NCBI RefSeq assembly: GCF_000522985.1
Contig: NZ_CP007129.1
Coordinates: 434,001-498,000 of the forward strand
Source: Gemmatirosa kalamazoonensis
GTDB lineage: Bacteria > Gemmatimonadota > Gemmatimonadetes > Gemmatimonadales > Gemmatimonadaceae
Reading direction: 5' to 3'
DNA length: 64,000 nt
In this document: positions 1 to 64,000 of the stretch, in pieces
Numbering within the stretch: the first letter of the stretch is position 1
Layout: every line of letters starts with the position of its first letter
Position numbers and translations under genes: made by a program
Notes under the pieces: generated by a model
Told to the model about the DNA's origin: nothing
The model's input: only the letters and a program-made list of their open reading frames with translations
Database searches by the model: none

Positions 1-1315
1 CCTGCGTGTAGCCGTTCGCGAGCTGCACCACGATGCCGACGAGCACCGCGGCGAGCGCGAGGATCGCGGGCAGCGCACACAGCGCGGCGGCCTTCGCGAG
101 GTAGAGCACCGCGCTCGACGCCGGCGTCGCGTCGACGAGCGGGTCGAACCCGACCACGCGCTCGCGCCACGCGACCTCCGCGGCGTAGTAGACGATCGTG
201 ATCGTGCCGACGAGCAGCAGCGGGAGCTGCATCGCGTCGAGCAGCAGCCCGGTGGTTGGCAGCACGTGCGAGCCGTACTCGCCGCCGAGCTGCGCGACCG
301 CCTCCATGCCGGCGACGAACACCCAGAGCGCGAGCAGCGCGAGGAACGTCCAGCCGCGCAGCACGTGGCGCAGCTCGAGCCGCGCCGCGGAGCCTAACGC
401 GGGCCGGAACGCGCCGCGCGTCGCGGGAGCCACCACGTGGTACGTGGCGACGGCCATGACGTCGACGGCGGTCGCGCCACGTCGGCGTGGCGCGCGCCGC
501 GTGACCACCTCGAAGCGGAAGCGCGCGTACGTCCACGCGAGCACCGTCGCCGCGACGCCCATCCACAGCAGCCGGTTGAGCAGCATCCGTCCGCTCAGCG
601 CCACCATGCGCACGTCGCGCTCCGCCGGCGTCCAGTAGCGCGTCTGCTCGAAGAACGCCGACAGCCCGAACGGATCGAGCAGCGCGGCGCGCGCGAGTCC
701 TTCCGGCGTCGGCGGCGCGGCGCCGGCCATGAGCGGCGAGTCGACGAGCAGCGCGGTCACGAGGTACAGCGCGTAGATCGCCACCGCGCCGACGTACGTC
801 GCGAGCGTCGAGCGCGTCAGCGTCGCGACGGCGTACAGCACCGCGCCGACGAGCAGCAGGTTCGGGAGCACGAGCACGACGAGCGCCCACAGATACGCGA
901 CCGGCCGCACGGCGCCGAGCCGGTCGGGCTCCACCTGGAGCACGAGTGGCGCGAGCATCAGCACGAGCGCCGCGAGCGTCATCGCCGTGAGTGCGGCGAG
1001 CAGCGCCCCGGCGAACCGGCCGAGCAGGTAGCGCGGCTTCCCGATCGGCCGCGAGAACACGAGCTCCGTCATGCCGTGCTCGGTGTCGCGCAGCGCCGCG
1101 TTCGCGCAGAAGATCGTGAGCACGAACACGGAGAACAGCGACAGGAGGCCGAGCGACTGCGCGATCGTGTAGGGCGCGTTCACGTCGACGCTCTTCGGCC
1201 CGTAGCCGGTGCCGACGAGCGTCGCGGCGCCGCCGGCGAGGGCGAGCGCGGCGGCCGCGAACGTGAGCCGGCGCGTGTGGTAGCGCCACTCGAAGCGGAG
1301 GATGCCTCCCAGCAT
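1..1315 (-). CDS. ABC-2 type permease, N-terminal 438 residues (continues outside window)
   Basis: The minus strand is open from an ATG at 1315 to the window edge. The product starts MLGGILRFEWRYHTRRLTF, then has several hydrophobic segments (roughly residues 20-40, 55-75, 105-130, 140-185), a soluble linker, and a second hydrophobic set near residues 345-435. This fits a membrane permease of the ABC-2 class. Its ATG overlaps the TGA of the upstream ATPase gene by one base, so the two are translationally coupled and almost certainly form one exporter. The internal repeat of the pattern (four-helix set, loop, second set) and the loop containing FGLSAFFEQTRYWTPAER resemble permeases that carry a C-terminal M1 aminopeptidase domain; that part would lie outside the window, so the fusion is inference. 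Substrate unknown. Confidence 0.8.
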   Translation of the reverse strand, partial: MLGGILRFEWRYHTRRLTFAAAALALAGGAATLVGTGYGPKSVDVNAPYTIAQSLGLLSLFSVFVLTIFCANAALRDTEHGMTELVFSRPIGKPRYLLGRFAGALLAALTAMTLAALVLMLAPLVLQVEPDRLGAVRPVAYLWALVVLVLPNLLLVGAVLYAVATLTRSTLATYVGAVAIYALYLVTALLVDSPLMAGAAPPTPEGLARAALLDPFGLSAFFEQTRYWTPAERDVRMVALSGRMLLNRLLWMGVAATVLAWTYARFRFEVVTRRAPRRRGATAVDVMAVATYHVVAPATRGAFRPALGSAARLELRHVLRGWTFLALLALWVFVAGMEAVAQLGGEYGSHVLPTTGLLLDAMQLPLLLVGTITIVYYAAEVAWRERVVGFDPLVDATPASSAVLYLAKAAALCALPAILALAAVLVGIVVQLANGYTQ

Positions 1316-2190
1316 CACGCCGCTCCCGCGGTGCCTAACGCGGCGAAGTACACGTCCTCGAGGTCCGGCGCGAGCGGCTCGAACCCGTCGTCGGGCGCCG
1401 CGTCGGCGAGCACGCGCAGCCGCGTGCGCCCCGCGTGGAGCTGGGCCGAGAGCACGCGGAGCCGCGCGGCGTACGATGCGACGTCGGACTTCGCGACGGT
1501 CCTCCCCCACACGCGCCCGTGCAGCTCGTCGACGAGCGCGTCCGGCACGCCCTCGCGCACCACGGCGCCGCCGGCGAGGATCGCCATGCGCGGGCAGAGC
1601 TGCCGAACGTCCTCCACGATGTGCGTGGAGAGGATGACGACGACGTTCTCGCCGATCTCGCTCAGCAGGTTGTGGAACCGGTTGCGCTCCTCGGGGTCGA
1701 GCCCCGCCGTCGGCTCGTCGACGATGACGAGCCTCGGGTCGCCGAGCAGCGCCTGCGCGATGCCGAAGCGCTGCCGCATGCCGCCGGAGAAGCCGCTCAC
1801 CGCGTGCTTGCGATGCGCCCACAGGTTCGTCTGCGCGAGCAGCGCGTCGACCTGCGTCCGTCGCGCGCGCCGATCGGTGATCCCCTTCAGCAGCGCGAGG
1901 TGATCGAGCAGCTCCAGCGCCGACACGCCGGGATACACCCCGAAGTCCTGCGGCAGGTAGCCCAGCGCTCGGCGGTGCGCCTGCGGGTCGTCGAGCACCG
2001 GCCGGCCGTCGAGCGAGACGGTGCCGGCGTCGGGCGCCTGCAGCGTGGCGAGCGTGCGCATGAGCGTCGACTTCCCGGCGCCGTTCGGGCCCAGGAGGCC
2101 GAACAGCCCGCGGCCGATGGTGAGGTCCACGCCGCGCAGCGCCTGCACCCCGTTCGGGTACGTCTTCGTGATGCCCTGGATGATCAGCAT
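1315..2190 (-). CDS. ABC transporter ATP-binding protein
   Basis: A 291-residue nucleotide-binding subunit of an ABC exporter. The Walker A motif GPNGAGKST lies at residues 34-42, the signature FSGGMRQRFG at about 130-140, and Walker B LVIVDEPTAGLD at about 160, followed by the H-loop in VVILSTHIVED. The C-terminal 70 residues (after VVREGVPDALVDEL) are the usual short extension of the CcmA/YadG-like subfamily. It powers the permease encoded immediately downstream with a TGATG overlap. The start at 2190 (MLIIQGITKTYPNG) is the family-typical beginning just before the first beta strand. Divergent LysR regulator gene upstream. Function as an ATPase is secure; the substrate cannot be read from sequence. 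Confidence 0.92.
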   Translation of the reverse strand: MLIIQGITKTYPNGVQALRGVDLTIGRGLFGLLGPNGAGKSTLMRTLATLQAPDAGTVSLDGRPVLDDPQAHRRALGYLPQDFGVYPGVSALELLDHLALLKGITDRRARRTQVDALLAQTNLWAHRKHAVSGFSGGMRQRFGIAQALLGDPRLVIVDEPTAGLDPEERNRFHNLLSEIGENVVVILSTHIVEDVRQLCPRMAILAGGAVVREGVPDALVDELHGRVWGRTVAKSDVASYAARLRVLSAQLHAGRTRLRVLADAAPDDGFEPLAPDLEDVYFAALGTAGAA

Positions 2191-2246
2191 GTCCTGGCCA
2201 ACGGCCCCGGCCGGCGCCGGGATTCGCCCGTCCGGTAACTGTCGTG

Positions 2247-2262
2247 TTAATCTCCGACTTAA
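2247..2262. promoter_or_regulatory. AT-rich TTAA-N8-TTAA element in the divergent ABC/LysR intergenic region
   Basis: The 71-bp gap between the divergent ABC and LysR genes contains TTAATCTCCGACTTAA, an AT-rich dyad that stands out from the GC-rich surroundings and touches the chosen lysR ATG at 2262. LysR regulators often bind dyads in such divergent gaps, so it could be an autoregulatory site. This is suggestive only. Confidence 0.25.
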
Positions 2263-3173
2263 TGCTGACGTCCTCCGACCTTCACTTCTTTGCCGGCATC
2301 GCCCGCGCCGAGTCGCTCGCCGCGGCCGCCCGGGCGCTCGGCGTCACGCCGCCCGCGGTGACCCAGCGCCTCCAGGATCTCGAGCGCCGACTCGGCGTCC
2401 GGCTCGTCGAGCGGAGCGGGCGGCGGGTGACCCTGACGGCCGAGGGAGAGCTGCTCGCCGCGCGCGGTCAGGAGATCGCCGACGACCTCGCGAGCCTCAC
2501 CGAGACGCTCGCCGCGCGCCGCGGCGTGGTGGCGGGCCACCTGCGGGTGCTCGCCCCGCTCGGCTTCGGCCGCGCCCACGTCGCGCCGGCGGCGGGTCGC
2601 TTCTTCGCCGACCACGCCGAGGTGACGCTCGACCTCGTGCTCTCCGACCGCATGGGACGCGTGGCCGAGACGTCGTGGGACGTCGCCGTGCACATCGGCG
2701 AGCTGCGCGACTCGTCGCTCGTGGCGACCCGCCTCGCGCCGAACGACCGCATCCTCTGCGCATCGCCGTCGTTCGTCGCGCGATACGGCGTGCCCGACGC
2801 GCCCGCCGACCTGCGCGACTTCGCGTGCATCGCGCTCCGCGAGAACGACGAGGACGTGACGATGTGGCGCTTCGCGCGCGACGACGGCGCGGCCGAGTCG
2901 GTACGCGTGGAGCCGCGACTCGCGACGAACGACGGCGAGGTCGTGCGCGAGTGGGCCGTCGCGGGACGCGGGATCATCGTGCGCTCCGAGTGGTCCGTGG
3001 CCGCCGACCTGCGCGCGGGCCGACTCGCGCGCCTGCTCCCCGGTTGGCGTCTCCCCTCGGCGGACGTCATCGCGTTCGTGGGCCCGCGACGCGGACGCTC
3101 GGCGCGGGCGACGCGGTTCGTGGAGTACTTGCGAGAGGCGCTGACGCCCGTCCCGTGGCGCGCGGACTCCTGA
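2262..3173 (+). CDS. LysR-family transcriptional regulator
   Basis: A 303-residue LTTR. Residues 1-60 form the winged helix-turn-helix (LAAAARALGVTPPAVTQRLQ followed by DLERRLGVRLVER). Residues 90-295 form the co-inducer-binding domain (VVAGHLRVLAPLGFGRAHVAP onward). I chose the ATG at 2262, giving MLTSSDLHFFAGIARAESL, because it matches the family start; a GTG at 2244 adds six residues. It is transcribed away from the ABC exporter genes, so it may control them or itself. The effector is unknown. A GxxExxY gene follows 84 bases downstream on the same strand. Confidence 0.9.
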   Translation: MLTSSDLHFFAGIARAESLAAAARALGVTPPAVTQRLQDLERRLGVRLVERSGRRVTLTAEGELLAARGQEIADDLASLTETLAARRGVVAGHLRVLAPLGFGRAHVAPAAGRFFADHAEVTLDLVLSDRMGRVAETSWDVAVHIGELRDSSLVATRLAPNDRILCASPSFVARYGVPDAPADLRDFACIALRENDEDVTMWRFARDDGAAESVRVEPRLATNDGEVVREWAVAGRGIIVRSEWSVAADLRAGRLARLLPGWRLPSADVIAFVGPRRGRSARATRFVEYLREALTPVPWRADS

Positions 3174-3257
3174 GCTCGACGGCACCCGTCGCGTCGTGAG
3201 AGGTGCGCCGGCGTCGGAATGATGTCGTGGAAGGATGCCGGCCATCGAAGTTGCGCC

Positions 3258-3653
3258 ATGAGCCGACACGATCTCATCGAGCGCGACCTCACGTACTCCG
3301 TCATCGGCGCCTTCTTCGAGGTGTACAACACGCTCGGCTACGGCTTCCTCGAGCAGGTGTACGTGGAAGCGCTCACGCTCGAGCTGCGCGACCGCGGCCA
3401 TCTCGTCGAGCGCGAGCAGTCGGTGTCGGTGAGCTACAAAGGCCGAGTGATCGCGCGACTGAGGATGGACGTGATCGTCGATCACAAGATCGTGGTCGAG
3501 GTCAAGTCGACGCAGCACCTGTCGCCGTTCGCGTCGCGACAGCTGCTCAATTACCTGCGAGCGACCGATCTGCTCGTCGGGCTCCTGCTGCACTTCGGGC
3601 CGGAGGCGAAGCATCACCGCGTCGTCTGCGAGCGCGTGCGACGCTCCTCGTGA
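3258..3653 (+). CDS. GxxExxY family protein (PD-(D/E)XK-like fold)
   Basis: A 131-residue protein of the GxxExxY family. The name-giving motif is visible as GFLEQVY near residues 30-36. The core strand pair RLRMDVIVDHKIVVEVKS (about residues 68-85) has the D...E-x-K arrangement of PD-(D/E)XK nuclease-like folds. Activity has not been established for the family as far as I know. I chose the ATG at 3258 (MSRHDLIERDLTYSVIGA), where homology-like sequence begins; an ATG at 3219 would add 13 unrelated residues. The gene is followed 20 bases later by a 9-bp-unit hairpin repeat, an arrangement I associate with this family in environmental genomes. Confidence 0.8.
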   Translation: MSRHDLIERDLTYSVIGAFFEVYNTLGYGFLEQVYVEALTLELRDRGHLVEREQSVSVSYKGRVIARLRMDVIVDHKIVVEVKSTQHLSPFASRQLLNYLRATDLLVGLLLHFGPEAKHHRVVCERVRRSS

Positions 3654-3673
3654 CGCACGACGCCGAAATAGGA

Positions 3674-3746
3674 GACGCGGATGCCGCGGATCACGCGGAT
3701 AGGCTCGCGACTGAAGCCTATCCGCGCGATCCGCGTGATCCGCGTC
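3674..3746. repeat. Inverted repeat of 9-bp units (…CGCGGAT) after the GxxExxY gene
   Basis: Two 32-base arms at 3674-3705 and 3715-3746 are reverse complements except at four positions, with a 9-base loop. Each arm is three 9-mers of the form NNCGCGGAT plus AGGCT. The arms would form a long hairpin in RNA or a cruciform in DNA. It may terminate the GxxExxY transcript. Confidence 0.8.
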
Positions 3747-3818
3747 CGAACCACGAGGAGCTCTGCAGTCCAGGGAGCGACGCCCCGGCGCAGAGGCGCT
3801 CGCATCGCCGTCCCCCGC

Positions 3819-3847
3819 TTGACGCCGACCCGCCCCACCACTAGCAT
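3819..3847 (+). promoter_or_regulatory. Predicted sigma-70-type promoter of the met/thr operon
   Basis: TTGACG at 3819-3824 is followed after exactly 17 bases by TAGCAT at 3842-3847. That is five of six matches to the -35 consensus and four of six to the -10. A start near 3854 would place the SAM-II element at the very 5' end of the transcript, which is where such riboswitches lie. Confidence 0.5.
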
Positions 3848-3865
3848 CCCAGACACAACTGAACG

Positions 3866-3919
3866 CCCGTGGTGATTTGCCGCCTATTGCCGCCACGTAA
3901 AACAAGGTGCTAAAACGCG
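3866..3919 (+). ncRNA. SAM-II riboswitch (metA/metX-type aptamer)
   Basis: The segment reads like the SAM-II aptamer. A P1 stem CGTGG (3868-3872) pairs with CCACG (3893-3897). The loop begins TGATTTGCCG directly after the 5' strand. After the stem come TAAAACAAG and the GCTAAAA box (3909-3915), the most conserved part of the family. SAM-II RNAs bind S-adenosylmethionine through an H-type pseudoknot and switch off methionine genes. Placement directly before metX-metB fits exactly. The pseudoknot partner strands were not verified base by base; a covariance search against Rfam RF00521 would settle it. Confidence 0.82.
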
Positions 3920-3922
3920 ACG

Positions 3923-3957
3923 CGCCCGGCGGCCATCTCCGCCCGGGCGTTTGTCGT
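3923..3957 (+). terminator. GC-rich hairpin with T-rich tail after the SAM-II aptamer
   Basis: CGCCCGG (3923-3929) pairs with CCGGGCG (3943-3949) and CGG (3930-3932) with CCG (3939-3941), with one bulge. TTTGTCGTT follows. It is a plausible attenuator of the operon, although the T tract is weak and SAM-II switches often act on translation. Confidence 0.4.
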
Positions 3958-4030
3958 TGGTAGCCAGGACCCACCGCGGCGCGGGGGGCTCGGCCACCGA
4001 CTCCAGCAGAAAGCAGGTCGCTGGCGGCTC

Positions 4031-4110
4031 GTCCTCCCCCGGGAGGACGGTGGTCCGGCGGCCCCTCCAGCAGCGACCCCCGGACCTCGTCGGCCCGGGG
4101 GTCTTCGTTT
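4031..4110 (+). terminator. Two strong hairpins just before the metX ribosome binding site
   Basis: GTCCTCCC/GGGAGGAC (4031-4048) is a perfect 8-bp stem. GACCCCCGG (4075-4083) pairs perfectly with CCGGGGGTC (4095-4103), followed by TTCGTTT at 4104-4110. The second resembles an intrinsic terminator ending immediately upstream of the metX Shine-Dalgarno GGAGGG (4111-4116). Together with the aptamer they could form a SAM-controlled leader of about 250 bases. Everything between 3747 and 4120 is leader; no coding sequence is evident. Confidence 0.4.
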
Positions 4111-4120
4111 GGAGGGTGCG

Positions 4121-5053
4121 ATGCTGACAGTGGAGCGCGCGACAGGGGTGCCTAACTACGAGCTCGTCGGCCCGGCCGGTGCGCCGGTGGTCGTTGCGCT
4201 CGGCGGCATCTCCGCGAACGCGCACGCGGGCGCCACGGCGGCCGATCCCGCGCCGGGGTGGTGGGACCCCGTCGTCGGACGCGGCCGCGCGCTCGACACC
4301 ACGCGCCTGCGCGTGCTCGGCATCGACTGGCTCGACGGCGGCCGCGGCGACGACGGTCGGCCGGCGCGCATCGTCACCACGTACGACCAGGCCGACGCGC
4401 TCGTCGCGGCGCTCGACGCCGTCGAGGTCGAGCGCGTGCACGCCGTGATCGGCGCGTCGTACGGCGGCATGGTGGCGCTCGCGTTCGCCGAGCGCTACCC
4501 GGAGCGCGTCGAGCGGCTCGTCGTCGTGAGCGCGCCGCACGAGGCGCATCCGCTGTCCACCGCGCTGCGCACCGTGCAGCGGCGCGTCGTGGAGCTCGGC
4601 ATCGAGACCGGTCGCGCGCACGACGCGCTCGCCCTCGCGCGCGCGCTGGCGATGACGACGTATCGCGGCGCGCGCGAGTTCGCCGAGCGGTTCGACTCGC
4701 GCCCCGACACGATCGACGGCGCCGACGCGACGTTCCCCGTCGAGCGGTACATCCTGCACCACGGCCGGAAGTTCGCCGCCGCGTGGCGCCCGGAGCGCTT
4801 CCTCGCGCTCTCGCTCTCCGCCGACCTGCACCGCGTGGATCCCGCCGCGGTGCGCGTGCCGACGACGCTCGTCGCCGCGGAGGGCGACGCCATCGTGCCG
4901 CGCGAGCAGATGGCCGAGCTGTCCATGCTGTTAGGCGCGCCGAACACGCTCGTCGATCTCGCGTCGCGCAACGGCCACGACGCGTTCCTCACCGAACCGG
5001 CCGCGATCGGCCGCATCCTCGCCACCGCCCTGTGTACCCGGAGCTTCGCATGA
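4121..5053 (+). CDS. metX: Homoserine O-acyltransferase, MetX type (alpha/beta hydrolase)
   Basis: A 310-residue alpha/beta hydrolase that should activate homoserine with an acyl group for methionine synthesis. The nucleophile elbow is GASYGGM with serine near residue 110. The acid is in AAEGDAIVP (about 250) and the histidine in NGHDAFL (about 287), the MetX hallmark. The elbow GASYGG and the GGISANAHA start resemble the shorter succinyl-type MetX of Xanthomonadales more than the 370-residue acetyl-type enzymes (usually GGSMGG), so acyl donor specificity is open. I chose ATG 4121 with GGAGGG seven bases upstream; a TTG at 4109 would lie on that site. It overlaps metB by ATGA and sits under the SAM-II leader. 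Confidence 0.85.
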   Translation: MLTVERATGVPNYELVGPAGAPVVVALGGISANAHAGATAADPAPGWWDPVVGRGRALDTTRLRVLGIDWLDGGRGDDGRPARIVTTYDQADALVAALDAVEVERVHAVIGASYGGMVALAFAERYPERVERLVVVSAPHEAHPLSTALRTVQRRVVELGIETGRAHDALALARALAMTTYRGAREFAERFDSRPDTIDGADATFPVERYILHHGRKFAAAWRPERFLALSLSADLHRVDPAAVRVPTTLVAAEGDAIVPREQMAELSMLLGAPNTLVDLASRNGHDAFLTEPAAIGRILATALCTRSFA

Positions 5054-6300
5054 GCGTCGACCGCACGATCCGTCAGCAGGCGACCGCGACCCGCGCCGTC
5101 CGCGCCGGCATCGCCTCGGACACGCAGCACGGCGCCGTGGTGCCGCCGATCCATCTCTCGTCGACGTTCGCGTTCGACGGCCTCGGGGGGAAGCGCGAGT
5201 ACGACTACACGCGCAGCGGCAACCCCACGCGCACGCAGCTCGCCGACGCGCTCGCGGAGCTCGAGGGCGGCACGGCGGGCGTCGTCACGAGCACGGGGAT
5301 GTCCGCGGTCACGCTCGTGCTGCAGCTGCTCGCGCCGGGCGATCTGGTGCTCGCCGCGCACGACTGCTACGGCGGCACGCACCGCCTGCTGAACGCGCTC
5401 GCACGCCGCGCGCACTTCGACCTGGGCTTCGTGGATCTCACGGCGACGACGAGCGCCGTGGCCGAGATCGCGCGCCGCCGCCCGCAGCTCGTGTGGATCG
5501 AGACGCCGAGCAATCCGCTCCTCCGCATCACCGACGTGCGCCGCATCGCCGCCGCCGCGCATGCCGCCGGCGCGCTCGTCGTCGTCGACAACACGTTCCT
5601 GTCGCCCGCGCTGCAGCAGCCGCTGCTGCTCGGCGCGGACGTCGTCGTGCACTCGACGACGAAGTACCTCAACGGCCACAGCGACGTCGTCGGCGGCGCG
5701 GTCGTCGTGCGCGACCCCGCGCTCGCGGAATCGTTGGGCTGGTGGGCGAACTGTCTCGGCATCACCGGCGCGCCGTTCGACAGCTACCTCACGCTGCGCG
5801 GCGTGCGCACGCTGCACGCGCGCATGGTGCAGCACCTCGCGAACGCGCAGGCGGTCGTCGACGCGCTGCTCGCGCACGACGCGGTGGCGCGCGTGAACTA
5901 TCCCGGCCTGTCGACGCATCCGGGCCACCAGGTGGCGACGGCGCAGCAGTCCGGCTACGGCGCGATGGTGAGCTTCGAGCTCCACGGCGGGCTGCCGGCG
6001 GTGGAGCGGTTCGCGCGCGCGCTGCGCTGCTTCACGCTCGCCGAATCGTTAGGCGGCGTGGAGAGCCTCGTCGCGCACCCGGCGTCGATGACGCACGCGT
6101 CGATGGACGCCGCGGCGCGCGCCACGGCCGGCATCTCCGACTCGCTCGTGCGCCTCTCGGTCGGGATCGAGTGCGCCGAAGATCTCGTGGAGGATCTCGA
6201 GACGGCGCTCGACGAGGCGCTCGTGGTGACGCCCGCCGTGCCGCCCGCGTTCACCCTGGCCGAGCCCGAGGCGGCGCGCCAGGTCGCGGCGGTCGCATGA
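5050..6300 (+). CDS. metB: Cystathionine gamma-synthase / O-acylhomoserine PLP lyase
   Basis: A 416-residue Cys/Met-metabolism PLP enzyme. It should condense the O-acylhomoserine made by MetX with cysteine (transsulfuration) or sulfide. Visible family signatures are YDYTRSGNPTR near residue 54, DCYGGTHRL near 105, VDNTFLSPALQQPL near 180, and the PLP lysine in HSTTKYLNGHSDV near 205. SLGGVESLVAHPASMTH near 335 is the substrate loop. The DCYGGTHRL segment favours cystathionine gamma-synthase over O-acetylhomoserine sulfhydrylase. It starts at ATG 5050, overlapping the metX stop by four bases, and overlaps thrA at its own end. Confidence 0.9.
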   Translation: MSVDRTIRQQATATRAVRAGIASDTQHGAVVPPIHLSSTFAFDGLGGKREYDYTRSGNPTRTQLADALAELEGGTAGVVTSTGMSAVTLVLQLLAPGDLVLAAHDCYGGTHRLLNALARRAHFDLGFVDLTATTSAVAEIARRRPQLVWIETPSNPLLRITDVRRIAAAAHAAGALVVVDNTFLSPALQQPLLLGADVVVHSTTKYLNGHSDVVGGAVVVRDPALAESLGWWANCLGITGAPFDSYLTLRGVRTLHARMVQHLANAQAVVDALLAHDAVARVNYPGLSTHPGHQVATAQQSGYGAMVSFELHGGLPAVERFARALRCFTLAESLGGVESLVAHPASMTHASMDAAARATAGISDSLVRLSVGIECAEDLVEDLETALDEALVVTPAVPPAFTLAEPEAARQVAAVA

Positions 6301-8933
6301 CTGCTGTTCCGGCAGTCGGGACTCGGGACCCGGGACTCGGGACTCGACCGCCGTCCGCCCACGAGTCCCGAGTCCCGAGTCCCGAGTCCCGACTCCCCGA
6401 GTCCCGACTCCCCAGTCCCGCCGCCTTGGCGGTCTACAAGTTCGGCGGCGCCTCCCTCGCCACGCCCGACGCGGTCGCCCACGCCGTGTCGCTCGTCGCG
6501 CGGCGCGATGGCGCGCCGACGGTCGTCGTCACCTCCGCGCTCGCCGGCGTGACCGACGCGCTGCTCGCCGTCGCGCACGCGGCGGCCACCGCGACGCCCG
6601 CGCAGCTCGACGCCGCGCTCGGCCGCCTGCGCGCCACGCACGCCGCCGTCCTCGACGCGCTGCTCGACGGCGACGACGCGCGCACGCTGCACGACGCGCT
6701 CGACGCTTCGCTGGCCGAGGTCGCGGCGCTCGCCGCGGCCGCGCGCGCCATCGGTGAGCTGGCGCCGCGCGAGGTGGACCGCGTCGTCGCGCGCGGGGAG
6801 CGGCTCGCCGCGCGCATCGTCGCCGCGGCGCTCGGTCGCGCCGGCGTGCGTGCCGAGTACGTCGACGCGACCGATCTCGTCGTGACGGACGGCGCGTACG
6901 GCGAGGCGGCCCCCGATCTCGCGGCCACCGCGCCCGCCGCGCGGCGCGTGCTGCGGCCGCTGCTGCGCGCGCGCGTGGTGCCGGTGGTGCCGGGATTCGT
7001 CGGCCGCGGTCCGCGCGGCGAGACCGTGACGCTCGGGCGCGGCGGTTCCGACCTCTCCGCCACCGTGCTCGCCGCGGCCCTGGGCGCGCGGCGCGTGGTG
7101 CTGTGGAAGGACGTGCCGGGGCTGCTCACCGCCGACCCGCGCGCGGTGCCTAACGCGCGCGTCGTGCCGCGGCTCGGCGCGCGCGAGGCGGCGGCGCTCG
7201 CGCACTACGGCGCGAAGGTGCTGCACCCGCGCGCGCTGGCGCCGCTCGCGCTCGCGCCGGCGGGGAAGGGCACGCGCGTGCTCGTGCGGCCGTTCGCGCG
7301 GCCGGACGAGCGCGGCACCGAGATCGTCGCGCGGCGCGTGGAGTCGCGCGCGCCGGTCGTCGCGGTCGCGGCGACCATGGACCAGGCGATCGTGCGGGTC
7401 GTCGGACGCGGGCTGCACGCGCTCCCCGGCGTCGCGGCGCGCGCGCTCGCCGCGCTGCACGCCGCAGGCGTGCCGGTCTCGCTCGTGTCGCAGGCGGCGT
7501 CGGCGTACGACGTGTCGGTCACCGTCGACGGCGCGCGTGCCGCGCACGCGCTCGACGCGCTGCGCCGCGCGCTCGCGCCGGAGCTCGCGAGCGGGGAGCT
7601 GGAGTCGGTCGACGCGCGCGTCGGCGTCGCGACGGTGGGCGTCGTCGGCGCGTGCGCGGCGGACGACGCGCGCGCGGCCGCCCGTGCGCTCACGACGCTC
7701 GCCGACGCCGGGATCGCGCCGCTCGCCACGGCGCAGGGCGCGGCGGGCGCGAGTCTGTCGCTCGTCGTCGACGCGACGCGCGCGGTGGAGGCGCAGCGCG
7801 CGCTCCACGAGGCGTTCCGGCTGCATGAGCCGGCGGCGGCGCGCACGGCGCGCGTCGCGCGCACCGACGTGGTGCTGTTGGGCGCCGGCGCGATCGGACG
7901 CGAGCTCGCGGCGCAGATCGCGGCCGCGGGCGCGCGCTCGCCGCTCCGCGTCTGCGCGCTGGTCGACCGCTCCGGCTTCGTGTTCGACGCGGGCGGGCTG
8001 TCGCGGCGCCGCATCGCGGAGCTGTGCGGCGCGAAGGTCGCGGGACGTCCGCTCGCGCTCGCTCCCGGCGCGCGCGCGGCGACGGCGGCGGAGGCGCTCG
8101 ACGCCATCGCGGCGCACCGGCCGTCGCGGCCCGTACTCGTCGACGTCACCGCCGCCGACACCGGTGCGCTGCTGGAGCGCGCGTTAGGCACCGGCTGGGA
8201 CGTGGTGCTGGCGAACAAGGTGCCGCTCGCCGCGCCGCAGGAGGCGGTGGACCGGCTGCACGCCGCGGGGCGGGCCGGCGGCGGACGGCTGCTGCACGAG
8301 GCGACGGTCGGCGCGGGCCTCCCCGTGATCGACACGCTGCGCAAGCTGCTCGAGGCGGGAGACCGCGTGCAGCGCATCGAGGGGTGTCCGTCGGGGACGC
8401 TCGGCTTCCTGTTCGGGGAGCTGGGACGCGGCCTCGCGTTCTCGGCCGCGCTGCGCGACGCGATGGCGCGCGGCTACACCGAGCCGGACCCGCGCGACGA
8501 TCTCTCGGGGCAGGACGTCGCGCGCAAGGCGCTCATCCTCGCCCGACTGCTCGGCTTCCGCGGCGACCTGTCGGACGTCGCGGTGGAGTCGCTCGTGCCG
8601 GAGGCCATGCGCGCGCTGCCGCGCGACGCGTTCCTCGCGCGGCTCGCGGAGCTCGACGCGCCGTGGGAGGCGCGCGTGCGCGCGGCGCGGGCGCAGGGGC
8701 GCGTGCTCCGCTACCGCGTGCGCGTGACGCGGCGCCGCATCGCCGTCGGGCTCGTGGCCGTCGCGCCGTCGGATCCGTTGGGCGCGCTGAGCGGCACCGA
8801 CAACCAGTTCGCGTTCACCACGGCGCGATATCGCGCGCAGCCTCTGGTCGTGACCGGGCCGGGCGCGGGCGCCGCGGTGACGGCATCGGGGGTCTACGGC
8901 GACCTCCTGCGGCTGGCGGCCGAGCGGCGTTAG
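6297..8933 (+). CDS. thrA: Bifunctional aspartokinase / homoserine dehydrogenase
   Basis: An 878-residue fusion that catalyses the first and third steps of the aspartate pathway and so supplies homoserine to MetX. Aspartokinase begins at VYKFGGASLA (about residue 45). ACT-type regulatory sequence spans about 360-500 (ATMDQAIVRVVGRG, LPGVAARALAALHAAGVPVS). Homoserine dehydrogenase starts at VVLLGAGAIGRELAAQIA (about 524), with ANKVPLAAP near 639. The third ATGA overlap with metB makes 6297 the coupled start, but residues 3-43 are the translation of a GGGACTC inverted-repeat array. An in-frame TTG at 6426, right before the kinase fold, is the alternative start. The stop codon TAG lies inside a GTTAGGC motif. 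Confidence 0.88.
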   Translation: MTAVPAVGTRDPGLGTRPPSAHESRVPSPESRLPESRLPSPAALAVYKFGGASLATPDAVAHAVSLVARRDGAPTVVVTSALAGVTDALLAVAHAAATATPAQLDAALGRLRATHAAVLDALLDGDDARTLHDALDASLAEVAALAAAARAIGELAPREVDRVVARGERLAARIVAAALGRAGVRAEYVDATDLVVTDGAYGEAAPDLAATAPAARRVLRPLLRARVVPVVPGFVGRGPRGETVTLGRGGSDLSATVLAAALGARRVVLWKDVPGLLTADPRAVPNARVVPRLGAREAAALAHYGAKVLHPRALAPLALAPAGKGTRVLVRPFARPDERGTEIVARRVESRAPVVAVAATMDQAIVRVVGRGLHALPGVAARALAALHAAGVPVSLVSQAASAYDVSVTVDGARAAHALDALRRALAPELASGELESVDARVGVATVGVVGACAADDARAAARALTTLADAGIAPLATAQGAAGASLSLVVDATRAVEAQRALHEAFRLHEPAAARTARVARTDVVLLGAGAIGRELAAQIAAAGARSPLRVCALVDRSGFVFDAGGLSRRRIAELCGAKVAGRPLALAPGARAATAAEALDAIAAHRPSRPVLVDVTAADTGALLERALGTGWDVVLANKVPLAAPQEAVDRLHAAGRAGGGRLLHEATVGAGLPVIDTLRKLLEAGDRVQRIEGCPSGTLGFLFGELGRGLAFSAALRDAMARGYTEPDPRDDLSGQDVARKALILARLLGFRGDLSDVAVESLVPEAMRALPRDAFLARLAELDAPWEARVRAARAQGRVLRYRVRVTRRRIAVGLVAVAPSDPLGALSGTDNQFAFTTARYRAQPLVVTGPGAGAAVTASGVYGDLLRLAAERR
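6314..6420. repeat. Inverted array of 7-bp unit (GGGACTC) inside the thrA 5' end
   Basis: The left arm (6314-6346) carries tandem GGGACTC/GGGACCC units. The right arm (6362-6420) carries their reverse complement GAGTCCC, with two slightly different units near the end. It lies between the metB stop and the first conserved thrA codon and is in frame without stops. As RNA it would form a long stem at the start of thrA. Confidence 0.85.
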
Positions 8934-8946
8934 GCGTGGCATTCAC

Positions 8947-9088
8947 GGCTCCACGTACGTGTTTTCGTTGGACTGAAGGAGGACTGAAGAGGGACTGAAG
9001 AAGGACCAAACACAAGAAAGTGTTGTTGGTCCTTCTTGAGTCCTTCTTCAGTCCTCCTTCAGTCCTACAAGAACACGTACGTGGAGCC
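8947..9088. repeat. Long palindromic repeat, family A, copy 1
   Basis: About 142 bp with termini GGCTCCACGTACGTG and CACGTACGTGGAGCC. The arms hold three GGACTGAAG-type units of 10-11 bp and meet at GGACCAA/TTGGTCC around a 16-base loop. It lies between convergent genes (thrA and the 9103-9699 gene), so here it could act as a bidirectional terminator. Two further copies lie near 29.4 and 55.8 kb. Confidence 0.9.
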
Positions 9089-9102
9089 AGGCCCGCCGCG
9101 CG

Positions 9103-9699
9103 TCACGCCGCGCGCGTCCCGTCGCGGATCGCGCGCTCGATGCGCTCTTCCGTCGCCTTCCGCTCGCGCTCGCGCTGCTCCTCCGCGCGCAGCCGCTCGG
9201 CCTCCAGGCGCGTCGCCTCGGCCATCGCGGTGACGAGCGCTTCGCGCTCGTGCTCCTCCTCGGCCGTGCGCGCTTCCTCCTCCGCGCGTCGCGCGATCGA
9301 CTCGGCCCGCGCCGCGGCCTCCGCGGCCTCGCGCTCGGCGGCCGCCTTCCGCGCCGCCTCGCGCTGGCGCCGCGCCTCCTCGCGCGCCCGCTCGGCGGCG
9401 GCCTGGCGGGCGGCGCGGGCGATCCGGCGGCGGCGGTCGATCGCCCCCGCGCGTGCGGCGGCGGCGACCATGCCGAGCCCCGCCGCCACCACCGCGTCCA
9501 CCAGGCAGCGCCACTGCAGCGTGATCGCCAGCGCGCGCTCCGCCCGGTGCGTGATGGCCAGCACGCCGAGGGCGATCCCTGTCACGCCCACGACGACGAG
9601 CGCGAAGACGGCCGTGCGGGTCGTCCACACGAGCAGTCGCAGCGGCAGGTCGAGCGTCACCGCTTCGGGAGCGGTGGCGGCGGGGGCGGAGGTGCTCAC
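9103..9699 (-). CDS. Membrane protein with long charged coiled-coil tail
   Basis: A 198-residue protein of no recognised family. Two hydrophobic segments (about residues 20-45, LVWTTRTAVFALVVVGVTGI, and 55-75, CLVDAVVAAGLGMVAAAA) are followed by about 120 residues almost wholly of Ala, Glu and Arg with heptad character, predicted as a long helix or coiled coil. I chose GTG at 9699 (VSTSAPAATAPEAVTL) because upstream in-frame sequence is antisense to the ligase gene. The start is weak: no clear Shine-Dalgarno. It converges on thrA across the family A repeat. The role is unknown; ORF length, membrane pattern and isolation from other frames support a real gene. Confidence 0.6.
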   Translation of the reverse strand: MSTSAPAATAPEAVTLDLPLRLLVWTTRTAVFALVVVGVTGIALGVLAITHRAERALAITLQWRCLVDAVVAAGLGMVAAAARAGAIDRRRRIARAARQAAAERAREEARRQREAARKAAAEREAAEAAARAESIARRAEEEARTAEEEHEREALVTAMAEATRLEAERLRAEEQRERERKATEERIERAIRDGTRAA

Positions 9700-9788
9700 G
9701 ATGAAACGACGATCCTCGCCCCAAAACGTCTCGCGCGGGCCGCCGCCGGGTCGCCCGGGAACACATCCTGCGCTCGGCGAACGTCGAG

Positions 9789-10838
9789 ATGCCGACCTCC
9801 ACCAAGCGCACGCCCGCCGCCGCGCGCCGCGGCGCGGGGCCCTTCCTCCCGATCCCGGAGCCGATGTACGCGACCATCGGCCGCGAGGTGCCGACGGAGC
9901 CGGGATGGGTGTTCGAGCCGAAGTACGACGGCATGCGCGTGCTCGCGTTCGCGGCGCCGGGCATGCCGACGCGCCTCGTGACGCGCAACGGCGCCGACAA
10001 GGCCGCGCAGTTCCCCGAGGTGGCCGATGCCGTCGCCGCGCTCGCCCGCCGTCGCCGCCGCGCACTCGTGCTCGACGGCGAGGTCGTCGCGCTCGACCGC
10101 CGCGGCCGGCCGGCGCGCTTCCAGGCGCTGCAGGCGCGGCTCCACATGAAGGATCCCGAGGAGATCGCCGAGCGCGTCGAGGACACGCCGGCGGCGCTGC
10201 TCGCGTTCGACCTGCTGCAGAGCGGCGACCGGTCGCTGCTCGACGCGCCGTGGCGCGAGCGTCGCGAGGCGCTCGACGCGCTGCTCGCGTCGGTCGACCT
10301 CGACGCGCTGCGGTTAGGCACCGTGCTGCGCGGGAGCGGCGCATCGGCGGTCGCGGCGGCGCACAAGCGCGGCTGGGAGGGCGTCATCGCGAAGCGCGCC
10401 GACGGCACGTATCGCCCCGGCGAGCGCGCCGACGACTGGCAGAAGCTGAAGGTGGAGCACCGGCAGGAGCTCGTCGTCGGCGGCTTCACGGAGCCGCGCC
10501 GCACGCGGCCGTACCTCGGCGCGCTGCTGCTCGGCTACTACGACCGCGACGGCCGCTTCGTCTACGCGGGCCACACCGGCGGCGGCTTCACGCGCGAGGG
10601 GCTGCGCGTGATGCGCGCGCGGCTCGACGCGCTGGAGCGCGCGAAGCCGCCGTTCGTCGACCCGCCGCGCCCGAACGAGGCGGTGCACTGGGTGAAGCCC
10701 GACGTCGTCGTCGAGGTGAAGTTCGCCGAATGGACGGCGGACGGACGCCTGCGGCAGCCGATCTACGTCGGGACGCGCGACGACAAGAACGCGCGCGACG
10801 TGACGCGGGAAGCGGAGAGCGTGCAGGGGAAGGGCTGA
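9789..10838 (+). CDS. ATP-dependent DNA ligase, LigD-type ligase domain only
   Basis: A 349-residue ATP-dependent DNA ligase. The nucleotidyl-lysine motif is EPKYDGMRV (Lys near residue 45). Motif III-like LVLDGEVVALD follows near 95, motif IV WEGVIAKR near 196, and motif V DDWQKLKVEHR near 216. The OB-fold domain begins at ELVVGGFTEPR and ends at VVEVKFAEWT. It lacks the polymerase and phosphoesterase domains of full LigD. It may act in non-homologous end joining with a Ku protein or in repair; no Ku gene is in the window. It starts 89 bases from the divergent coiled-coil gene, with ATG 9789 the only sensible start. Confidence 0.9.
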   Translation: MPTSTKRTPAAARRGAGPFLPIPEPMYATIGREVPTEPGWVFEPKYDGMRVLAFAAPGMPTRLVTRNGADKAAQFPEVADAVAALARRRRRALVLDGEVVALDRRGRPARFQALQARLHMKDPEEIAERVEDTPAALLAFDLLQSGDRSLLDAPWRERREALDALLASVDLDALRLGTVLRGSGASAVAAAHKRGWEGVIAKRADGTYRPGERADDWQKLKVEHRQELVVGGFTEPRRTRPYLGALLLGYYDRDGRFVYAGHTGGGFTREGLRVMRARLDALERAKPPFVDPPRPNEAVHWVKPDVVVEVKFAEWTADGRLRQPIYVGTRDDKNARDVTREAESVQGKG

Positions 10839-10894
10839 GCTATCCGATCCCGCCGGGCGCGCGTACGTTGGACGCGCCTCAGCGGAGATCGGCC

Positions 10895-13711
10895 ATGGCT
10901 GCCATCGATCGCGACCGTTGGCGTGTGATCGAGCCGCTGCTCGACAGCGCGCTGGAGCTGCCGATGGAGCAGCGCGACGGCTGGCTCGACGCCCTGCGCG
11001 CGGAGTCGCCCACCCTCGCTGCGGACCTCGCGGCGCTGCTCGACGCGGAGCGCTCCGCGGACCGGCGCGGGCTGCTCGTCGAGCCGCTCGCGACGCCGTT
11101 CACGAACGCGCTCGGCGGCTCGCTCGAGGGGACGGAGCTCGGCGCGTACACGCTCGAGCGCCCGTTAGGCCACGGCGGCATGGGCTCCGTGTGGCTCGCC
11201 CGCCGCACCGACGGACGGTTCGAGGGACGCGTCGCGGTGAAGCTGCTCGCCCTCGCGCTGCTCACGCGCGCCGGTCAGGAGCGGTTCCGCCGCGAGGGCT
11301 CCGCGCTCGCGCGCCTCACGCATCCCGGCATCGCGCGGCTGCTCGACGCGGGCGTGAGCGCGGGCGGCCAGCCGTATCTCGTCCTCGAGTACGTCGACGG
11401 CGTGACGATCGACGCGTGGGCCGACGCGCGATCGTTAGGCACCACCGAGCGCGTGCGACTCGTGCTCGACGTGCTCGACGCGGTCGCCCACGCGCACGCG
11501 AACCTCGTCGTGCACCGCGACCTCAAGCCGTCGAACATCCTCGTGACGGCCGACGGCCACGCCAAGCTGCTCGACTTCGGCATCGCGAAGCTGCTGGACG
11601 TCGACGTTGCGGCGCGCACGACGCTCACCGCGGAGGAGGGGCGCGCGCTGACCCCGGAGTTCGCGGCGCCCGAGCAGGTGCGCGGCGACCCGGTCACCAC
11701 CGCGACCGACGTCTACGCGGCGGGCGTGCTGCTCTATCTCCTGCTCTCCGGCCGCCACCCGACCGCCGAGGGCCGTCGCACGCCCACCGACGTCGTCGCC
11801 GCGACGCTGGCGGTGCAGCCCGCGCGGCTCGGGCTCGGCGACCTCGACACGATCCTCGCGAAGGCGCTGCGCAAGGAGCCGCACGAGCGCTACCAGACGG
11901 CGGCCGCGCTCGCCGACGATCTGTCGCGCTACCTGCGCCACGAGCCGGTGCGCGCGCGCGGCGACTCGCTCGCCTACCGCGTGCGGAAGTTCGTGCGCCG
12001 CCACCGGGTCGCCGTCGCCGGTGCGGCGGCGGGCGTGGTGCTGCTCGCCGGCGCGGGGCTGCGCGAGCGCACCCTGCGCGCGCGCGCGCAGGCGGAGGCG
12101 CGCAAGGCGGCGGTGGTGGCCCAGTACCTCGAGAGCGTGTTCGGCGGCGCCGATCCGTACGGGGTGCCTAACGAGAAGCCGGGCGACGTCACGGCGCGCG
12201 TGCTCCTCGACCGCGGCGCTGCGCGCATCGACTCCGCGCTCGCCGGCGAGCCCGACGTGCAGGCGCAGCTGCGCGTCGCGCTGGGACGCGTCTACGTGAG
12301 CCTCGGCGTCTTCGACCGCGCCGTGCCGGTGCTGCGACGCGCGCTCGGCCAGCGGCGCACGCTGTACGGCCCGCGACACCCGGCGGTCGCCGAGGTGGCC
12401 AACGCGCTCGGCGTGGCCTTGCGGGAGGTGGACAGCCTCGATGCGGCCGAGCCGCTGCTGCGCGAGGCGCTCGCCCAGCGCCGCGCGTTCGCGTCGGGGC
12501 CCGACACCGGGGTGGCGACGAGCCTGCGGGATCTCAGCGTCCTCCTCGAGGAGCGCGACGACCTCGCCGGCGCGGAGCGGCTGCTGCGCGAGGCGCTCGC
12601 CATCCGACGGTCGGTGTACGGACCGGCGAGCGAGCAGGTGGCCGCGTCGCTCGGCGACCTCGGGGTGCTGTTCTACCAGCAGAGCCGCTACGACGAGGCC
12701 GAGCCGCTGCAGCGTCAGGCGCTCGCGATCAAGCGGCGCCTCTACGGCGACGAGCACGTGATCACCGCGTTCACGATGCACGACCTGGCGCAGGTGCAGG
12801 CGCAGCGCGACCACCTCGCGGAGGCCGAGTCGCTCTACCGCCGCGCGCTCGCGGTGGACCGCAAGGCGTTAGGCAGCGCGCATCCGGTGGTCGTGCTCGA
12901 CCTCAACAACTTCGGCGACATGCTCTATCGCCTGGCGGGGCGTCCCGGCGACGCGGTGCCGCTGCTGCGCGAGTCGCTCGCGATCACGCGGAAGCTGTAC
13001 GGCGCGCGACACCGCGACGCCGCGGCGGCCCTCAACAACCTCAGCAACGCGCTGCGCGGCATCGGCGACTTCGCGGGCGCCGAGGCGGCGGTGCGCGAGG
13101 CGATGGAGATCAACACCGCGCTCTACGGGCCGGAGCACAGCAGGGTCGCGCTCAACCTGAACAGTCTCGGCGGCGTCCTCGCCCAGTCGGGGCGCAACGA
13201 GGAGGCGATCCCGATCTTCCGGCAGGCGCTCGCGCTGACCGCGCGCACGGAGGGGCCGGACGACCAGAACACGCTCGTCACCACGAGCAATCTCGGACGA
13301 GCGCTGCGCGACGCGGGGCACCTGGCGGAGGCCGAGCGGGTGCTCCGCGCGCTGCTCGCCCGCTCCGACACGGCGACGGCGGCGCACCGACTGATCCAAC
13401 GCACCGTGCTCGTCGCCCTCGGCCGCACCCTGACGCAGACCGGCCGCGCCGCGGAAGCACGACCGCTTCTCGAGCGCGGGCTCGCGCTCGCGAGCGGGCA
13501 GCTCACGGCGAGCGACCCACGCCTCGCCGACGCGCGCTATGGCCTCGGCGCGTGCCTGGTGGAGCTCGGGGAGTACGCGCGCGCCGACACGCTGCTGCGC
13601 CAGGCGCGCGCCGCGCTGGACCCGCAGCGGCGCGCGCAGCCGCTGCTTTCCGCGCTCACCGACACGGCGCTCGCCCGCCTCGCCGAGCGCTCGGGAGGTC
13701 GGACCAAGTAG
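10895..13711 (+). CDS. Ser/Thr protein kinase with transmembrane segment and TPR array
   Basis: A 938-residue membrane kinase. Cytoplasmic kinase: glycine loop GHGGMGSVWLARR near residue 92, VAVKLLALALL with the ATP lysine, catalytic HRDLKPSNILV near 207, DFGIAK near 228, and the APE-like motif in FAAPEQV. A single transmembrane helix lies near 372-393 (VAVAGAAAGVVLLAGAG). After it come about ten tetratricopeptide repeats of the kinesin-light-chain type (for example YDEAEPLQRQALAIKRRLYG). The N-terminal 70 residues are the helical domain that precedes such kinases in this phylum. The TPR part probably senses or recruits partners. The substrate is unknown. Confidence 0.9.
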   Translation: MAAIDRDRWRVIEPLLDSALELPMEQRDGWLDALRAESPTLAADLAALLDAERSADRRGLLVEPLATPFTNALGGSLEGTELGAYTLERPLGHGGMGSVWLARRTDGRFEGRVAVKLLALALLTRAGQERFRREGSALARLTHPGIARLLDAGVSAGGQPYLVLEYVDGVTIDAWADARSLGTTERVRLVLDVLDAVAHAHANLVVHRDLKPSNILVTADGHAKLLDFGIAKLLDVDVAARTTLTAEEGRALTPEFAAPEQVRGDPVTTATDVYAAGVLLYLLLSGRHPTAEGRRTPTDVVAATLAVQPARLGLGDLDTILAKALRKEPHERYQTAAALADDLSRYLRHEPVRARGDSLAYRVRKFVRRHRVAVAGAAAGVVLLAGAGLRERTLRARAQAEARKAAVVAQYLESVFGGADPYGVPNEKPGDVTARVLLDRGAARIDSALAGEPDVQAQLRVALGRVYVSLGVFDRAVPVLRRALGQRRTLYGPRHPAVAEVANALGVALREVDSLDAAEPLLREALAQRRAFASGPDTGVATSLRDLSVLLEERDDLAGAERLLREALAIRRSVYGPASEQVAASLGDLGVLFYQQSRYDEAEPLQRQALAIKRRLYGDEHVITAFTMHDLAQVQAQRDHLAEAESLYRRALAVDRKALGSAHPVVVLDLNNFGDMLYRLAGRPGDAVPLLRESLAITRKLYGARHRDAAAALNNLSNALRGIGDFAGAEAAVREAMEINTALYGPEHSRVALNLNSLGGVLAQSGRNEEAIPIFRQALALTARTEGPDDQNTLVTTSNLGRALRDAGHLAEAERVLRALLARSDTATAAHRLIQRTVLVALGRTLTQTGRAAEARPLLERGLALASGQLTASDPRLADARYGLGACLVELGEYARADTLLRQARAALDPQRRAQPLLSALTDTALARLAERSGGRTK

Positions 13712-13795
13712 CGCGTGTCGTGTTTCGCGGCGCCTTTGCGTCTGATGGGATGGCGGCGAGCGGTCCCCCTCTTCTCCGTCCCATGAGGTCCCGTC

Positions 13796-14479
13796 ATGCG
13801 AAAGGTGCTCGGACTCGTCGCGGTGGCGCTGCTGCTCCCGCTCCCGGCGCGCGCGCAGGTGCAGGTGCTCGACTTCGAGGGGATCGGGGACTTCGACCCG
13901 ATCGGCAACGCGTACCCGGGCGTCTCGTTCTTCGGCAACGCCGTCGCGCTCGAGCAGGTCGGGTTCAACGTCACCGACCCGTGTCAGGGAAGCAGCGGCT
14001 TCCCGAACGCGCCCTCGGGCTGCGGGGTGCTGTTCTACTACACGAACCAGCTCGGGAGCAACGCGGGGATCAACGTCGCGTCGGGGTTCTCGAACGGGTT
14101 CTCGTTCTTCTACTACGCGAAGTACGCCACGGGCAATCCGGCATCGTTCGGCGTGTACAGTGGCCTGAACGGCACCGGCACGCTGCTCGGCTCCGGCGGG
14201 CTGCCGTACTACGGGTTCGGGCAGGGGACGAACACGTGGGGACCGGCGGGGTTCAGCTTCCTCGGCAGCGCGCAGTCGGTCGTGTTCACGAACGCGGGCG
14301 GGAGCCTGATCTTCGACAACATGACGCTCGGCAGCGGCATGCCGGCGGACGCCGCGCCGCCCCCAGGGGGCGACGGGGGAGACGGCGCGGTCGCCCCGGA
14401 GCCGGCGTCGTTCGTGCTGTTAGGCACCGGCTTCGGCGCGCTCGCCGTCGTCTCGCGACGCCGCCGGACGGTCCGTTAG
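13796..14479 (+). CDS. PEP-CTERM sorting-signal secreted protein
   Basis: A 227-residue exported protein. It has a signal peptide (MRKVLGLVAVALLLPLPARA, cleavage near residue 21) and a C-terminal PEP-CTERM signal: APEPASFVLLGTGFGALAVV followed by SRRRR (residues 199-224). The mature part is rich in Gly, Ser, Asn, Phe and Tyr, with few charges. A GGDGGDG linker precedes the sorting signal. Such proteins are processed by an exosortase and usually end up at the surface or in exopolysaccharide; no exosortase gene is in this window. ATG 13796 follows GAGGTCCC. Its TAG stop overlaps the TAA stop of the convergent sigma gene within one GTTAGGC motif. Confidence 0.88.
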   Translation: MRKVLGLVAVALLLPLPARAQVQVLDFEGIGDFDPIGNAYPGVSFFGNAVALEQVGFNVTDPCQGSSGFPNAPSGCGVLFYYTNQLGSNAGINVASGFSNGFSFFYYAKYATGNPASFGVYSGLNGTGTLLGSGGLPYYGFGQGTNTWGPAGFSFLGSAQSVVFTNAGGSLIFDNMTLGSGMPADAAPPPGGDGGDGAVAPEPASFVLLGTGFGALAVVSRRRRTVR

Positions 14480-15042
14480 GCCTCGTCGAGCACCGTTCGC
14501 GCGAGCAGCAGGCGCGCCTTCCGCCAGTCGCGCTGCACGGTGCGCTCCGACACACCGCGCAGCGCGGCGATCTCGGCGAACGTCAGCCCCGAGAAGAAGT
14601 GCAGGTTCACCAGCTCGGCGAGCGCGGGCTCCAGCGTCGCCAGCTCCTCCAGCGCGTCGTCGAGGCGCTCGAGCTCCGCGGCCGTGCGCGCCGCTTCCGC
14701 CGACGGCTGCTCGTCGCCGGTGAGCGTGACCTCCGCGCGGCGGTCGCGCTTCTGCGCCCGGCCGCGGCGCGCGTAGTCGATCACGAGACGGCGCATCGCA
14801 CGCGACGCGTAGGCGAGGAAGCGGCCCCGTTCCGAGAACGCCGGCGCATCGCCTCCGACGATGTGCAGGTACGCCTCGTGGAGCAGCGTCGTCGTGCGCA
14901 GGCTGAGCGCGGCGCCGTCGCGCCGCAGGTGCGCGGCCGCGATCCGGTGCAGCTCGCGGTACAACGTCGCGAACAGCAGCTCCGCGGCGACGGGGTCGGC
15001 GGCGTCCGCGCGGCGGATGAGGGCGTCGAGGTCCGCGTCCAC
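14476..15042 (-). CDS. ECF-type RNA polymerase sigma factor
   Basis: A 188-residue sigma factor of the ECF-like group with the Sigma70_ECF/TIGR02999 pattern. Region 2 runs from LLFATLYRELHRIAAAHLRR through YASRAMRRLVIDYARR. Region 4 has the helix-turn-helix LTFAEIAALRGVSERTVQRD near residues 150-170. I chose GTG 15042 (VDADLDALIRRAD); a TTG at 15051 adds three residues. No anti-sigma factor is adjacent; the convergent neighbour is a PEP-CTERM protein and the divergent one a luciferase-like monooxygenase 67 bases away. This group is often paired with TPR-kinases in Gemmatimonadota, and the kinase at 10.9-13.7 kb may be its partner (inference). Confidence 0.85.
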   Translation of the reverse strand: MDADLDALIRRADAADPVAAELLFATLYRELHRIAAAHLRRDGAALSLRTTTLLHEAYLHIVGGDAPAFSERGRFLAYASRAMRRLVIDYARRGRAQKRDRRAEVTLTGDEQPSAEAARTAAELERLDDALEELATLEPALAELVNLHFFSGLTFAEIAALRGVSERTVQRDWRKARLLLARTVLDEA

Positions 15043-15109
15043 GGGCCCCAATGTACAACGTCCGCGCGGGTTGCTTGTCTTCGGAGATGACGACTCCGGA
15101 GCGACCGAC

Positions 15110-16144
15110 GTGCGGGTGAGCGTGCTGGACCAGTCGCCGATCTCCGCCGGCATGACCGGCGCGCAGGCGCTGCACAACTCGGTGGATCTCGCGCGCCGCG
15201 CCGACGCGTTAGGCTTCCACCGCTTCTGGGTCGCGGAGCACCACGGCTCACCGATGCTCGCCGGCGCGAGCCCGGAGGTGCTCCTCGGCCCGATCGGCGC
15301 GGCGACGTCGCGCATCCGTCTCGGGAGCGGCGGAGTGATGCTGCCGCATTACAGCCCGCTGAAGGTGGCCGAGAGCTTCAGCATGCTGAGCGGGCTCTTC
15401 CCCGGACGCGTGGACCTCGCCGTGGGACGCGCGCCCGGCACCGACCCGCGCACCACGCTGGCCCTGCAGCGCGACCGCACGCGCCCCATGCGCGACGACT
15501 TTCCCGACCAGCTCGCGGAGCTGCTCGCGTACGTGCGCGGCGCGCTGCCGCCGGGGCACCCGTTCGCGCGGCTGCCGGCGATGCTCCCCGGGCGCCCGGA
15601 GCATCCCGCGCCGTGGCTCCTCGGCTCGTCGGCGCAGAGCGGGATCTGGGCGGCGGAGCTCGGGCTGCCGTACGCGTTCGCGGACTTCATCAACCCGGTC
15701 GGCGCCGAGGTCGCGCGGCGCTACCGGGCCGAGTTCGTGCCGTCGGAGTTCGCGTCTACACCGTACACGATCGTCTGCGCGTGGGTGGTGTGCGCGGAGA
15801 CCGACGACGAGGCGGAGCGGCTCGCCGCGAGTGGGCGCATGACGCTCGCGCTGCTGCTGCGCGGGGAGCTGATCCCCGTCCCGCCGGTGGACGAGGCGCT
15901 CGCGTTCCTGGAGGCCGAGCGGGCGCGGGAGGCCGCGTCGCCGTTCGCGGGGCTGCCGCAGGCGCGGCTCGCGCCGGCGCGGCGGCGCATCGTGGGGGCA
16001 CCGGACACCGTGGCGCGCGACATCGGCGTGCTGGCGCGCGACTACGAGGCCGACGAGGTCATGGTGGTCACCATCACGTACGACCACGCGGCGCGGGTGC
16101 GGTCGTACGAGCTGCTGGCCGAGGCGTTCGGGCTCGCGGACTGA
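15110..16144 (+). CDS. Luciferase-like (LLM class) flavin-dependent monooxygenase
   Basis: A 344-residue TIM-barrel flavoprotein of the bacterial luciferase superfamily, MsnO8/YhbW-like. Visible signatures are SVLDQSPISAGMTGAQAL at the start, FHRFWVAEHHGSPMLAGASP near residue 38, the phosphate-binding stretch IRLGSGGVMLPHYSPLKVAE near 68, and GRVDLAVGRAPGTD near 100. It oxidises an unknown substrate with reduced FMN. GTG 15110 (VRVSVLDQ) is the first start compatible with the fold. A membrane protein gene follows after three bases, so they are cotranscribed. Confidence 0.88.
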   Translation: MRVSVLDQSPISAGMTGAQALHNSVDLARRADALGFHRFWVAEHHGSPMLAGASPEVLLGPIGAATSRIRLGSGGVMLPHYSPLKVAESFSMLSGLFPGRVDLAVGRAPGTDPRTTLALQRDRTRPMRDDFPDQLAELLAYVRGALPPGHPFARLPAMLPGRPEHPAPWLLGSSAQSGIWAAELGLPYAFADFINPVGAEVARRYRAEFVPSEFASTPYTIVCAWVVCAETDDEAERLAASGRMTLALLLRGELIPVPPVDEALAFLEAERAREAASPFAGLPQARLAPARRRIVGAPDTVARDIGVLARDYEADEVMVVTITYDHAARVRSYELLAEAFGLAD

Positions 16145-16147
16145 CCA

Positions 16148-16708
16148 TTGGACGAATTCGGCTACCTCTCCGTCCTTCTCTCGATCATCATCGGGCTCGC
16201 CGTCACGCAGATCCTCACCGGGCTGCGCGGCCTCATGCTGCGGCGCGCGACCGTGCGGATCTACTGGGTGCCGGTGACGTGGAGCTTCGTCTTCCTCGCC
16301 GTGCTCACGCAGACGTGGTGGGCGATGTTCGGTCTGCGCGGGCGCCACGAGTGGACGTTCGCCGCGTTCGCGGTGGTGCTGCTCCACACCGTGCTGCTGT
16401 ATCTCGCGGCGGGACTGATCTACCCGGACATCGGGTCGGAGCCGGTGGACCTGCGCGCGCACTACTTCGCGCACCGCGGCTGGTTCTTCACGCTGCTCGT
16501 GCTCGTCACCCTCGTGAGCCTGGCGAAGGACCTCGTGCTCACGGGGTCGCTGCCGAACGCGACGAACACCGGGTTCCACGTCGCGTTCGCGAGCCTCGGC
16601 CTGGTCGCCCTCGCCACGCCGCGCCCGCGCGTGCACGAGCTCCTCGCGGCGACGATCGCGCTGCTGTTCGCCGCGTACGTCGCGGCGCTCTTCACGCGGC
16701 TGGACTGA
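16148..16708 (+). CDS. Conserved membrane protein, five or six helices
   Basis: A 186-residue integral membrane protein that I cannot assign to a named family. Hydrophobic segments lie near residues 5-28 (YLSVLLSIIIGLAVTQILTG), 42-62, 70-92, 112-132 (FFTLLVLVTLVSLA), 145-160 and 165-183. TTG 16148 lies three bases after the monooxygenase stop, which gives tight coupling. A membrane role tied to the flavin enzyme is possible but not shown. Confidence 0.7.
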   Translation: MDEFGYLSVLLSIIIGLAVTQILTGLRGLMLRRATVRIYWVPVTWSFVFLAVLTQTWWAMFGLRGRHEWTFAAFAVVLLHTVLLYLAAGLIYPDIGSEPVDLRAHYFAHRGWFFTLLVLVTLVSLAKDLVLTGSLPNATNTGFHVAFASLGLVALATPRPRVHELLAATIALLFAAYVAALFTRLD

Positions 16709-16755
16709 TCGTCCCGCGCGGGGCCGCGGCCGTCCCGCAGCGCTGGACTCTCAGA

Positions 16756-16768
16756 GGGGGGCTCCCCC
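16756..16768 (+). terminator. GGGGG/CCCCC hairpin; remainder of 16709-17001 carries no visible gene
   Basis: A run of six G (16756-16761) is followed by CT and five C, a short strong hairpin 48 bases after the membrane protein stop. A nearly identical GGGGGGCTCCCCCC lies at 26275-26288 after another operon. No T tract follows. The rest of the 293-base gap includes a direct repeat TTCCTTACGACTTCCTTACGA near 16790 and is otherwise featureless; it must contain the promoter of the receptor gene. Confidence 0.35.
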
Positions 16769-17001
16769 GGATTAAACGGCGGCGGCGTTCCTTACGACTT
16801 CCTTACGACGCGACGCGAGACGCCAAGCGTCGCAATTCGTCAGGAGAGTCTGGGAACCCTTTCCCCGGCCTGGCGTGTCGAACGCACCGGCAACGAGCCA
16901 CGCTGCAACGACGTAGTCCCGTGACGGCGCATCGCCGCTGAGGGTCCGGTGCCGGACCCGACCGCGGTGGTGCGTCTCCCCTCTCAGCCACGGTATTCCT
17001 C

Positions 17002-20000
17002 GTGTCATCCCGTCATCTCCTGGGCGCGGCCATCGTCGCCGCCGCGATCCCGGCACTGGCGCCCCACCGACTCGCCGCGCAGCAGGTGGACGTCATCCGG
17101 GGGCGCGTCACCGGCCAGGACCGGCAGCCCGTCGAGAACGCGCAGGTCACGGTCACGTCCATCTCGGGCAACGTGAACCGCACGGCGCGCACCGACAAGA
17201 ACGGCCGCTTCACCGTCACGTTCCCGAACGGCGACGGCGACTACTTCGTGACGTTCGCCGCGATCGGCTTCGCGCAGAAGCGCTTCGAGGTGAAGCGCGT
17301 CGCCGACGAGGACTTCCTGCTCGCCGACGCCACGCTGCAGCCGGCCGCGACGCAGCTCGACGCGGTGAAGGTCACCGCGCAGCGCGACCGCGTGAACCGC
17401 AACGACGCGCAGCCGACCGACATCAGCGGCAGCGAGAAGCGCGTCGACAACTCGGCGGTGCCGGCGACGCAGATGGGCGACCTCGCCGCGATGGCCAGCT
17501 CCCTGCCGGGCGTGACGCCGGTGCCCGGCGCCGACGGCGACCCGGCGGGCTTCTCGGTGCTCGGCCTCTCGAGCGACCAGAACCAGACGTCGCTGAACGG
17601 GATGGCCGGGATGTCCGGCAACAACATCCCGCGCGACGCGGCGATCTCCACGTCGTTAGGCACGTCGAACTACGACGTGTCGGTGGGCGGCTTCTCCGGC
17701 GCGCGGTTCAACCTGCGCGCGGGGTCGGGCTCCAACTACGTGCAGCGCGCGGGGAGCCTGTTCGGCACCACGCCGCAGCTGCAGATGACCGACGCCGCGG
17801 CGCGCGCGCTCGGCCAGCAGACGACGAACGTGTCGCTCAGCGGCCGCACGTCGGGGCCGATGGTGTTCAACAAGGCGTTCTACAACGTCTCGTACCAGCT
17901 CGGCCGCTCGGCGAGCGATCTGCAGACGCTGCTGAACACCGACGCCGTCGGGCTCACGGCGAGCGGCATCTCGCCCGACTCCGCGCAGCGGCTCATGAGC
18001 ATCCTCGGCGCGGTGCACGTGCCGACGGTGGTCGGGAAGCTTCCGCAGAGCCGCCTCAACGACCAGGGCTCGGTGCTCGGCTCGTTCGACGTGACGCCGC
18101 CGTCGTCGAGCTCGGGGCAGAGCTTCAACGTCACGTTCAACGGCGGCTGGAACCGGCAGACGCCGGCGTTCGCGTCGGCCACCGAGACGCCGGCCCACTC
18201 GGGCGACCGCACGAACTGGAACGTCGGCGTGCAGGGCCGCCACTCGAGCTACATCAAGAACATCATCCTCAGCGAGACGTCGTTCGGCGTCAGCGGCTCG
18301 CGGAGCTCGGCGAACCCGTACCTCGACCTCCCGTCGGGGTCCGTGCTCGTGAACTCGTCGTTCGTCGACGGCACGAACGGCGTCCGCTTCCTGTCGTTCG
18401 GCGGCAGCCCGTCGATGAGCACGAGCCAGACGTCGAACAACGTCGGCCTCACGAACCAGCTCTCCTGGTTCAGCTCCAACAACAAGCACCGCCTGAAGCT
18501 CGCCACCGAGCTGCGGCGCGACGGGTACGCGCAGGACCAGTCGCAGAACCTGTTAGGCTCGTTCTCGTTCAACTCGCTCGCCGACATCGAGGCGAACCGG
18601 CCGTCGTCGTTCTCGCGCCAGCTCTCCGACCGCACGCGCAGCGGCGCGGGCTACGTCGGCGCGGTCTCGCTCGGCGACTCGTACAAGCGGACGCCGAACT
18701 TCCAGCTCCAGTACGGCGTGCGCGTCGACGCGAACCACTTCGACCGCGCGCCGACGCTGAACCCCGACGTCGAGAAGACGTTCAGCGTGCGCAACGACGC
18801 GGTGCCGAACCGCGTCTACGTGAGCCCGCGCGTCGGCTTCTCGTGGCAGTACGGCAAGGCGTCGCAGATCGGCGCGTTCGAGGGCGCGTTCCGCGGCCCG
18901 CGCGCGGTCATTCGCGGCGGCGTCGGGCTGTTCCAGAACACGCCCGGCGCGCAGCTCATCGGCCAGGCGGTGGACCTCACCGGGCTGCCGAGCGGGCTGC
19001 AGCAGATCACGTGCGTCGGCCCCGCGGCGCCGGTGCCCGACTGGAACCTCTACGCGTCGAACCCCGCCGCGATCCCGACGCGCTGCGCCGACGGATCCAC
19101 GGGCAGCGTGTTCGCGAACGCGGCGCCGAACGTGACGCTGTTCGCGAAGAGCTGGGCGGCGCCGCGCTCGGTGCGCTCGAACCTGAACTGGAGCGGCCCG
19201 GTCCTCTCCAACCGGTTCAGCCTCTCCGTCGACGGCACGTACTCGCTGAACCTGAACCAGTCGGGCTTCGTCGACCGCAACTTCGCCGGCGTGCAGCGCT
19301 TCGCGCTCGGCGACGAGGGCGGACGGCCGGTGTACGTGCAGCCGACGAGCATCGTGCCGCAGACCGGCGTGATCGCCGCCGCCGACGCGCGCGTGTCGCC
19401 GCTGTTCCAGCGCGTCACCGAGCAGCGGAGCGACCTGCGCTCGGAGACGAAGCAGCTCTCGCTCTCGGTGAGCCCGCTCACGTTCAACACGAAGCTGAGC
19501 TGGTCGCTCTCGTACACGCTGCAGGACGTGCGCGAGCGCTACAACGGCTTCCAGAGCGCGGCGGGCGATCCGTTCGTGCAGGCGTGGAGCGCCGGCGCCG
19601 GCTCGCCGCGGCACCAGTTCACGTACTCGCTCGGCTACAACGCGTTCGACGTCGTGCGCTTCAGCTGGTTCGGCAACGTGCGCTCGGGGTCGCGCTTCAC
19701 GCCGCAGATCGCGGGCGACATCAACGGCGACGGCTACAGCAACGACCGCGCGTTCGTGTTCGATCCGGCGCGCACCACCGATCCCGCGGTGAAGGCGGGG
19801 ATGCAGTCGCTGCTCGCGAGCGGCTCGGGGATCGCGAAGGACTGCCTCGGCAGCCAGATGGGCAGCGTGGCCGCGCGCAACAGCTGCACCGGCCCGTGGT
19901 CGCACCTCGCGAACCTGTCGGTGTCGTTCAACCCGCTGAAGGTGCGGATGCCGCAGCGCGCCGTGCTGTCCTTCTCGGTGTCGAATCCGTTGGGCCTCGC

Positions 20001-20766
20001 CGACCGCGCGCTGCACGGCGAGGACAACCTGCACGGCTGGGGGCAGATGACGTTCGTCGACCCGGCGCTGCTCTACGTGCGCGGCTTCGACCCCGTGGCC
20101 AAGCGGTACAAGTACGAGGTGAACCAGCGCTTCGGCGCGACGAACCCGCAGTTCCAGCAGTTCCGCCAGCCGGTGACGGTGACGGCGCAGCTGCGCTTCG
20201 ACCTCGGCCCGACGCGCGAGAAGCAGAACCTCGTGCAGATGCTCGACCGCGGCCGTCGCAAGAACCACGAGGGCTCGAAGATGCAGGAGTCGCTGCTGCG
20301 CGCGATGTACTCGCAGACGGGCGGCATCATGAACCCGATCGAGCAGGTGCTCCGCCAGGCCGACACGCTGAAGCTCACGGGCCCGCAGGCCGACTCCGTC
20401 GCGACGATGAACCGGTGGTACAAGATCCGGCTCGACTCGATCTGGTCGCCGGTGGCGAAGGTGCTCGGCAACCTCCCCGACGCGTACGACGAGGGCGAGG
20501 CGTACCAGCAGTACATCACGGCGCGCCGCGCCTCGGTGGATCTCCTCACGAAGCTCGCGCCGGACATCAAGGGCCTGCTCACGGCCGAGCAGCGCCGCAA
20601 GCTCCCGGCGTTCATCGCCAGCTACCTCGACCCGCGCTACCTCGCCTCCATCCGCTCCGGCACCGCCGGCGCGGGGATGGGCGGCGGCCCGATGATGATC
20701 ATGGGCGGCGGCCCGATCATGATGGGCGGCGGTGGCGGCGGTGGCGACCGCGTGATCATTCGATGA
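17002..20766 (+). CDS. Oar-like TonB-dependent outer-membrane receptor with extra C-terminal domain
   Basis: A 1254-residue outer-membrane protein. A signal peptide (residues 1-31, cleavage after RLAAQ) is followed by a carboxypeptidase-regulatory-like beta-sandwich (about 33-110, VIRGRVTGQDRQPVENAQV), a plug-like region (about 145-250) and a long barrel rich in aromatic and Asn/Ser strands ending near LRFDLGPTREKQ (about 1070). Unlike ordinary receptors it continues for about 180 residues: a helical part with LTGPQADSV and LTAEQRRKL, reminiscent of LTxxQ (Spy/CpxP) repeats, then a Gly/Met-rich tail (GPMMIMGGGPIMMGGGGGGG). The GTG start gives a perfect signal peptide. The next gene encodes a secreted protein with a similar Gly/Met stretch. 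Ligand unknown. Confidence 0.88.
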   Translation: MSSRHLLGAAIVAAAIPALAPHRLAAQQVDVIRGRVTGQDRQPVENAQVTVTSISGNVNRTARTDKNGRFTVTFPNGDGDYFVTFAAIGFAQKRFEVKRVADEDFLLADATLQPAATQLDAVKVTAQRDRVNRNDAQPTDISGSEKRVDNSAVPATQMGDLAAMASSLPGVTPVPGADGDPAGFSVLGLSSDQNQTSLNGMAGMSGNNIPRDAAISTSLGTSNYDVSVGGFSGARFNLRAGSGSNYVQRAGSLFGTTPQLQMTDAAARALGQQTTNVSLSGRTSGPMVFNKAFYNVSYQLGRSASDLQTLLNTDAVGLTASGISPDSAQRLMSILGAVHVPTVVGKLPQSRLNDQGSVLGSFDVTPPSSSSGQSFNVTFNGGWNRQTPAFASATETPAHSGDRTNWNVGVQGRHSSYIKNIILSETSFGVSGSRSSANPYLDLPSGSVLVNSSFVDGTNGVRFLSFGGSPSMSTSQTSNNVGLTNQLSWFSSNNKHRLKLATELRRDGYAQDQSQNLLGSFSFNSLADIEANRPSSFSRQLSDRTRSGAGYVGAVSLGDSYKRTPNFQLQYGVRVDANHFDRAPTLNPDVEKTFSVRNDAVPNRVYVSPRVGFSWQYGKASQIGAFEGAFRGPRAVIRGGVGLFQNTPGAQLIGQAVDLTGLPSGLQQITCVGPAAPVPDWNLYASNPAAIPTRCADGSTGSVFANAAPNVTLFAKSWAAPRSVRSNLNWSGPVLSNRFSLSVDGTYSLNLNQSGFVDRNFAGVQRFALGDEGGRPVYVQPTSIVPQTGVIAAADARVSPLFQRVTEQRSDLRSETKQLSLSVSPLTFNTKLSWSLSYTLQDVRERYNGFQSAAGDPFVQAWSAGAGSPRHQFTYSLGYNAFDVVRFSWFGNVRSGSRFTPQIAGDINGDGYSNDRAFVFDPARTTDPAVKAGMQSLLASGSGIAKDCLGSQMGSVAARNSCTGPWSHLANLSVSFNPLKVRMPQRAVLSFSVSNPLGLADRALHGEDNLHGWGQMTFVDPALLYVRGFDPVAKRYKYEVNQRFGATNPQFQQFRQPVTVTAQLRFDLGPTREKQNLVQMLDRGRRKNHEGSKMQESLLRAMYSQTGGIMNPIEQVLRQADTLKLTGPQADSVATMNRWYKIRLDSIWSPVAKVLGNLPDAYDEGEAYQQYITARRASVDLLTKLAPDIKGLLTAEQRRKLPAFIASYLDPRYLASIRSGTAGAGMGGGPMMIMGGGPIMMGGGGGGGDRVIIR

Positions 20767-20774
20767 CACTACGG

Positions 20775-20872
20775 CGTGGCTGCGTCGCTGCGTGGCTGCG
20801 TGACAGCCTAACGGCGACGCAGCCACGCAGCCACGCAGCCACGCAGCCACGCAGCCACGCAGCCACGCAGCG
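20775..20872. repeat. GTGGCTGC inverted array, family B, copy 1
   Basis: The left arm (20775-20802) has GTGGCTGC units; the right arm (20815-20872) has at least seven reverse-complement units. A GCCTAAC motif lies in the loop. It separates the receptor gene from the next secreted-protein gene. Confidence 0.88.
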
Positions 20873-20896
20873 CACTTCCTTACAATCACCAGCCTC

Positions 20897-22270
20897 ATGA
20901 CGCGACACTTCTTCCACGCGGCCCCCGTCGCCGTTCTCGCGTTCGGCACCGTCGCCGGCGCGCAGCAGGTGCCCAACGCCCGCCCGCTCGGCGCCACGAT
21001 CGCCACGGTGGCGGAGCCGTTCGGCGGCGTGCAGTCGCTGCGCCAGCTTCCCGACGGGCGCCTGCTCGTGAACGACCCGTCGAAGCGGCGCGTGATCCTG
21101 TTCGAGGCGGACCTGTCGAAGTACACGGTCGTCGCCGACTCCACGAGCGCGACGGCGAACGCGTACAGCGGCCGCATGGCGGGGCTCATCCCGTACCGCG
21201 CCGACTCGACGCTGTTCGTCGATCCGACGTCGATGTCGATGCTCGTCATCGATCCGAAGGGGAACCTCGGCACGCGCGTGATGTCGGTGCCGCGTCCCGA
21301 CGACGCGTTCGCGCTCACGGGCCTCGCGTTCGGCCTTCCCGGCTTCGACAAGCAGGGCCGCCTCGTCTATCGCGCGCAGCCGCGCTTCGAGTTCCGCGGC
21401 GGCCCCGGCCCCGGCCAGCCCGGCTTCAAGCCGCCGCAGATGCCCGACTCGGCGCCGATCGTCCGCGTCGAGCTCGCGACGCGAAAGGTCGACACGGTGA
21501 CGTTCGTGAAGACGTACGCGCCGAAGATGACGATGACGCAGGGCGAGAACGGCCGCATCTCGATGTCGTCCGTGCTGAACCCGCTGCCGACGGTCGACGA
21601 CTGGGCGATCACGCCGGACGGGACGGTCATCGTGCTGCGCGGCCGCGAGTTCCGCGTCGACTACACGGACGCGAGCGGGACGCTCGTGCAGGGCCCGAAG
21701 GTCGCGCACGACTGGCAGCGCATGTCGGACGAGGAGAAGGTCGCCTTCCTCGACTCCACGAAGACGGCGATGGAGAAGGCGCGCGCCGAGATGCAGACGC
21801 GCATCCAGCAGAACGGCGGCAACGTCGAGCGCGCGATGGCGGCCGGCGCGGCGGCGGCCGGCGCCGGCGGCGGTGCGCCGATGCCGATGATCCGCATCGA
21901 GATGGCCGGCGGCGGCGGCGAGCCCCCGCGCCGCGGCGAGCAGCGCAGCGGCCCGAACGGCGCCGCGCCTAACGCGAACATCACGATGCCGCCGCTCACC
22001 TTCGTCGAGCCGAGCGAGCTCCCCGACTACAAGCCGGCGTTCGCCGCGGGCGCCACGCGCGCCGACGCCGACGGGAACGTGTGGGTCCGCCTCATCGCCA
22101 CGAAGCCGATGCCGGGCCCGGTCTACGACATCATCGACGAGAGCGGCAAGCTGCTCGACCGCGTGGTCCTTCCGCCGAACTCCGCCATCGCCGGCTTCGG
22201 CCCGGGCGTCGTCTACCTCGCGACGCGCGACGCGGAAGGGACGCATCTGAAGAAGGTGGCCGTGAAGTAA
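20897..22270 (+). CDS. Secreted beta-propeller-like protein
   Basis: A 457-residue exported protein with a signal peptide (about residues 1-22, AVLAFGTVAGAQQ). Repeated strand-like modules such as LRQLPDGRLLVNDPSKRRVILFE, DDWAITPDGTVIVLRGREF and DADGNVWVRL resemble six-bladed NHL/SMP-30-type propellers. A central insert (about residues 285-375) is helical, then Gly/Pro-rich (GGGAPMPMIRIEMAGGGGEP), like the receptor's tail next door. I do not recognise a named family. It follows the receptor on the same strand behind a family B repeat and is probably functionally linked to it. ATG 20897 has no strong Shine-Dalgarno. Confidence 0.7.
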   Translation: MTRHFFHAAPVAVLAFGTVAGAQQVPNARPLGATIATVAEPFGGVQSLRQLPDGRLLVNDPSKRRVILFEADLSKYTVVADSTSATANAYSGRMAGLIPYRADSTLFVDPTSMSMLVIDPKGNLGTRVMSVPRPDDAFALTGLAFGLPGFDKQGRLVYRAQPRFEFRGGPGPGQPGFKPPQMPDSAPIVRVELATRKVDTVTFVKTYAPKMTMTQGENGRISMSSVLNPLPTVDDWAITPDGTVIVLRGREFRVDYTDASGTLVQGPKVAHDWQRMSDEEKVAFLDSTKTAMEKARAEMQTRIQQNGGNVERAMAAGAAAAGAGGGAPMPMIRIEMAGGGGEPPRRGEQRSGPNGAAPNANITMPPLTFVEPSELPDYKPAFAAGATRADADGNVWVRLIATKPMPGPVYDIIDESGKLLDRVVLPPNSAIAGFGPGVVYLATRDAEGTHLKKVAVK

Positions 22271-22271
22271 A

Positions 22272-22348
22272 CGTGGCTGCGTGGCTGCGTGGCTGCGTGG
22301 TGCGTACCTTCAACGGTCACGCAGCTACGCAGCCACGCAGCCACGCAG
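22272..22348. repeat. GTGGCTGC inverted array, family B, copy 2
   Basis: The left arm (22272-22300) has three to four GTGGCTGC units and the right arm (22318-22348) their complement, with one unit changed to GTAGCTGC. It starts two bases after the propeller gene stop and ends six bases before the next ATG, so it occupies the whole gap. Confidence 0.88.
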
Positions 22349-22354
22349 CGTCTC

Positions 22355-22948
22355 ATGCCCGATCCCGTCTTCTTCTCCTCCCCCAAGGAGTTCGCCCGCT
22401 GGCTCGCGAAGCATCGCGACAGCGAGACGGAGCTGTGGGTCGGCTTCCACAAGGTGCACACGGAGAAGCCGAGCCTCACGTGGGCGCAGTCGGTGGACGA
22501 GGCGTTGTGCCACGGCTGGATCGACGGCATCCGCAAGTCGCTCGGCGACGACGCGTACATGATCCGCTTCACGCCGCGCAAGGCGACGAGCACGTGGAGC
22601 GCGGTGAACCTGAAGCGCGTGCCCGAGCTGATCGCCGAGGGGCGCATGACGCCGGCGGGGCTCGCGGCATACGAGCGGCGCAGCGCGGCGCGGTCGGGTC
22701 TCTACTCGTACGAGAACCGGCCCGCCGAGCTCCCGGCCGAGCACGAGCGGACGTTCCGGAAGAACCGGACGGCGTGGACGTTCTTCGAGGCGCAGCCGCC
22801 CGGCTATCGGCGCACGTGCATCTGGTACGTGGTCAGCGCGAAGCGGCCCGAGACGCAGGCCAAGCGGCTCGCGCAGCTCGTCGACGTCTCGGCCCGCGGC
22901 GAGCGGCTGCCGATGCTGACGTCTCCCGCGCACAAGCGGGCCGACTAG
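22355..22948 (+). CDS. YdeI/OmpD-associated family protein
   Basis: A 197-residue soluble protein of the YdeI/OmpD-associated (bacteriocin-protection-like) family. The typical core is visible: FARWLAKHRDSETELWVGF near residue 10, SVDEALCHGWIDGIRKSL near 42, YMIRFTPRKATSTWSAVN near 65, and RKNRTAWTFFEAQPPGYRR near 130, followed by the C-terminal KRPETQAKRLAQLV. The molecular function of the family is poorly defined. ATG 22355 is preceded by the family B hairpin; upstream in-frame residues are only translated repeat. Confidence 0.85.
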   Translation: MPDPVFFSSPKEFARWLAKHRDSETELWVGFHKVHTEKPSLTWAQSVDEALCHGWIDGIRKSLGDDAYMIRFTPRKATSTWSAVNLKRVPELIAEGRMTPAGLAAYERRSAARSGLYSYENRPAELPAEHERTFRKNRTAWTFFEAQPPGYRRTCIWYVVSAKRPETQAKRLAQLVDVSARGERLPMLTSPAHKRAD

Positions 22949-23026
22949 CGCCGGGTCGATCGACCCATGTCCGGGGGCGGCGCCGGTCGTAGGATGCCGC
23001 TCGTCCACGTCCCCCGGAGGGAAGCC

Positions 23027-23221
23027 ATGCGCCGCCTCGCCGTCAAAGCCCTGCGTCTCCGCCGCGCACTCCGCGCGCACCCCGTCGCGCGGCGCACGCC
23101 CGTCGCGCGCGCCGAGTCGCGGCCCGCCGTGGCGCACATCGTCGCCGATCCCGACGACGCCGAGGCCACGGATCTCGTCGCGGCCGTGGCATGGAGGCGG
23201 CGCGCCCGGGTCGGGGCGTAG
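23027..23221 (+). CDS. Small basic hypothetical protein
   Basis: A 64-residue reading frame with a good ribosome binding site (GGAGGG six bases before ATG 23027). The N-terminal half is strongly basic (MRRLAVKALRLRRALRAHPV); the second half is acidic (ADPDDAEATDL). No family recognised. Isolated between the YdeI-like gene and a repeat array. It could be a small nucleic-acid-binding protein or chance; the start signal is the main support. Confidence 0.4.
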   Translation: MRRLAVKALRLRRALRAHPVARRTPVARAESRPAVAHIVADPDDAEATDLVAAVAWRRRARVGA

Positions 23222-23227
23222 CGCCGG

Positions 23228-23425
23228 GTCGGCGCCGGGGCGATACTGCGCGGAACAACGCCGCGTAGTTCGCGGGCGATACGGCGCGGCCGATACGGCG
23301 CGATGATGCGCGAACGACGTCTCACACCGCTCGACCGCGCAGCGCGGCGCAGTGCGGCGGTGTGAGACGTCGCTTGCGTTTCACGGCGCAGCATCGTCAG
23401 CGCCGTATCGCCCGCGCCGTTACCG
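23228..23425. repeat. Nested inverted repeat with 16-bp perfect inner stem
   Basis: CGACGTCTCACACCGC (23315-23330) pairs perfectly with 23357-23372. Outside it, units like CGATACGGCGC on the left match GCGCCGTATCG on the right near 23400-23420. The array fills the gap between the small ORF and the DUF969 gene and ends just before its ATG. Confidence 0.75.
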
Positions 23426-23442
23426 GCGCAGTATTCCCCCGC

Positions 23443-24147
23443 ATGCTGACCCTGCTCGGGATCCTCGTCGTCGTCCTCGGCTTCGCGCTCCGCGTCAACC
23501 CGCTGCTCGTCGTCGCCGTCGCGGCGCTCGTGACGGGGCTCGTGAGCGGCCACGGCCCGCTCGACGTCGTCGCGCTGCTCGGCCGCGCGTTCCGCGACAG
23601 CCGCTCGGTGCCGATCGTGTGGCTCGCGCTGCCCGTCATCGGGCTGCTCGAGCGCGCGGGGCTCAAGGAGCGTGCGCGCGACGTCGTGTCGCGCGTGCGG
23701 GTCGCCACCACGGGGCGCGTGCTACTCGTCTACCTCGCGGTGCGGCAGATCACCGCGGCGCTCGGCCTCACGTCGCTCGGCGGGCACCCGCAGATGGTGC
23801 GGCCGCTCGTCGCGCCGATGGCCGAATCCGCGGCGGAGGCGCGGTTCGGCGCGCTCACCGACGCGACGCGCCATCGCATCCGCGCCCACGCGGCCGCGGT
23901 CGACAACGTCGGCGTGTTCTTCGGCGAGGACGTGTTCATCGCCATCGGCTCCATCCTGCTGATTCGCGGCTTCCTCGAGCAGAGCGGCATCCGCGTGGAG
24001 CCGGCGCGGCTCGCGCTGTGGGCGATCCCGACGGCGATCGCCGCGTTCCTCATCCATGGCACGCGGCTGCTCCTGCTCGACCGCTCGCTGCGCCGTGAGG
24101 CGGCGCTGCCTAACGACGTGGCTGACGAGGCGGAGCGCGGCGCGTGA
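23443..24147 (+). CDS. DUF969 family membrane protein
   Basis: A 234-residue integral membrane protein of the DUF969 family: MLTLLGILVVVLGFALRVNP, then LPVIGLLERAGLKERARD and the conserved GLTSLGGHPQMVRPLVAPMAESAAE near residue 110, plus DNVGVFFGEDVFIAIGSILL near 150. About six hydrophobic segments. DUF969 and DUF979 proteins are encoded as a pair in many bacteria, sometimes with a pyroglutamyl peptidase, and probably form a permease together; the substrate is unproven. ATG 23443 is the first after the repeat, without a clear Shine-Dalgarno. GTGA overlap with the next gene. Confidence 0.85.
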   Translation: MLTLLGILVVVLGFALRVNPLLVVAVAALVTGLVSGHGPLDVVALLGRAFRDSRSVPIVWLALPVIGLLERAGLKERARDVVSRVRVATTGRVLLVYLAVRQITAALGLTSLGGHPQMVRPLVAPMAESAAEARFGALTDATRHRIRAHAAAVDNVGVFFGEDVFIAIGSILLIRGFLEQSGIRVEPARLALWAIPTAIAAFLIHGTRLLLLDRSLRREAALPNDVADEAERGA

Positions 24148-25100
24148 TCGGCCTCGAGTTCGTCTACGTCGTGATGGGCGCGATGCTCGCGAGCGTCGCG
24201 GTGGTGAGCGCGCGCGACGCGAGCAACCCGCGACGGTGGAACAACACCGCGTTCTGGGGGATCTGGGCGGTGACGTTCGTCCTCGGGTCGCGGCTTCCCG
24301 ATCTCGTGAACGGCGCGCTCGCGATCGTCATGGTGCTCGTGGCGAGCGTCGGGAAGCTCGGCCACGGGGTGGGGGAGAGCACCACGCGCGCCGAGCGCGA
24401 GGCGAGCGCGCGGCGGTGGGGGAACCGGCTCTTCCTCCCTGCGCTCACGATTCCCGCCGTCACCATCCTCGGCGCGTGGGCCTTCAGGCGATGGACGGTC
24501 GGCGGCGTGCCGGTCGTCGACCCGAAGCAGGTGACGCTCGTCGCGCTCGGCGTGGCGACGATCGTCGCGCTGCTCGTCGGCGTGGCGATGGTGCGGCCGC
24601 CCGCGTCGGCGCCGCCGACGGAGGCGCGGCGGCTGATGGATGCCGTCGGGTGGGCCGCCGTGCTGCCGCAGCTGCTCGCCGCGCTCGGCGCCGTGTTCGC
24701 CGCCGCCGGCGTCGGCGGCGCGGTGACGACGATCGCCGAGCGGTGGCTCCCGTTAGGCAGCCCGGGTGCGGCGGTCGTCACGTACACGCTGGGGATGGCG
24801 CTGTTCACGATCGTCATGGGCAACGCGTTCGCGGCGTTCCCCGTCATGACCGCGGGGATCGGCCTGCCGCTCATCGTCGGCCGCTTCGGCGGCGACGTCA
24901 CGGTCATGTCGGCGATCGGCATGCTCTCCGGCTTCTGCGGCACGCTGATGACGCCGATGGCCGCGAACTTCAACATCGTGCCCGTCGCGCTCCTCGAGCT
25001 CCCCGATCAGCACGCGGTGATCCGCGTGCAGATCCCGACCGGGCTGCTCCTCCTCGCCGTGAACACGGCGCTCATGTCCCTTCTCGTCTACCACCGGTGA
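24144..25100 (+). CDS. DUF979 family membrane protein
   Basis: A 318-residue protein with eight to nine hydrophobic segments, partner of the DUF969 protein. Family landmarks are FVLGSRLPDLVNGALAIVMV near residue 50, LGMALFTIVMGNAFAAFPVMTAGIG near 215, and MLSGFCGTLMTPMAANFN near 255. GTG 24144 overlaps the upstream stop by four bases, and the same type of overlap joins it to the DUF2891 gene, so all three are translated as one unit. Likely one half of a two-component membrane permease; that is inference from pairing and topology. Confidence 0.87.
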   Translation: MIGLEFVYVVMGAMLASVAVVSARDASNPRRWNNTAFWGIWAVTFVLGSRLPDLVNGALAIVMVLVASVGKLGHGVGESTTRAEREASARRWGNRLFLPALTIPAVTILGAWAFRRWTVGGVPVVDPKQVTLVALGVATIVALLVGVAMVRPPASAPPTEARRLMDAVGWAAVLPQLLAALGAVFAAAGVGGAVTTIAERWLPLGSPGAAVVTYTLGMALFTIVMGNAFAAFPVMTAGIGLPLIVGRFGGDVTVMSAIGMLSGFCGTLMTPMAANFNIVPVALLELPDQHAVIRVQIPTGLLLLAVNTALMSLLVYHR

Positions 25101-26119
25101 CCTCCGCCACGCTCACGCCCGCGTGGGCGACGAAGCTCGCGTCGGTCGCGCTCGGCCATGTCGCGCGCGAGTATCCGAACAAGCTCGATCACGTGCTGCG
25201 CGGGCCCGAGGACGTGCGCCGCCCGCGCGAGCTGCACCCGGTGTTCTACGGCAGCTTCGACTGGCACTCGTGCGTGCACTCGTACTGGCTGCTCGCGCGG
25301 ATCCTGCGGACGGCGCCCGACATCCCCGACGCGCCGCGCATCCGTACGTTCCTCGACTCGCACCTCACGAAGTCGCGCGTGCGCGCGGAGGCCGAGTACC
25401 TCGAGACGCCGGGGCGCGGCACGTTCGAGCGACCGTACGGGTGGGCGTGGCTCCTCGCGCTCGCCGCGGAGCTCTCGCGCCACGCGTCGTGGGAGGGACG
25501 CCGGTGGACCGACGCGCTCGAGCCGCTCACGGCGGCCGTCGTGCGTCGCTTCCTGGAGTGGCTGCCGAAGGCGACGTACCCGATCCGCGCCGGCACGCAC
25601 TTCAACACCGCGTTCGCCGTCGCGCTCGCGCTCGAGCACGCGTGGGCGGCGCAGGACGCGGCGCTGGATGCGGCACTGCGCGAGCGCGCGCTCGCGTGGT
25701 ACGGCGGCGACGCGGACTGCCAGGCGTGGGAGCCGGGGGGCGACGACTTCCTGTCACCGGCGCTCGTCGAGGCGGAGTGCATGCGCCGCGTGCTGCCGCC
25801 CGACGAGTTCACGGCGTGGCTCGCGCGCTTCCTCCCGCGCCTCGCGGCCGGCGACCCGGCGACGCTGTTCACCCCCGCGACGGTGAGCGACCGCAGCGAT
25901 GGCAAGATCGCGCACCTCGATGGGCTGAACCTGTCGCGCGCGTGGTGCTGGCGCTCGCTCGCATCGGCGTGGCCGCCACGCGACCCGGCTCGTGCGCTCG
26001 CGCGCGAGGTCGCGGATGCGCACCTGGCGGCGAGCCTGCCGCACGTGACGGGGGACTACATGGGGGAGCATTGGCTGGCGACGTACGCGGTGCTGGCGCT
26101 GACGGCGCCTAACACGTGA
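25097..26119 (+). CDS. DUF2891 family protein
   Basis: A 340-residue soluble helical protein of family DUF2891. Conserved stretches: LHPVFYGSFDWHSCVHSYWL near residue 50, RPYGWAWLLALAAEL near 115, GTHFNTAFAVALAL near 170, EPGGDDFLSPALVEAECM near 215, and HLDGLNLSRAWCW near 275. The (alpha/alpha)-barrel-like arrangement with conserved His, Asp and Trp suggests an enzyme acting on a small or glycan-like substrate, but no activity is known to me. GTG 25097 overlaps the DUF979 stop. The coupling suggests the enzyme processes what the membrane pair imports. Confidence 0.87.
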   Translation: MTSATLTPAWATKLASVALGHVAREYPNKLDHVLRGPEDVRRPRELHPVFYGSFDWHSCVHSYWLLARILRTAPDIPDAPRIRTFLDSHLTKSRVRAEAEYLETPGRGTFERPYGWAWLLALAAELSRHASWEGRRWTDALEPLTAAVVRRFLEWLPKATYPIRAGTHFNTAFAVALALEHAWAAQDAALDAALRERALAWYGGDADCQAWEPGGDDFLSPALVEAECMRRVLPPDEFTAWLARFLPRLAAGDPATLFTPATVSDRSDGKIAHLDGLNLSRAWCWRSLASAWPPRDPARALAREVADAHLAASLPHVTGDYMGEHWLATYAVLALTAPNT

Positions 26120-26485
26120 CGGCGGGACGGCTCACGCCTGACGGCGGGACGGCTCACGGCGGGACGCCTCACGGCGGGACGACGAACGGCGGGATGAATA
26201 CGGCGGGATGTCTACGGCGGGACGTCCACGGCGGGATGTCTACGGCGGGAGCGCGCGCGGGATCGTAGTTACCAGGGGGGCTCCCCCCCTTCGCCCAAGG
26301 TGCTATGCGTCGAATGCGCGACGGTACCAATCCGACGCGCACCGGATCCCCCCGAACGCCTCACGATCCCGTCGTAGACGTCCCGCGGTCGATCGTCCCG
26401 CGGTCGATCGTCCCGCCGTATTCATCCCGCCGTATTCATCCCGCCGTGAGCCGTCCCGCCGTCAGGTGTGAGCCGTCCCGCCGTC
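26118..26485. repeat. Inverted array of 15-bp unit (ACGGCGGGAYG + 4 bases)
   Basis: The left part (26118-26250) contains nine copies of ACGGCGGGA(C/T)G separated by 3-5 variable bases (GCTC, CCTC, ACGA, TCT and others). The right part (26373-26485) contains seven reverse-complement copies (CGTCCCGCCGT and ATCCCGCCGT). The centre holds a GGGGGGCTCCCCCC hairpin at 26275-26288 and about 90 bases without features. It lies between convergent genes and reaches into both stop regions. No gene is present in this 364-base gap. Confidence 0.88.
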
Positions 26486-27302
26486 ACTCGTCCGTCGGCG
26501 TCGTCGCCCACCGCGCGTACCGCTCCGCCGACGCCCGCACCGCCGCGTCGCCCCCGCGGTCGATCGTGCGATCCCACCACGCGCCGATCACGCGCTCGTA
26601 CCGGTACGGCGCCAGCCGCTCCACGATCCGCCGCACGGTCGCGGGCGCGAGCGGGATCATGTTCGGGTAGCTGCGCATGAAGCTCACCGTCCGGCCGTCG
26701 GGCGCGACCTGTACGATGTCGCCGGAGAGGAGCGCGCCGCGGCCGCCCGCACCCTCGGGCCAGTGCAGCACCGTGCCCCCTGCGAAGTGGCCGCCGGCGC
26801 GGATCAGCGTCAGCCCGCCGGCGAGCGCGCGCGTGTCGCCGTCCCAGAACGCGAGCCGCTCGTCGGGGCGCATCACCCACTGCCGGTCGGCCGCGTGCAG
26901 CAGCACCGGGCAGTCGAACGCGTGCGCCCACTCCACCATCGTCGTGTAGTAGTGCGGGTGCGAGATCGCGATCGCGGCGATCCCGCCGAGCGCGCGCACG
27001 ATGTCGACCGTCGCGTCGTCGAGCAGCGCGACGCAGTCCCACAGCACGTTGCCCTCGGGCGTGCGCACGAGCAGCGCGCGCTGCCCGATCGCGAACGACG
27101 GCTCCGTGCCGATGCCGAGCAGCGCCGGCTCCTCCTGACGGAACGCGTTGCGGTGCGCGCGGCGCAGCGCATCGAGCGTCGTCCACCGCTGCCCCGACGC
27201 GGGCACCCACTGTCGCTCGTCGTCGCAGACCGCGCAGCGCGGCGGCGGCGCGTCGCTCGCCGCGTGCTGGGTGCCGCACGTCGCGCAGATGTAATGGGTC
27301 AT
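26484..27302 (-). CDS. Metallo-beta-lactamase-fold protein with N-terminal zinc ribbon
   Basis: A 272-residue protein. Residues 4-30 carry two CxxC pairs (YICATCGTQH and RCAVCDDER) of a rubredoxin-like or zinc-ribbon knuckle. The rest has the MBL-fold layout: strands from LLVRTPEGNVLWDCVALLDD, HPHYYTTM in place of the usual HxHxDH, GGHFAGGTVLHWP with a histidine, and LLSGDIVQVAPD with an aspartate. The second half of the HxHxDH metal motif is missing, so metal content and activity may differ from hydrolases. Its stop lies in the right edge of the 15-bp-unit repeat. It runs in the same direction as, and 24 bases from, the chemotaxis receptor. Confidence 0.78.
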   Translation of the reverse strand: MTHYICATCGTQHAASDAPPPRCAVCDDERQWVPASGQRWTTLDALRRAHRNAFRQEEPALLGIGTEPSFAIGQRALLVRTPEGNVLWDCVALLDDATVDIVRALGGIAAIAISHPHYYTTMVEWAHAFDCPVLLHAADRQWVMRPDERLAFWDGDTRALAGGLTLIRAGGHFAGGTVLHWPEGAGGRGALLSGDIVQVAPDGRTVSFMRSYPNMIPLAPATVRRIVERLAPYRYERVIGAWWDRTIDRGGDAAVRASAERYARWATTPTDE

Positions 27303-27326
27303 GCCGACAGCCTAGCGGTCGACCGC

Positions 27327-29264
27327 CTATCCGTCGAGCGCCTCGCCGTCGAGCGCGAACTGCTCGGTGAGCGCGCGCAGACGCGACGCGTCCTGCGCGA
27401 GCTCCGCGGCGGCGGCGGCGGCCTGCTGCGCGCCGGCCGCGGTCTGCTGCGTGACGCGCGTCGCGCCCTCCATCGCCTCGGAGATCTGCGCCACGCCGCG
27501 CGCCTGCTCGTCGCTCGACGCGGCGACGTCGCCGAGCATCTCGCGCACCGCCTGCACCGCGGCATCGACCGCGGCGAACGCGCCGAGCACGTCGGCGTTC
27601 ATGCCGACGCCCGCCCGCGCGCTCGATTCCACCTGGGTGATGAGCTCCGCCGTCTGCCGCGACGCGTCGGCCGAGCGTTGGGCGAGCGCGCGCACCTCGT
27701 CGGCGACGACGGCGAAGCCGCGCCCCGCGTCGCCGGCGCGCGCCGCTTCGACGGCCGCGTTCAGCGCGAGGAGGTTCGTCTGGAACGCGATCTCGTCGAT
27801 CGTCTTCACGATCCTCGCCGCGGAGTCGCTCGCGCGCTTGATCTGCTCCACCGCGTCGGTGAGCGCGTGGGCGCGCGTCACGCCGTCGCCGGCGACGCGC
27901 CGCGCATCGTCGGCCCGCTCGTGCGAGCGTTGGGCGCGCTGCGCGTTCTCGCGCGTGGTGGCGGCGAGCTCCTGGAGCCCCGACGCGATCTCCTCGAAGT
28001 TCGCCGCCTGCGCCGCCGCGCCGTCGGCCACCGACTTGCCGCCGGCGGCGATCTGGCCGCTCGCCGTGCTCACGCGCTCCGCGCTGCCGCGCACGAGCGA
28101 GATCGCTCCGGCGAGCTGCGCCGCGGTCGCGTCCACCGCCGCCGTGACGCGCGCGTGGTCGCCGCGATAGGCGCCGTCGACGCGCGCCGTGAGGTCGCCC
28201 GCCGCCACGCGGTCGAGCGTGCGCGCCGCGTCGCGCACCGGCGCCACCATGGCGTCGAGCGTCGCGTTGATCCCGTCGATGACGTCGCGGTACGAGCCGG
28301 CGAACGCGTCGGCCGGAGCGCGCACGTCGAGCCGCCCGTCGCGCGCCGCGGCGGTGAGCGCGTCGGCCTCGGCGACGAGCCGTGCCACCGTGGCCCGCGC
28401 GCCATCGAACGCCGTGCACGCGCGGCGCGTCTCCACGATGATGCCGTCGAGCGCCGCGGCGAGGCTCGCCACCTCGTCGCGTCCCGTGTCGTCGAGCAGC
28501 GGCAGTTCCACACGCACCTCGTGGGACGTGTCGCCCGCCGCCATCGCCGCGGCGGCCGCGCCGATCGGCGCGAGCGCGTCGCGACGCAGCGCTTCCGCTC
28601 GCGCGACCACGAACCGGAGCGGGCCGGTGATGCTCGTGCCTAACACCCACGCCAGCAGCGCGCCGACGACGAGCGCGACGCCGCCGAAGACGACGACGAG
28701 CTGCAGCCCCGCGGCGGCGTCGCGTCGTGCCCGCGCGCCGCCCTCGCTCACCGCGGAGTCCTGCGACGCGCGGAACGCGTCGATGGCGGCGAGGTACGCG
28801 TGCAGCGTGGGGAGCACCGCCGCCGAGACCTGCGCCGCGGCGGCGGAGTCGCGCCCCGTCCGGTGCAGCGCGGCCGCCGAGTCGAACGCCGCCGCGTGCA
28901 CCTTGCGGAGCTCCTTCACGTGTTCGATCGCGGCGCGCTCCTCGACGTCGTCGGCCACGCTGTCCAGCCGTGCGTACGCGGCGTCGATGTGCCGGCGCGC
29001 CTCGGCCACCTTCGCCGTCGCGTCGTCGGCGTCGGCGCCGTGGAGCACGAACAGCGACAGCTTCGCGCGCGCGGCGTCGTTCACGGCGTCGCTGAGCGCG
29101 GCCGCCGCGGCGGCGGTGCGCCAGCGGTGCGCCGTGAGATCCTCGAGGGCCGCGTCGAGCCGGCGCACGCGCGCCGCGGCGACGGTCGAGGTGACCACGC
29201 CGAGCGCGAGCAGGCCGCCGAGACCGAGCAGCAAGCGCGTGTGGATGGACAGACGCCGGATCAT
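27327..29264 (-). CDS. Methyl-accepting chemotaxis protein
   Basis: A 645-residue transducer. An N-terminal transmembrane helix (about 10-30) is followed by a helical periplasmic sensor (about 35-185), a second helix ([20 protein letters not shown], about 190-212) and HAMP-like segments (about 212-400, with an atypical second copy containing [20 protein letters not shown]). The cytoplasmic signalling domain has the hairpin tip [20 protein letters not shown] and [17 protein letters not shown] near 505-535. The ligand is unknown. No other che genes are in the window. Upstream lies a family A palindromic repeat shared with the divergent DUF72 gene. Confidence 0.92.
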
Positions 29265-29393
29265 GCGGGAGCCGGTGTGGGTGGGGCCGAGTCGCCCACT
29301 TCCGTCTCGTCACGACGGGCGGGAATCTTGAGCCGCGGACGCGGACAGTACCGAAAAAGTCACGCTGTCGTGCTGGCGCGTTGGCGCGCTTCA

Positions 29394-29533
29394 GGACTCC
29401 ACGTACGTGTTCTTGAAGGACTGAAGAAGGACTGAAGAGGGACTGAAGAAGGACCAACCACAACGTCTTTGTCGTTGGTCCTTCTTCAGTCCTTCTTCAG
29501 TCCTCCTTCAGTCCAACGCACACTCGTACGTGG
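29394..29533. repeat. Long palindromic repeat, family A, copy 2
   Basis: About 140 bp with ends GGACTCCACGTACGTG and CGTACGTGG. It has three GGACTGAAG units per arm meeting at GGACCAA/TTGGTCC. The outer right end has diverged (CACTCGTACGTGG). It lies between divergently transcribed genes, so it cannot simply be a terminator here. The remaining gap (29265-29393) shows no gene. Confidence 0.9.
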
Positions 29534-29589
29534 TGCCCTCCTGGGCGCACCACCGCGGGCCCGGCTCGAAAGCGCGCTAGATTCCGGGC

Positions 29590-30615
29590 ATGACACGAGC
29601 CGAAGAGGACGACGGCGTCGACGCGGCGCACGATCCGGGGTTCGACGTCGCGCGGCAGCGTGCCGAGGCGGTGAGCGGCGCGCGGCCGCATGCGGTGATC
29701 GTGAACGCCGGCGAGGGGCGCACGATCCGCGTCGGCACCGCGGGGTGGACCGACCCGACGCTCACCGCGCCGGGCGTGTTCTACCCGAGCGACGCCACGA
29801 CGCCCGAGGCGCGGCTGCGCTACTACGCGTCGCGCTTCCCCACGGTCGAGATCGACGCGCCGTACTACGCGCTGCCGACGCCGCGCAACGGCGAGCTGTG
29901 GGCCGCGCGCACGCCGGACGACTTCGTGTTCGACGTGAAGGCCTTCGCGCTCATGACCGGCCATCCCACCGAGGTCGCGCGCTTCCCGAAGACGATCCGC
30001 GACGCCCTGCCGAAGGATCTCGCGGCGCGCACGCGCGTCTACGCGAAGGACCTGCCCGGCGAGATCGTCGACGAGGTGTGGAGCACGTTCCGCCTCGCGC
30101 TGCAGCCGCTCGTCGACGCGGGCAAGATGGGCGCGGTGCTGCTCCAGTACCCGCGCTGGCACATGCCCAACGCGTTAGGCCGCGACGAGATCCTCGACGC
30201 GCGCGCGCGGCTGCCCGACGTGCAGCTCGCCGTGGAGTTCCGCAACCGGCGCTGGCTCGCGCCCACCGTCGCCGACCGCGTGTTCCGCTTCCTCGCCGAC
30301 CACGACATGGCGTACGTCGTCGTCGACGAGCCGCAGGGGCTCGCGAGCAGCGTCCCGCCGGTGACCGCGGTGACGTCGAGCGAGCTCGCGATCGTGCGCA
30401 TGCACGGCCGGCGCGGCGACCAGTGGGAGCGGCGCGGCGCGTCGGTCGCCGACAAGTACCGCTACCTCTACGACGCCGAGCAGCTCGCGGAGTGGGCCCC
30501 GCGCATCGCGGAGGTCGCGGCCCAGGCGAAGCAGACGCGCGTCGTGTTCAACAATTGCTATGGGAACTACGGCACCACGAACGCGCTCGAGATGACGGCG
30601 ATGCTCGCCGAGTGA
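29590..30615 (+). CDS. DUF72 domain protein
   Basis: A 341-residue TIM-barrel-like protein of the DUF72 (YecE) family. Core landmarks: IRVGTAGWTDPTL near residue 40, the substrate-like pocket FPTVEIDAPYYALPTPRNGELW near 80, FVFDVKAFALMTGHP near 112, LLQYPRWHMPN near 182, AVEFRNRRWL near 212, and the C-terminal VVFNNCYGNYGTTNALEM. The YecE family lacks a settled biochemical role. The first 35 residues (TRAEEDDGVDAAHDPGF...) are low-complexity; a later start is possible, but ATG 29590 is the only nearby ATG. A perfect 10-bp hairpin lies 48 bases downstream. Confidence 0.87.
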   Translation: MTRAEEDDGVDAAHDPGFDVARQRAEAVSGARPHAVIVNAGEGRTIRVGTAGWTDPTLTAPGVFYPSDATTPEARLRYYASRFPTVEIDAPYYALPTPRNGELWAARTPDDFVFDVKAFALMTGHPTEVARFPKTIRDALPKDLAARTRVYAKDLPGEIVDEVWSTFRLALQPLVDAGKMGAVLLQYPRWHMPNALGRDEILDARARLPDVQLAVEFRNRRWLAPTVADRVFRFLADHDMAYVVVDEPQGLASSVPPVTAVTSSELAIVRMHGRRGDQWERRGASVADKYRYLYDAEQLAEWAPRIAEVAAQAKQTRVVFNNCYGNYGTTNALEMTAMLAE

Positions 30616-30662
30616 CCCGTCGCGCGAGGCCGGGATGGCCGTGTAACGCAAAATGAACGCTC

Positions 30663-30688
30663 CGCGGCCGTCCCACCCGACGGCCGCG
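30663..30688 (+). terminator. Perfect 10-bp hairpin after the DUF72 gene
   Basis: CGCGGCCGTC (30663-30672) pairs perfectly with GACGGCCGCG (30679-30688) around CCACCC. No T tract follows. It may terminate the DUF72 transcript or lie in the sigma-factor leader. Confidence 0.4.
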
Positions 30689-30747
30689 TGCGCCCCGTGG
30701 CGCACCTTCCCCACCGGTTCTCACGTCGTCGGGGAAGGGGGCGAAAG

Positions 30748-31521
30748 ATGTCCGAACTGCATGCCTGCGAGGCGACGTTCCTCGCGCACCTGGACTGGAT
30801 GCGGCACACCATGACGTCGCTCTGCCGGCGGCACGCCATGGGGCACGCCGACGCGGACGACTTCGCGTCGTGGGCGCTGCTGCGCATCCTCGAGAACGAC
30901 TACGCGATCCTCCGCCGGTTCCGCGGCGAGAGCGCGCTCACGACGTACCTCGTCGTCGTCATCGCCACGCTGCACCGCGAGTACCGCGTGCGGTGCTGGG
31001 GACGGTGGCGCCCCTCCGCCGCGGCGCGGCGCGCGGGCCGCGTCGCCATGCGGCTCGAGGCGCTCGTGCACCGCGACGGCCACACGGTCCGGCAGGCGGC
31101 GCTCGTCCTCCGCACGTCGGGCGAGACCGACCTCTCCGAGCGCGAGCTCGTCGAGCTGTTCGTCGCGCTGCCGCGGCGCGCGGCGGGACGCCTCGTCGAG
31201 ATCCCGGTGGAGCTCGTGGACGTGCCGTCGAACGATTCGGCGGAGGCCGCGGTGAGCGACGAGCAGCGGCACGACGAGCGGCAGCGCGTCGAGGCGGCGC
31301 TCGTGCGCGCGCTCGACGCGCTGCCTAACGAGGACCGCGTCGTGGTGCGCATGCGCTTCTGGGACGGGCTCACCGTCGCCGACATCGCGCGCGCGCTCGG
31401 CGTTCCGCAGAAGCCGCTCTACCGCCGCCTCGATCGCGCGCTCATCGCCCTCCGGCGCTCGCTGGAGGAGGCGGGGCTGTCACGAAGGCAGGCGCGCTCG
31501 GTGCTCGAGCAGGCTGCATGA
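30748..31521 (+). CDS. Sigma-70 family RNA polymerase sigma factor
   Basis: A 257-residue sigma factor. Region 2 is visible in ADADDFASWALLRILENDY and FRGESALTTYLVVVIATLHREY (about residues 35-80). Region 4 has the helix-turn-helix LTVADIARALGVPQKPLYRR near 215-235. A long, unusual linker of about 110 residues separates them (RLVEIPVELVDVPSNDSAEA). I chose ATG 30748 after the AGGGGGCG purine tract. The last 80 bases overlap, tail to tail, the convergent kinase gene. No anti-sigma partner is seen; the overlapping kinase and BTAD genes suggest a signalling cluster. Confidence 0.85.
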   Translation: MSELHACEATFLAHLDWMRHTMTSLCRRHAMGHADADDFASWALLRILENDYAILRRFRGESALTTYLVVVIATLHREYRVRCWGRWRPSAAARRAGRVAMRLEALVHRDGHTVRQAALVLRTSGETDLSERELVELFVALPRRAAGRLVEIPVELVDVPSNDSAEAAVSDEQRHDERQRVEAALVRALDALPNEDRVVVRMRFWDGLTVADIARALGVPQKPLYRRLDRALIALRRSLEEAGLSRRQARSVLEQAA

Positions 31522-34375
31522 GCGACCGCCACGGCTCCTCCGCGCGCCCCCACTGCCGCCGGATGCGCTCGTAGGCGCGCCGCGCGTCGGCGGCGTCGCC
31601 CATGCGCTCGGACACCCGCGCGCGCTCCAGCAGCGCGACACCCTCGAGCGCGGTCGGATCGGCGTCGGTCCAGCCGGCGAGGATCGCGCGCGACTCGGCG
31701 AGGCGTCCGAGCGCCGCCAGCAGCCGCGCGCGCACGATGCGGTCGATGCGGAAGCACGAGAAGCAGAGCGTGTCGGGCAGCGCGAGGAAGCGCCGCAGCG
31801 CGTCGACCGAGTCGCGGCGCGCGAGCGCGAGGTACGCGCGCGCCGCCGCCGTGTCGTACGCCGCGCGCTCGCGGTCGATCGCCGCCGCGGCATGCGTGCG
31901 CCGCTCCGCGCGCGCGAGCACGCGGCGCAGCGCCGCCGTGTCGCCGTGCGCGCTCCGCCACGGGAGCGTCAGCGCGAGCCACTGCGAGCCGTCCGCCTCC
32001 CACCGGTCGAACAGCGCCGCGATCGAGTCGTCCGGCGCCGCGCCGACGAAGGCGAGCTCGCCGGCGAGCGCGAACCGCCGGCGACCATCCGCGCCCAGCA
32101 CGCACCACGCCTCGCGCATGCGGCCGCGGAACGCGAACCGCCACGCCACCTCGCCCCGCCGCGCGGCGCACGGACCCGGCGTCGAGTCGCGAGACAGCCG
32201 CGCCGCGACCATGCGCTCGATCGCCACGGCCGTCTGCCCCGTGTCGAGCCAGCGGTCGATCATCTTGCGCGTCGCGATGAGCGCGTCGGTCGTCGCCGTG
32301 TCGAAGCGCACGCCGCTGCCCGCGAGGCCGCCCGCGGCGACGAGACCGGCCGTCGCGCTCACCGCCCTCGCGCTGATGTCGGCCTGGTTCAGCGTCAGGT
32401 ACTTGCGCGCGTAGCGCATCCCGGCGGAGTCGCCGCCCAACAGCAGCCCGAGCTCCACCGCGTGCAGGTAGCTCGGCGCGAACCCCGAATCGAGCGCGAT
32501 CGCGCGGTCGAAGCTCGCGAGGATCGACTCCGGCGGCACGGCCATCGGCCCCACCGCGTAGTGGTACCGCTTGTCGCCGAGCTGATACCAGAGCTCCGGA
32601 TCGTTCGGGTAGCGCGCCGTCGCGTCGCGCAGCGTCGCGAACAGCCGGCGCTCGTCGCGCCACAGCGCCGACGCGGGGACGTCGGGGTCGCGCCGCGCGA
32701 TCGCCACCGCGGCCGACAGCGAGTCGACGACGACGAGCAAACTCTCGCGCGCGGGAAGGCCGTGGTTGAAGCGCGCGGCGCGCAGCCGGTACACCTGCAC
32801 TAGCGAGTCGGCCTCCGTCCCCTGCCATCCCATCGCCGTCGCCACGCGCCGCAGCGCGGGCGCGAACGTCGAGTCGACGGCGAGCGCGCGCTGGTAGTGC
32901 TCGATCGCCGCGCCCCAGTCCGAGCGGCGCCACGCCTGCTCGCCGCGCAGGAACTCGTTCAGCGCCGGCTCGGTGGTGTGCGCGCCGAGCCACGAGCCCG
33001 ATACGGCGCCGATCGGCACCACGCGATCGAGCGCGACGAGGATGCCGCGCGACAGCGAGTCGCTCAGCTCCGTTAGGCGCATCCTCGGCATTTCCCACCG
33101 GAACTCGCCGACCGTGCGCGCGCCGTCGTCGCGCACGTCGACGAGCACGGCGGCGAGCCGCACCGAGTCGACGCCGATGGCGGCGAGCGTGCCGTACACG
33201 CCGAACCGCGCGCCCGTGCGCCGTGCGAGCTCCGCGGTCGACGTCGCGTCCGCGTGCGCCGGCCAGTACGCGTCGGCGACCGACGGCGGCACGGCGCGGA
33301 TCGGTCCCGCGTCCGCGAGGTTCGTGCTCAGGAGGTCCACGATCCCCTCGCGCCACACGAGCACCGCGGAGTCGGACGACACGACGTTGAACGGCGCGAC
33401 GACGAGCCCCGTGTCGTCGGCCCGCGGGCGCGGCAGCGTCGGGCGCAGCTGCATCGCGAGATAGGCGAGCGCCCCGACCGCGAGCGCCGCCGGCAGACGA
33501 CGCCACGCGCGCCGCCACGTACGCGCGCGCGGCGGCATCGGCACCGACGCCCCGTCGAGCGACGCGACGAACTCGCTCGTCGACGCGAAGCGGTCGGCGG
33601 GCGCCTTCGCGAGCGCGCGCATGACCGTCGACTCCACCGACGGCGGCACGGTGCCACGGTAGGCGCGCAGCTCCGGGGGCGTGCCGGTCTGGTGGAGCGC
33701 GAGCAGCACCTGGCCGTTAGGCCCATGGAACGGCGGCACGCCGGCGAGCATCTCGAACAGCACGCACCCGAGGCTGTAGATGTCGCTCCGCGCGTCGACC
33801 GCCGCGGCGCCGCTCGCCTGCTCGGGGCTGACGTACGCGGGCGTGCCGACGACCACGCCGCTCGTCGTGAGGCCGGTGCCGTCGCTGCCGATCGCGCGCG
33901 CGATGCCGAAGTCGGCCACGAGCGCGTGCCCCTCGGCCAGCAGCACGTTCTCCGGCTTCACGTCGCGGTGCACGATGCCGCGCGCGTGCGCGTAGCCGAG
34001 CGCCGCGGCGACGTCGCGCGCGATGCGCACCGCGTCGTCCACCGGCAGCTGCCCGTCGCGCTGCAGCCGGTGCCGCAGCGTCTCGCCGGCGACGTACGGC
34101 ATCACGTAGTACAGCAGCCCGTCGATCTCGCCGGAGTCGTGCAGGGCGACGACGTTCGGGTGCTGCAGGCCCGCGGCGAGGTGGATCTCGCGCAGGAACC
34201 GCTCGGCGTACGTCGACGCCGCGAAGTGCGGGTGCAGCACCTTCACCGCGACGCGCCGGCCGTGGCGGCGGTCGGTGGCGAGGAACACCGTCGCCGTGCC
34301 GCCGCGCCCGATCTCGCGCTCGACGTCGTACCGGTCCTGCAGCGCCTGCCGCACGCGTTCTGCGAAGTCTCGCAT
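31442..34375 (-). CDS. Ser/Thr protein kinase with TolB-like and TPR-like C-terminal half
   Basis: A 977-residue membrane kinase. Kinase domain: GRGGTATVFLATDRR near residue 23, VAVKVLHPHF, catalytic HRDVKPENVLL near 138, DFGIAR near 156 and YVSPEQA near 180. A transmembrane helix lies near 300-318 (LPAALAVGALAYLAMQL). It is followed by a TolB/FlgO-like domain (GLVVAPFNVVSSDSAVLVW through FGVYGTLAAIGVDSVRLAAV), then helical repeats. This architecture is common in Gemmatimonadota. ATG 34375 is chosen at the domain boundary (MRDFAERVRQALQDRY); the frame extends 62 codons further upstream without homology. Divergent from a BTAD regulator; convergent and overlapping with a sigma factor. Confidence 0.9.
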   Translation of the reverse strand: MRDFAERVRQALQDRYDVEREIGRGGTATVFLATDRRHGRRVAVKVLHPHFAASTYAERFLREIHLAAGLQHPNVVALHDSGEIDGLLYYVMPYVAGETLRHRLQRDGQLPVDDAVRIARDVAAALGYAHARGIVHRDVKPENVLLAEGHALVADFGIARAIGSDGTGLTTSGVVVGTPAYVSPEQASGAAAVDARSDIYSLGCVLFEMLAGVPPFHGPNGQVLLALHQTGTPPELRAYRGTVPPSVESTVMRALAKAPADRFASTSEFVASLDGASVPMPPRARTWRRAWRRLPAALAVGALAYLAMQLRPTLPRPRADDTGLVVAPFNVVSSDSAVLVWREGIVDLLSTNLADAGPIRAVPPSVADAYWPAHADATSTAELARRTGARFGVYGTLAAIGVDSVRLAAVLVDVRDDGARTVGEFRWEMPRMRLTELSDSLSRGILVALDRVVPIGAVSGSWLGAHTTEPALNEFLRGEQAWRRSDWGAAIEHYQRALAVDSTFAPALRRVATAMGWQGTEADSLVQVYRLRAARFNHGLPARESLLVVVDSLSAAVAIARRDPDVPASALWRDERRLFATLRDATARYPNDPELWYQLGDKRYHYAVGPMAVPPESILASFDRAIALDSGFAPSYLHAVELGLLLGGDSAGMRYARKYLTLNQADISARAVSATAGLVAAGGLAGSGVRFDTATTDALIATRKMIDRWLDTGQTAVAIERMVAARLSRDSTPGPCAARRGEVAWRFAFRGRMREAWCVLGADGRRRFALAGELAFVGAAPDDSIAALFDRWEADGSQWLALTLPWRSAHGDTAALRRVLARAERRTHAAAAIDRERAAYDTAAARAYLALARRDSVDALRRFLALPDTLCFSCFRIDRIVRARLLAALGRLAESRAILAGWTDADPTALEGVALLERARVSERMGDAADARRAYERIRRQWGRAEEPWRSLMQPARAPSAPAFVTAPPPPASAGGR

Positions 34376-34466
34376 CGATGTCCCCGGAGCCGTCCACTTG
34401 ATTACAGACGGCCACGCGGCGGAGACTTCCGCGGGACCAGCGACGGACGCACGCAATGGGAACGCC

Positions 34467-35195
34467 ATGATCGAGCTGCGCCTGCTCGGCGCGACGGACC
34501 TCGGGGGCCTGCCCGCGGCCGCCGCGGAGGCGCTGCTCGCGCAGCCGAAGCGCATCGCCATGCTCGCCTACCTCGCGCTCGCGCAGCCCCGCGGCTATCA
34601 CCGCCGCGACCGGATCGTCGGGCTGCTGTGGCCGGAGCTCGACCAGGAGCGCGCGCGCGTGTCGCTCCGCCGCGCGGTGTACGATCTCCGCCGCGCGCTC
34701 GGCGACGACGTGATCGTGGGACGGGGCGACGAGGAGATCGCGCTCGCCCGCGACGCCGTCTGGTGCGACGCCGTGGACGCGGACGAGTCCGTCGACGCCG
34801 GGCGCTACCTGCGCGCGCTCGAGCTGTACAAGCGCGGCGACCTGCTGCCGGGGTTCTTCGTCCAGGACGCCGGCGCGTTCGAGGACTGGCTCGAGCGCAC
34901 CCGCTCGATGCTGCGTGACAAGATGGCCGCCGCCGCGTGGAGCCTCGCCGCCGAGAGCGCCTCCGGCGGCCAGCTCACGAACTCCAACCGCTTCGCGAGG
35001 CGCGCCAGCGAGCTCGCCCCGTCCGACGAGCGGATGCTCCGCCGCGTGATGCAGCTGCTGGCCGAGCACGGCGACGTGGCCGGCGCGCTCCACGTCTACG
35101 ACGACTTCGCGCGGCGGCTCCGGCGGGACTTCGACGCGGAGCCGTCGAGGGAGTCGCGCGAGCTGGTGGAGCGGATGAGGCGGGAGGGGCGGTGA
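34467..35195 (+). CDS. BTAD-domain transcriptional regulator (SARP-like)
   Basis: A 242-residue regulator. The N-terminal OmpR/SARP-type winged helix (MIELRLLGATDLGGL through GLLWPELDQERARVSLRRAV, residues 1-95) is followed by a bacterial transcriptional activator (BTAD) TPR-like domain ending in LHVYDDFARRLRRDFDAEPS near residue 220. It is a stand-alone short version without the extra enzyme-like domains of long family members. It diverges from the large kinase gene with a 91-base gap, and such pairs recur in this phylum, so control of or by the kinase is plausible. Confidence 0.85.
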   Translation: MIELRLLGATDLGGLPAAAAEALLAQPKRIAMLAYLALAQPRGYHRRDRIVGLLWPELDQERARVSLRRAVYDLRRALGDDVIVGRGDEEIALARDAVWCDAVDADESVDAGRYLRALELYKRGDLLPGFFVQDAGAFEDWLERTRSMLRDKMAAAAWSLAAESASGGQLTNSNRFARRASELAPSDERMLRRVMQLLAEHGDVAGALHVYDDFARRLRRDFDAEPSRESRELVERMRREGR

Positions 35196-35297
35196 CTTCA
35201 ATACGGATCACGTTCATGGCGCTACCATCGGTCTCCATCGAGCGCGGTATGGACATGATGGAAACGCGATGGCCATGATGCGTCCCACGCCCGCGCC

Positions 35298-35915
35298 CTA
35301 GTCCCTCAGTAACGCCAGCCCGAGTCCGATGTACCACGCCGGGCTCACGACGAACCCCGCCGCCAGTGCAGGGAACGCGATGAGCGGGCTCGCCGGGTTC
35401 AGCACCACGAGCCGACCGACGTAGAGCGCGAGCGAGAGCACGCCGGAGAGCACGCCTAACGGCGCGAGCCACGCCGGCGTGCGCGCGTCGCGCGTGAGGA
35501 GCCGCGCGAAGGCGAGCGTGCCGAGCCCGGAGAGCCCGAACGTGAGCAGCCCCCGCGGGTCCACCGCGTTCGGCAGGTCGGGGCTCGACACCGCCGGCGG
35601 GTGCAGCACGTTCGCGAGGTCGAACCCGCCGTGCACCATGGCGCCGAGCGCGCCGAGCATCGCGACGAGCAGCGCCCACAGCGCGGCCGGTGGCGCGATC
35701 GGGCTCGTGCGCGCATGGAGCGCGACGAACACCGCCGTGGAGGTGAGCGCGCCGAGCATCAGCGTCGCCGCGCTCAGCCCCGGATCGCGCAGGACGACGA
35801 ACGCGACCGCGTAGAGCACGCCGAGCGCCGCGCTCGCGAACGCAGCCCACCCCGCGCTCCGGTCGAAGGCGACGGTGAGGAGGTGCTGGGGACGGGGGAC
35901 GACCGTGCTGGCCAT
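35298..35915 (-). CDS. Hypothetical membrane protein, six helices
   Basis: A 205-residue integral membrane protein with about six hydrophobic segments (near residues 20-42, 48-66, 75-95, 120-140, 148-168 and 178-202). The loop FDLANVLHPPAVSSPDLPN connects helices 3 and 4. I do not recognise a family. It is the last gene on the minus strand before the convergent BTAD gene and is separated from the peroxiredoxin by a hairpin repeat. Confidence 0.65.
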   Translation of the reverse strand: MASTVVPRPQHLLTVAFDRSAGWAAFASAALGVLYAVAFVVLRDPGLSAATLMLGALTSTAVFVALHARTSPIAPPAALWALLVAMLGALGAMVHGGFDLANVLHPPAVSSPDLPNAVDPRGLLTFGLSGLGTLAFARLLTRDARTPAWLAPLGVLSGVLSLALYVGRLVVLNPASPLIAFPALAAGFVVSPAWYIGLGLALLRD

Positions 35916-35983
35916 GATCGGGACCTCGGCTGGTGACGCGCGATCTACGGCGCGTGGAGCCCGATCGGATTGCCGTTGCGTTG

Positions 35984-36060
35984 GAACCGCAGAGGACGCA
36001 GAGGGCCGCAGAGGACTGAACTCGATGTCCTCTGCGGCCCTCTGCGTTCCTCTGCGGTTC
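35984..36060. repeat. Inverted repeat of CGCAGAGG-type units
   Basis: The left arm (35984-36015) and right arm (36028-36060) are reverse complements with one base inserted in one arm. Each has three variant units around CCGCAGAGGA / CGCAGAGGG, with a 12-base loop. It starts after the peroxiredoxin stop on the minus strand and may terminate that transcript. Confidence 0.85.
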
Positions 36061-36072
36061 GATGCCGTCGAC

Positions 36073-36666
36073 CTAGCGCGCGGCGGCCACCGCGGCGGCG
36101 AGCGCCTTGTACGCGTCTTCCGAGAGCGCGTTGAACTTCATCTCGCGGTACGCGATCCGGCCGTCCTTGCCGATGACGAACACGGTGCGCGAGGCGATCG
36201 GCCGGCCGGCCATGCGCGAGCCGTACTTGTCGGCGATCGCGAGGCTCGGGTCGGAGGCGAGCGCGAACGGGAACTTCATCTCCGACGCCCACGACACGTG
36301 CGAGTCGATCGAGTCGGCGGAGACCGGGACCACGACCACCCCGTCGCCGAACAGCGACGCGTACTCGTCGCGGAACTTCGTCAGCTCGGCCGTGCACCCG
36401 CTCGTGCGGTCCTTCGGGTAGAACGCGACGACGACGACCTTCCCCTTGAGGTCCGAGAGCGCCACCGGCGTCGCGCGGGCGCCGCTGCCGTCGGCCCACG
36501 GGAGCGAGAAGTCGGGCGCCGCCTCGCCGACGGCGGGAGCGACGACGGTCGTCGTGGTCGTGGTGGTGACCGTGGTGGTCGTGCTGCTGGCCGTCTGGGC
36601 CCGAGCGGCGCCGGCGTCGAGCGCGAGCACGGCGACGGTCGCGGCGAGAGTGAGCGAGGAGCGCAT
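36073..36666 (-). CDS. Exported peroxiredoxin (BCP/AhpC-TSA type)
   Basis: A 197-residue thioredoxin-fold peroxidase. A signal peptide (residues 1-23, VAVLALDAGAARAQ) precedes a Ser/Thr spacer. The catalytic stretch is VVAFYPKDRTSGCTAELTKF with the peroxidatic cysteine in SGCT near residue 88. No obvious second cysteine follows at the BCP position, so it may act as a 1-Cys enzyme. PVSADSIDSHVSWASEMKFP and ASRTVFVIGKDGRI complete the fold. It should reduce peroxides in the periplasm. ATG 36666 is chosen because it gives the signal peptide; the frame extends upstream without homology. Confidence 0.87.
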   Translation of the reverse strand: MRSSLTLAATVAVLALDAGAARAQTASSTTTTVTTTTTTTVVAPAVGEAAPDFSLPWADGSGARATPVALSDLKGKVVVVAFYPKDRTSGCTAELTKFRDEYASLFGDGVVVVPVSADSIDSHVSWASEMKFPFALASDPSLAIADKYGSRMAGRPIASRTVFVIGKDGRIAYREMKFNALSEDAYKALAAAVAAAR

Positions 36667-36880
36667 TGGGAGGTCGGGTGAGGGGAGGCCTAACGCCGGC
36701 GGGCCGCGGCTGAAGAGCGGCGGCGGGCCGGCCCCGCGTCGTTCCAGTCGTAGCATACCGGGATTTCCTTCCCGACCCAATGGGATGCGCGAAAGCCCTC
36801 CAAGGGCCGGGGCCGCCTGCCCCTCGACCCTTGGCCCTCGTCCTGCAACGCTCACCCCCGATGCCATCAGCGGAGGACGC

Positions 36881-37141
36881 ATGACCGACACCCGCGCCGT
36901 CGCGCCGCAGCCCGCCGACCGCCCCGCCGCGGGCCGCGAGCGACGCCGACACCATCACCTCCGCGACCTGATCGACGAGATGCTCGCGTCGCTCCGCGCG
37001 GCGGCCAACCGCGACCTCTTCACCCCCCAGGAGCGCGCCGACGCCGAGACCCAGCTCGCCGCGATCATGGAGCGGGTGCACGCGGAAGCCGTGAACCTGG
37101 GAGGGCGACCCGAGCACGCCGACCGCGGCGCTGCGACCTGA
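36881..37141 (+). CDS. Small hypothetical protein
   Basis: An 86-residue protein with a clear ribosome binding site (GGAGGACGC before ATG 36881). It has an Arg/His-rich segment (GRERRRHHHLRDLIDEML) and a helical, acidic C-terminal half (FTPQERADAETQLAAIMERV). No family recognised. Transcribed toward the methyltransferase gene with 31 bases between the stops. Confidence 0.6.
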   Translation: MTDTRAVAPQPADRPAAGRERRRHHHLRDLIDEMLASLRAAANRDLFTPQERADAETQLAAIMERVHAEAVNLGGRPEHADRGAAT

Positions 37142-37172
37142 CGACGGCGACCCTTCCGGTGCCCGGCGTCGG

Positions 37173-37934
37173 TCAGCTCTCCACGCTCGCGACGAGCACC
37201 GGCTGGAACAGCACCCCGTCGCGTCGCTCGACGCGGCGGAAGCCGGCCTGCAGCGCGAGCTCGGTGAGCCGCGCGATGGACACGGCGTAGTAGCGGCTGC
37301 GGTGCACGGTGGTCGTGCACAGGCCGTCCGCCTCCTCCTCCGTGACGTAGATGCGGACGTCGTAGCGGCGGCCGTCGTCGTCCCACTCCCACACCTGGAC
37401 GGCGAGCACCCGACGTCCATCGACGCGCCGCAGCCCGTACGGGTGCACGTCGGGATCCTGGCGCGCCATCGCCGCGTAGTCGCGCACCGACACGACGAGC
37501 GCGCCGCCGGGACGGAGCACCGCGCGGAAGCCGCGGAACGCCTTCAGGATCTCGTCGTCGGTGAGCAGGTGCGGTACGGCGTTGTCGCACGCGATCACGG
37601 CGTCGATCGGCTCGCGCAGCAGCACGGGCAGCGCGCGCATGTCGGCCACGCGCACGTCGGCCGTCGCGCCGCGCCGCGCGAGCTCGTCGCGCGCGCGCGC
37701 CGCAGCGCCGGGCGAGAGGTCCGACGCGGAGAGTCGGTAGCCCCGCTGCGCGAGCCCGATCGTCTGCGTGCCGATGCCGCACGCCGCGTCGTGCACCCGT
37801 GCGCCGGCGCACACGCCGAGCTCGCCCAGCAGCCCGGCGAGCGCCGCGCCCTGTCGCGCGATGCTCCACTCCCAGTCGGCGTAGAGCAGGTGATAGCGCG
37901 CGGCGAGCGCGTCGTAGCAGGTCGTGTCGGTCAT
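37173..37934 (-). CDS. Class I SAM-dependent methyltransferase
   Basis: A 253-residue Rossmann-fold methyltransferase. Motif I is VHDAACGIGTQTIGLAQRGY (near residues 48-67), motif II SASDLSPGAAARARDEL, motif III ADMRALPVLL, and motif IV IDAVIACDNAVPHLL. GGALVVSVRDYAAM is the post-IV strand. The C-terminal region with VQVWEWDDDGRRYDVRIYVTE resembles glycine/sarcosine-type small-molecule methyltransferases, but the substrate is unassigned. ATG 37934 (MTDTTCYDALAARYH) is chosen; the upstream gene on the same strand ends 11 bases before it, so they are an operon. Confidence 0.87.
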   Translation of the reverse strand: MTDTTCYDALAARYHLLYADWEWSIARQGAALAGLLGELGVCAGARVHDAACGIGTQTIGLAQRGYRLSASDLSPGAAARARDELARRGATADVRVADMRALPVLLREPIDAVIACDNAVPHLLTDDEILKAFRGFRAVLRPGGALVVSVRDYAAMARQDPDVHPYGLRRVDGRRVLAVQVWEWDDDGRRYDVRIYVTEEEADGLCTTTVHRSRYYAVSIARLTELALQAGFRRVERRDGVLFQPVLVASVES

Positions 37935-37944
37935 GGTCGGCGGG

Positions 37945-38727
37945 TCATCCGGTTCGGCGGCGTCGGCCGGCATTCCATCGTGCCTCCATCGCGAGGCATT
38001 CCTCCTCGGTGTGCGGCACCGGCCCACCGACGCAGTCGTCGCCGCGCGTGCACGGCAGCTCCGCCGCCGCCGTCAGGCGGGTGACGCGCTCCTGCGTCGG
38101 CCACAGCGCGCGCTGCACCGACGACACGACGAGTCCGGCCGGGACGTCGGGATCGGCGTGCCCGTGCAGCCACCACCGCACGACGTCGTGCAGCACCGCG
38201 TCGCGCGACGGCTTCACCGGCGACGCGAGCACGAGCGGCGTGATCGGCGTGGCCTCGCCGCGCGCGCGGAGGAACGCGAGCGCGGTGCGCGCGACGTACC
38301 ACGCCGCCGCCTCGTCCGCGTGACGCCCGCGCGCGCCCGGCTCGCCGTGGCCGAAGACGAGCGTTCCCAGCTCGACGACCGGCCCCGTCGCCGGCGCCTC
38401 GGCCACGAGCTCGCGCCATGGTGCGAGCTCCCGCGCGCCGAACCCGCCGCCCACCCCGACCACGACGAGCGCGTCGGCGAACCGCGCGCGCACGTCGAGC
38501 TCCTGCGACCACGTCGGCCGCACGGCGCGCACGCGGAAGCGTCCCGCGCTGTCCGTCACCGCGCTCCCGAACGGCGAGCGGCACGCGCGATCGTCGGGAA
38601 AGCCGCGCACCTCGACGCGCACCCCGGCGAGCGGCCGCCGCCGCACCACCAGGGCGCCGTCCTCGCCGCAGGTCGTCCATGTCTCGTCGACCGCGAGCGT
38701 GCCGCGAACGGTCCACATCTGGGTCAT
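37945..38727 (-). CDS. Hypothetical protein with N-terminal beta-sandwich-like domain
   Basis: A 260-residue protein with no recognised family. Residues 1-90 (MTQMWTVRGTLAVDE, PLAGVRVEVRGFPDD, AVTDSAGRFRVRAVRPTW) follow the pattern of carboxypeptidase-regulatory or transthyretin-like beta sandwiches: a modifiable strand pair, then a DSAGRFR turn. The rest is mixed, with RHADEAAAWYVARTALAFLR helical and a C-terminal cysteine pair (LPCTRGDDCVGG). No signal peptide. Eleven bases upstream of the methyltransferase start, likely co-expressed. Confidence 0.65.
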   Translation of the reverse strand: MTQMWTVRGTLAVDETWTTCGEDGALVVRRRPLAGVRVEVRGFPDDRACRSPFGSAVTDSAGRFRVRAVRPTWSQELDVRARFADALVVVGVGGGFGARELAPWRELVAEAPATGPVVELGTLVFGHGEPGARGRHADEAAAWYVARTALAFLRARGEATPITPLVLASPVKPSRDAVLHDVVRWWLHGHADPDVPAGLVVSSVQRALWPTQERVTRLTAAAELPCTRGDDCVGGPVPHTEEECLAMEARWNAGRRRRTG

Positions 38728-38748
38728 GGCGGGAGAGTCTCCGGTTGG

Positions 38749-38811
38749 TGGCTGCGTGGCTGCGTGGCTGCGTGATCCGTTAGGCCCTCACGTAGCCACG
38801 CAGCCACGCGG
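38749..38811. repeat. GTGGCTGC inverted array, family B, copy 3
   Basis: Left arm 38749-38774 (three GTGGCTGC units) and right arm 38789-38811 (GTAGCCAC, GCAGCCAC units), with a GTTAGGC motif in the loop. Short version of the family, located between two minus-strand genes. Confidence 0.85.
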
Positions 38812-38818
38812 CAGTCGT

Positions 38819-39649
38819 TCACTTGATCGCGTGCGGCTCGCCGTACACGAAGTCGTCCATCACCACGAGGTCCGCCGAGCCGCCACGCGTGGCGTCGCGC
38901 ACCGACGCGCCGAGCGGCGCCTCGCCCGAGGTGATGCGCACGCGCGCGACGATCGGCGTGTCGAACACGAGGCCGGCGAAGGAGAGCCCCGCGGCGCCGT
39001 TCTGGCGCGGGCCGGCGACCGCGGCGATCAACCGGCCGGCCACGTCGTAGTACTCGATCGTCGTGCGTCCCGAGCGGCCGACGTCGGCGAACACCGCGCC
39101 GAAGCCGGTCACGGTGGCCGGCGTGGCGGAGCCCGCGACGAAGAAGCGCACCTCGAGCGCGGCGCTGCCGACGGCGGCGAACACCTTCGCCGGGCTGAAC
39201 ACGTTGAACTCGCCGGCGTACGAGGGGTTCACCGCGGCGAAGCCGTCGTCGGCCACCCGGAATCCGGTGCCCGTCGTCGCGAGCACGGCGCCGCGCGGGG
39301 AGTTCTTGTTGAAGAAGTCGGCCGGGAACGCGTCGGTGTTGGTGACCGCGGCGGGGACGCCGTCCCAGTTGATCTCGCGGCGCCCGGTCGCCTGCTCGCC
39401 CGCCGTGTTCGGGTTGAGCGTGCCGAGCAGCGCGCGGTACGCGTCGATCCCCGACTTGATGTCGCCCGTCGCGCGCACGACCTGCTTCGCGCCGTCGCGC
39501 GTGACGAGGAAGCCCGCGGCGGCGAGCGCGTCGTCCGCCGCGACCGCGGGGTCCACCTGCGGCGTCGTCGGATCGTCGTAGGCGTTGCCGCAGTCGGCCA
39601 GAAGGCAGGCGCCTAACAGCGCGCCGACGAGCGTGATGGTGCCTCGCAT
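38819..39649 (-). CDS. Lipoprotein of unknown function
   Basis: A 276-residue lipoprotein candidate. The signal sequence MRGTITLVGALLGACLL has a lipobox LLGAC with Cys at residue 15; a second Cys at residue 20 (LADC) is less suitable. The mature protein is all-beta in appearance, with two parts: a helical ADDALAAAGFLVTRDGAKQ and a C-terminal beta-rich region (GFGAVFADVGRSGRTTIEYY, SFAGLVFDTPIVARVRI). This C-terminal part resembles secreted PEP-type 'fire' domains that predict surface display, but I cannot name the family. ATG 39649 is fixed by the signal peptide. Confidence 0.75.
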   Translation of the reverse strand: MRGTITLVGALLGACLLADCGNAYDDPTTPQVDPAVAADDALAAAGFLVTRDGAKQVVRATGDIKSGIDAYRALLGTLNPNTAGEQATGRREINWDGVPAAVTNTDAFPADFFNKNSPRGAVLATTGTGFRVADDGFAAVNPSYAGEFNVFSPAKVFAAVGSAALEVRFFVAGSATPATVTGFGAVFADVGRSGRTTIEYYDVAGRLIAAVAGPRQNGAAGLSFAGLVFDTPIVARVRITSGEAPLGASVRDATRGGSADLVVMDDFVYGEPHAIK

Positions 39650-39776
39650 GGGTCGATCTCCAGAAGAGGTGAGACGAGCGCCGGACGCTGCACGGCGCAC
39701 CACCAAGGTCTCGGTCTCACGCGCGCGGCGCATTCCGGCGACCGGCCGGATCTCGGCCCCGCGATGGATGGGCGGA

Positions 39777-39796
39777 CCCCTGCCGAAAGACAGGGG
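39777..39796 (-). terminator. Hairpin CCCCTG/CAGGGG after the two-component operon
   Basis: CCCCTG (39777-39782) pairs with CAGGGG (39791-39796) around an 8-base loop, 30-50 bases after the response regulator stop in its direction of transcription. No T tract; otherwise the gap 39650-39825 shows only the lipoprotein's promoter region. Confidence 0.35.
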
Positions 39797-39825
39797 CAGC
39801 GGCGGCTCGGCGGCCGCTCAGCGCG

Positions 39826-40509
39826 TCAGGTCAGCCCGTGCTTCGTGGCGAACAGCGCCGCCTGCGTGCGGTCGCCGACGCCGAGCTTCGGGAGGATCGC
39901 GCTCACGTAGCCCTTCACCGTACCGAGGCTGAGGAAGAGCGCGGCGGCGATCTCCTTGTTGCTGCGTCCCTGCGCGATGAGCCGCAGCACGTCGCGCTCG
40001 CGCGGCGTCAGCCCGTCGAACGGCGACGGCGCGGCCGGCTCGGCGAGGTGGCGCATGAGCAGCTGCTGCGCGCGCGGGTCGAGCGTCGGCGTGCCGCGCG
40101 CGGCGGCGTGCACGGCGCGCACGAGATCGTCCTTCTGCATGTCCTTCAGCAGGTAGCCTAACGCGCCCGCCTGGATCGCCTCGCGCACCTTCGCGTCGTC
40201 GCCGAAGGTGGTGAGGATGAGCACCGCGCGCGCCGTGCCCGCGGCGCGGATGCGGCGCAGCGCCTCGAGCCCGTCGGTGCCGGGCATGAGCAGATCCATG
40301 AGCACCACGTCGGGGCGCAGCTCGCCCGCGAGCCGCACCGCCTCGTCGCCCGTGCCCGCCTCGCCGACGACGTCGATCGCCGCGCCGCCTAACGGGGACG
40401 CGTCGCCGAGGATCATGCGCAGCCCCTCGCGCACGATCTCGTGGTCGTCCGCGATCAGCACGCGCACCGCGCCGGCGCCGTCGTGTCCGCTCGTGTCGCG
40501 CGCGCTCAT
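39826..40509 (-). CDS. NarL/FixJ-type response regulator
   Basis: A 227-residue response regulator. Receiver domain: VRVLIADDHEIVREGLRMIL with the acidic pair at about residues 22-23, the phosphoacceptor Asp in PDVVLMDLLMPGTDG near 73, and the Lys in GYLLKDM near 123. LuxR-type helix-turn-helix: LTPRERDVLRLIAQGRSNKE near residues 167-186 and LFLSLGTVKGYVSAILPKLG. ATG 40509 overlaps the kinase stop by ATGA. With the kinase it forms a complete two-component system; targets are not evident. Confidence 0.93.
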   Translation of the reverse strand: MSARDTSGHDGAGAVRVLIADDHEIVREGLRMILGDASPLGGAAIDVVGEAGTGDEAVRLAGELRPDVVLMDLLMPGTDGLEALRRIRAAGTARAVLILTTFGDDAKVREAIQAGALGYLLKDMQKDDLVRAVHAAARGTPTLDPRAQQLLMRHLAEPAAPSPFDGLTPRERDVLRLIAQGRSNKEIAAALFLSLGTVKGYVSAILPKLGVGDRTQAALFATKHGLT

Positions 40510-42233
40510 GGCATGTCCGCCTCGCCGAGGGGAAGCGCCGCCTCCACCGTGGTGCCGCGGCCCGGCGCGCTCTCCACGTGCAGCGCGCCGCCGCGCTCCG
40601 CCGCGCGCTCGCGCATGGATCGCAGGCCGAGCCCACCGTCGCGCCGCCCGCCGATGCGCGTGCCCGGGTCGAATCCCGCGCCGTCGTCGTGCACGGTGAG
40701 CCGCGCCACGCCGCCGCGCGTCGTCGCGCGCACCTCGGCCCGTGCGGCGTGCGCGTGCTTCACCACGTTGTGCAGCGCCTCGCGCGCGATGCGGTAGAGC
40801 GTCTCCTCGATCGCCGGCGGCTGCGGCGTCCACCCGTCGTCGACGACGTCGACCGCGACCTCGCCGACGGCGCCCGACGCGACGTGCGTGCGGACCGCCT
40901 CCACGAGCCCCACGCCACGCAGCCGCGCGAGCCCGGCGTCGGGGATCGTCAGCACCGGCCACTCCGCCGACGGCCGCAGCTCGGTGAGCAGCGCGCGCAT
41001 CTCGGCCAGCGCGCCGCGCGTGATGTCGACGAGCATCGAGGCGCGCCGCTCGCCCTCCACCATGTCGCGCGCGTACGCCGCGCCCACCGACTGCGCGACG
41101 AGCGACGCGGTGAAGAGCTGCTGCGTCACCGAGTCGTGCAGCTCGCGCGCGAGGCGGTGCCGCTCCTCGAGCGCGGCGGCGCGCTGCGCGGCCTCGTAGA
41201 GCTGCGCGTTCTCCAGCGCGACCGCGAGCTGGTCGGCGACGATGCGCAGCCCGTCGACGTCCTCCGCCGCGAACGGCTCGCGCCGCTCCACGTTCAGCAC
41301 GCCGAGCACGCGGTCGCCGGCGAGCAGTGGGAGCACGACCTCCGCCTGTCGGCCGTCGGTGCCCGGCGTCGGGAGATAACGTGGGTCGGACGCGGCCTCG
41401 TTCGCGAGCACGACCTCGCGCGTGCGCGCCGCGGCGCCCATGAGTCCGCGGTCGATCGGGATGTGGTGGCGTCCGCCGATCGCGCGCTTGTAGCCGCCGC
41501 CGAGCGAGTGCAGCAGCAGCGTGTCGGGATCCTCGGGGAGCAGCAGCGCGATCGCGACGTTCTCGTAGCCGAGGATCTCGTGGATCGCGTCGGCGGCGCG
41601 CTGCAGCAGCTCGTCGCGCTGCAGGTCGCCGGTGACGAGCCGCCCGACGTGCGCGATGAGCGCGAGCCGCTCGCCGCGCAGCCGTTCGGCCGCGAGGCGC
41701 CGCGCGTTGTGCACCGCGATCGCCGCGTGGCGCGCGAACTCCTCGAGGGTCTCCACGTCGCGCGCGCCGAACGGCCGCCGCCGCCCGGTGGACGCGTCGG
41801 GGGCGCGGCCGAGCGCGAACACGCCCATCGGCGCGTCGCCCCAGTGCACCGGCACGCCGATCATCGCGTGCTCGTCGAGCGCGGGCACGATCGGCGTCGG
41901 GATCTCCGCGTAGCGGCGCACGCACACCGGCGCTCTGCGCTCGAGCACGAGCCCCACCATGCCGACGCCCGGCGGGATGATGTCGCCGATGCGCACCGCG
42001 GGCATGTCGCGCACCGCGGCGGCGCGCACCGTACCGCGCGACTCGTCGACGAGGCTGATCGCGCCGTGGTCGGCGGCGAGCAGCGCGCACGCGTGCTCGA
42101 GCACGCGCGCGAGCAGCGGTGCGAGGTCGGTCTCGCGTCCGATCGACGCGATGACGCCGCGCAGGCTGTCGCGCTCGCGCGCGAGCCGCGCGAGCGGGGA
42201 GGGCCGGAGCGGGACGACCGGGGGCTCGGGCAT
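40506..42233 (-). CDS. GAF-domain sensor histidine kinase (NarX-like HisKA_3)
   Basis: A 575-residue soluble histidine kinase. Two GAF domains (about residues 20-180 and 195-350; SRGTVRAAAVRDMPAVRIGD in the first, LLLEHSLGG-like LLLHSLGGGYKRAIGG in the second) should sense a small molecule or redox signal. The HisKA_3 box is EERHRLARELHDSVTQQLF with the phospho-His near residue 372. The ATPase domain has YRIAREALHNVVKHAHA (N box) and DDGAGFDPGTRI (G box). No transmembrane segment, so it senses inside the cell. It is co-translated with the response regulator. It diverges from the sdh operon promoter, so control of respiration genes is possible but only inferred from position. Confidence 0.92.
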   Translation of the reverse strand: MPEPPVVPLRPSPLARLARERDSLRGVIASIGRETDLAPLLARVLEHACALLAADHGAISLVDESRGTVRAAAVRDMPAVRIGDIIPPGVGMVGLVLERRAPVCVRRYAEIPTPIVPALDEHAMIGVPVHWGDAPMGVFALGRAPDASTGRRRPFGARDVETLEEFARHAAIAVHNARRLAAERLRGERLALIAHVGRLVTGDLQRDELLQRAADAIHEILGYENVAIALLLPEDPDTLLLHSLGGGYKRAIGGRHHIPIDRGLMGAAARTREVVLANEAASDPRYLPTPGTDGRQAEVVLPLLAGDRVLGVLNVERREPFAAEDVDGLRIVADQLAVALENAQLYEAAQRAAALEERHRLARELHDSVTQQLFTASLVAQSVGAAYARDMVEGERRASMLVDITRGALAEMRALLTELRPSAEWPVLTIPDAGLARLRGVGLVEAVRTHVASGAVGEVAVDVVDDGWTPQPPAIEETLYRIAREALHNVVKHAHAARAEVRATTRGGVARLTVHDDGAGFDPGTRIGGRRDGGLGLRSMRERAAERGGALHVESAPGRGTTVEAALPLGEADMP

Positions 42234-42293
42234 CGAGCGCTAATGTGTCTGTACGACGAAGGGGCGGAAAGAGCGGAAAGGGCGGTCGCCGTG

Positions 42294-42322
42294 TTGACAG
42301 GGCGTGTACCGGACTGTCGAAT
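42294..42322 (+). promoter_or_regulatory. Predicted sigma-70-type promoter of the sdh operon
   Basis: TTGACA (42294-42299) with a 17-base spacer to TCGAAT (42317-42322): a perfect -35 and four of six -10 matches. A start near 42330 leaves a leader of about 27 bases with GGAGG at 42346-42350 before the sdhC ATG. Confidence 0.5.
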
Positions 42323-42356
42323 AGCCGACACCGCCCACCGAGACCGGAGGATAGCG

Positions 42357-43157
42357 ATGGCTCACGCGCCGCTCCCGCTCGCTCCCCCACGCCGCTTCGG
42401 CGAGACGTCGCGCCGCGACGCCTGGTGGGTGCAGTCCGCGGTGACGTTCGCGATCCTCGGCGCGTTCGTCGTGTACGCGACGTGGGCCGCGTTCCAGGGC
42501 GCGTACTACGAGTCGGGCCCGTACCTGTCGCCGTTCTACTCGCCGCTGCTGTTCGGCGACTCGACGCACGCGTGGTTCGGGCCGCAGCCGGCGTGGTGGC
42601 CGCACGCGCTGCCGTTCTCCGCGGCGCTGCTCATCCTGTGGGCCCCGGGCGGCTTCCGCTTCACCTGCTACTACTACCGCGGCGCCTACTACAAGGCGTT
42701 CTGGGCCGATCCCGTGTCGTGCGCCGTCGGCGAGCCGGGGTTCCGTACCACGGGACGCTATCGCGGCGAGCGCTACTTCCCGCTCATCGTGCAGAACGTC
42801 CACCGGTACTTCCTGTACATCGCGTTAGGCTTCCTCGTCGTCCTCGCGTACGACGTCGTGAAGGCGACGCGCTTCCCCGACGGCTTCGGCATCGGCGTCG
42901 GCACGCTCGTGCTCGCGGCGAACGTCGTGCTGCTCGGCTGCTACACGCTGGGCTGCCACTCGCTGCGCCACGTCGTCGGCGGCTACCTCGACCGGCTGCA
43001 CGGCCGCCCCGCGCGCAAGGCGGCGTACGACTGCGTGAGCTGCCTCAATCGCGTGCACATGCGGTTCGCGTGGGCGAGCCTCGTCTCGGTCGCGTTCGCG
43101 GATCTCTACGTGCGACTGTGCGCGATGGGGATCTGGCACGACGCGCGAATCTTCTGA
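42357..43157 (+). CDS. sdhC: Succinate dehydrogenase membrane anchor, mycobacterial Sdh1 type
   Basis: A 266-residue membrane anchor. About five hydrophobic segments (near residues 28-48, 80-100, 150-172, 180-200 and 235-255). It resembles the single long anchor of mycobacterial Sdh1 rather than the SdhC/SdhD pair: FRFTCYYYRGAYYKAFWADP near 98, CAVGEPGFRTTGRYRGERYF near 120, LIVQNVHRYFLYIALGF near 145, CYTLGCHSLRHVVGGYLD near 195, and YDCVSCLNRVHMRFAW near 222. Conserved Cys/His in these segments could bind a metal cluster. It would hand electrons from SdhAB to quinone. ATG 42357 has GGAGG six bases upstream. A hairpin repeat separates it from sdhA. Confidence 0.82.
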   Translation: MAHAPLPLAPPRRFGETSRRDAWWVQSAVTFAILGAFVVYATWAAFQGAYYESGPYLSPFYSPLLFGDSTHAWFGPQPAWWPHALPFSAALLILWAPGGFRFTCYYYRGAYYKAFWADPVSCAVGEPGFRTTGRYRGERYFPLIVQNVHRYFLYIALGFLVVLAYDVVKATRFPDGFGIGVGTLVLAANVVLLGCYTLGCHSLRHVVGGYLDRLHGRPARKAAYDCVSCLNRVHMRFAWASLVSVAFADLYVRLCAMGIWHDARIF

Positions 43158-43161
43158 TCTC

Positions 43162-43244
43162 CTCCACGCTCCACCCTCCACGCTCCACGCTCGGCGTCCC
43201 CGCGAGACGGAGTGAGCGTGGAGCGCGGAGCGTGGAGCGTGGAG
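43162..43244. repeat. Inverted array of CTCCACG units between sdhC and sdhA
   Basis: The left arm (43162-43192) and right arm (43214-43244) are 31 bases each and match at 29 positions when reverse-complemented. Each is built of CTCCACG or CGTGGAG units. It lies inside the sdh operon, five bases after sdhC and 20 before sdhA, where a terminator would be costly; processing or stability control is an alternative. Confidence 0.85.
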
Positions 43245-43263
43245 ACACCTCGAGTTCTAGATT

Positions 43264-45078
43264 ATGCCCGAGTTCGAGACGCACGACTGCGATGTGCTGG
43301 TGATCGGTGCCGGTGGCGCGGGACTGCGCGCCGCGATCGAGGCCGAAGCCGCGGGGTGCCGGGTGACGCTCGTGTGCAAGTCGCTGCTCGGTAAGGCGCA
43401 CACCGTGATGGCCGAGGGCGGTGCCGCGGCGGCGATGGCGAACGTCGACGAGCGCGACTCGTGGCGCGTGCACTTCGCCGACACCATGCGCGGCGGGCAG
43501 TACGTCAACAACTGGCGCATGGCCGAGCTGCACGCGCAGGAAGCGCCGGCGCGCATCCGCGAGCTCGAGGCGTGGGGCGCCGTGTTCGACCGCACCGACG
43601 ACGGGCGCATCCTGCAGCGCAACTTCGGCGGCCACCGCTACCCGCGGCTCGCGCACGTCGGCGACCGCACGGGGCTCGAGATCATCCGCACGCTGCAGGA
43701 CCGCGTCGTCCACCGGAAGGGGATCGAGGTGCACATGGAGTGCACCGTGCTGCGCCTGCTGAAGGACGGCGACCGCGCGGCCGGCGCGTTCGGCTACGAC
43801 CGCGAGCGCGGGCGGTTCAGGGTGTGGCGCGCGCGCGCCGTGGTGCTCGCGACCGGCGGCATCGGCAAGGCGTTCAAGATCACGAGCAACTCCTGGGAGT
43901 ACACCGGCGACGGGCACGCGCTCGCGTACGAGGCGGGCGCGGAGCTGATGGACATGGAGTTCGTGCAGTTCCACCCCACGGGGATGATCTGGCCGCCGAG
44001 CGTGCGCGGGATCCTCGTCACCGAGGGCGTGCGCGGCGAGGGCGGCGTGCTCACGAACCGCGACGGGCGGCGGTTCATGTTCGACGACGTTCCGGAGAAC
44101 TACCGCGCGCAGACCGCCGACACGCCGGAAGAGGGCTGGCGCTACACGCAAGGTGACAAGAGCGCCCGCCGCCCGCCCGAGCTGCTCACCCGCGACCACG
44201 TCGCGCGCTGCATCATGCGCGAGGTGAAGGAGGGTCGCGGCTCCCCGCACGGCGGCGTGTTCCTCGACATCGCGTGGATCAAGGAGAAGCTGCCTAACGC
44301 CTCGGAGCACATCAAGAAGAAGCTCCCGAGCATGTACCACCAGTTCAAGCAGCTCGCCGACATCGACATCACGACGACGCCGATGGAGGTCGGCCCCACG
44401 ACGCACTACGTCATGGGCGGCGTGCGCGTCGACGGCGACTCGCAGATGTCGACCGTGCCCGGGCTGTTCGCCGCCGGCGAGGTGGCGGCCGGACTCCACG
44501 GCGCGAACCGGCTCGGCGGCAACTCGCTCTCCGACCTGCTCGTGTTCGGTCGCCGCGCGGGCGAGCACGCGGCGTGCTTCGCCCGGGAGAACGCCGTGCC
44601 GTCGCTCGACGCCGGCGCCGTGGATGCCGCGGCGCGCGACGCGGTGGCGCCGTTCGAGCGCGCGGGGGGCGAGGCGGCGTACGCGGTGCAGCACGCGCTG
44701 CAGGAGATGATGCAGGACCTCGTCGGCATCGTACGGCGCGAGGAGGAGATGACGCGCGCGCTCGACGGCATCACGGCGCTCCGCGAGCGCGCGCGGCTCG
44801 TCTCCGTCGTCGGGAATCGCGAGTACAACCCGGGGTGGCACACCGCGCTCGACCTCGCGAACCTGCTCGTCGTCTCCGAGGCCGTCGCGCGCGCGGCGAT
44901 CGAGCGGAAGGAGAGCCGCGGCGGACACTTCCGCGACGACTACCCGGCGAAGGATCCGCAGGGCGCGACGTTCAACATCGTGCTCCGGCGCGGCGGCGAC
45001 GGCGCGATGCAGCTCGAGCGGCGCCCCATCCCGCCGATGCGCGACGACCTGAAGGCGATCATCCAGGAGCTGGGATGA
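43264..45078 (+). CDS. sdhA: Succinate dehydrogenase / fumarate reductase flavoprotein subunit
   Basis: A 604-residue FAD-containing subunit. The dinucleotide fold is VLVIGAGGAGLRAAIEAEAA near residues 11-30. The FAD-linking histidine lies in GKAHTVMAEGGAAAAMANV (His near residue 45). Further family stretches: GHALAYEAGAELMDMEFVQF near 218 and HPTGMIWPPSVRG (dicarboxylate His-Pro-Thr-Gly) near 240. MGGVRVDGDSQMSTVPGLFA near 385 and HGANRLGGNSLSDLLVFGRR near 415 complete it. It oxidises succinate to fumarate in the TCA cycle. A weak start region (GAGTTCTAGATT before ATG 43264) lacks a typical ribosome site. ATGA overlap with the DUF418 gene. Confidence 0.93.
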   Translation: MPEFETHDCDVLVIGAGGAGLRAAIEAEAAGCRVTLVCKSLLGKAHTVMAEGGAAAAMANVDERDSWRVHFADTMRGGQYVNNWRMAELHAQEAPARIRELEAWGAVFDRTDDGRILQRNFGGHRYPRLAHVGDRTGLEIIRTLQDRVVHRKGIEVHMECTVLRLLKDGDRAAGAFGYDRERGRFRVWRARAVVLATGGIGKAFKITSNSWEYTGDGHALAYEAGAELMDMEFVQFHPTGMIWPPSVRGILVTEGVRGEGGVLTNRDGRRFMFDDVPENYRAQTADTPEEGWRYTQGDKSARRPPELLTRDHVARCIMREVKEGRGSPHGGVFLDIAWIKEKLPNASEHIKKKLPSMYHQFKQLADIDITTTPMEVGPTTHYVMGGVRVDGDSQMSTVPGLFAAGEVAAGLHGANRLGGNSLSDLLVFGRRAGEHAACFARENAVPSLDAGAVDAAARDAVAPFERAGGEAAYAVQHALQEMMQDLVGIVRREEEMTRALDGITALRERARLVSVVGNREYNPGWHTALDLANLLVVSEAVARAAIERKESRGGHFRDDYPAKDPQGATFNIVLRRGGDGAMQLERRPIPPMRDDLKAIIQELG

Positions 45079-46373
45079 CGACCGCGGCACCCCCCACGAT
45101 CGGGGTCGTCCCGAGCGCGGCGATGGACGCGCGGCCGGACGCGGGGACCTCCGCCGCGCCCCTCGGCGCCGGGGGGCGCATCGCGCCGATCGACGTGCTG
45201 CGCGGCGTGGCGCTGCTCGGCATCCTGTTGATGAACGTCCAGTCGTACGGCCTGCCGTCCGCCGCGTACCTGAACCCCACGGCGTACGGCGGCCTCGCGG
45301 GCGCCGACTGGTGGCTGTGGGCCGTCGGGCGCGTGCTCGTCGACCAGAAGATGTACGGGCTGTTCGCGATGCTGTTCGGCGCCGGCGTCGTGCTGATGAC
45401 CGAGCGCGTCGAGTCGCGCGGGCGGCGGCCGGCGGCGCTGCACGTCCGGCGCATGGCGTGGCTCCTCGTCTTCGGCATGCTGCACGCCTGGCTGCTCTGG
45501 TCCGGCGACATCCTCTACACGTACGCGCTGTGCGGCATGGCCGCCTACGCGTTCCGCCGCAAGGCGCCGCGGACGCTGTTCGTGGTCGGCGGCGTGTTCC
45601 TCGTCGTGGGAGCGCTGATCTGGCTCGGCGCGGGCTTCTCCATGCGGTTCTGGCCACCGGCGACCGTCGCCGGCTTCGAGCAGGACATGTGGCGCCCGAC
45701 CGCGGCCCAGCTCGCGCGCGAGATCGCGACGTACCGCGACGGCGGCTGGCTCGCGCAGACGTCGTCCCGCGTCGACGACGCGATCGCGATGGAGACGTAC
45801 ATCTTCTTCTTCTTCGTGGCGTGGAAGACGCTCGGCCTCATGCTCGTCGGCATGGGGCTGTTGAAGGCGCACGTGCTCGACGCGTCGCGCCCGCGCGCGT
45901 TCTACCTGCGGATGCTCGCCGTGGGCGCGGCGGTCGGCGTCGCGCTGAACGCGTGGGGGATTCGCGAGGACGCGCGCCACGGGTGGAGCGTGCGCTACTC
46001 GTTCTTCTTCGGCGACCAGTGGAACTACTGGGGGGCCGCGTGCACGTCGTTCGCGTGGCTCGCGCTCGTCATGCTGCTCTGCCGCTCGTCGCTCGCCGCG
46101 CGTACCGGCCCGCTGGCGGCCGTGGGACGGACGGCGTTCACGAACTACATCCTGCAGACGGTGCTCTGCACGACGCTGTTCTACGGGTACGGCTTCGGCC
46201 TGTTCGCGAAGCTCGATCGCGTGCAGCTGCTCGGCGTCGTGGCCGCGGTATGGGCGGTGCAGCTCGCGCTCGCGTCCTGGTGGCTCGCGCGCTTCCGCTT
46301 CGGCCCGCTCGAGTGGCTCTGGCGATCGCTCACCTACTGGCGCCGGCAGCCGATGCGGAGAGTGGCTGCGTAG
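45075..46373 (+). CDS. DUF418 family membrane protein
   Basis: A 432-residue integral membrane protein of the DUF418 (YeiB-like) group. RIAPIDVLRGVALLGILLMN near residue 35 is the family signature, followed by MYGLFAMLFGAGVVLM near 95, LLVFGMLHAWLLWSGDILYTY near 135, and the C-terminal domain with TAFTNYILQTVLCTTLFYGY near 355 and FGPLEWLWRSLTYW near 412. About ten helices. Function unknown, possibly transport or acyl transfer. It sits between sdhA (4-base overlap) and sdhB, an unusual insertion. Its last codons and stop (GTGGCTGCGTAG) are part of a family B repeat, so the repeat set the C-terminus. Confidence 0.85.
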   Translation: MTTAAPPTIGVVPSAAMDARPDAGTSAAPLGAGGRIAPIDVLRGVALLGILLMNVQSYGLPSAAYLNPTAYGGLAGADWWLWAVGRVLVDQKMYGLFAMLFGAGVVLMTERVESRGRRPAALHVRRMAWLLVFGMLHAWLLWSGDILYTYALCGMAAYAFRRKAPRTLFVVGGVFLVVGALIWLGAGFSMRFWPPATVAGFEQDMWRPTAAQLAREIATYRDGGWLAQTSSRVDDAIAMETYIFFFFVAWKTLGLMLVGMGLLKAHVLDASRPRAFYLRMLAVGAAVGVALNAWGIREDARHGWSVRYSFFFGDQWNYWGAACTSFAWLALVMLLCRSSLAARTGPLAAVGRTAFTNYILQTVLCTTLFYGYGFGLFAKLDRVQLLGVVAAVWAVQLALASWWLARFRFGPLEWLWRSLTYWRRQPMRRVAA

Positions 46374-46440
46374 CTGCGTGGCTGCGTGACACGAACTGCC
46401 CACGCAGCCACGCAGCTACGCAGCCACGCAGCCACGCAGC
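46362..46440. repeat. GTGGCTGC inverted array, family B, copy 4
   Basis: Left arm 46362-46389 (GTGGCTGC, GTAGCTGC, GTGGCTGC units), right arm 46400-46440. It overlaps the end of the DUF418 gene, supplying its stop codon, and lies 30 bases before sdhB. Confidence 0.88.
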
Positions 46441-46469
46441 CGGTTTCTCATCCATCAACCTGGTCGCTC

Positions 46470-47326
46470 ATGTCCGCCTCCGTCCCGAGCCTTCGCGACA
46501 CCGCCGCCTACGACGCGCGCACCGGCCTTCCGCGGCCGGAGACGCGCACCGCGGAGTCGCGCGCGATGCGCACGTTCCGCGTGTGGCGCGGCGCCGCGGG
46601 GCAGGGCGCGCTCGTGGACTACGCGACCACGGTGAGCGAGGGGATGGTCGTGCTCGACGCGATCCACCAGATCCAGGCCGAGCAGGCGAACGACCTCGCG
46701 GTGCGCTGGAACTGCAAGGCGGGGAAGTGCGGCTCGTGCTCGGCGGAGATCGACGGCAAGCCGCGGCTCATGTGCATGACGCGGCTCAGCGACCTCCCCG
46801 GCAACGCGCCGATCACGGTGGAGCCGATGCGGTCGTTCCCGCCGGTCCGTGACCTCGTGACCGACGTGTCGTGGAACTTCCGGCAGAAGCAGGCCGTGGC
46901 CGAGTTCACGCCGCGCGCGCGCCCGACGCGCCCGACGGCACGTGGCGCATGGGGCAGGCCGACGTCGACCGCGTGCAGGAGTTCCGGAAGTGCATCGAGT
47001 GCTTCCTCTGCCAGGACGTCTGCCACGTGCTGCGCGACCACCGGCTGCACGAGGAGTTCGTCGGGCCACGCTTCCTCGTGCACGCCGCCGCGCTCGAGAT
47101 GCACCCGCTCGACGTGGCCGACCGCGTGCCGGCGCTGCGGCACGAGCACGGCATCGGCTACTGCAACATCACGAAGTGCTGCACGACGGTGTGCCCCGAG
47201 GGGATCCGCATCACCGACAACGCGATCATCCCTTTGAAGGAGCGCGTGGTCGACGAGTTCTTCGATCCGTTGGGCAAGCTCGTCAAGCTGTTCAGCCGCC
47301 GCCAACTGCAAGGGAGGGCGCCATGA
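46470..47326 (+). pseudogene. sdhB: Succinate dehydrogenase iron-sulfur subunit with apparent frameshift
   Basis: The gene is split between two frames. The first (from ATG 46470) encodes the ferredoxin-like half with the [2Fe-2S] ligands in CKAGKCGSC and MCMTRL, up to VAEFTPRA. The second frame, from about 46922 to 47326, encodes PDAPDGTWRMG and the helical half with CIECFLCQDVC and CNITKCCTTVCPEGIR, the ligands of the [4Fe-4S] and [3Fe-4S] clusters. The switch falls on a CGCGCGCGCGC run (46912-46922). Removing one CG would restore a continuous 284-residue subunit; adding one base would also work. Both halves are otherwise intact, so this is either a recent change, a sequencing error, or recoding. 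It overlaps the next gene by ATGA. Confidence 0.85.
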
Positions 47327-47838
47327 GGTTCGACCCGAAGCCGATCTCCGCCGAGAGCGTCGCCGCCGCGCTCGACAAGGCGCACCGGTATCGCCTGCTG
47401 AACGAGCCGTCCGCCGCCGAGAGCATCTGCCTCGACGTGCTCGCGGTGGACGCCGACAACCAGCAGGCGCTGGAGACGATGCTGCTCGCGATCACCGATC
47501 AGTTCGAGCACGAGAACAACGCCGGCATGCGCCGCGCGCGCGACCTCGTGCCGCGCCTCGACGACGAGTACCGCCGCCAGTACTACGCGGGGATCATCTG
47601 CGAGCGTGCGGCACTCGCGCAGCTCCATCGTCTCGCGCGCACCACCGCGCACGGCGCCGCGCAGTCCGCGTACGCGTCGTTCCGCGAGGCCATGGAGCAC
47701 TTCGAGCGCGCCGAAGCACTGCGCCCCGCCGGCAACGACGAGGCGATCCTCCGCTGGAACACCTGCGCGCGCATCCTCGACCGCAACCCGATCCTCGCGC
47801 CGGCGCCGCGGGAGGAATACGTCCCGTCCTTCGATTGA
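47323..47838 (+). CDS. Hypothetical protein of Sdh1-type operons, TPR-like
   Basis: A 171-residue soluble helical protein. AHRYRLLNEPSAAESICLDV then LAVDADNQQALETMLLAITD (about residues 20-60) looks like a TPR pair, followed by RQYYAGIICERAALAQLHR near 87 and FREAMEHFERAEALRPAGND near 125, another TPR-like helix pair. It overlaps sdhB by four bases, so it is part of the succinate dehydrogenase operon. I associate similar proteins with other Sdh1-type operons, which suggests a role in assembly or cluster delivery; that is inference. A bidirectional repeat follows. Confidence 0.72.
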   Translation: MRFDPKPISAESVAAALDKAHRYRLLNEPSAAESICLDVLAVDADNQQALETMLLAITDQFEHENNAGMRRARDLVPRLDDEYRRQYYAGIICERAALAQLHRLARTTAHGAAQSAYASFREAMEHFERAEALRPAGNDEAILRWNTCARILDRNPILAPAPREEYVPSFD

Positions 47839-47855
47839 AGCCCCGAGGGAAGAGG

Positions 47856-47938
47856 CGAGGGCAGGAGGGCAGGAGGGCAGGAGGGCAGGAGAGCGTCGGA
47901 CTCTCCTGCCCTCCTGCCCTCCTGCCCTCCTGCCCTCT
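47856..47938. repeat. Inverted array of GGGCAGGA units
   Basis: Left arm 47856-47893 with four GGGCAGGA units and right arm 47901-47938 with their reverse complement; seven-base loop. It lies between convergent genes and supplies the stop codon of the minus-strand membrane gene at its outer edge. It looks like a bidirectional terminator. Confidence 0.88.
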
Positions 47939-48453
47939 CAGGTATACCGCGCGATCGCCATCATCGCCGCCGCGAGCAGCAGCAGGCCGGCGACCGTGTG
48001 CATCGCCTTGCCGAGCCGCGTCTGCAGCGCGGCCATCTGCGCGGCCTGGGCGGCGGTCGGCGGGGCGCCGCCCGACTGGATCTGGGCGCCGAGCGCCGCG
48101 ATGCGCACCGCCGTGCGGCGGTTCACCGTGCTGCCGATGATCCCGCCGAGCAGCGCGAGCGCGCCGCCGAGGAGGAACGTGTGCGACGAGCTCGCGCGGA
48201 ACCACGCGCCGCCGCTCAGCGCACTGTTGTGCCAGATCATGCCGAGCCCCGAGAGCAGCGTGAAGAGGCCCGCCGCGTTGAGCCAGACCGACAGCTTCTT
48301 CACGTTCATCAGGTAGCCCATCACCTGCCCCCCCGCCGGCGCCGTCGCGCGGATCGCAGGGAAGAGCAGGAACGCGAGCATCGCCATCGCGCCGGCCCAG
48401 AACACGCCGGCGAGGATGTGCAGGAGGCGCAGCACGAGCATCAACGGGTCCAT
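47938..48453 (-). CDS. Membrane protein, four helices (CopD/DUF2269-like)
   Basis: A 171-residue membrane protein: MDPLMLVLRLLHILAGVFWAG, with His near residue 12 in helix 1, VKKLSVWLNAAGLFTLLSGLGM in helix 2, SHTFLLGGALALLGGIIGS in helix 3, and a fourth helix at the end (VAGLLLLAAAMMAIAR). The layout (LRLLHI...FWAGA in the first helix) resembles CopD-like or DUF2269 proteins, some of which bind haem or copper; no identity is claimed. ATG 48453. Its TGA falls in the GGGCAGGA repeat. Confidence 0.7.
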   Translation of the reverse strand: MDPLMLVLRLLHILAGVFWAGAMAMLAFLLFPAIRATAPAGGQVMGYLMNVKKLSVWLNAAGLFTLLSGLGMIWHNSALSGGAWFRASSSHTFLLGGALALLGGIIGSTVNRRTAVRIAALGAQIQSGGAPPTAAQAAQMAALQTRLGKAMHTVAGLLLLAAAMMAIARYT

Positions 48454-48608
48454 GGCAGGGAGCCTCGGGGGAGGGAGCGGTGCGGATGGCCGACAGTATA
48501 GCCCGCCCGAACCCCAGGCAACTCGGTCGAATGACCTATGCGGGGCGGTGAAACCCTGCGCGGGAGCGGCCTGTCGCAGTAGTGCCACCGCCTCACCCGC
48601 CTCGTCCG

Positions 48609-51332
48609 ATGCCCGTGTCCCGCCTCGCCATCGCGCTCGTGGTCGTGCCGTCGCTCGTCGGCGCGCAGGCCACGTCGTCCGTGCATCCCACGCCGCCGCC
48701 GGTCGCCGCCGCCGCGCACCGCACGAGCCCCATCGCGCTCGACGGGCGCCTCGACGAGGCCGCGTGGCGCGCCGCGACGCCGATCACCGGGCTGCGGCAG
48801 TACCAGCCCGCCGAGGGCGAGCCGGCGGCGCTCGCCACCGAGGTGCGCGTGCTGTACGACGACGACGCGCTGTACGTCGGCGCGCGCATGAGCGATCCGT
48901 TAGGCGCCGCCGGCGTGCGCGCGCCGCTCGCCCGCCGCGACCAGCTGCTCGACGGCAGCGGCGACAACGGGTCGTTCAACTCGCTCACGACCGACAAGCT
49001 CGCGATCGTCCTCGACCCGTACCACAACCACATCGACGAGGTGTGGTTCGAGGTGAACCCGGCGGGCGTGCGCGGCGAGTCGTACAGCGGCGACGGGTCG
49101 TGGGATCCCGTGTGGGAGGCCGCGGCGCGCATCGACTCCGCGGGGTGGACCGCGGAGCTGCGCATCCCGTACTCGCAGCTCCGCTTCGCGCGCGGGTCGG
49201 CGCCGCAGACGTGGGGGCTGCAGGTGTGGCGCTACGTCGACCGGCTCAACGAGCGCGACATGTGGGCGTACCGTCCGCGCGATGCGACCGGCGGCGCCGC
49301 GTTCTACGGTCACCTCACCGGGCTCGCGATCCCCGAGCGGCCGCGCGGCGTGGAGCTCATGCCGTACGTCGTGTCGCGCGGCCAGTTCCGCTACGCGGCG
49401 CCGGGCAACCCGTACCACGGCGGCAGCGCCCTCGGCGCGCGCGTCGGCGGCGACGTGAAGTACCTCGTGACGTCGAACCTCACGCTCGACGCGACGCTGA
49501 ACCCCGACTTCGGCCAGGTGGAGGTCGACCCGGCGACGTTGAACCTGTCCGCGTTCGAGACGTTCTACGACGAGAAGCGGCCGTTCTTCGTCGCCGGACG
49601 CGGCGCGTTCTCGTTCAGCGGGATGAGCTGCTACTTCTGCAGCAACACGTCGAGCCTCAGCGTGTTCTACTCGCGGCGCATCGGGCGGCCGCCGCAGCTC
49701 AACGGGTGGGTCGACGACCGCGCCGCGTTCGACGACACGCCCGGGGACGCGACGATCCTCGGCGCGGCGAAGCTCACCGGGCGCACGAGCTCCGGCTACA
49801 CCGTGGGCGTGCTCGACGCCGTGACGAGCCGCGAGACGGCGCGCTACATGCCCCTGCCTAACGGGCCGGAGCGGCGGCAGCTCGTCGAGCCGCTCGCGAA
49901 CTACTTCGTGGGGCGCGTGAAGAAGGATCTGCGGCGCGGCGCGACGACGATCGGCGTGATCGCCACGTCGACGGCGCGCCGGCTCGAGGGCGACACCGTC
50001 GTCGTCGACCGGCTGCACACGCACGCCGAGGCGGTGGGGCTCGACTGGAACCACACCTGGCACCAGCGCGCCTACGGGTGGCGCGGCGGCGTCGTGGTGT
50101 CGAACGTCGCCGGGTCCGCGGCGTCGATCGCGCGCGTCGAGCGGTCGAGCGCGCACTACTTCCAGCGCCCCGGGCGCGAGGTCACGGGCGACGGGCTGTT
50201 CGACGCGTCGTACGACACGCTCGCCACCGCGCTGCGCGGCTACGGGCTCTACACGCGGCTCGCGAAGCAGAGTGGGCGCTGGCTCTGGGAGACGGCGCAG
50301 AACTGGCGCAGCCCCGGGTTCGAGGTGAACGACCTCGCGTTCCTCGGCCGCGCGGACTACCGGTGGATGAACGCGAACCTCGGGCAGCAGTACACGCGTC
50401 CGACGCGCTGGTACCGCAACATCTTCTGGACGATCGGCGGGCAGCAGGAGCTCGACTACGACGGGAACCGCACCGACCTGCAGGCGCAGGCGTACTACGG
50501 CATGGAGCTCCCGAACTACTGGAACCTGCGCACGTTCGTCATCCACCACCCGACCGTGTTCGACGACCGCCTCACGCGCGGTGGGCCGACGGTGAAGCGC
50601 GCCGGCTACGACTTCCTGCACCTGCAGCTCTCCACCGACGCGCGGCGCCGCGCCGTGTTCGATCTCAGCGTCGAGCCGTCGCGCGGCATCGATGTGACGT
50701 CGCACGGCCTGACGGTGCAGCCGGGGATGGCGCTGAAGCCGGCGGCGAACGTGTTCGTGCAGGTGCAGCCGACGTACAACGCGGGCGACGATCCGGCACA
50801 GTACGTCACCGCGGTGACCGATCCGACGGCGACCGCGTTCGGCGGCACGCGCTACGTGTTCGCCGGCATCCACACGCGCACGCTGTCGCTCGACACGCGC
50901 GTGAACTGGACGTTCCGCCCCGACGTCACGCTGCAGCTGTTCGCGCAGCCGTTCTTCGCGAGCGGCGACTACCGCGCGTTCCGCGAGTTCGCCGCGCCGC
51001 GCACGGTGCGCACGCTCGACTACGGGCGCGACGTCGGCACGGTCTCGCGCGACGGGGCGACGCGTGTATACACCGTAGACCCCGACGGGACGGGCCCGGC
51101 CCGCGCCTTCGACATCGCCGACCCGAACTTCACCCAGCGCTCGCTGCGCGGCACGGCAGTGCTGCGGTGGGAGTATCGCCCCGGCTCCGCGGCCTACCTG
51201 GTGTGGACCCAGCAGCGCTTCGGCGCCACGGCCGACGGCACGCTCGACCTGCCGCACGAGTCGAGCGCGCTGTTCCGCGACCGGCCGGAGAACGTGTTTC
51301 TCGTGAAGGTCACGTACTGGGTGGGCCGATGA
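48609..51332 (+). CDS. DUF5916 outer-membrane protein with N-terminal CBM9-like domain
   Basis: A 907-residue exported protein. A signal peptide (MPVSRLAIALVVVPSLVGAQ) is followed by a carbohydrate-binding-like family 9 sandwich (about residues 38-220: SPIALDGRLDEAAWRAATPI, GLQVWRYVDRLNERDMWAY). The long DUF5916 region (YVVSRGQFRYAAPG, TLDATLNPDFGQVEVDPATL, SAFETFYDEKRPFFVAGRGA) ends as a beta barrel with aromatic-rich strands up to NVFLVKVTYWVG. The VEVDPATLNLSAFET-FYDEKRPFF segment is the family hallmark. Role unknown; probably glycan- or polymer-related at the outer membrane. ATG 48609 is set by the signal peptide; no Shine-Dalgarno is visible. Confidence 0.9.
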   Translation: MPVSRLAIALVVVPSLVGAQATSSVHPTPPPVAAAAHRTSPIALDGRLDEAAWRAATPITGLRQYQPAEGEPAALATEVRVLYDDDALYVGARMSDPLGAAGVRAPLARRDQLLDGSGDNGSFNSLTTDKLAIVLDPYHNHIDEVWFEVNPAGVRGESYSGDGSWDPVWEAAARIDSAGWTAELRIPYSQLRFARGSAPQTWGLQVWRYVDRLNERDMWAYRPRDATGGAAFYGHLTGLAIPERPRGVELMPYVVSRGQFRYAAPGNPYHGGSALGARVGGDVKYLVTSNLTLDATLNPDFGQVEVDPATLNLSAFETFYDEKRPFFVAGRGAFSFSGMSCYFCSNTSSLSVFYSRRIGRPPQLNGWVDDRAAFDDTPGDATILGAAKLTGRTSSGYTVGVLDAVTSRETARYMPLPNGPERRQLVEPLANYFVGRVKKDLRRGATTIGVIATSTARRLEGDTVVVDRLHTHAEAVGLDWNHTWHQRAYGWRGGVVVSNVAGSAASIARVERSSAHYFQRPGREVTGDGLFDASYDTLATALRGYGLYTRLAKQSGRWLWETAQNWRSPGFEVNDLAFLGRADYRWMNANLGQQYTRPTRWYRNIFWTIGGQQELDYDGNRTDLQAQAYYGMELPNYWNLRTFVIHHPTVFDDRLTRGGPTVKRAGYDFLHLQLSTDARRRAVFDLSVEPSRGIDVTSHGLTVQPGMALKPAANVFVQVQPTYNAGDDPAQYVTAVTDPTATAFGGTRYVFAGIHTRTLSLDTRVNWTFRPDVTLQLFAQPFFASGDYRAFREFAAPRTVRTLDYGRDVGTVSRDGATRVYTVDPDGTGPARAFDIADPNFTQRSLRGTAVLRWEYRPGSAAYLVWTQQRFGATADGTLDLPHESSALFRDRPENVFLVKVTYWVGR

Positions 51333-51333
51333 A

Positions 51334-51570
51334 ACGGTTCTGGTGAGGCGGTTCTGGTGAGGCGGTTCTGGTGAGGCGGTTCTGATACGGCGGGAGGGGC
51401 GGGTGAGGCGGGGCGGGTGCGGCGGGGCTGTAAAGGCGGTTCCGGAACGGCGACCAGTCGCTCTTCCAGCAGCGCCGTATCGGCTTCGCCGTATCAGCCC
51501 CTCCCGCCTCACCAGAACCGCACGATCAGAACCGCACGATCAGAACCGCCTCACCAGAACCGCCTCATCG
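51334..51570. repeat. Inverted array of GGCGGTTCTGGTGA-type units
   Basis: The left part (51334-51390) has four GGTTCTGGTGAGGC units; the right part (51510-51570) has CCAGAACCGCC and CGATCAGAACCGCA units in reverse. The centre has shorter GC-rich inverted segments (CGGCGGGAGGGGCGGG and CCCCTCCCGCC). It fills the whole 239-base gap between the convergent DUF5916 and cupin genes. Confidence 0.82.
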
Positions 51571-51571
51571 A

Positions 51572-52024
51572 TCAGTGCTCCGGCGCCTTCACCGTCACGT
51601 AGCGGATCGATGCGCCGGGCGCGACCTGCACCTGGTGCGGCATCCCGGCGGGAATCACGAGAAGATCCCCCACGGCGACGCGCTGCGCGTTCGCGCCGAC
51701 GAGCTGGCCGCCGCGCGTCTCGCCCGGCGTCTCCTCGTGCCCGCCCTGGTACTGGCCGCCTAACAGCACCGTCGCCGAGCCGGCCTGCACGAGCATCACG
51801 TCGGTCCACCGCGCGTGCATCTCGGGGCCCGCGGTCGCGTCGCGCGTCACGAGCACGTACTGGTAGCTCCCGCGGTCGCCGAGGACCTTCGCGACGGACT
51901 TCGCGGTGCGGAGCGAGTCGGCCGTGCGCGCGAGCGCGCCGGCGGAGTAGTACTCGGCGCGCGCCTGCGCGGCGGCGGGCGAGGCGAGGAGCAGGGCGGG
52001 GGCGGCGGCGAGCAGGTGGCGCAT
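51572..52024 (-). CDS. Exported cupin-domain protein
   Basis: A 150-residue protein with a signal peptide (MRHLLAAAPALLLASPAAAQ) and a single cupin barrel. SYQYVLVTRDATAGPEMHARWTDV near residue 55 holds the first cupin motif (His near 70), and VAVGDLLVIPAGMPHQVQVA near 120 the second (Pro, His). Only some of the usual metal ligands are visible. Function unknown; it is oriented away from the adjacent PEP-CTERM gene with which it shares the same strand. Confidence 0.82.
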   Translation of the reverse strand: MRHLLAAAPALLLASPAAAQARAEYYSAGALARTADSLRTAKSVAKVLGDRGSYQYVLVTRDATAGPEMHARWTDVMLVQAGSATVLLGGQYQGGHEETPGETRGGQLVGANAQRVAVGDLLVIPAGMPHQVQVAPGASIRYVTVKAPEH

Positions 52025-52100
52025 GGCAGACGGTGCGGAAGGCGGCCGGTGTCCGAGTCGTAACATAGCGATGCACGCGTGCCGAATCGTCGATGGTCGC

Positions 52101-52955
52101 CTAACGGCCGGCCACCGGGCCCACTCGGCATCGGCGGCGTCGCGTGACGACCACGCCGACGGCGAGCATTCCCGTGCCGACCAGCAGCCCCGGCGCGGGC
52201 TCCGGCGCGGTCGCCGTGGGCAACCCCTGATAGCGGGCACCCGACCCCGTCGTGTAGGTCACCGACGACGTGATGTCGTTCCCTGCGGCGTCGAAGAATG
52301 TCAGCCCGGTGATCAGCCCCGTGTGCGACGCGTCGGTGATCGTCGTGCCCGAGAAGGGAGCGAGCGTCGGGTATGACGGGTTCGCGATCGTCGCGAACGC
52401 GCTGATCTGATACGACAGGGTGAGCAGGCCCGTGCTCGGGATCTCGCAGCTCACGCTCCGGCCCTGCGAGAAGGAGCCGGCGGCGTACGAGGCGAGGTAA
52501 TCGTTCGTGCAGAAGTACGCGCCCCCGACCGTCAGCTCGGAGGTGAACGCGTTCGGGCCGAGCCCCATGTACGAGCTGCCCTGCGTCCACGTCTCCTGCA
52601 GGGAGACGACCACGGTGCTCGGCCGCACGCCGGTGAAGACCAGTGGGTCGTCGAGTCGCCCGAGCGCGCTCATGGTGAGGTACTGGATCGACGGCAGCGC
52701 GCTGGTGGCATCGACCTCGGCGAACACGTGCAGCGCGCCGAAGCTCGCGTCCCAGTTCCCCACGCCGTTCGCACCGGGCCCGGTGCAGATCGTCTGTCCG
52801 ATCGGGGCGACGACGGTCGCGATGGGGTTGCTGCAGTTCGGCGCGAAGTCGAACCCGTTGCCACCGGCCGCGCCCGAGAGGACCTGGCCCCTCGCGGTGC
52901 ACGGGACGACCAGCGCAAGCGTGACGATCGTGGAACCGACGATGCTGTGGCGCAT
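52101..52955 (-). CDS. PEP-CTERM sorting-signal secreted protein
   Basis: A 284-residue exported protein with a signal peptide (residues 1-23, TLALVVPCTARGQ) and a C-terminal PEP-CTERM signal: TAPEPAPGLLVGTGMLAVGV, then the basic RRRRCR end. The mature chain is Ser/Thr/Gly-rich beta-type sequence with few charges (GGNGFDFAPNCSNPIATVVA, SSYMGLGPNAFTSELTVGGA). It is the second such protein in the window and, like the first, lacks a nearby exosortase. ATG 52955. Confidence 0.87.
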   Translation of the reverse strand: MRHSIVGSTIVTLALVVPCTARGQVLSGAAGGNGFDFAPNCSNPIATVVAPIGQTICTGPGANGVGNWDASFGALHVFAEVDATSALPSIQYLTMSALGRLDDPLVFTGVRPSTVVVSLQETWTQGSSYMGLGPNAFTSELTVGGAYFCTNDYLASYAAGSFSQGRSVSCEIPSTGLLTLSYQISAFATIANPSYPTLAPFSGTTITDASHTGLITGLTFFDAAGNDITSSVTYTTGSGARYQGLPTATAPEPAPGLLVGTGMLAVGVVVTRRRRCRVGPVAGR

Positions 52956-53042
52956 GTCTCACCCCCAGGGAACTCGGTGGCGTGCGTGCAGACCGGCCCA
53001 TGATGACGCAGCGGCAAACCCTGCGCGTTCCTCGACCGTTCG

Positions 53043-53522
53043 TCAATCGTTCGTCGGCGCGCGCAGCATCGCCTCGACGAGGTCCGCGGCGCGGGCGAGC
53101 GTCTCACGCTCCTCCGGCGTCAGCGCGTCGACCTGCGCGGCGAGCGTCGCGACGCGGCGTGCGCGGCCGGCCGCGAGCAGGCGCTGGCCCTTCGCGGTCG
53201 CGCGCACGCGCACCACGCGCCCATCGGTGGGATCGGGGTCGCGCGCCACGAGTCCCTGCGCCTCCAGCGCCGCGACGAGCCGCGTCATCGTCGGCGGCCG
53301 CACCTGCTCGGCGGCGGCGAGCTCGCCGAGCGTGCGCGGGCCGCCGAACACGACGACGGAGAGCGCCGAGAGGCGCGGCGCGGTGAGCCCCGTGCGCACG
53401 TCCTCGCGGCGCAGCGACCGCAGGAGGTGGATCGCCGCCGAGTGCAGCCGGTCGGCGACCGCGACGGCGGTGTCGTCGGCCGGCGGGAGAACGGGGTGGG
53501 ATCTTGCGCGTCGCGTCGCCAC
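53043..53522 (-). CDS. MarR-family transcriptional regulator
   Basis: A 159-residue winged-helix repressor. LTAPRLSALSVVVFGGPRTLG near residue 47 and LAAAEQVRPPTMTRLVAALE near 70 form the helix-turn-helix; GLVARDPDPTDGRVVRVRAT near 92 is the wing, with the family's D-x-R pair. Divergent from a VOC protein gene across 56 bases that contain a TTAGC-AAA-GCTAA dyad, so it probably represses that gene and itself, as is usual for such pairs. The ligand is unknown. Confidence 0.92.
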   Translation of the reverse strand: MATRRARSHPVLPPADDTAVAVADRLHSAAIHLLRSLRREDVRTGLTAPRLSALSVVVFGGPRTLGELAAAEQVRPPTMTRLVAALEAQGLVARDPDPTDGRVVRVRATAKGQRLLAAGRARRVATLAAQVDALTPEERETLARAADLVEAMLRAPTND

Positions 53523-53545
53523 GGTGCATCATCCTCGCGAGTTAC

Positions 53546-53558
53546 TTAGCAAAGCTAA
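53546..53558. promoter_or_regulatory. Likely MarR operator, TTAGC-AAA-GCTAA
   Basis: TTAGC (53546-53550) and GCTAA (53554-53558) form a perfect dyad within an AT-rich patch (AGTTACTTAGCAAAGCTAAC) that contrasts with the GC-rich surroundings. It lies midway between the divergent marR and VOC starts, the expected place for a MarR dimer. It also overlaps the likely -10 regions. Confidence 0.6.
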
Positions 53559-53578
53559 CTATCTGCGCGGGAGGGGCA

Positions 53579-53986
53579 ATGACCTCGTCGGCAGCGGTGA
53601 CGGCGCCGGTGGCGCCGGAGCGCATCGGTCAGATCTCGGTGCTCGTGCAGGACGTGGAGCGCGCCACGGCGTTCTACCGCGACGTGCTCGGCCTGCGCTT
53701 CCTATTCTCGGCGCCGCCGGGACTCGCGTTCTTCGACTGCGGCGGCGTGCGGCTCATGCTGAGCCGCCCCGAGGGGGAGAGCGGCGGGACGTCGGTGCTG
53801 TACTACCTCGTGCCCGACATCCGCGCCGCGTACGATACCCTCGCCGCCCGCGGCGTCACGTTCGTCGACGAGCCGCACCTCATCGCGCGCATGCCCGACC
53901 ACGACCTGTGGATGGTGTTCCTGCGCGACAGCGAGGGGAACACGGTCGGGCTCATGAGCGAGGTGCGGCCGCCAGCGCCGCGTTAG
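53579..53986 (+). CDS. VOC (glyoxalase/dioxygenase superfamily) protein
   Basis: A 135-residue protein of the vicinal-oxygen-chelate superfamily. It has two beta-alpha-beta-beta-beta modules: QISVLVQDVERATAFYRDVL (residues 20-40) with GLAFFDCGGVRLMLSRPEG, and VLYYLVPDIRAAYDTLAARG (about 75) with LWMVFLRDSEGNTVGLMSEV. The conserved Glu of the last strand is present. This could be a small dioxygenase, lyase or resistance protein; the divergent MarR regulator favours detoxification of a small compound. ATG 53579 with GAGGGG six bases upstream. Its TAG stop lies in GTTAGGC, ten bases from the convergent peptidase gene's stop. Confidence 0.87.
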   Translation: MTSSAAVTAPVAPERIGQISVLVQDVERATAFYRDVLGLRFLFSAPPGLAFFDCGGVRLMLSRPEGESGGTSVLYYLVPDIRAAYDTLAARGVTFVDEPHLIARMPDHDLWMVFLRDSEGNTVGLMSEVRPPAPR

Positions 53987-53996
53987 GCCGCGCCGC

Positions 53997-55712
53997 TCAG
54001 CGCATCATCGAGTCCCGCTTCGCCTTGAACTCCGTGCCCGGCTTCCACGTCGGCATCGCGTCCTGCTGCGCCACGAGGTAGCCGACGCGGAACAGCGCGC
54101 GCAGGTCGTCCACCGCGCCGGCGAAGTCCCAGCCGGGCTTCACGTCGTCCGACGGCTTGTGGTAGTCGGTCTCGTCGAACGTCTGCCGCCGCTTGAGCCC
54201 CGTGCCGGCCGGCTGCCCCACCGCGTCGACGCCGATCTCCGTGTAGAGCGCGGGGACGCCCTGCTTCGCGAACTCGAAGTGGTCGGAGCGGTAGTAGAAC
54301 CCCTTCTGCGGCTCGGCGTCCGGCGTGATCGTGCGCCCGTCGGCCGTGAGCACGCGGCGCAGCACGTCGTCGAGCGTCGAGTTCCCGAGCCCGATGACGA
54401 TCATGTCGCGCGTCCGTCCCCACGGGTTCAGCTCGTCCATGTTGATGTCCGCCGCCGTCTTCGCGAGCGGGTAGAGCGGATGCGTCGCGTAGTACTTCGC
54501 GCCGAGCAGCCCCTTCTCCTCGCCGGTGACGGAGACGAACAGGATCGAGCGCCGCGGCGCCGGCTGCAGCCCCTTGAACGCCTTCGCCAGCTCCAGCAGC
54601 CCCGCAGTTCCCGTCGCGTTGTCGAGCGCGCCGTTGAAGATCTGATCGCCCTGCGCCGTCGTGTCGCGGCCGAGGTGATCCCAGTGCGCGGTGTAGATCA
54701 CGTACTCGTCCTTCCTGTCCGTCCCCTCGAGCTTCGCGACGACGTTCTTCGAGCGCACCCTGCGTACGGCGATCTTCACGTCGAACGTCGCCTTCGCGTT
54801 CAGCGCCACGGGGCGGAAGTCCTTGCGCGTCGCGGCGGCCTTCAGCGAGTCGAGATTCTGCCCCGCGGCGGCGAACAGCTCGCGCGCCTTGTCGACGGTG
54901 ATCCACCCCTCGGCGCCGACGCGCTTCTCCGCGTCGGGCGACGGCACGTCGAACTGCTCGGCCGCGTAGCTGCCCTTCACGACCTCGTACGGGTAGCCGG
55001 CGGGGCCCGTCTCGTGGACGATGAGCACCGCGGCGGCGCCCTTCTGCGTCGCGATCTCGTACTTGTACGTCCAGCGGCCGTAGTACGTCATCGCCTTGCC
55101 GTGGAACATCGTCGAGTCGAGCCGCTCCATGTCGCCTAACGGCGCACCCGGCGCCGGCACCGCGGGATCGTTCACGAGCATGACGATCGTCTTGCCGCGC
55201 ACGTCGACGTCCTTGTAATCGTCCCACCCGTACTCCGGCGCGACGACGCCGTAGCCGACGAACACCACGTCCGACGCGTCGATCCTCGTCTCCGGACGGT
55301 CGTGCCGCGAGTTCAGCACGTAGTCGTCGGGGAAGCGCAGCGCCATCGTCTTGCCGGCGACCGCGATCGACGCCGTGGGCCGCGACGTGTAGCCGACGAG
55401 GTCGACGTTCTGCACGTACGTGCCGTCCGGGTTGCCGGGCGCGAGCCCCAGCGACTGGAACTGCCGCGTGAGATACGCGACCGTCTTGTCCTCGCCGGGC
55501 GTGCCCGGACCGCGCCCCTCCATGGAGTCGGCGGCGAGATCCTTCACGTGGGCGAGCAGACCCTGGGCGGTGATCGCCTGCGCGGCCGATGCGACGTTAG
55601 GCGCGGTCGCGGCCGAGTCGGACGCCGCGCCGGCGGCGGATGGGGAGTCGGACGTCTTCGAGCACGCACCGACGAGCAGCGCGGCGAGGAGCACGGCGTG
55701 GTGACGGGGCAC
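53997..55712 (-). CDS. M28-family zinc aminopeptidase lipoprotein
   Basis: A 571-residue exported peptidase. The GTG start ([18 protein letters not shown]) gives a lipoprotein signal with lipobox LVGAC. A PA-like inserted domain (about residues 120-290) is followed by the M28 catalytic core: [11 protein letters not shown] (first His and Asp), [23 protein letters not shown] (catalytic Glu pair), MDELNP, and [18 protein letters not shown] (last His). A di-zinc exopeptidase acting in the periplasm or at the outer membrane. The family A palindromic repeat and the 72-base region after the start separate it from the divergent flavodoxin-like gene. Confidence 0.9.
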
Positions 55713-55803
55713 GAGATCGAGGGCTGGGGCCGGATGAGGGGACTGCTGCTGCAGTCTGCCCTGCTGCTCACGTCGCCGCCAGCGGCCAAGACGCGCCGGG
55801 CGG

Positions 55804-55941
55804 GGCTCCACGTACGTATTTTCGTTGGACTGAAGAGAGACTGAAGGAGGACTGAAGAAGGACCAACAATTCAGGAGTTCCTTCTTCAGTCCTCCTTCAG
55901 TCCTTGCAGTCCTCCTCCCAAGAGGACTCGTACGTGGAGCC
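55804..55941. repeat. Long palindromic repeat, family A, copy 3
   Basis: About 138 bp starting GGCTCCACGTACGT and ending CGTACGTGGAGCC, with three GACTGAAGRAG units in the left arm and three CTTCAGTCC units on the right around GGACCAAC. The last GGAG lies 6-10 bases before ATG 55947, so the repeat end supplies the ribosome binding site of the next gene. Divergent gene pair, as for copy 2. Confidence 0.9.
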
Positions 55942-55946
55942 GTGAG

Positions 55947-57032
55947 ATGCCCGACCAGCCAGCGCCAGAGACGCCGCGCGTGCGCAAGGGGCAGGGCGAC
56001 GTGAAGCTCACCCGCGAGGAGTTCGCGCGTCGGCTCGGCGAGCGGTTCTACGATCCGTCGTTCGATGCCGTGCGCGCCGAGATCGAGCGCGTCATCGACG
56101 TCGCGTGGAAGAACTACGACGAGTACCACAAGAGCCCGCGGAAGCGCAAAGCGGGCCCCGGCTTCGCCGATCCGGAGTTCGAGCTCCCCATCGAGTGGCT
56201 CGATGCGCGGCAGGCGATCCTCGACGCGCAGCGGCGGCACGACGACCCCGCGGCGCCACGCCGCATCCTCGTCGTCTGCGCCGCCGACCGCCACGACCAG
56301 ACGTGTCCCGGCGAGATGTCGAAGACGTTCCGCCTCGTCACGCTCGCGCGCGAGGTCGTGGAGGCGAGCGGTGGCATCGAGTGCGATGTGCTCGATCTGA
56401 GCCACCTCACCGCGCAGTACGGGCGTCAGATCCTGCCGTGCAAGGCGTGCGTGTCGACCGCGATGCCGCTGTGCCACTGGCCGTGCTCGTGCTACCCGAA
56501 CCACGCGATGGGGCAGGTGAACGACTGGATGAACGAGATCTACCCGCGGTGGGTCGCCGCGCACGGTGTGCTCATCGTGACGCCGGTGTACTGGTACCAG
56601 GCGCCGAGCGTGCTGAAGCTCATGATCGACCGGCTCGTGTGCGCCGACGGCGGCAACCCGGATCCGACGACGACGCACGGCAAGACGCCGGAGGAGGCGA
56701 AGGCGCTCGAGCTGAAGGGATGGGACTATCCGCGCCACCTCTCGGGCCGGCGCTTCGGCGTCGTGGCGCACGGCGACACCGAGGGCGCCGATGTGGTCCG
56801 CCGCGCGCTCACCGACTGGCTCCGCGACATGGACCTCGTGCCGGCCGAGAACCGCGCGATCCTCGACCGGTACGTCGGCTACTACGAGCCGTACGCCACG
56901 AGCCACGACGCGCTCGATCGCGACACGGCGTTCCAGGAGGAGGTGCGCAACGCCGCGCGCACGCTCGTCGACGCCGTGCGCCTGACGATCCCACGGCCCG
57001 GCGTGTCGCTGCCCGAGCCCCGGCCGAAGTAG
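55947..57032 (+). CDS. NAD(P)H-dependent oxidoreductase, flavodoxin-like
   Basis: A 361-residue protein. The flavodoxin-like FMN fold begins at [20 protein letters not shown] (about residue 105), continues through [40 protein letters not shown] (about 210) and [20 protein letters not shown] (about 272). The first 100 residues are helical and unusual for the family. The cysteine-rich segment [20 protein letters not shown] (about 158-177) may bind metal or serve as redox centre. Likely reduces quinones or other organic acceptors. ATG 55947 with the Shine-Dalgarno in the repeat end. Confidence 0.82.
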
Positions 57033-57046
57033 CGCGCCTAACGTCG

Positions 57047-58347
57047 TCAGTGCGCGGCGCCGGCCGTCATGCGCCGGATGGCCGGCACGAGCAGAAGCAG
57101 CAGCAGCGCGCCGCCGAACGACGTCGCCACCGTGATCAGGAAGAACGGCGCGCTCGGCATCGACGGCGCGAGCTCGGCGAGCGTGCCCGCGAGCTTGTTG
57201 CCGAGTGCCGTGGCGAGGAACCATGTCGCCATGAGCAGCGACGCCCACCGCACCGGCGCGACCTTCGTCACGTACGACAGCCCGACCGGCGAGAGGCACA
57301 TCTCGCCCACCACCTGCACGACGTACGCGGCGACGATCCACCACGGGCTCACGAGCGCCCCGCGTCGGCGCGACGCCCCGCGAGCGCGAGGATCACGAAG
57401 CTCGCGCCGAGCAGCGCGAGCCCCGCCGTCATCTTCGTCGGCGTCGACGGCTCGCGGCCGCGCCGGCCGAGCGACTGCCAGAGCGCCGCGAACGGCAGCG
57501 CCAGCAGCAGCACGGCGAGCGGCTGCACCGTCTGGAACCAGCTCGTCGGGATCTCGAAGCCGCCCACGACGCGGTTCGCGTGGCGCTCGGTGAACAGGTT
57601 GACCGAGCTGCCCGCCTGCTCGTAGCCCATCCAGAACACCGCCGCGAAGCCGAACACGAGCAGCAGCGCCATGACCCGGCGTCCGGCGGCGGCGTCGCGC
57701 GTCGGCGGCTCGACGTCGGCGCGATCCGGACGGCCGCCCATCGGCCGCTCGCCGAGTCCGCGCAGGTAGCGGTCGCGGCCCCACACGAACAGCGCGAGCC
57801 CGAGCAGCATGCCGACGCCGGCCGCGCCGAACCCCCAGTGCCACGCGACGCGCTCGCCGAGGTATCCCGTCACGAACGGCGCCACGAACGCGCCCGTGTT
57901 GATGCCGAAGTAGAAGATCGTGAACCCCGCGTCGCGGCGCGCGTCGTCGGGCGCGTAGAGCTGGCCGACGAGCGTCGACACGTTCGGCTTGAACAGCCCC
58001 GTGCCGACGACGACGAGCGCGAGCCCGGTGTAGAACGCCGCGAGCGCCGGCAGCGCGAGCACGAAGTGGCCTGACGCGATCAGCACGCCACCGAGCAGCA
58101 GGCACCGCTTCGTGCCGAGCCAACGGTCGGCCACCACGCCGCCGGCCATCTGCACGCCGTACGCGAGCCCCGTGTACGTGCCGTACAGGCTCGCCGCGTC
58201 GGCGTCGCGCCAGTGCAGGCCGTTCACGAGATACAGCACGAGCAGCGCGCGCATGCCGTAGTACGAGAACCGCTCCCACATCTCGACGCCGAACAGCAGC
58301 GCCAGCCCGCGTGGGTGGCCGAGGAACGCGCGGTCGGTGGATGGCAT
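57047..58347 (-). pseudogene. POT-family peptide transporter with apparent frameshift
   Basis: The minus-strand frame 57349-58347 encodes 332 residues of a proton-dependent oligopeptide transporter: MWERFSYYGMRALLVLYLVN, the family signature FYFGINTGAFVAPFVTG near residue 140, GTGLFKPNVSTLVGQLYAPD near 115 and MGYEQAGSSVNLFTERHANR near 235. It ends prematurely at [13 protein letters not shown]. The missing last helices ([20 protein letters not shown] through [15 protein letters not shown]) follow in another frame to 57047. The shift is at a CCCC run (57358-57361); one extra base there would restore 433 residues. Both parts read well, so this is a recent indel or a sequencing error. Confidence 0.85.
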
Positions 58348-58419
58348 GCGCCGCAGTCTCCGCCCGCGGCGCGACCCCGAGCCAGCCGCCGTACGTCAGA
58401 GTCCCGTCAGACGGGACGG

Positions 58420-59568
58420 TCAGCGCCGCAGCACGTTGTCCCGGCTCAGCTGCTCCATCGTCTCGAACCGCTGCGCCTCGCTCGCCTCGACGTACACCGT
58501 CGTCGTGCGCACGTCCTCGTGGTCGAGGAGCCCCTGCACGTCGGTGATCGAGTGGCCGTCGGCGAGCGCGTGGTAGGCGATCGCGTGCCGCAGCTTGTGC
58601 GGGGAGAGCTGCCGCACGACCGCCGGCGAGAGGCCCGCCTCGCGCGCGGCGAGCAGCAGCCGCTCCCACGCGCGCTTGCGCGACAGCACGCGCCCCGTCC
58701 ACGGATGCAGGAACAGGTACGCGTCGGGATCGCCGAGCGGCCTGCCTAACGGCGAGACGGCGTTCGTCTTGCGCCGCCGCACGGGCGCGCGCGGCGTGAG
58801 GCCGAGCCGCACGTCGAGCCACCGCTGCACGTCGGCGCGCACCACGCCGGCGACGATCTTCCGCCGCGGCTTGTTGCCCTTCACGTACACGGTCACGATC
58901 CACCGGTGCGGGTCGGCCATGTCCAGCTCGCGGAGCTGGATCCCCTGCGCCGACGAGACGCGGAGCCCGAGGTGATAGCACAGGCGGAAGATCGCGACGT
59001 CGAGCACGTGCAGGTCGCGCTCGCGCTTCGCCTCCGCGGTACCGTCGGCCTCGCACTCGGCGATGCGCGCCTCCCACCAGTCGAACAGCGTGCGCAGCGC
59101 CTCGCGCGCCAGCCGCACCGGGTCGGGGCGGATGAACTGCGGCGTGCGGAGCTGCGCGACGGGCGAGAACGCGACCTTGGGGCGTGCCGCGTCGTCGTCG
59201 CGCGGCGTCTCGCGGCACCACCGGTAGAACGCCTTCAGCGACGCGAGCTTGCGGGCCGCCGTGCGCGGCGACCAGCCGACGGTGCTGCCGCCGCGGCTCG
59301 GGTCGCGGGTGTGCGCGTGCAGCCAGGCCCGCACGTCGTCGGGGCGCACGTCGAGCAGCGACTGTGGGCCGAGCGCCGCGGCGAACGTGCGCAGGTCGGC
59401 GAGGTAGGCGCTGCGCGTGTTCGGGCGCAGCTCGCGCTGCACGAGGAACTGCTCGATGAGCGCGGCGTTCTCGGGCGACGGCTCCGGACGCTCGGGCGCG
59501 TCGGCGGGCCCCGCTCCCTGGGCCCGCGCGGGATTCCTGCTCTTCCGGGCGGGCACTCGACGCGGCAT
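58420..59568 (-). CDS. Tyrosine recombinase (XerC/XerD-like, long form)
   Basis: A 382-residue site-specific recombinase. A SAM-like N-terminal domain (FLVQRELRPNTRSAYLADLR near residue 48) precedes the catalytic domain: first Arg in YHLGLRVSSAQGIQLRELDM near 199, Lys in YVKGNKPRR near 225, HxxR in LSPHKLRHAIAYHALADGHS near 322, second His in LDHEDVRTTTVYVE near 350 with the nucleophilic Tyr in TTVYVE near 358. Compared with Xer proteins (about 300 residues) it has an N-terminal extension and a 25-residue insert (KTNAVSPLGRPLGDPDAYLF). It could be the chromosome-dimer resolvase of this lineage; no mobile element features surround it. ATG 59568 is preceded at five bases by TATATT, suggesting a leaderless transcript. 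Confidence 0.88.
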   Translation of the reverse strand: MPRRVPARKSRNPARAQGAGPADAPERPEPSPENAALIEQFLVQRELRPNTRSAYLADLRTFAAALGPQSLLDVRPDDVRAWLHAHTRDPSRGGSTVGWSPRTAARKLASLKAFYRWCRETPRDDDAARPKVAFSPVAQLRTPQFIRPDPVRLAREALRTLFDWWEARIAECEADGTAEAKRERDLHVLDVAIFRLCYHLGLRVSSAQGIQLRELDMADPHRWIVTVYVKGNKPRRKIVAGVVRADVQRWLDVRLGLTPRAPVRRRKTNAVSPLGRPLGDPDAYLFLHPWTGRVLSRKRAWERLLLAAREAGLSPAVVRQLSPHKLRHAIAYHALADGHSITDVQGLLDHEDVRTTTVYVEASEAQRFETMEQLSRDNVLRR

Positions 59569-59573
59569 ATCGC

Positions 59574-59579
59574 AATATA
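59574..59579 (-). promoter_or_regulatory. Possible -10 element (TATATT) five bases from the recombinase ATG
   Basis: On the minus strand, TATATT is followed by GCGAT and the ATG at 59568. Transcription would start at or next to the ATG, giving a leaderless message. The AT-rich patch is isolated in a GC-rich gap. No convincing -35 is seen. Confidence 0.35.
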
Positions 59580-59628
59580 CCCCGCCCCTGCCGCATCGTC
59601 CCACACCCGCCCACGCCCGGAGGGGACC

Positions 59629-61293
59629 ATGACCATCGAGCGGCCGAATCAGCCGGTCGTCACGCCGGCATCCGTTCGTCCCCACGGCGCGCTGCCGCGC
59701 GGGCTCGCGATGGACACGCGCAGCCGCCTGTTCGAGGGACGCTTCGGGCGCCTGTTCCGTGCGCTCCCGCCGGCGGATTTCGGCGCGAGCGACGCCGAGG
59801 CGGAGTCGCTGCTCGAGACGCTCGCCCGTGCGATGATCCACGAGGTCGACTGCCCGAAGGACGGCGCGGACGACGAGGAGAGCGGCATCCCGTCGGCGTA
59901 CACGTACCTCGGACAGTTCGTCGATCACGACATCACGTTCGATCCGGCGAGCAGTCTGATGCGGCAGAACGATCCCGACGCGCTCGTCGACTTCCGCACG
60001 CCGCGGCTCGACCTCGACAGCGTCTACGCGCGCGGGCCGGACGACCAGCCATACCTCTACCACGGCGGCGACGACCCGCGGCACCTCGAGAAGACGCTCA
60101 TCGAGGGGCGCGAGCTGCACGGCGCGGCGCTCGGCACGGCGATCCACAGGTCGCGCGACCTGCCGCGCGCGGCGAACGGACGCGCCATCATCGGCGACCC
60201 GCGCAACGACGAGAACGTGATCGTGTCGCAGCTCCAGGGGCTGCTCCTGCGCTTCCACAACCGGTATCGCGCGGAGCATCGCTCGCTGTCGTTCGAGGCG
60301 GTGCAGCAGCACGTGCGATTCCACTACCAGTGGGTCGTGACGACGGACTTCCTGCGGCGCGTGGTGTCGCGTGCGGTGCTCGAGCGCGTGATGCCGCACG
60401 TGTTCGGCAACGGCGATCGCCCCTCAGACGTCGTGGACGATCCGCCGGTGCTGCGCTTCTACCATCCGCGCGACGCCGCGTTCATGCCGCTCGAGTTCTC
60501 GGCGGCGGCGTATCGCTTCGGCCACTCGATGGTGCGTCCGGGGTACCGACTCAACGACGCGATCGGCGTGCTCCCGATCTTCGCGCTGACGTCGTCGCCC
60601 GACGGCTGCGAGCCGGCACCGGACACGCTGCGCGGCTTCCGTCCGATGAACCACGCGTGGGCGATCGACTGGGCGCGCTTCGTCGACACCGCGCCGCGCG
60701 CCGCGGGGCTCGAGGACGCGCCCGACGGGGAGAAGCGCCAGCGCCTGCAGCTCGCCTACAAGATCGATCCGTCGCTCGTCGATCCGCTCGCGAACCTCGA
60801 CGCGAGCGTCACCGGACCCGACCCCGGCGTGTTCCGCTCGCTCGCCGCGCGCAACCTCGTGCGGGGCTGGCGCATGCGCCTCCCGTCGGGGCAGGCGGTC
60901 GCGCGCGCGATGGGCGTCGCGCCGCTCGCCGACGACGAGATCCGGATCGGCGCCGCGTCGGACGACGCCGGCTCGCTGCCGTCGATCACGCAGGTCGCCG
61001 AGGCGTTCGCGGGGAACTGTCCGCTGTGGACGTACGTGCTCGCCGAGGCGGCGCGCGACTTCCGCGCCGCGCCCGAGAGCGAGACGGTGCCGACGACCAC
61101 GGACGGCGACCTGCTCGTGGGAACGCCGAAGCTCGGGGAGGTCGGCGGCACCATCGTGGCCGAGACGTTCGCCGGCATGATGCTGCAGGACCGGCACTCG
61201 TTCTGGAACCTCGACCCGCGGTGGCGGCCCACGCTCGTCGGCGCCGACGAGCGGTTCACGCTGCGGGAGCTCGTGCGGTACGCGCTCGGCTGA
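59629..61293 (+). CDS. Animal-type haem peroxidase family protein
   Basis: A 554-residue peroxidase of the peroxidase-cyclooxygenase superfamily. The distal-haem region is TYLGQFVDHDITFDPAS with the histidine near residue 104 in VDHD. Further conserved segments are IIGDPRNDENVIVSQLQGLL near 183, LRRVVSRAVLERVMP near 243, FSAAAYRFGHSMVRPGYRL with the proximal His near 297, and LPIFALTSS. The C-terminal part (GGTIVAETFAGMMLQDRHSF) is also family-typical. No signal peptide. It may produce hypohalous acids or oxidise aromatics; substrate unknown. ATG 59629 with GGAGGGG. Convergent with the AraC-type gene across a terminator hairpin. Confidence 0.88.
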   Translation: MTIERPNQPVVTPASVRPHGALPRGLAMDTRSRLFEGRFGRLFRALPPADFGASDAEAESLLETLARAMIHEVDCPKDGADDEESGIPSAYTYLGQFVDHDITFDPASSLMRQNDPDALVDFRTPRLDLDSVYARGPDDQPYLYHGGDDPRHLEKTLIEGRELHGAALGTAIHRSRDLPRAANGRAIIGDPRNDENVIVSQLQGLLLRFHNRYRAEHRSLSFEAVQQHVRFHYQWVVTTDFLRRVVSRAVLERVMPHVFGNGDRPSDVVDDPPVLRFYHPRDAAFMPLEFSAAAYRFGHSMVRPGYRLNDAIGVLPIFALTSSPDGCEPAPDTLRGFRPMNHAWAIDWARFVDTAPRAAGLEDAPDGEKRQRLQLAYKIDPSLVDPLANLDASVTGPDPGVFRSLAARNLVRGWRMRLPSGQAVARAMGVAPLADDEIRIGAASDDAGSLPSITQVAEAFAGNCPLWTYVLAEAARDFRAAPESETVPTTTDGDLLVGTPKLGEVGGTIVAETFAGMMLQDRHSFWNLDPRWRPTLVGADERFTLRELVRYALG

Positions 61294-61327
61294 GCGCCTA
61301 ACGATCTGGCGCCCGGCCGTTAGGCGC
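61294..61327. terminator. Bidirectional hairpin built from two GTTAGGC motifs
   Basis: GCGCCTAACG (61294-61303) pairs perfectly with CGTTAGGCGC (61318-61327) around a 14-base loop. It lies between the convergent peroxidase and AraC-type genes, and the right arm contains the AraC gene's TAA. No T tracts. Confidence 0.6.
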
Positions 61328-62258
61328 CCACCGGCACCGGCGCGTCGTCCTTCAGCAGCGCGCGCAGGAACAGCGCGTCGAGCGTCGCCAGGCTCCCCTT
61401 CGCGCGGAGCGCGGACGGCGTGAGATCCGTGTACCGCTTCAGCATGTTCCGCAGCGCCGTGCCGGACGAGAAGCTGAGATCCACCGCGACCTGGTTCACG
61501 CTGCGCCCCGGCGCGTCGAGCAGCTCCGCGGCGACGAGCAGACGGCACCACGAGTTGATGACGCGCGGCGGCGGGAGGTGCGCCGCGGCCATGCGGTTCA
61601 CGAGCGTCTTGCGATGCACGCCGAGCTCGGACGCGGCGTCGCTCACGGTCGTGGTGGACGCCGCGTGGCGAAGGAAGCACGCCACGATCGGCCGCGCCGC
61701 CTCGGGCAGCCGCGGCGCGAGCCGCTCGTAGACCTGGTCCACCACGCACTGCCGCCGCGCGTGCTCGATCGTGCGCCCGAGCACGAGCCGCACATCGTCG
61801 ACGCCGCGGAGCAGCACCTCCGACACGCCGGCCCGCGCCATGTCGACGATGTGCCCCGACCCGCGCGTGTACGGATCGCAGTACGCGAGCACGGGCAGGT
61901 ACGGGAACCCGTCGCGGAACTGCCGCACCATCGCCGCCGTGATGCGCCCGGCCGGACAGCGCGGCTCGAGCACCACGACGTCGGCGTCGCCGGCCGTGAC
62001 CGCCGCGCGCAGCGCCTGCGTGTCGGCGACGAACACGATCCGCGCGGTCGCCGGCATCGCCGACTCGAGGCGCGCGCGGTCGCGCGCGTCGGCCACGAGC
62101 GCCACCACCGTCGGCGTGCGGGAGGGCCGCAGCAGCGGGGAGCGCCGGTGCGACGACACCGCGCCGGGCGACGGGCGCGCGTTACGTCGCGTATCGCCGT
62201 TGCCCGTGGCGTGTCCAGGGCGGACCGGCAGCGTCTCCAATTCTGGAGCTCCACTCAT
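61320..62258 (-). CDS. AraC-type regulator with degenerate receiver-like domain
   Basis: A 312-residue regulator. Residues about 50-175 resemble a response-regulator receiver (TPTVVALVADARDRARLESA, DADVVVLEPRCPAGRITAAM, PVLAYCDPYTRGSGH, GVSEVLLRGVDDVR), but the position of the phosphorylatable Asp is Glu (VVLEPR), so it is probably not phosphorylated. The C-terminal AraC-type double helix-turn-helix is SDAASELGVHRKTLVNRMAA (near 205) and VNQVAVDLSFSSGTALRNML (near 260). The start ATG 62258 is only 12 bases from the divergent small lipoprotein start, so they share a regulatory region. It likely controls that gene. Confidence 0.82.
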   Translation of the reverse strand: MSGAPELETLPVRPGHATGNGDTRRNARPSPGAVSSHRRSPLLRPSRTPTVVALVADARDRARLESAMPATARIVFVADTQALRAAVTAGDADVVVLEPRCPAGRITAAMVRQFRDGFPYLPVLAYCDPYTRGSGHIVDMARAGVSEVLLRGVDDVRLVLGRTIEHARRQCVVDQVYERLAPRLPEAARPIVACFLRHAASTTTVSDAASELGVHRKTLVNRMAAAHLPPPRVINSWCRLLVAAELLDAPGRSVNQVAVDLSFSSGTALRNMLKRYTDLTPSALRAKGSLATLDALFLRALLKDDAPVPVGA

Positions 62259-62270
62259 CAGGAGCTCTCC

Positions 62271-62498
62271 ATGTTCCGTTCCACGCGCTGCACGCTCGCC
62301 CTGCTCGCGCTCCTCGTCGCCCCGCTCGCCGCGTGCGGCACGAGCGATCCCACCGCCCCCGACGCCGTCGTCGCGCGCCAGGGGTCGACCCAGCTCGCGC
62401 GGTCCGCCACGGACACGTCGACGGCGACGACCGTGGGGCGCATCGCGCAAGGCAGTCGGAACCTCTGCGACGCGACGCAGCCGTGGTGGCTCTGCTGA
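62271..62498 (+). CDS. Small lipoprotein, 75 residues, with WWLC end
   Basis: A short exported lipoprotein. Signal MFRSTRCTLALLALLVAPLAAC has a good lipobox (LAAC, Cys at residue 22). The mature part is Thr/Ala/Ser-rich (GTSDPTAPDAVVARQGST) and ends NLCDATQPWWLC, with two Trp and two Cys at the very tail that could form a disulfide loop. Not a family I know. ATG 62271 with GGAGCTCT upstream. It starts 12 bases from the divergent AraC-type gene. A role as a processed peptide or surface probe is speculation. Confidence 0.65.
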   Translation: MFRSTRCTLALLALLVAPLAACGTSDPTAPDAVVARQGSTQLARSATDTSTATTVGRIAQGSRNLCDATQPWWLC

Positions 62499-62553
62499 GG
62501 GAAGCGCGGTACGGCGGTGGCTCGGCGATGCATCGTTCGTCGGAGCGGTCGAC

Positions 62554-63774
62554 TCAGGTGCCGACGAGAGCGTCCACGGTGGCGTCGTCGACGGGCAGGG
62601 CGCGGATCTCCGCGATGACCGCGGAGGAGGGGGCGCCGAGGGGTGGGGGTGGAGCGACGGTCCTCGCCCGCGTGGGGCGATGCTCGCGCGGCGCGGCAGC
62701 GAGTGCGTTGGCCATGTCGTCCGTCTGCCACGTGAGCTCGTGGAATCCCGCGGGGATCGTGATGGCGCGAGCCGTGTGCACGTACCGCTCCGCGGCGCCA
62801 CGCGCGCCGCGGGTCAGCGCGCCCGAGGCGAGGTCGATCCACGCGCAGGCGCGCTCGTACGCCGGCTCCCCCGCCGCCGCCAGACGCTCGGCGACGGCGG
62901 ACAGGGCGTCGGCCGTGGCGTGGTCGCCGAGCGCGCTCGCGGCGAGCACCGCGCCGCCGAGCGCGGGGAGCTGCAGACGGCGCACCGTCGTGAGCCCCAG
63001 GCTCGCCTGGAACGCGCGCAGCGCGGCGGCGTACTCGCCGACCTTGCGGCAGAGGCGCGCGAGGTTGATGAGCATCTCGGCGCGACCCTCGGCGTCGTCG
63101 TGCGCGTGCACGAACGCCTGCCAGCCGTGCTCGAACGCGGCGTCGTAGTCCTCCGCGGCGGTCGCCGCGAGCATCAGCCCGTGGTGCGCGCCGCGCGCGA
63201 TCGGGCTGCCCGCGGGGGCCGCCGCGAGCGCGCGCCGGTACGCGTCGCGTGCCGCCGGGTAGTTGCCGCGCTGCCCGTGCACGACGCCGAGTCCGACCGC
63301 GGCGCGCGCCGCGAGCTCGTCGTCGTGCGCCCGCGCGGCGAGATCGCGGGCGCTCTCGTAGTAGCGCGTCGCGGCGTCCAGCTCGCCCATCTGCCGGGCG
63401 ACGCGGCCGAGCTGCGCGAGGACGTGGCCGCGCCGCACGAGCGCGTCGTCGGCGAGGAGCGGCACGAGCGACTGGAGCGCGGAGAGCGCGAGGTGGAGCG
63501 CGGCGGCGCGCTCCATCGCCTCGACCTCGCGCTGGACGAGCCCTGCGAGCGCGTCGGGGGCCGCGGGGCCGCGCCACGCGAGCAGCTCGCGCGCCATCGG
63601 CTCGACCGCCTCGGCGCAGCCGTGCGCGTACCCCGCGCGGTCGGCCGCGTCGACCTGGCCCAGGCGGGCGAGCACGGTGGCGACGACGAGCCACCGCGCC
63701 GACGCCTCGTCGGGAGCGTCGGTCGTGTCGAGGTCCGCGCGCAGCGCGGCCGTGGGGAGGAGGCGTGGGAGCAC
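62554..63774 (-). CDS. TPR-repeat protein
   Basis: A 406-residue helical repeat protein without a signal peptide. TPR-like units run through most of it: GHVLAQLGRVARQMGELDAA near residue 115, VGLGVVHGQRGNYPAARDAY near 160, INLARLCRKVGEYAAALRAF near 222 and AYERACAWIDLASGALTRGA near 300. The C-terminal 60 residues are low-complexity and proline-rich (TVAPPPPLGAPSS). A scaffolding or regulatory role is likely but unspecified. GTG 63774 (VLPRLLPTAALRADL) is chosen before the first helix; the frame extends further without a better start. Divergent from a partial ORF at the window end. Confidence 0.72.
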   Translation of the reverse strand: MLPRLLPTAALRADLDTTDAPDEASARWLVVATVLARLGQVDAADRAGYAHGCAEAVEPMARELLAWRGPAAPDALAGLVQREVEAMERAAALHLALSALQSLVPLLADDALVRRGHVLAQLGRVARQMGELDAATRYYESARDLAARAHDDELAARAAVGLGVVHGQRGNYPAARDAYRRALAAAPAGSPIARGAHHGLMLAATAAEDYDAAFEHGWQAFVHAHDDAEGRAEMLINLARLCRKVGEYAAALRAFQASLGLTTVRRLQLPALGGAVLAASALGDHATADALSAVAERLAAAGEPAYERACAWIDLASGALTRGARGAAERYVHTARAITIPAGFHELTWQTDDMANALAAAPREHRPTRARTVAPPPPLGAPSSAVIAEIRALPVDDATVDALVGT

Positions 63775-63839
63775 TGTGGCGCGTGAGTATGGCGGCACCC
63801 GGCGGTGACGCAATATGCGTTGCCCACCGGGTAACGGGG

Positions 63840-64000
63840 ATGCCCGAGGCGGAACCGCGCGGCGAGGAACGCGCACGCAGCGTCCGTCGCGAGAGCGATG
63901 GCAGCGACGACGCGGCGACCACCTCGGACGACATCGACATGGCGGATCCGGCACAGCACGGGCCAGCAGGGGAAGTGACGCAGCGGGAGGGCGTCCAGCG
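63840..64000 (+). CDS. Hypothetical protein, N-terminal 53 residues (cut by window end)
   Basis: The frame from ATG 63840 is open to the window end. The visible part is hydrophilic and charged (MPEAEPRGEERARSVRRESD, then GSDDAATTSDDIDMADPA). Only AACGGGG precedes the ATG. It is divergent from the TPR gene, 65 bases away. No family can be assigned from this fragment. Confidence 0.4.
   Translation, partial: MPEAEPRGEERARSVRRESDGSDDAATTSDDIDMADPAQHGPAGEVTQREGVQ

Follow-up and report, generated by a model that had tools for sequence, protein, structure and literature searches.

The window analysed here, meaning the whole stretch of 64 kb, lies on a contig of 1.106 Mb, and the largest known contig of the same genome measures 5.31 Mb. 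Its nearest named relatives are Gemmatimonadetes MAGs. A search of a plasmid collection, from which the organism's own genome may have been left out, returned no match. The leader elements and the three genes described next are all on the forward (+) strand.

Three biosynthetic genes stand in a row behind a structured leader. The first, metX (4121–5053, start ATG at 4121), encodes a protein of the homoserine O-succinyltransferase type (NF006449, 334 bits, cut-off 296). It is followed by metB (5050–6300), for a cystathionine gamma-synthase / O-succinylhomoserine (thiol)-lyase (TIGR02080, 567 bits, cut-off 504.55); MetX and MetB thus both exceed the curated cut-offs for succinyl-type enzymes. 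The third gene, thrA (6297–8933), is assigned to bifunctional aspartate kinase / homoserine dehydrogenase, with 632.8 bits for NF006959, below the curated cut-off of 726, and a TIGR00657 match above cut-off. A preliminary description of this DNA had taken the three genes to be fused; they are separate ORFs that overlap by 4 nt each. The metX gene is the sole full-length copy found in the genome. A thrA paralogue, 55% identical, is located on contig C2, and no short ORF for a leader peptide was found ahead of it. Within the N-terminal part of ThrA (6297–6430), the stretch PGLGTRPPSAHESRVPSPESRLPESRLPSP matches dozens of genome sites on both strands, so that a dispersed repeat seems to have been inserted in frame. 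A strong inverted repeat, GCGGATCACGCGGATAGG...CCTATCCGCGCGATCCGCGTGATCCGC (3660–3760), separates a PDDEXK_3 gene (3219–3653) from the promoter of the leader.

None of 200 shuffles folds as stably as the 267-nt leader (z -3.1). Its promoter-like sequence, TTGACG-17-TAGCAT (3819–3847), agrees with the consensus at 9 of 12 positions, with 0.0 such sites expected in shuffles, and predicts a transcript start at about 3854. Several relatives carry promoter-like sites at a comparable distance from the riboswitch, as judged by eye. Four hairpins can be counted between the aptamer and metX, where three had been described: the first terminator T1, hairpin H2 (about 3958–3999, fold of -22.9 kcal/mol), hairpin H2b (GTCCTCC-CCCG-GGAGGAC, 4031–4048) and a second terminator-like hairpin, T2 (4075–4103, -22). 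The terminator scan places the tail of T2, TTCGTTT, against the ribosome binding site, as already described; the Shine-Dalgarno sequence GGAGGG occupies 4111–4116.

The SAM-II element and its distribution

The covariance model RF00521 (SAM-II) matches positions 3859–3935 across all 79 model positions, with the core aptamer at about 3868–3920. The score of 38.1 bits (with E 5e-5 across the entire window) exceeds the gathering cut-off of 36 by only 2 bits, and the match is the sole one to any RNA family at gathering level in the window. This search bears out the SAM-II pattern proposed in the preliminary description, including its individual parts: the P1 strands CGTGG (3868–3872) and CCACG (3893–3897), the TGATTTGCCG loop and the conserved GCTAAA box at 3909–3914. 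The P2 pseudoknot is less clear. The short P2b 3' strand ACGCGA follows the box and would form about 3 bp, with limited statistical backing (z 2.6), and P2a scores z -1.3 by energy. The order of P1 stem, GAUUU loop and GCUAAA box in the window recurs in 208 of 208 oriented leaders, a pattern that was demanded during extraction with mismatches tolerated. The element is a genuine SAM-II riboswitch by sequence, with SAM binding predicted, and its position ahead of metX-metB-thrA in a GC-rich lineage is likewise supported.

The preliminary description had called SAM-II best known from alphaproteobacteria; a view of the element as an unusual outlier is not supported by its occurrence in relatives. 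Of 99 family and order genomes, 97 contain an RF00521 match at E <=0.001 (above cut-off in 89), as do 137 genomes of a phylum sample of 200 (above cut-off in 120). The organism itself carries a second copy on C2, ahead of cysH, with cysG further on. Target genes, named by tblastn against labelled representatives, comprise metH, metF, metY, metX, thrC, hom, thrA, thrB and an aspartate-aminotransferase-like gene across two locus sets, in addition to panB, metK, cysH, an ATP-grasp protein and a few singletons. Sulfur/methionine or aspartate-family genes follow most sampled leaders, and in relatives SAM-II stands directly 5' of hom, thrA, thrB, thrC and the aminotransferase-like gene. The earlier suggestion that SAM would control homoserine supply fits this regulon, which extends to the aspartate-family trunk (hom, thrA, thrC). 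SAM-II hence appears as the near-universal SAM switch of the order and as a common one in the phylum, a group that is scarce in riboswitch papers. No publication linking SAM-II with Gemmatimonadetes was found in a search that covered few subscription journals and is weak evidence of novelty.

Three further observations concern individual loci. Locus L003 (G001:C13:14227-14583) contains two SAM-II elements, head to head and one on each strand, with about 200 nt between them. An ATP-grasp-like protein family with weak Pfam matches only is encoded behind SAM-II in relatives (L085, 401–1714, and nine more loci). The gene panB, for ketopantoate hydroxymethyltransferase, follows SAM-II at L108 (207–1184) and at seven more loci.

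Homologous metX genes of other lineages are headed by SAM-I (RF00162) in 18 of 20 sampled loci, including those of gammaproteobacteria, Brevundimonas and Longimicrobiales; of the other two, L153 carries SAM-II and the remaining locus neither class above cut-off. These SAM-I leaders share with the window the homologous gene, the position and the ligand, but belong to an unrelated aptamer class. SAM-I is rare in the order, being above cut-off in 2 of the 99 genomes. The metX locus is a clean case of one riboswitch class serving in place of another, with SAM-I in other lineages and SAM-II here. Several genomes of family f7 hold both classes above cut-off. An early survey recorded no species with both SAM-I and SAM-II (PMC2258182); SAM-II + SAM-I/IV tandems have been listed since (PMC9481103), so the co-occurrence in f7 is not new.

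Proposed pairing between the aptamer loop and T1

T1 (3923–3949), identified by folding and the terminator scan, has a CGCCCGG..CCGGGCG stem of -18.5 kcal/mol and the tail TTTGTCGTT at 3950–3958. When T1 is defined as a stem at least as stable as -10 kcal/mol that has a T-rich tail and starts within 20 nt of GCUAAA, it is present in 164 of 208 leaders, against a mean of 29.8 and a maximum of 41 in shuffles. Its arm contains GGCGGC (3928–3933), which folding and co-variation mark as the free-state partner of L1a (GCCGCC, 3879–3884). Co-variation with the T1 5' arm points to a dual role of L1a, which would act as a P2b strand if SAM is bound and as an antiterminator strand if free.

Across 149 loci, L1a matches the T1 5' arm in the same leader by complementarity far better than the arms of other loci (z 9.2, 0/2000 permutations). 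The signal persists when each L1a class is represented by a single locus (z 3.7, p 0.0003), and control windows further downstream are flat. In the clearest case, GCCGCC occurs together with GGCGGC in 36 loci and with CGCGGC in 2, and GCCGCG occurs together with CGCGGC in 23 and with GGCGGC in 0, although related sequences are each counted and these numbers are not independent events. The initial test, based on duplex energy over the whole of L1, was weak (z -2.1); the value of 9.2 derives from a revised score in which L1 was cut to its 5' segment and the longest contiguous helix was taken. Since this score was chosen after the weak result, a second set of 59 loci, analysed with the same score and window, constitutes the fairer test, and it gave z 6.5 (0/5000). 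Among 15 second-set loci whose L1a is new (most belong to deeper families, and 7 are near-identical), the pairing was no better than with swapped partners (z -2.0), so the relationship between L1a and T1 is firm only for families near the window.

These observed patterns of sequence, conservation and co-variation suggest a course of events in which ligand binding, folding order and termination are predicted steps. When SAM is absent, L1a would pair with the T1 5' arm, and in the window leader the 5' flank AACGCCCG could additionally pair with the T1 3' arm CGGGCGUU. With its arms occupied, T1 would be blocked and RNA polymerase would continue into metX-metB-thrA. When SAM is present, L1a would be engaged by P1 and the P2 pseudoknot, T1 would form, and transcription would end about 100 nt into the transcript. 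Judged by sequence and co-variation only, T1 formation and free-state L1a pairing are mutually exclusive. The free fold computed for the window is the antiterminator, at -42.3 kcal/mol versus -39.9 for P1 + T1, figures to which pseudoknot energies do not contribute; a difference of this size could plausibly be reversed by ligand binding. As a general feature, pairing of the 5' flank with T1 was rejected, since relatives show no co-variation for it (z about 0 to -1).

Given the co-variation between the aptamer loop and its stem, T1 is in all likelihood the hairpin under SAM control. The SAM-II switch very probably acts by halting transcription at this first hairpin after the aptamer, a terminating platform in which the strand of the ligand loop would double as antiterminator.

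The second terminator-like hairpin and leader ORFs of relatives

Attenuators of the textbook type alternate between 1:2, 2:3 and 3:4 pairing, the last being the terminator. A comparable unit surrounds T2 in relatives, where 2:3 pairing is an alternative to the 3:4 terminator. The terminator scan detected a second terminator-like hairpin in 14 of 149 first-set leaders, some of them inside genes, and a short Met- or Met/Cys-rich ORF lies between T1 and T2 in 9 of these 14 as well as in L153. With the second set included, such an ORF precedes T2 in 16 related leaders (10 in the first set, L153 among them, and 6 in the second), one of which is the cysH leader of the organism's own genome. For that leader (L002), a Cys frame was dropped: by eye it has no stop before T2, and the Met frame matches the other leaders better. 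Representative leader ORFs are MIISMRRMQMRMSMAAASLARGSDGRHRLRA (L094, metX) and MPTRLSMRMSMRITTDFLQGMTDGRPRARA (L089, hom). The composite leaders stem from four families (f1, f2, f4 and f5), with L153 carrying no family label.

In the first set, a terminator scan supplied the double-terminator leaders, whose Met content was tested afterwards; L153 was spotted by eye, and several peptides were already familiar when the first shuffle test was run. Internal Met codons summed over the 12 tested leaders amount to 51, against 6.5 in dinucleotide shuffles (maximum 16). All 10 double-terminator leaders of the second set were tested with no peptide-based selection; 6 of them contain such ORFs, and their Met count is 35 against 5.6 (maximum 12). 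Moreover, the T2 5' arm pairs with the leader segment after the codons of its own locus better than with that of other loci (z 4.2, 0/5000), in agreement with 2:3 pairing. Stalling of a ribosome at these Met (or Met/Cys) codons would shift the balance from the 3:4 terminator towards 2:3 pairing. The T2 unit of relatives is, in its sequence features, a leader-peptide attenuator, ribosome stalling being the inferred part.

These ORFs might instead be functionless low-complexity repeats in front of a plain constitutive terminator. L099 does contain a tandem ATGACCATGCGA-type repeat, and short Met-rich ORFs exist elsewhere in these genomes. Nonetheless, none of 19 such ORFs elsewhere in relatives has a terminator downstream (0/19), whereas Met enrichment exceeds dinucleotide shuffles in both locus sets and the 2:3 pairing is locus-specific. 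The target genes also fit a leader-peptide model. Under the same loose scan, 17 of the 18 SAM-I leaders that precede homologous metX genes lack a Met/Cys-rich ORF, with no more than 2 Met/Cys beyond the start in any candidate. The repeat explanation is accordingly rated unlikely. The exception among the SAM-I leaders is L158 (2775–3001), whose candidate ORF is Cys-rich (MSETCLLPECSIHECCARAHPRGCSRG...).

The window itself differs from these relatives. The stretch from T1 to the start of metX contains no ATG, and a search for a Met/Cys-rich leader ORF in the window found none, so the mechanism of the relatives' T2 is not transferable to it. Some elements resemble the unit: H2b takes a position analogous to the 1:2 hairpin of the relatives' attenuators, GGTCCGG (4052–4058) could by eye pair with the T2 arm CCGGACC (4080–4086), and a longer GGTCGCTG/CAGCGACC match is also present in the leader. 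As the leader codons are missing, T2 in the window may be either a constitutive damper or responsive to some other signal.

A further way to read the leader is that SAM controls translation by altering how accessible the metX ribosome binding site is, with the hairpins serving for packing or leader stability. Translational SAM-II switches are known, as for S. meliloti metA (PMC9373788). In the minimum-energy fold of the complete leader, CCCTCC is paired with the Shine-Dalgarno sequence GGAGGG, and L008, L009 and L011 have scant room for a terminator ahead of the gene. Against this stand the distance of about 200 nt from the aptamer to the Shine-Dalgarno sequence and the position of T1 right after the aptamer in most leaders, with a stem that co-varies with the aptamer loop; we regard translational control as very unlikely here. 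The preliminary description had assumed it to be the usual SAM-II mode, with attenuation added. Terminators after SAM-II have been described repeatedly (PMC1273637, PMC2258182, PMC9373788) and are reported as common or predominant (PMC1273637, PMC2258182); termination is the usual mode in proteobacteria (PMC2258182), which turns that assumption round. The same description had suggested attenuation at T2. A reading of T2 as the SAM-responsive terminator, with the upstream hairpins as intermediates, can point to a strong stem and the TTCGTTT tail but is highly improbable: a second terminator-like hairpin was detected in no more than 14 of 149 first-set leaders while T1 is found in most, T2 before a gene usually accompanies a Met/Cys leader ORF, and the partner of the T2 5' arm is the leader and not the aptamer; comparison points to T1 instead.

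Sequence comparison thus favours, with high confidence, a SAM-II element that would work as a transcriptional OFF switch via T1, with T2 as a separate second attenuator unit. It also seems probable, with somewhat less assurance, that Gemmatimonadota stack SAM-II on a Met- or Met/Cys-codon leader-peptide attenuator, so that transcription of an operon would depend on a reading of both SAM and charged Met-tRNA (and Cys-tRNA), and that in the window the second unit is reduced to its terminator. If true, the cell could distinguish SAM shortage from methionine shortage within one transcript. The SAM-II/leader-peptide composite would be new to the literature, and its second unit would perhaps be the first methionine leader-peptide attenuator. 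In a search that covered few subscription journals and is weak evidence of novelty, no paper was found on the combination, on methionine leader peptides or on Met-codon attenuators.

Comparison with known systems

Terminating SAM-II leaders such as those of S. meliloti metZ (PMC9373788) and alphaproteobacterial metA (PMC1273637) provide the closest parallel to the window. They share the aptamer, a promoter just 5', a terminator 3', OFF logic and methionine genes as targets. Differences lie in the phylum, in the matching of the L1 strand to the T1 stem across loci, and in a regulon that also takes in hom, thrA, thrB, thrC, panB and genes for aminotransferases.

The composite leaders of relatives resemble tandem SAM-II/SAM-V and other tandem riboswitches (PMC9481103) in that two elements are stacked and the first is a terminating SAM-II. 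Unlike in those tandems, the second element would be a codon-reading leader-peptide attenuator and not a riboswitch; the term "leader peptide" is absent from that review. For actinobacterial methionine operons, no conserved upstream RNA regulatory structure was reported (PMC1262725). The second unit itself recalls the leader-peptide attenuators of amino-acid operons and the Cys-codon ORFs of mycobacterial cys operons (PMC1262725; polycysteine ORFs cited in PMC13236596), with a short ORF of regulatory codons, 1:2/2:3/3:4 pairing and a terminator before the gene. In contrast to the mycobacterial Cys-codon attenuators, the ORFs of these relatives use Met or Met/Cys codons and are placed behind a riboswitch.
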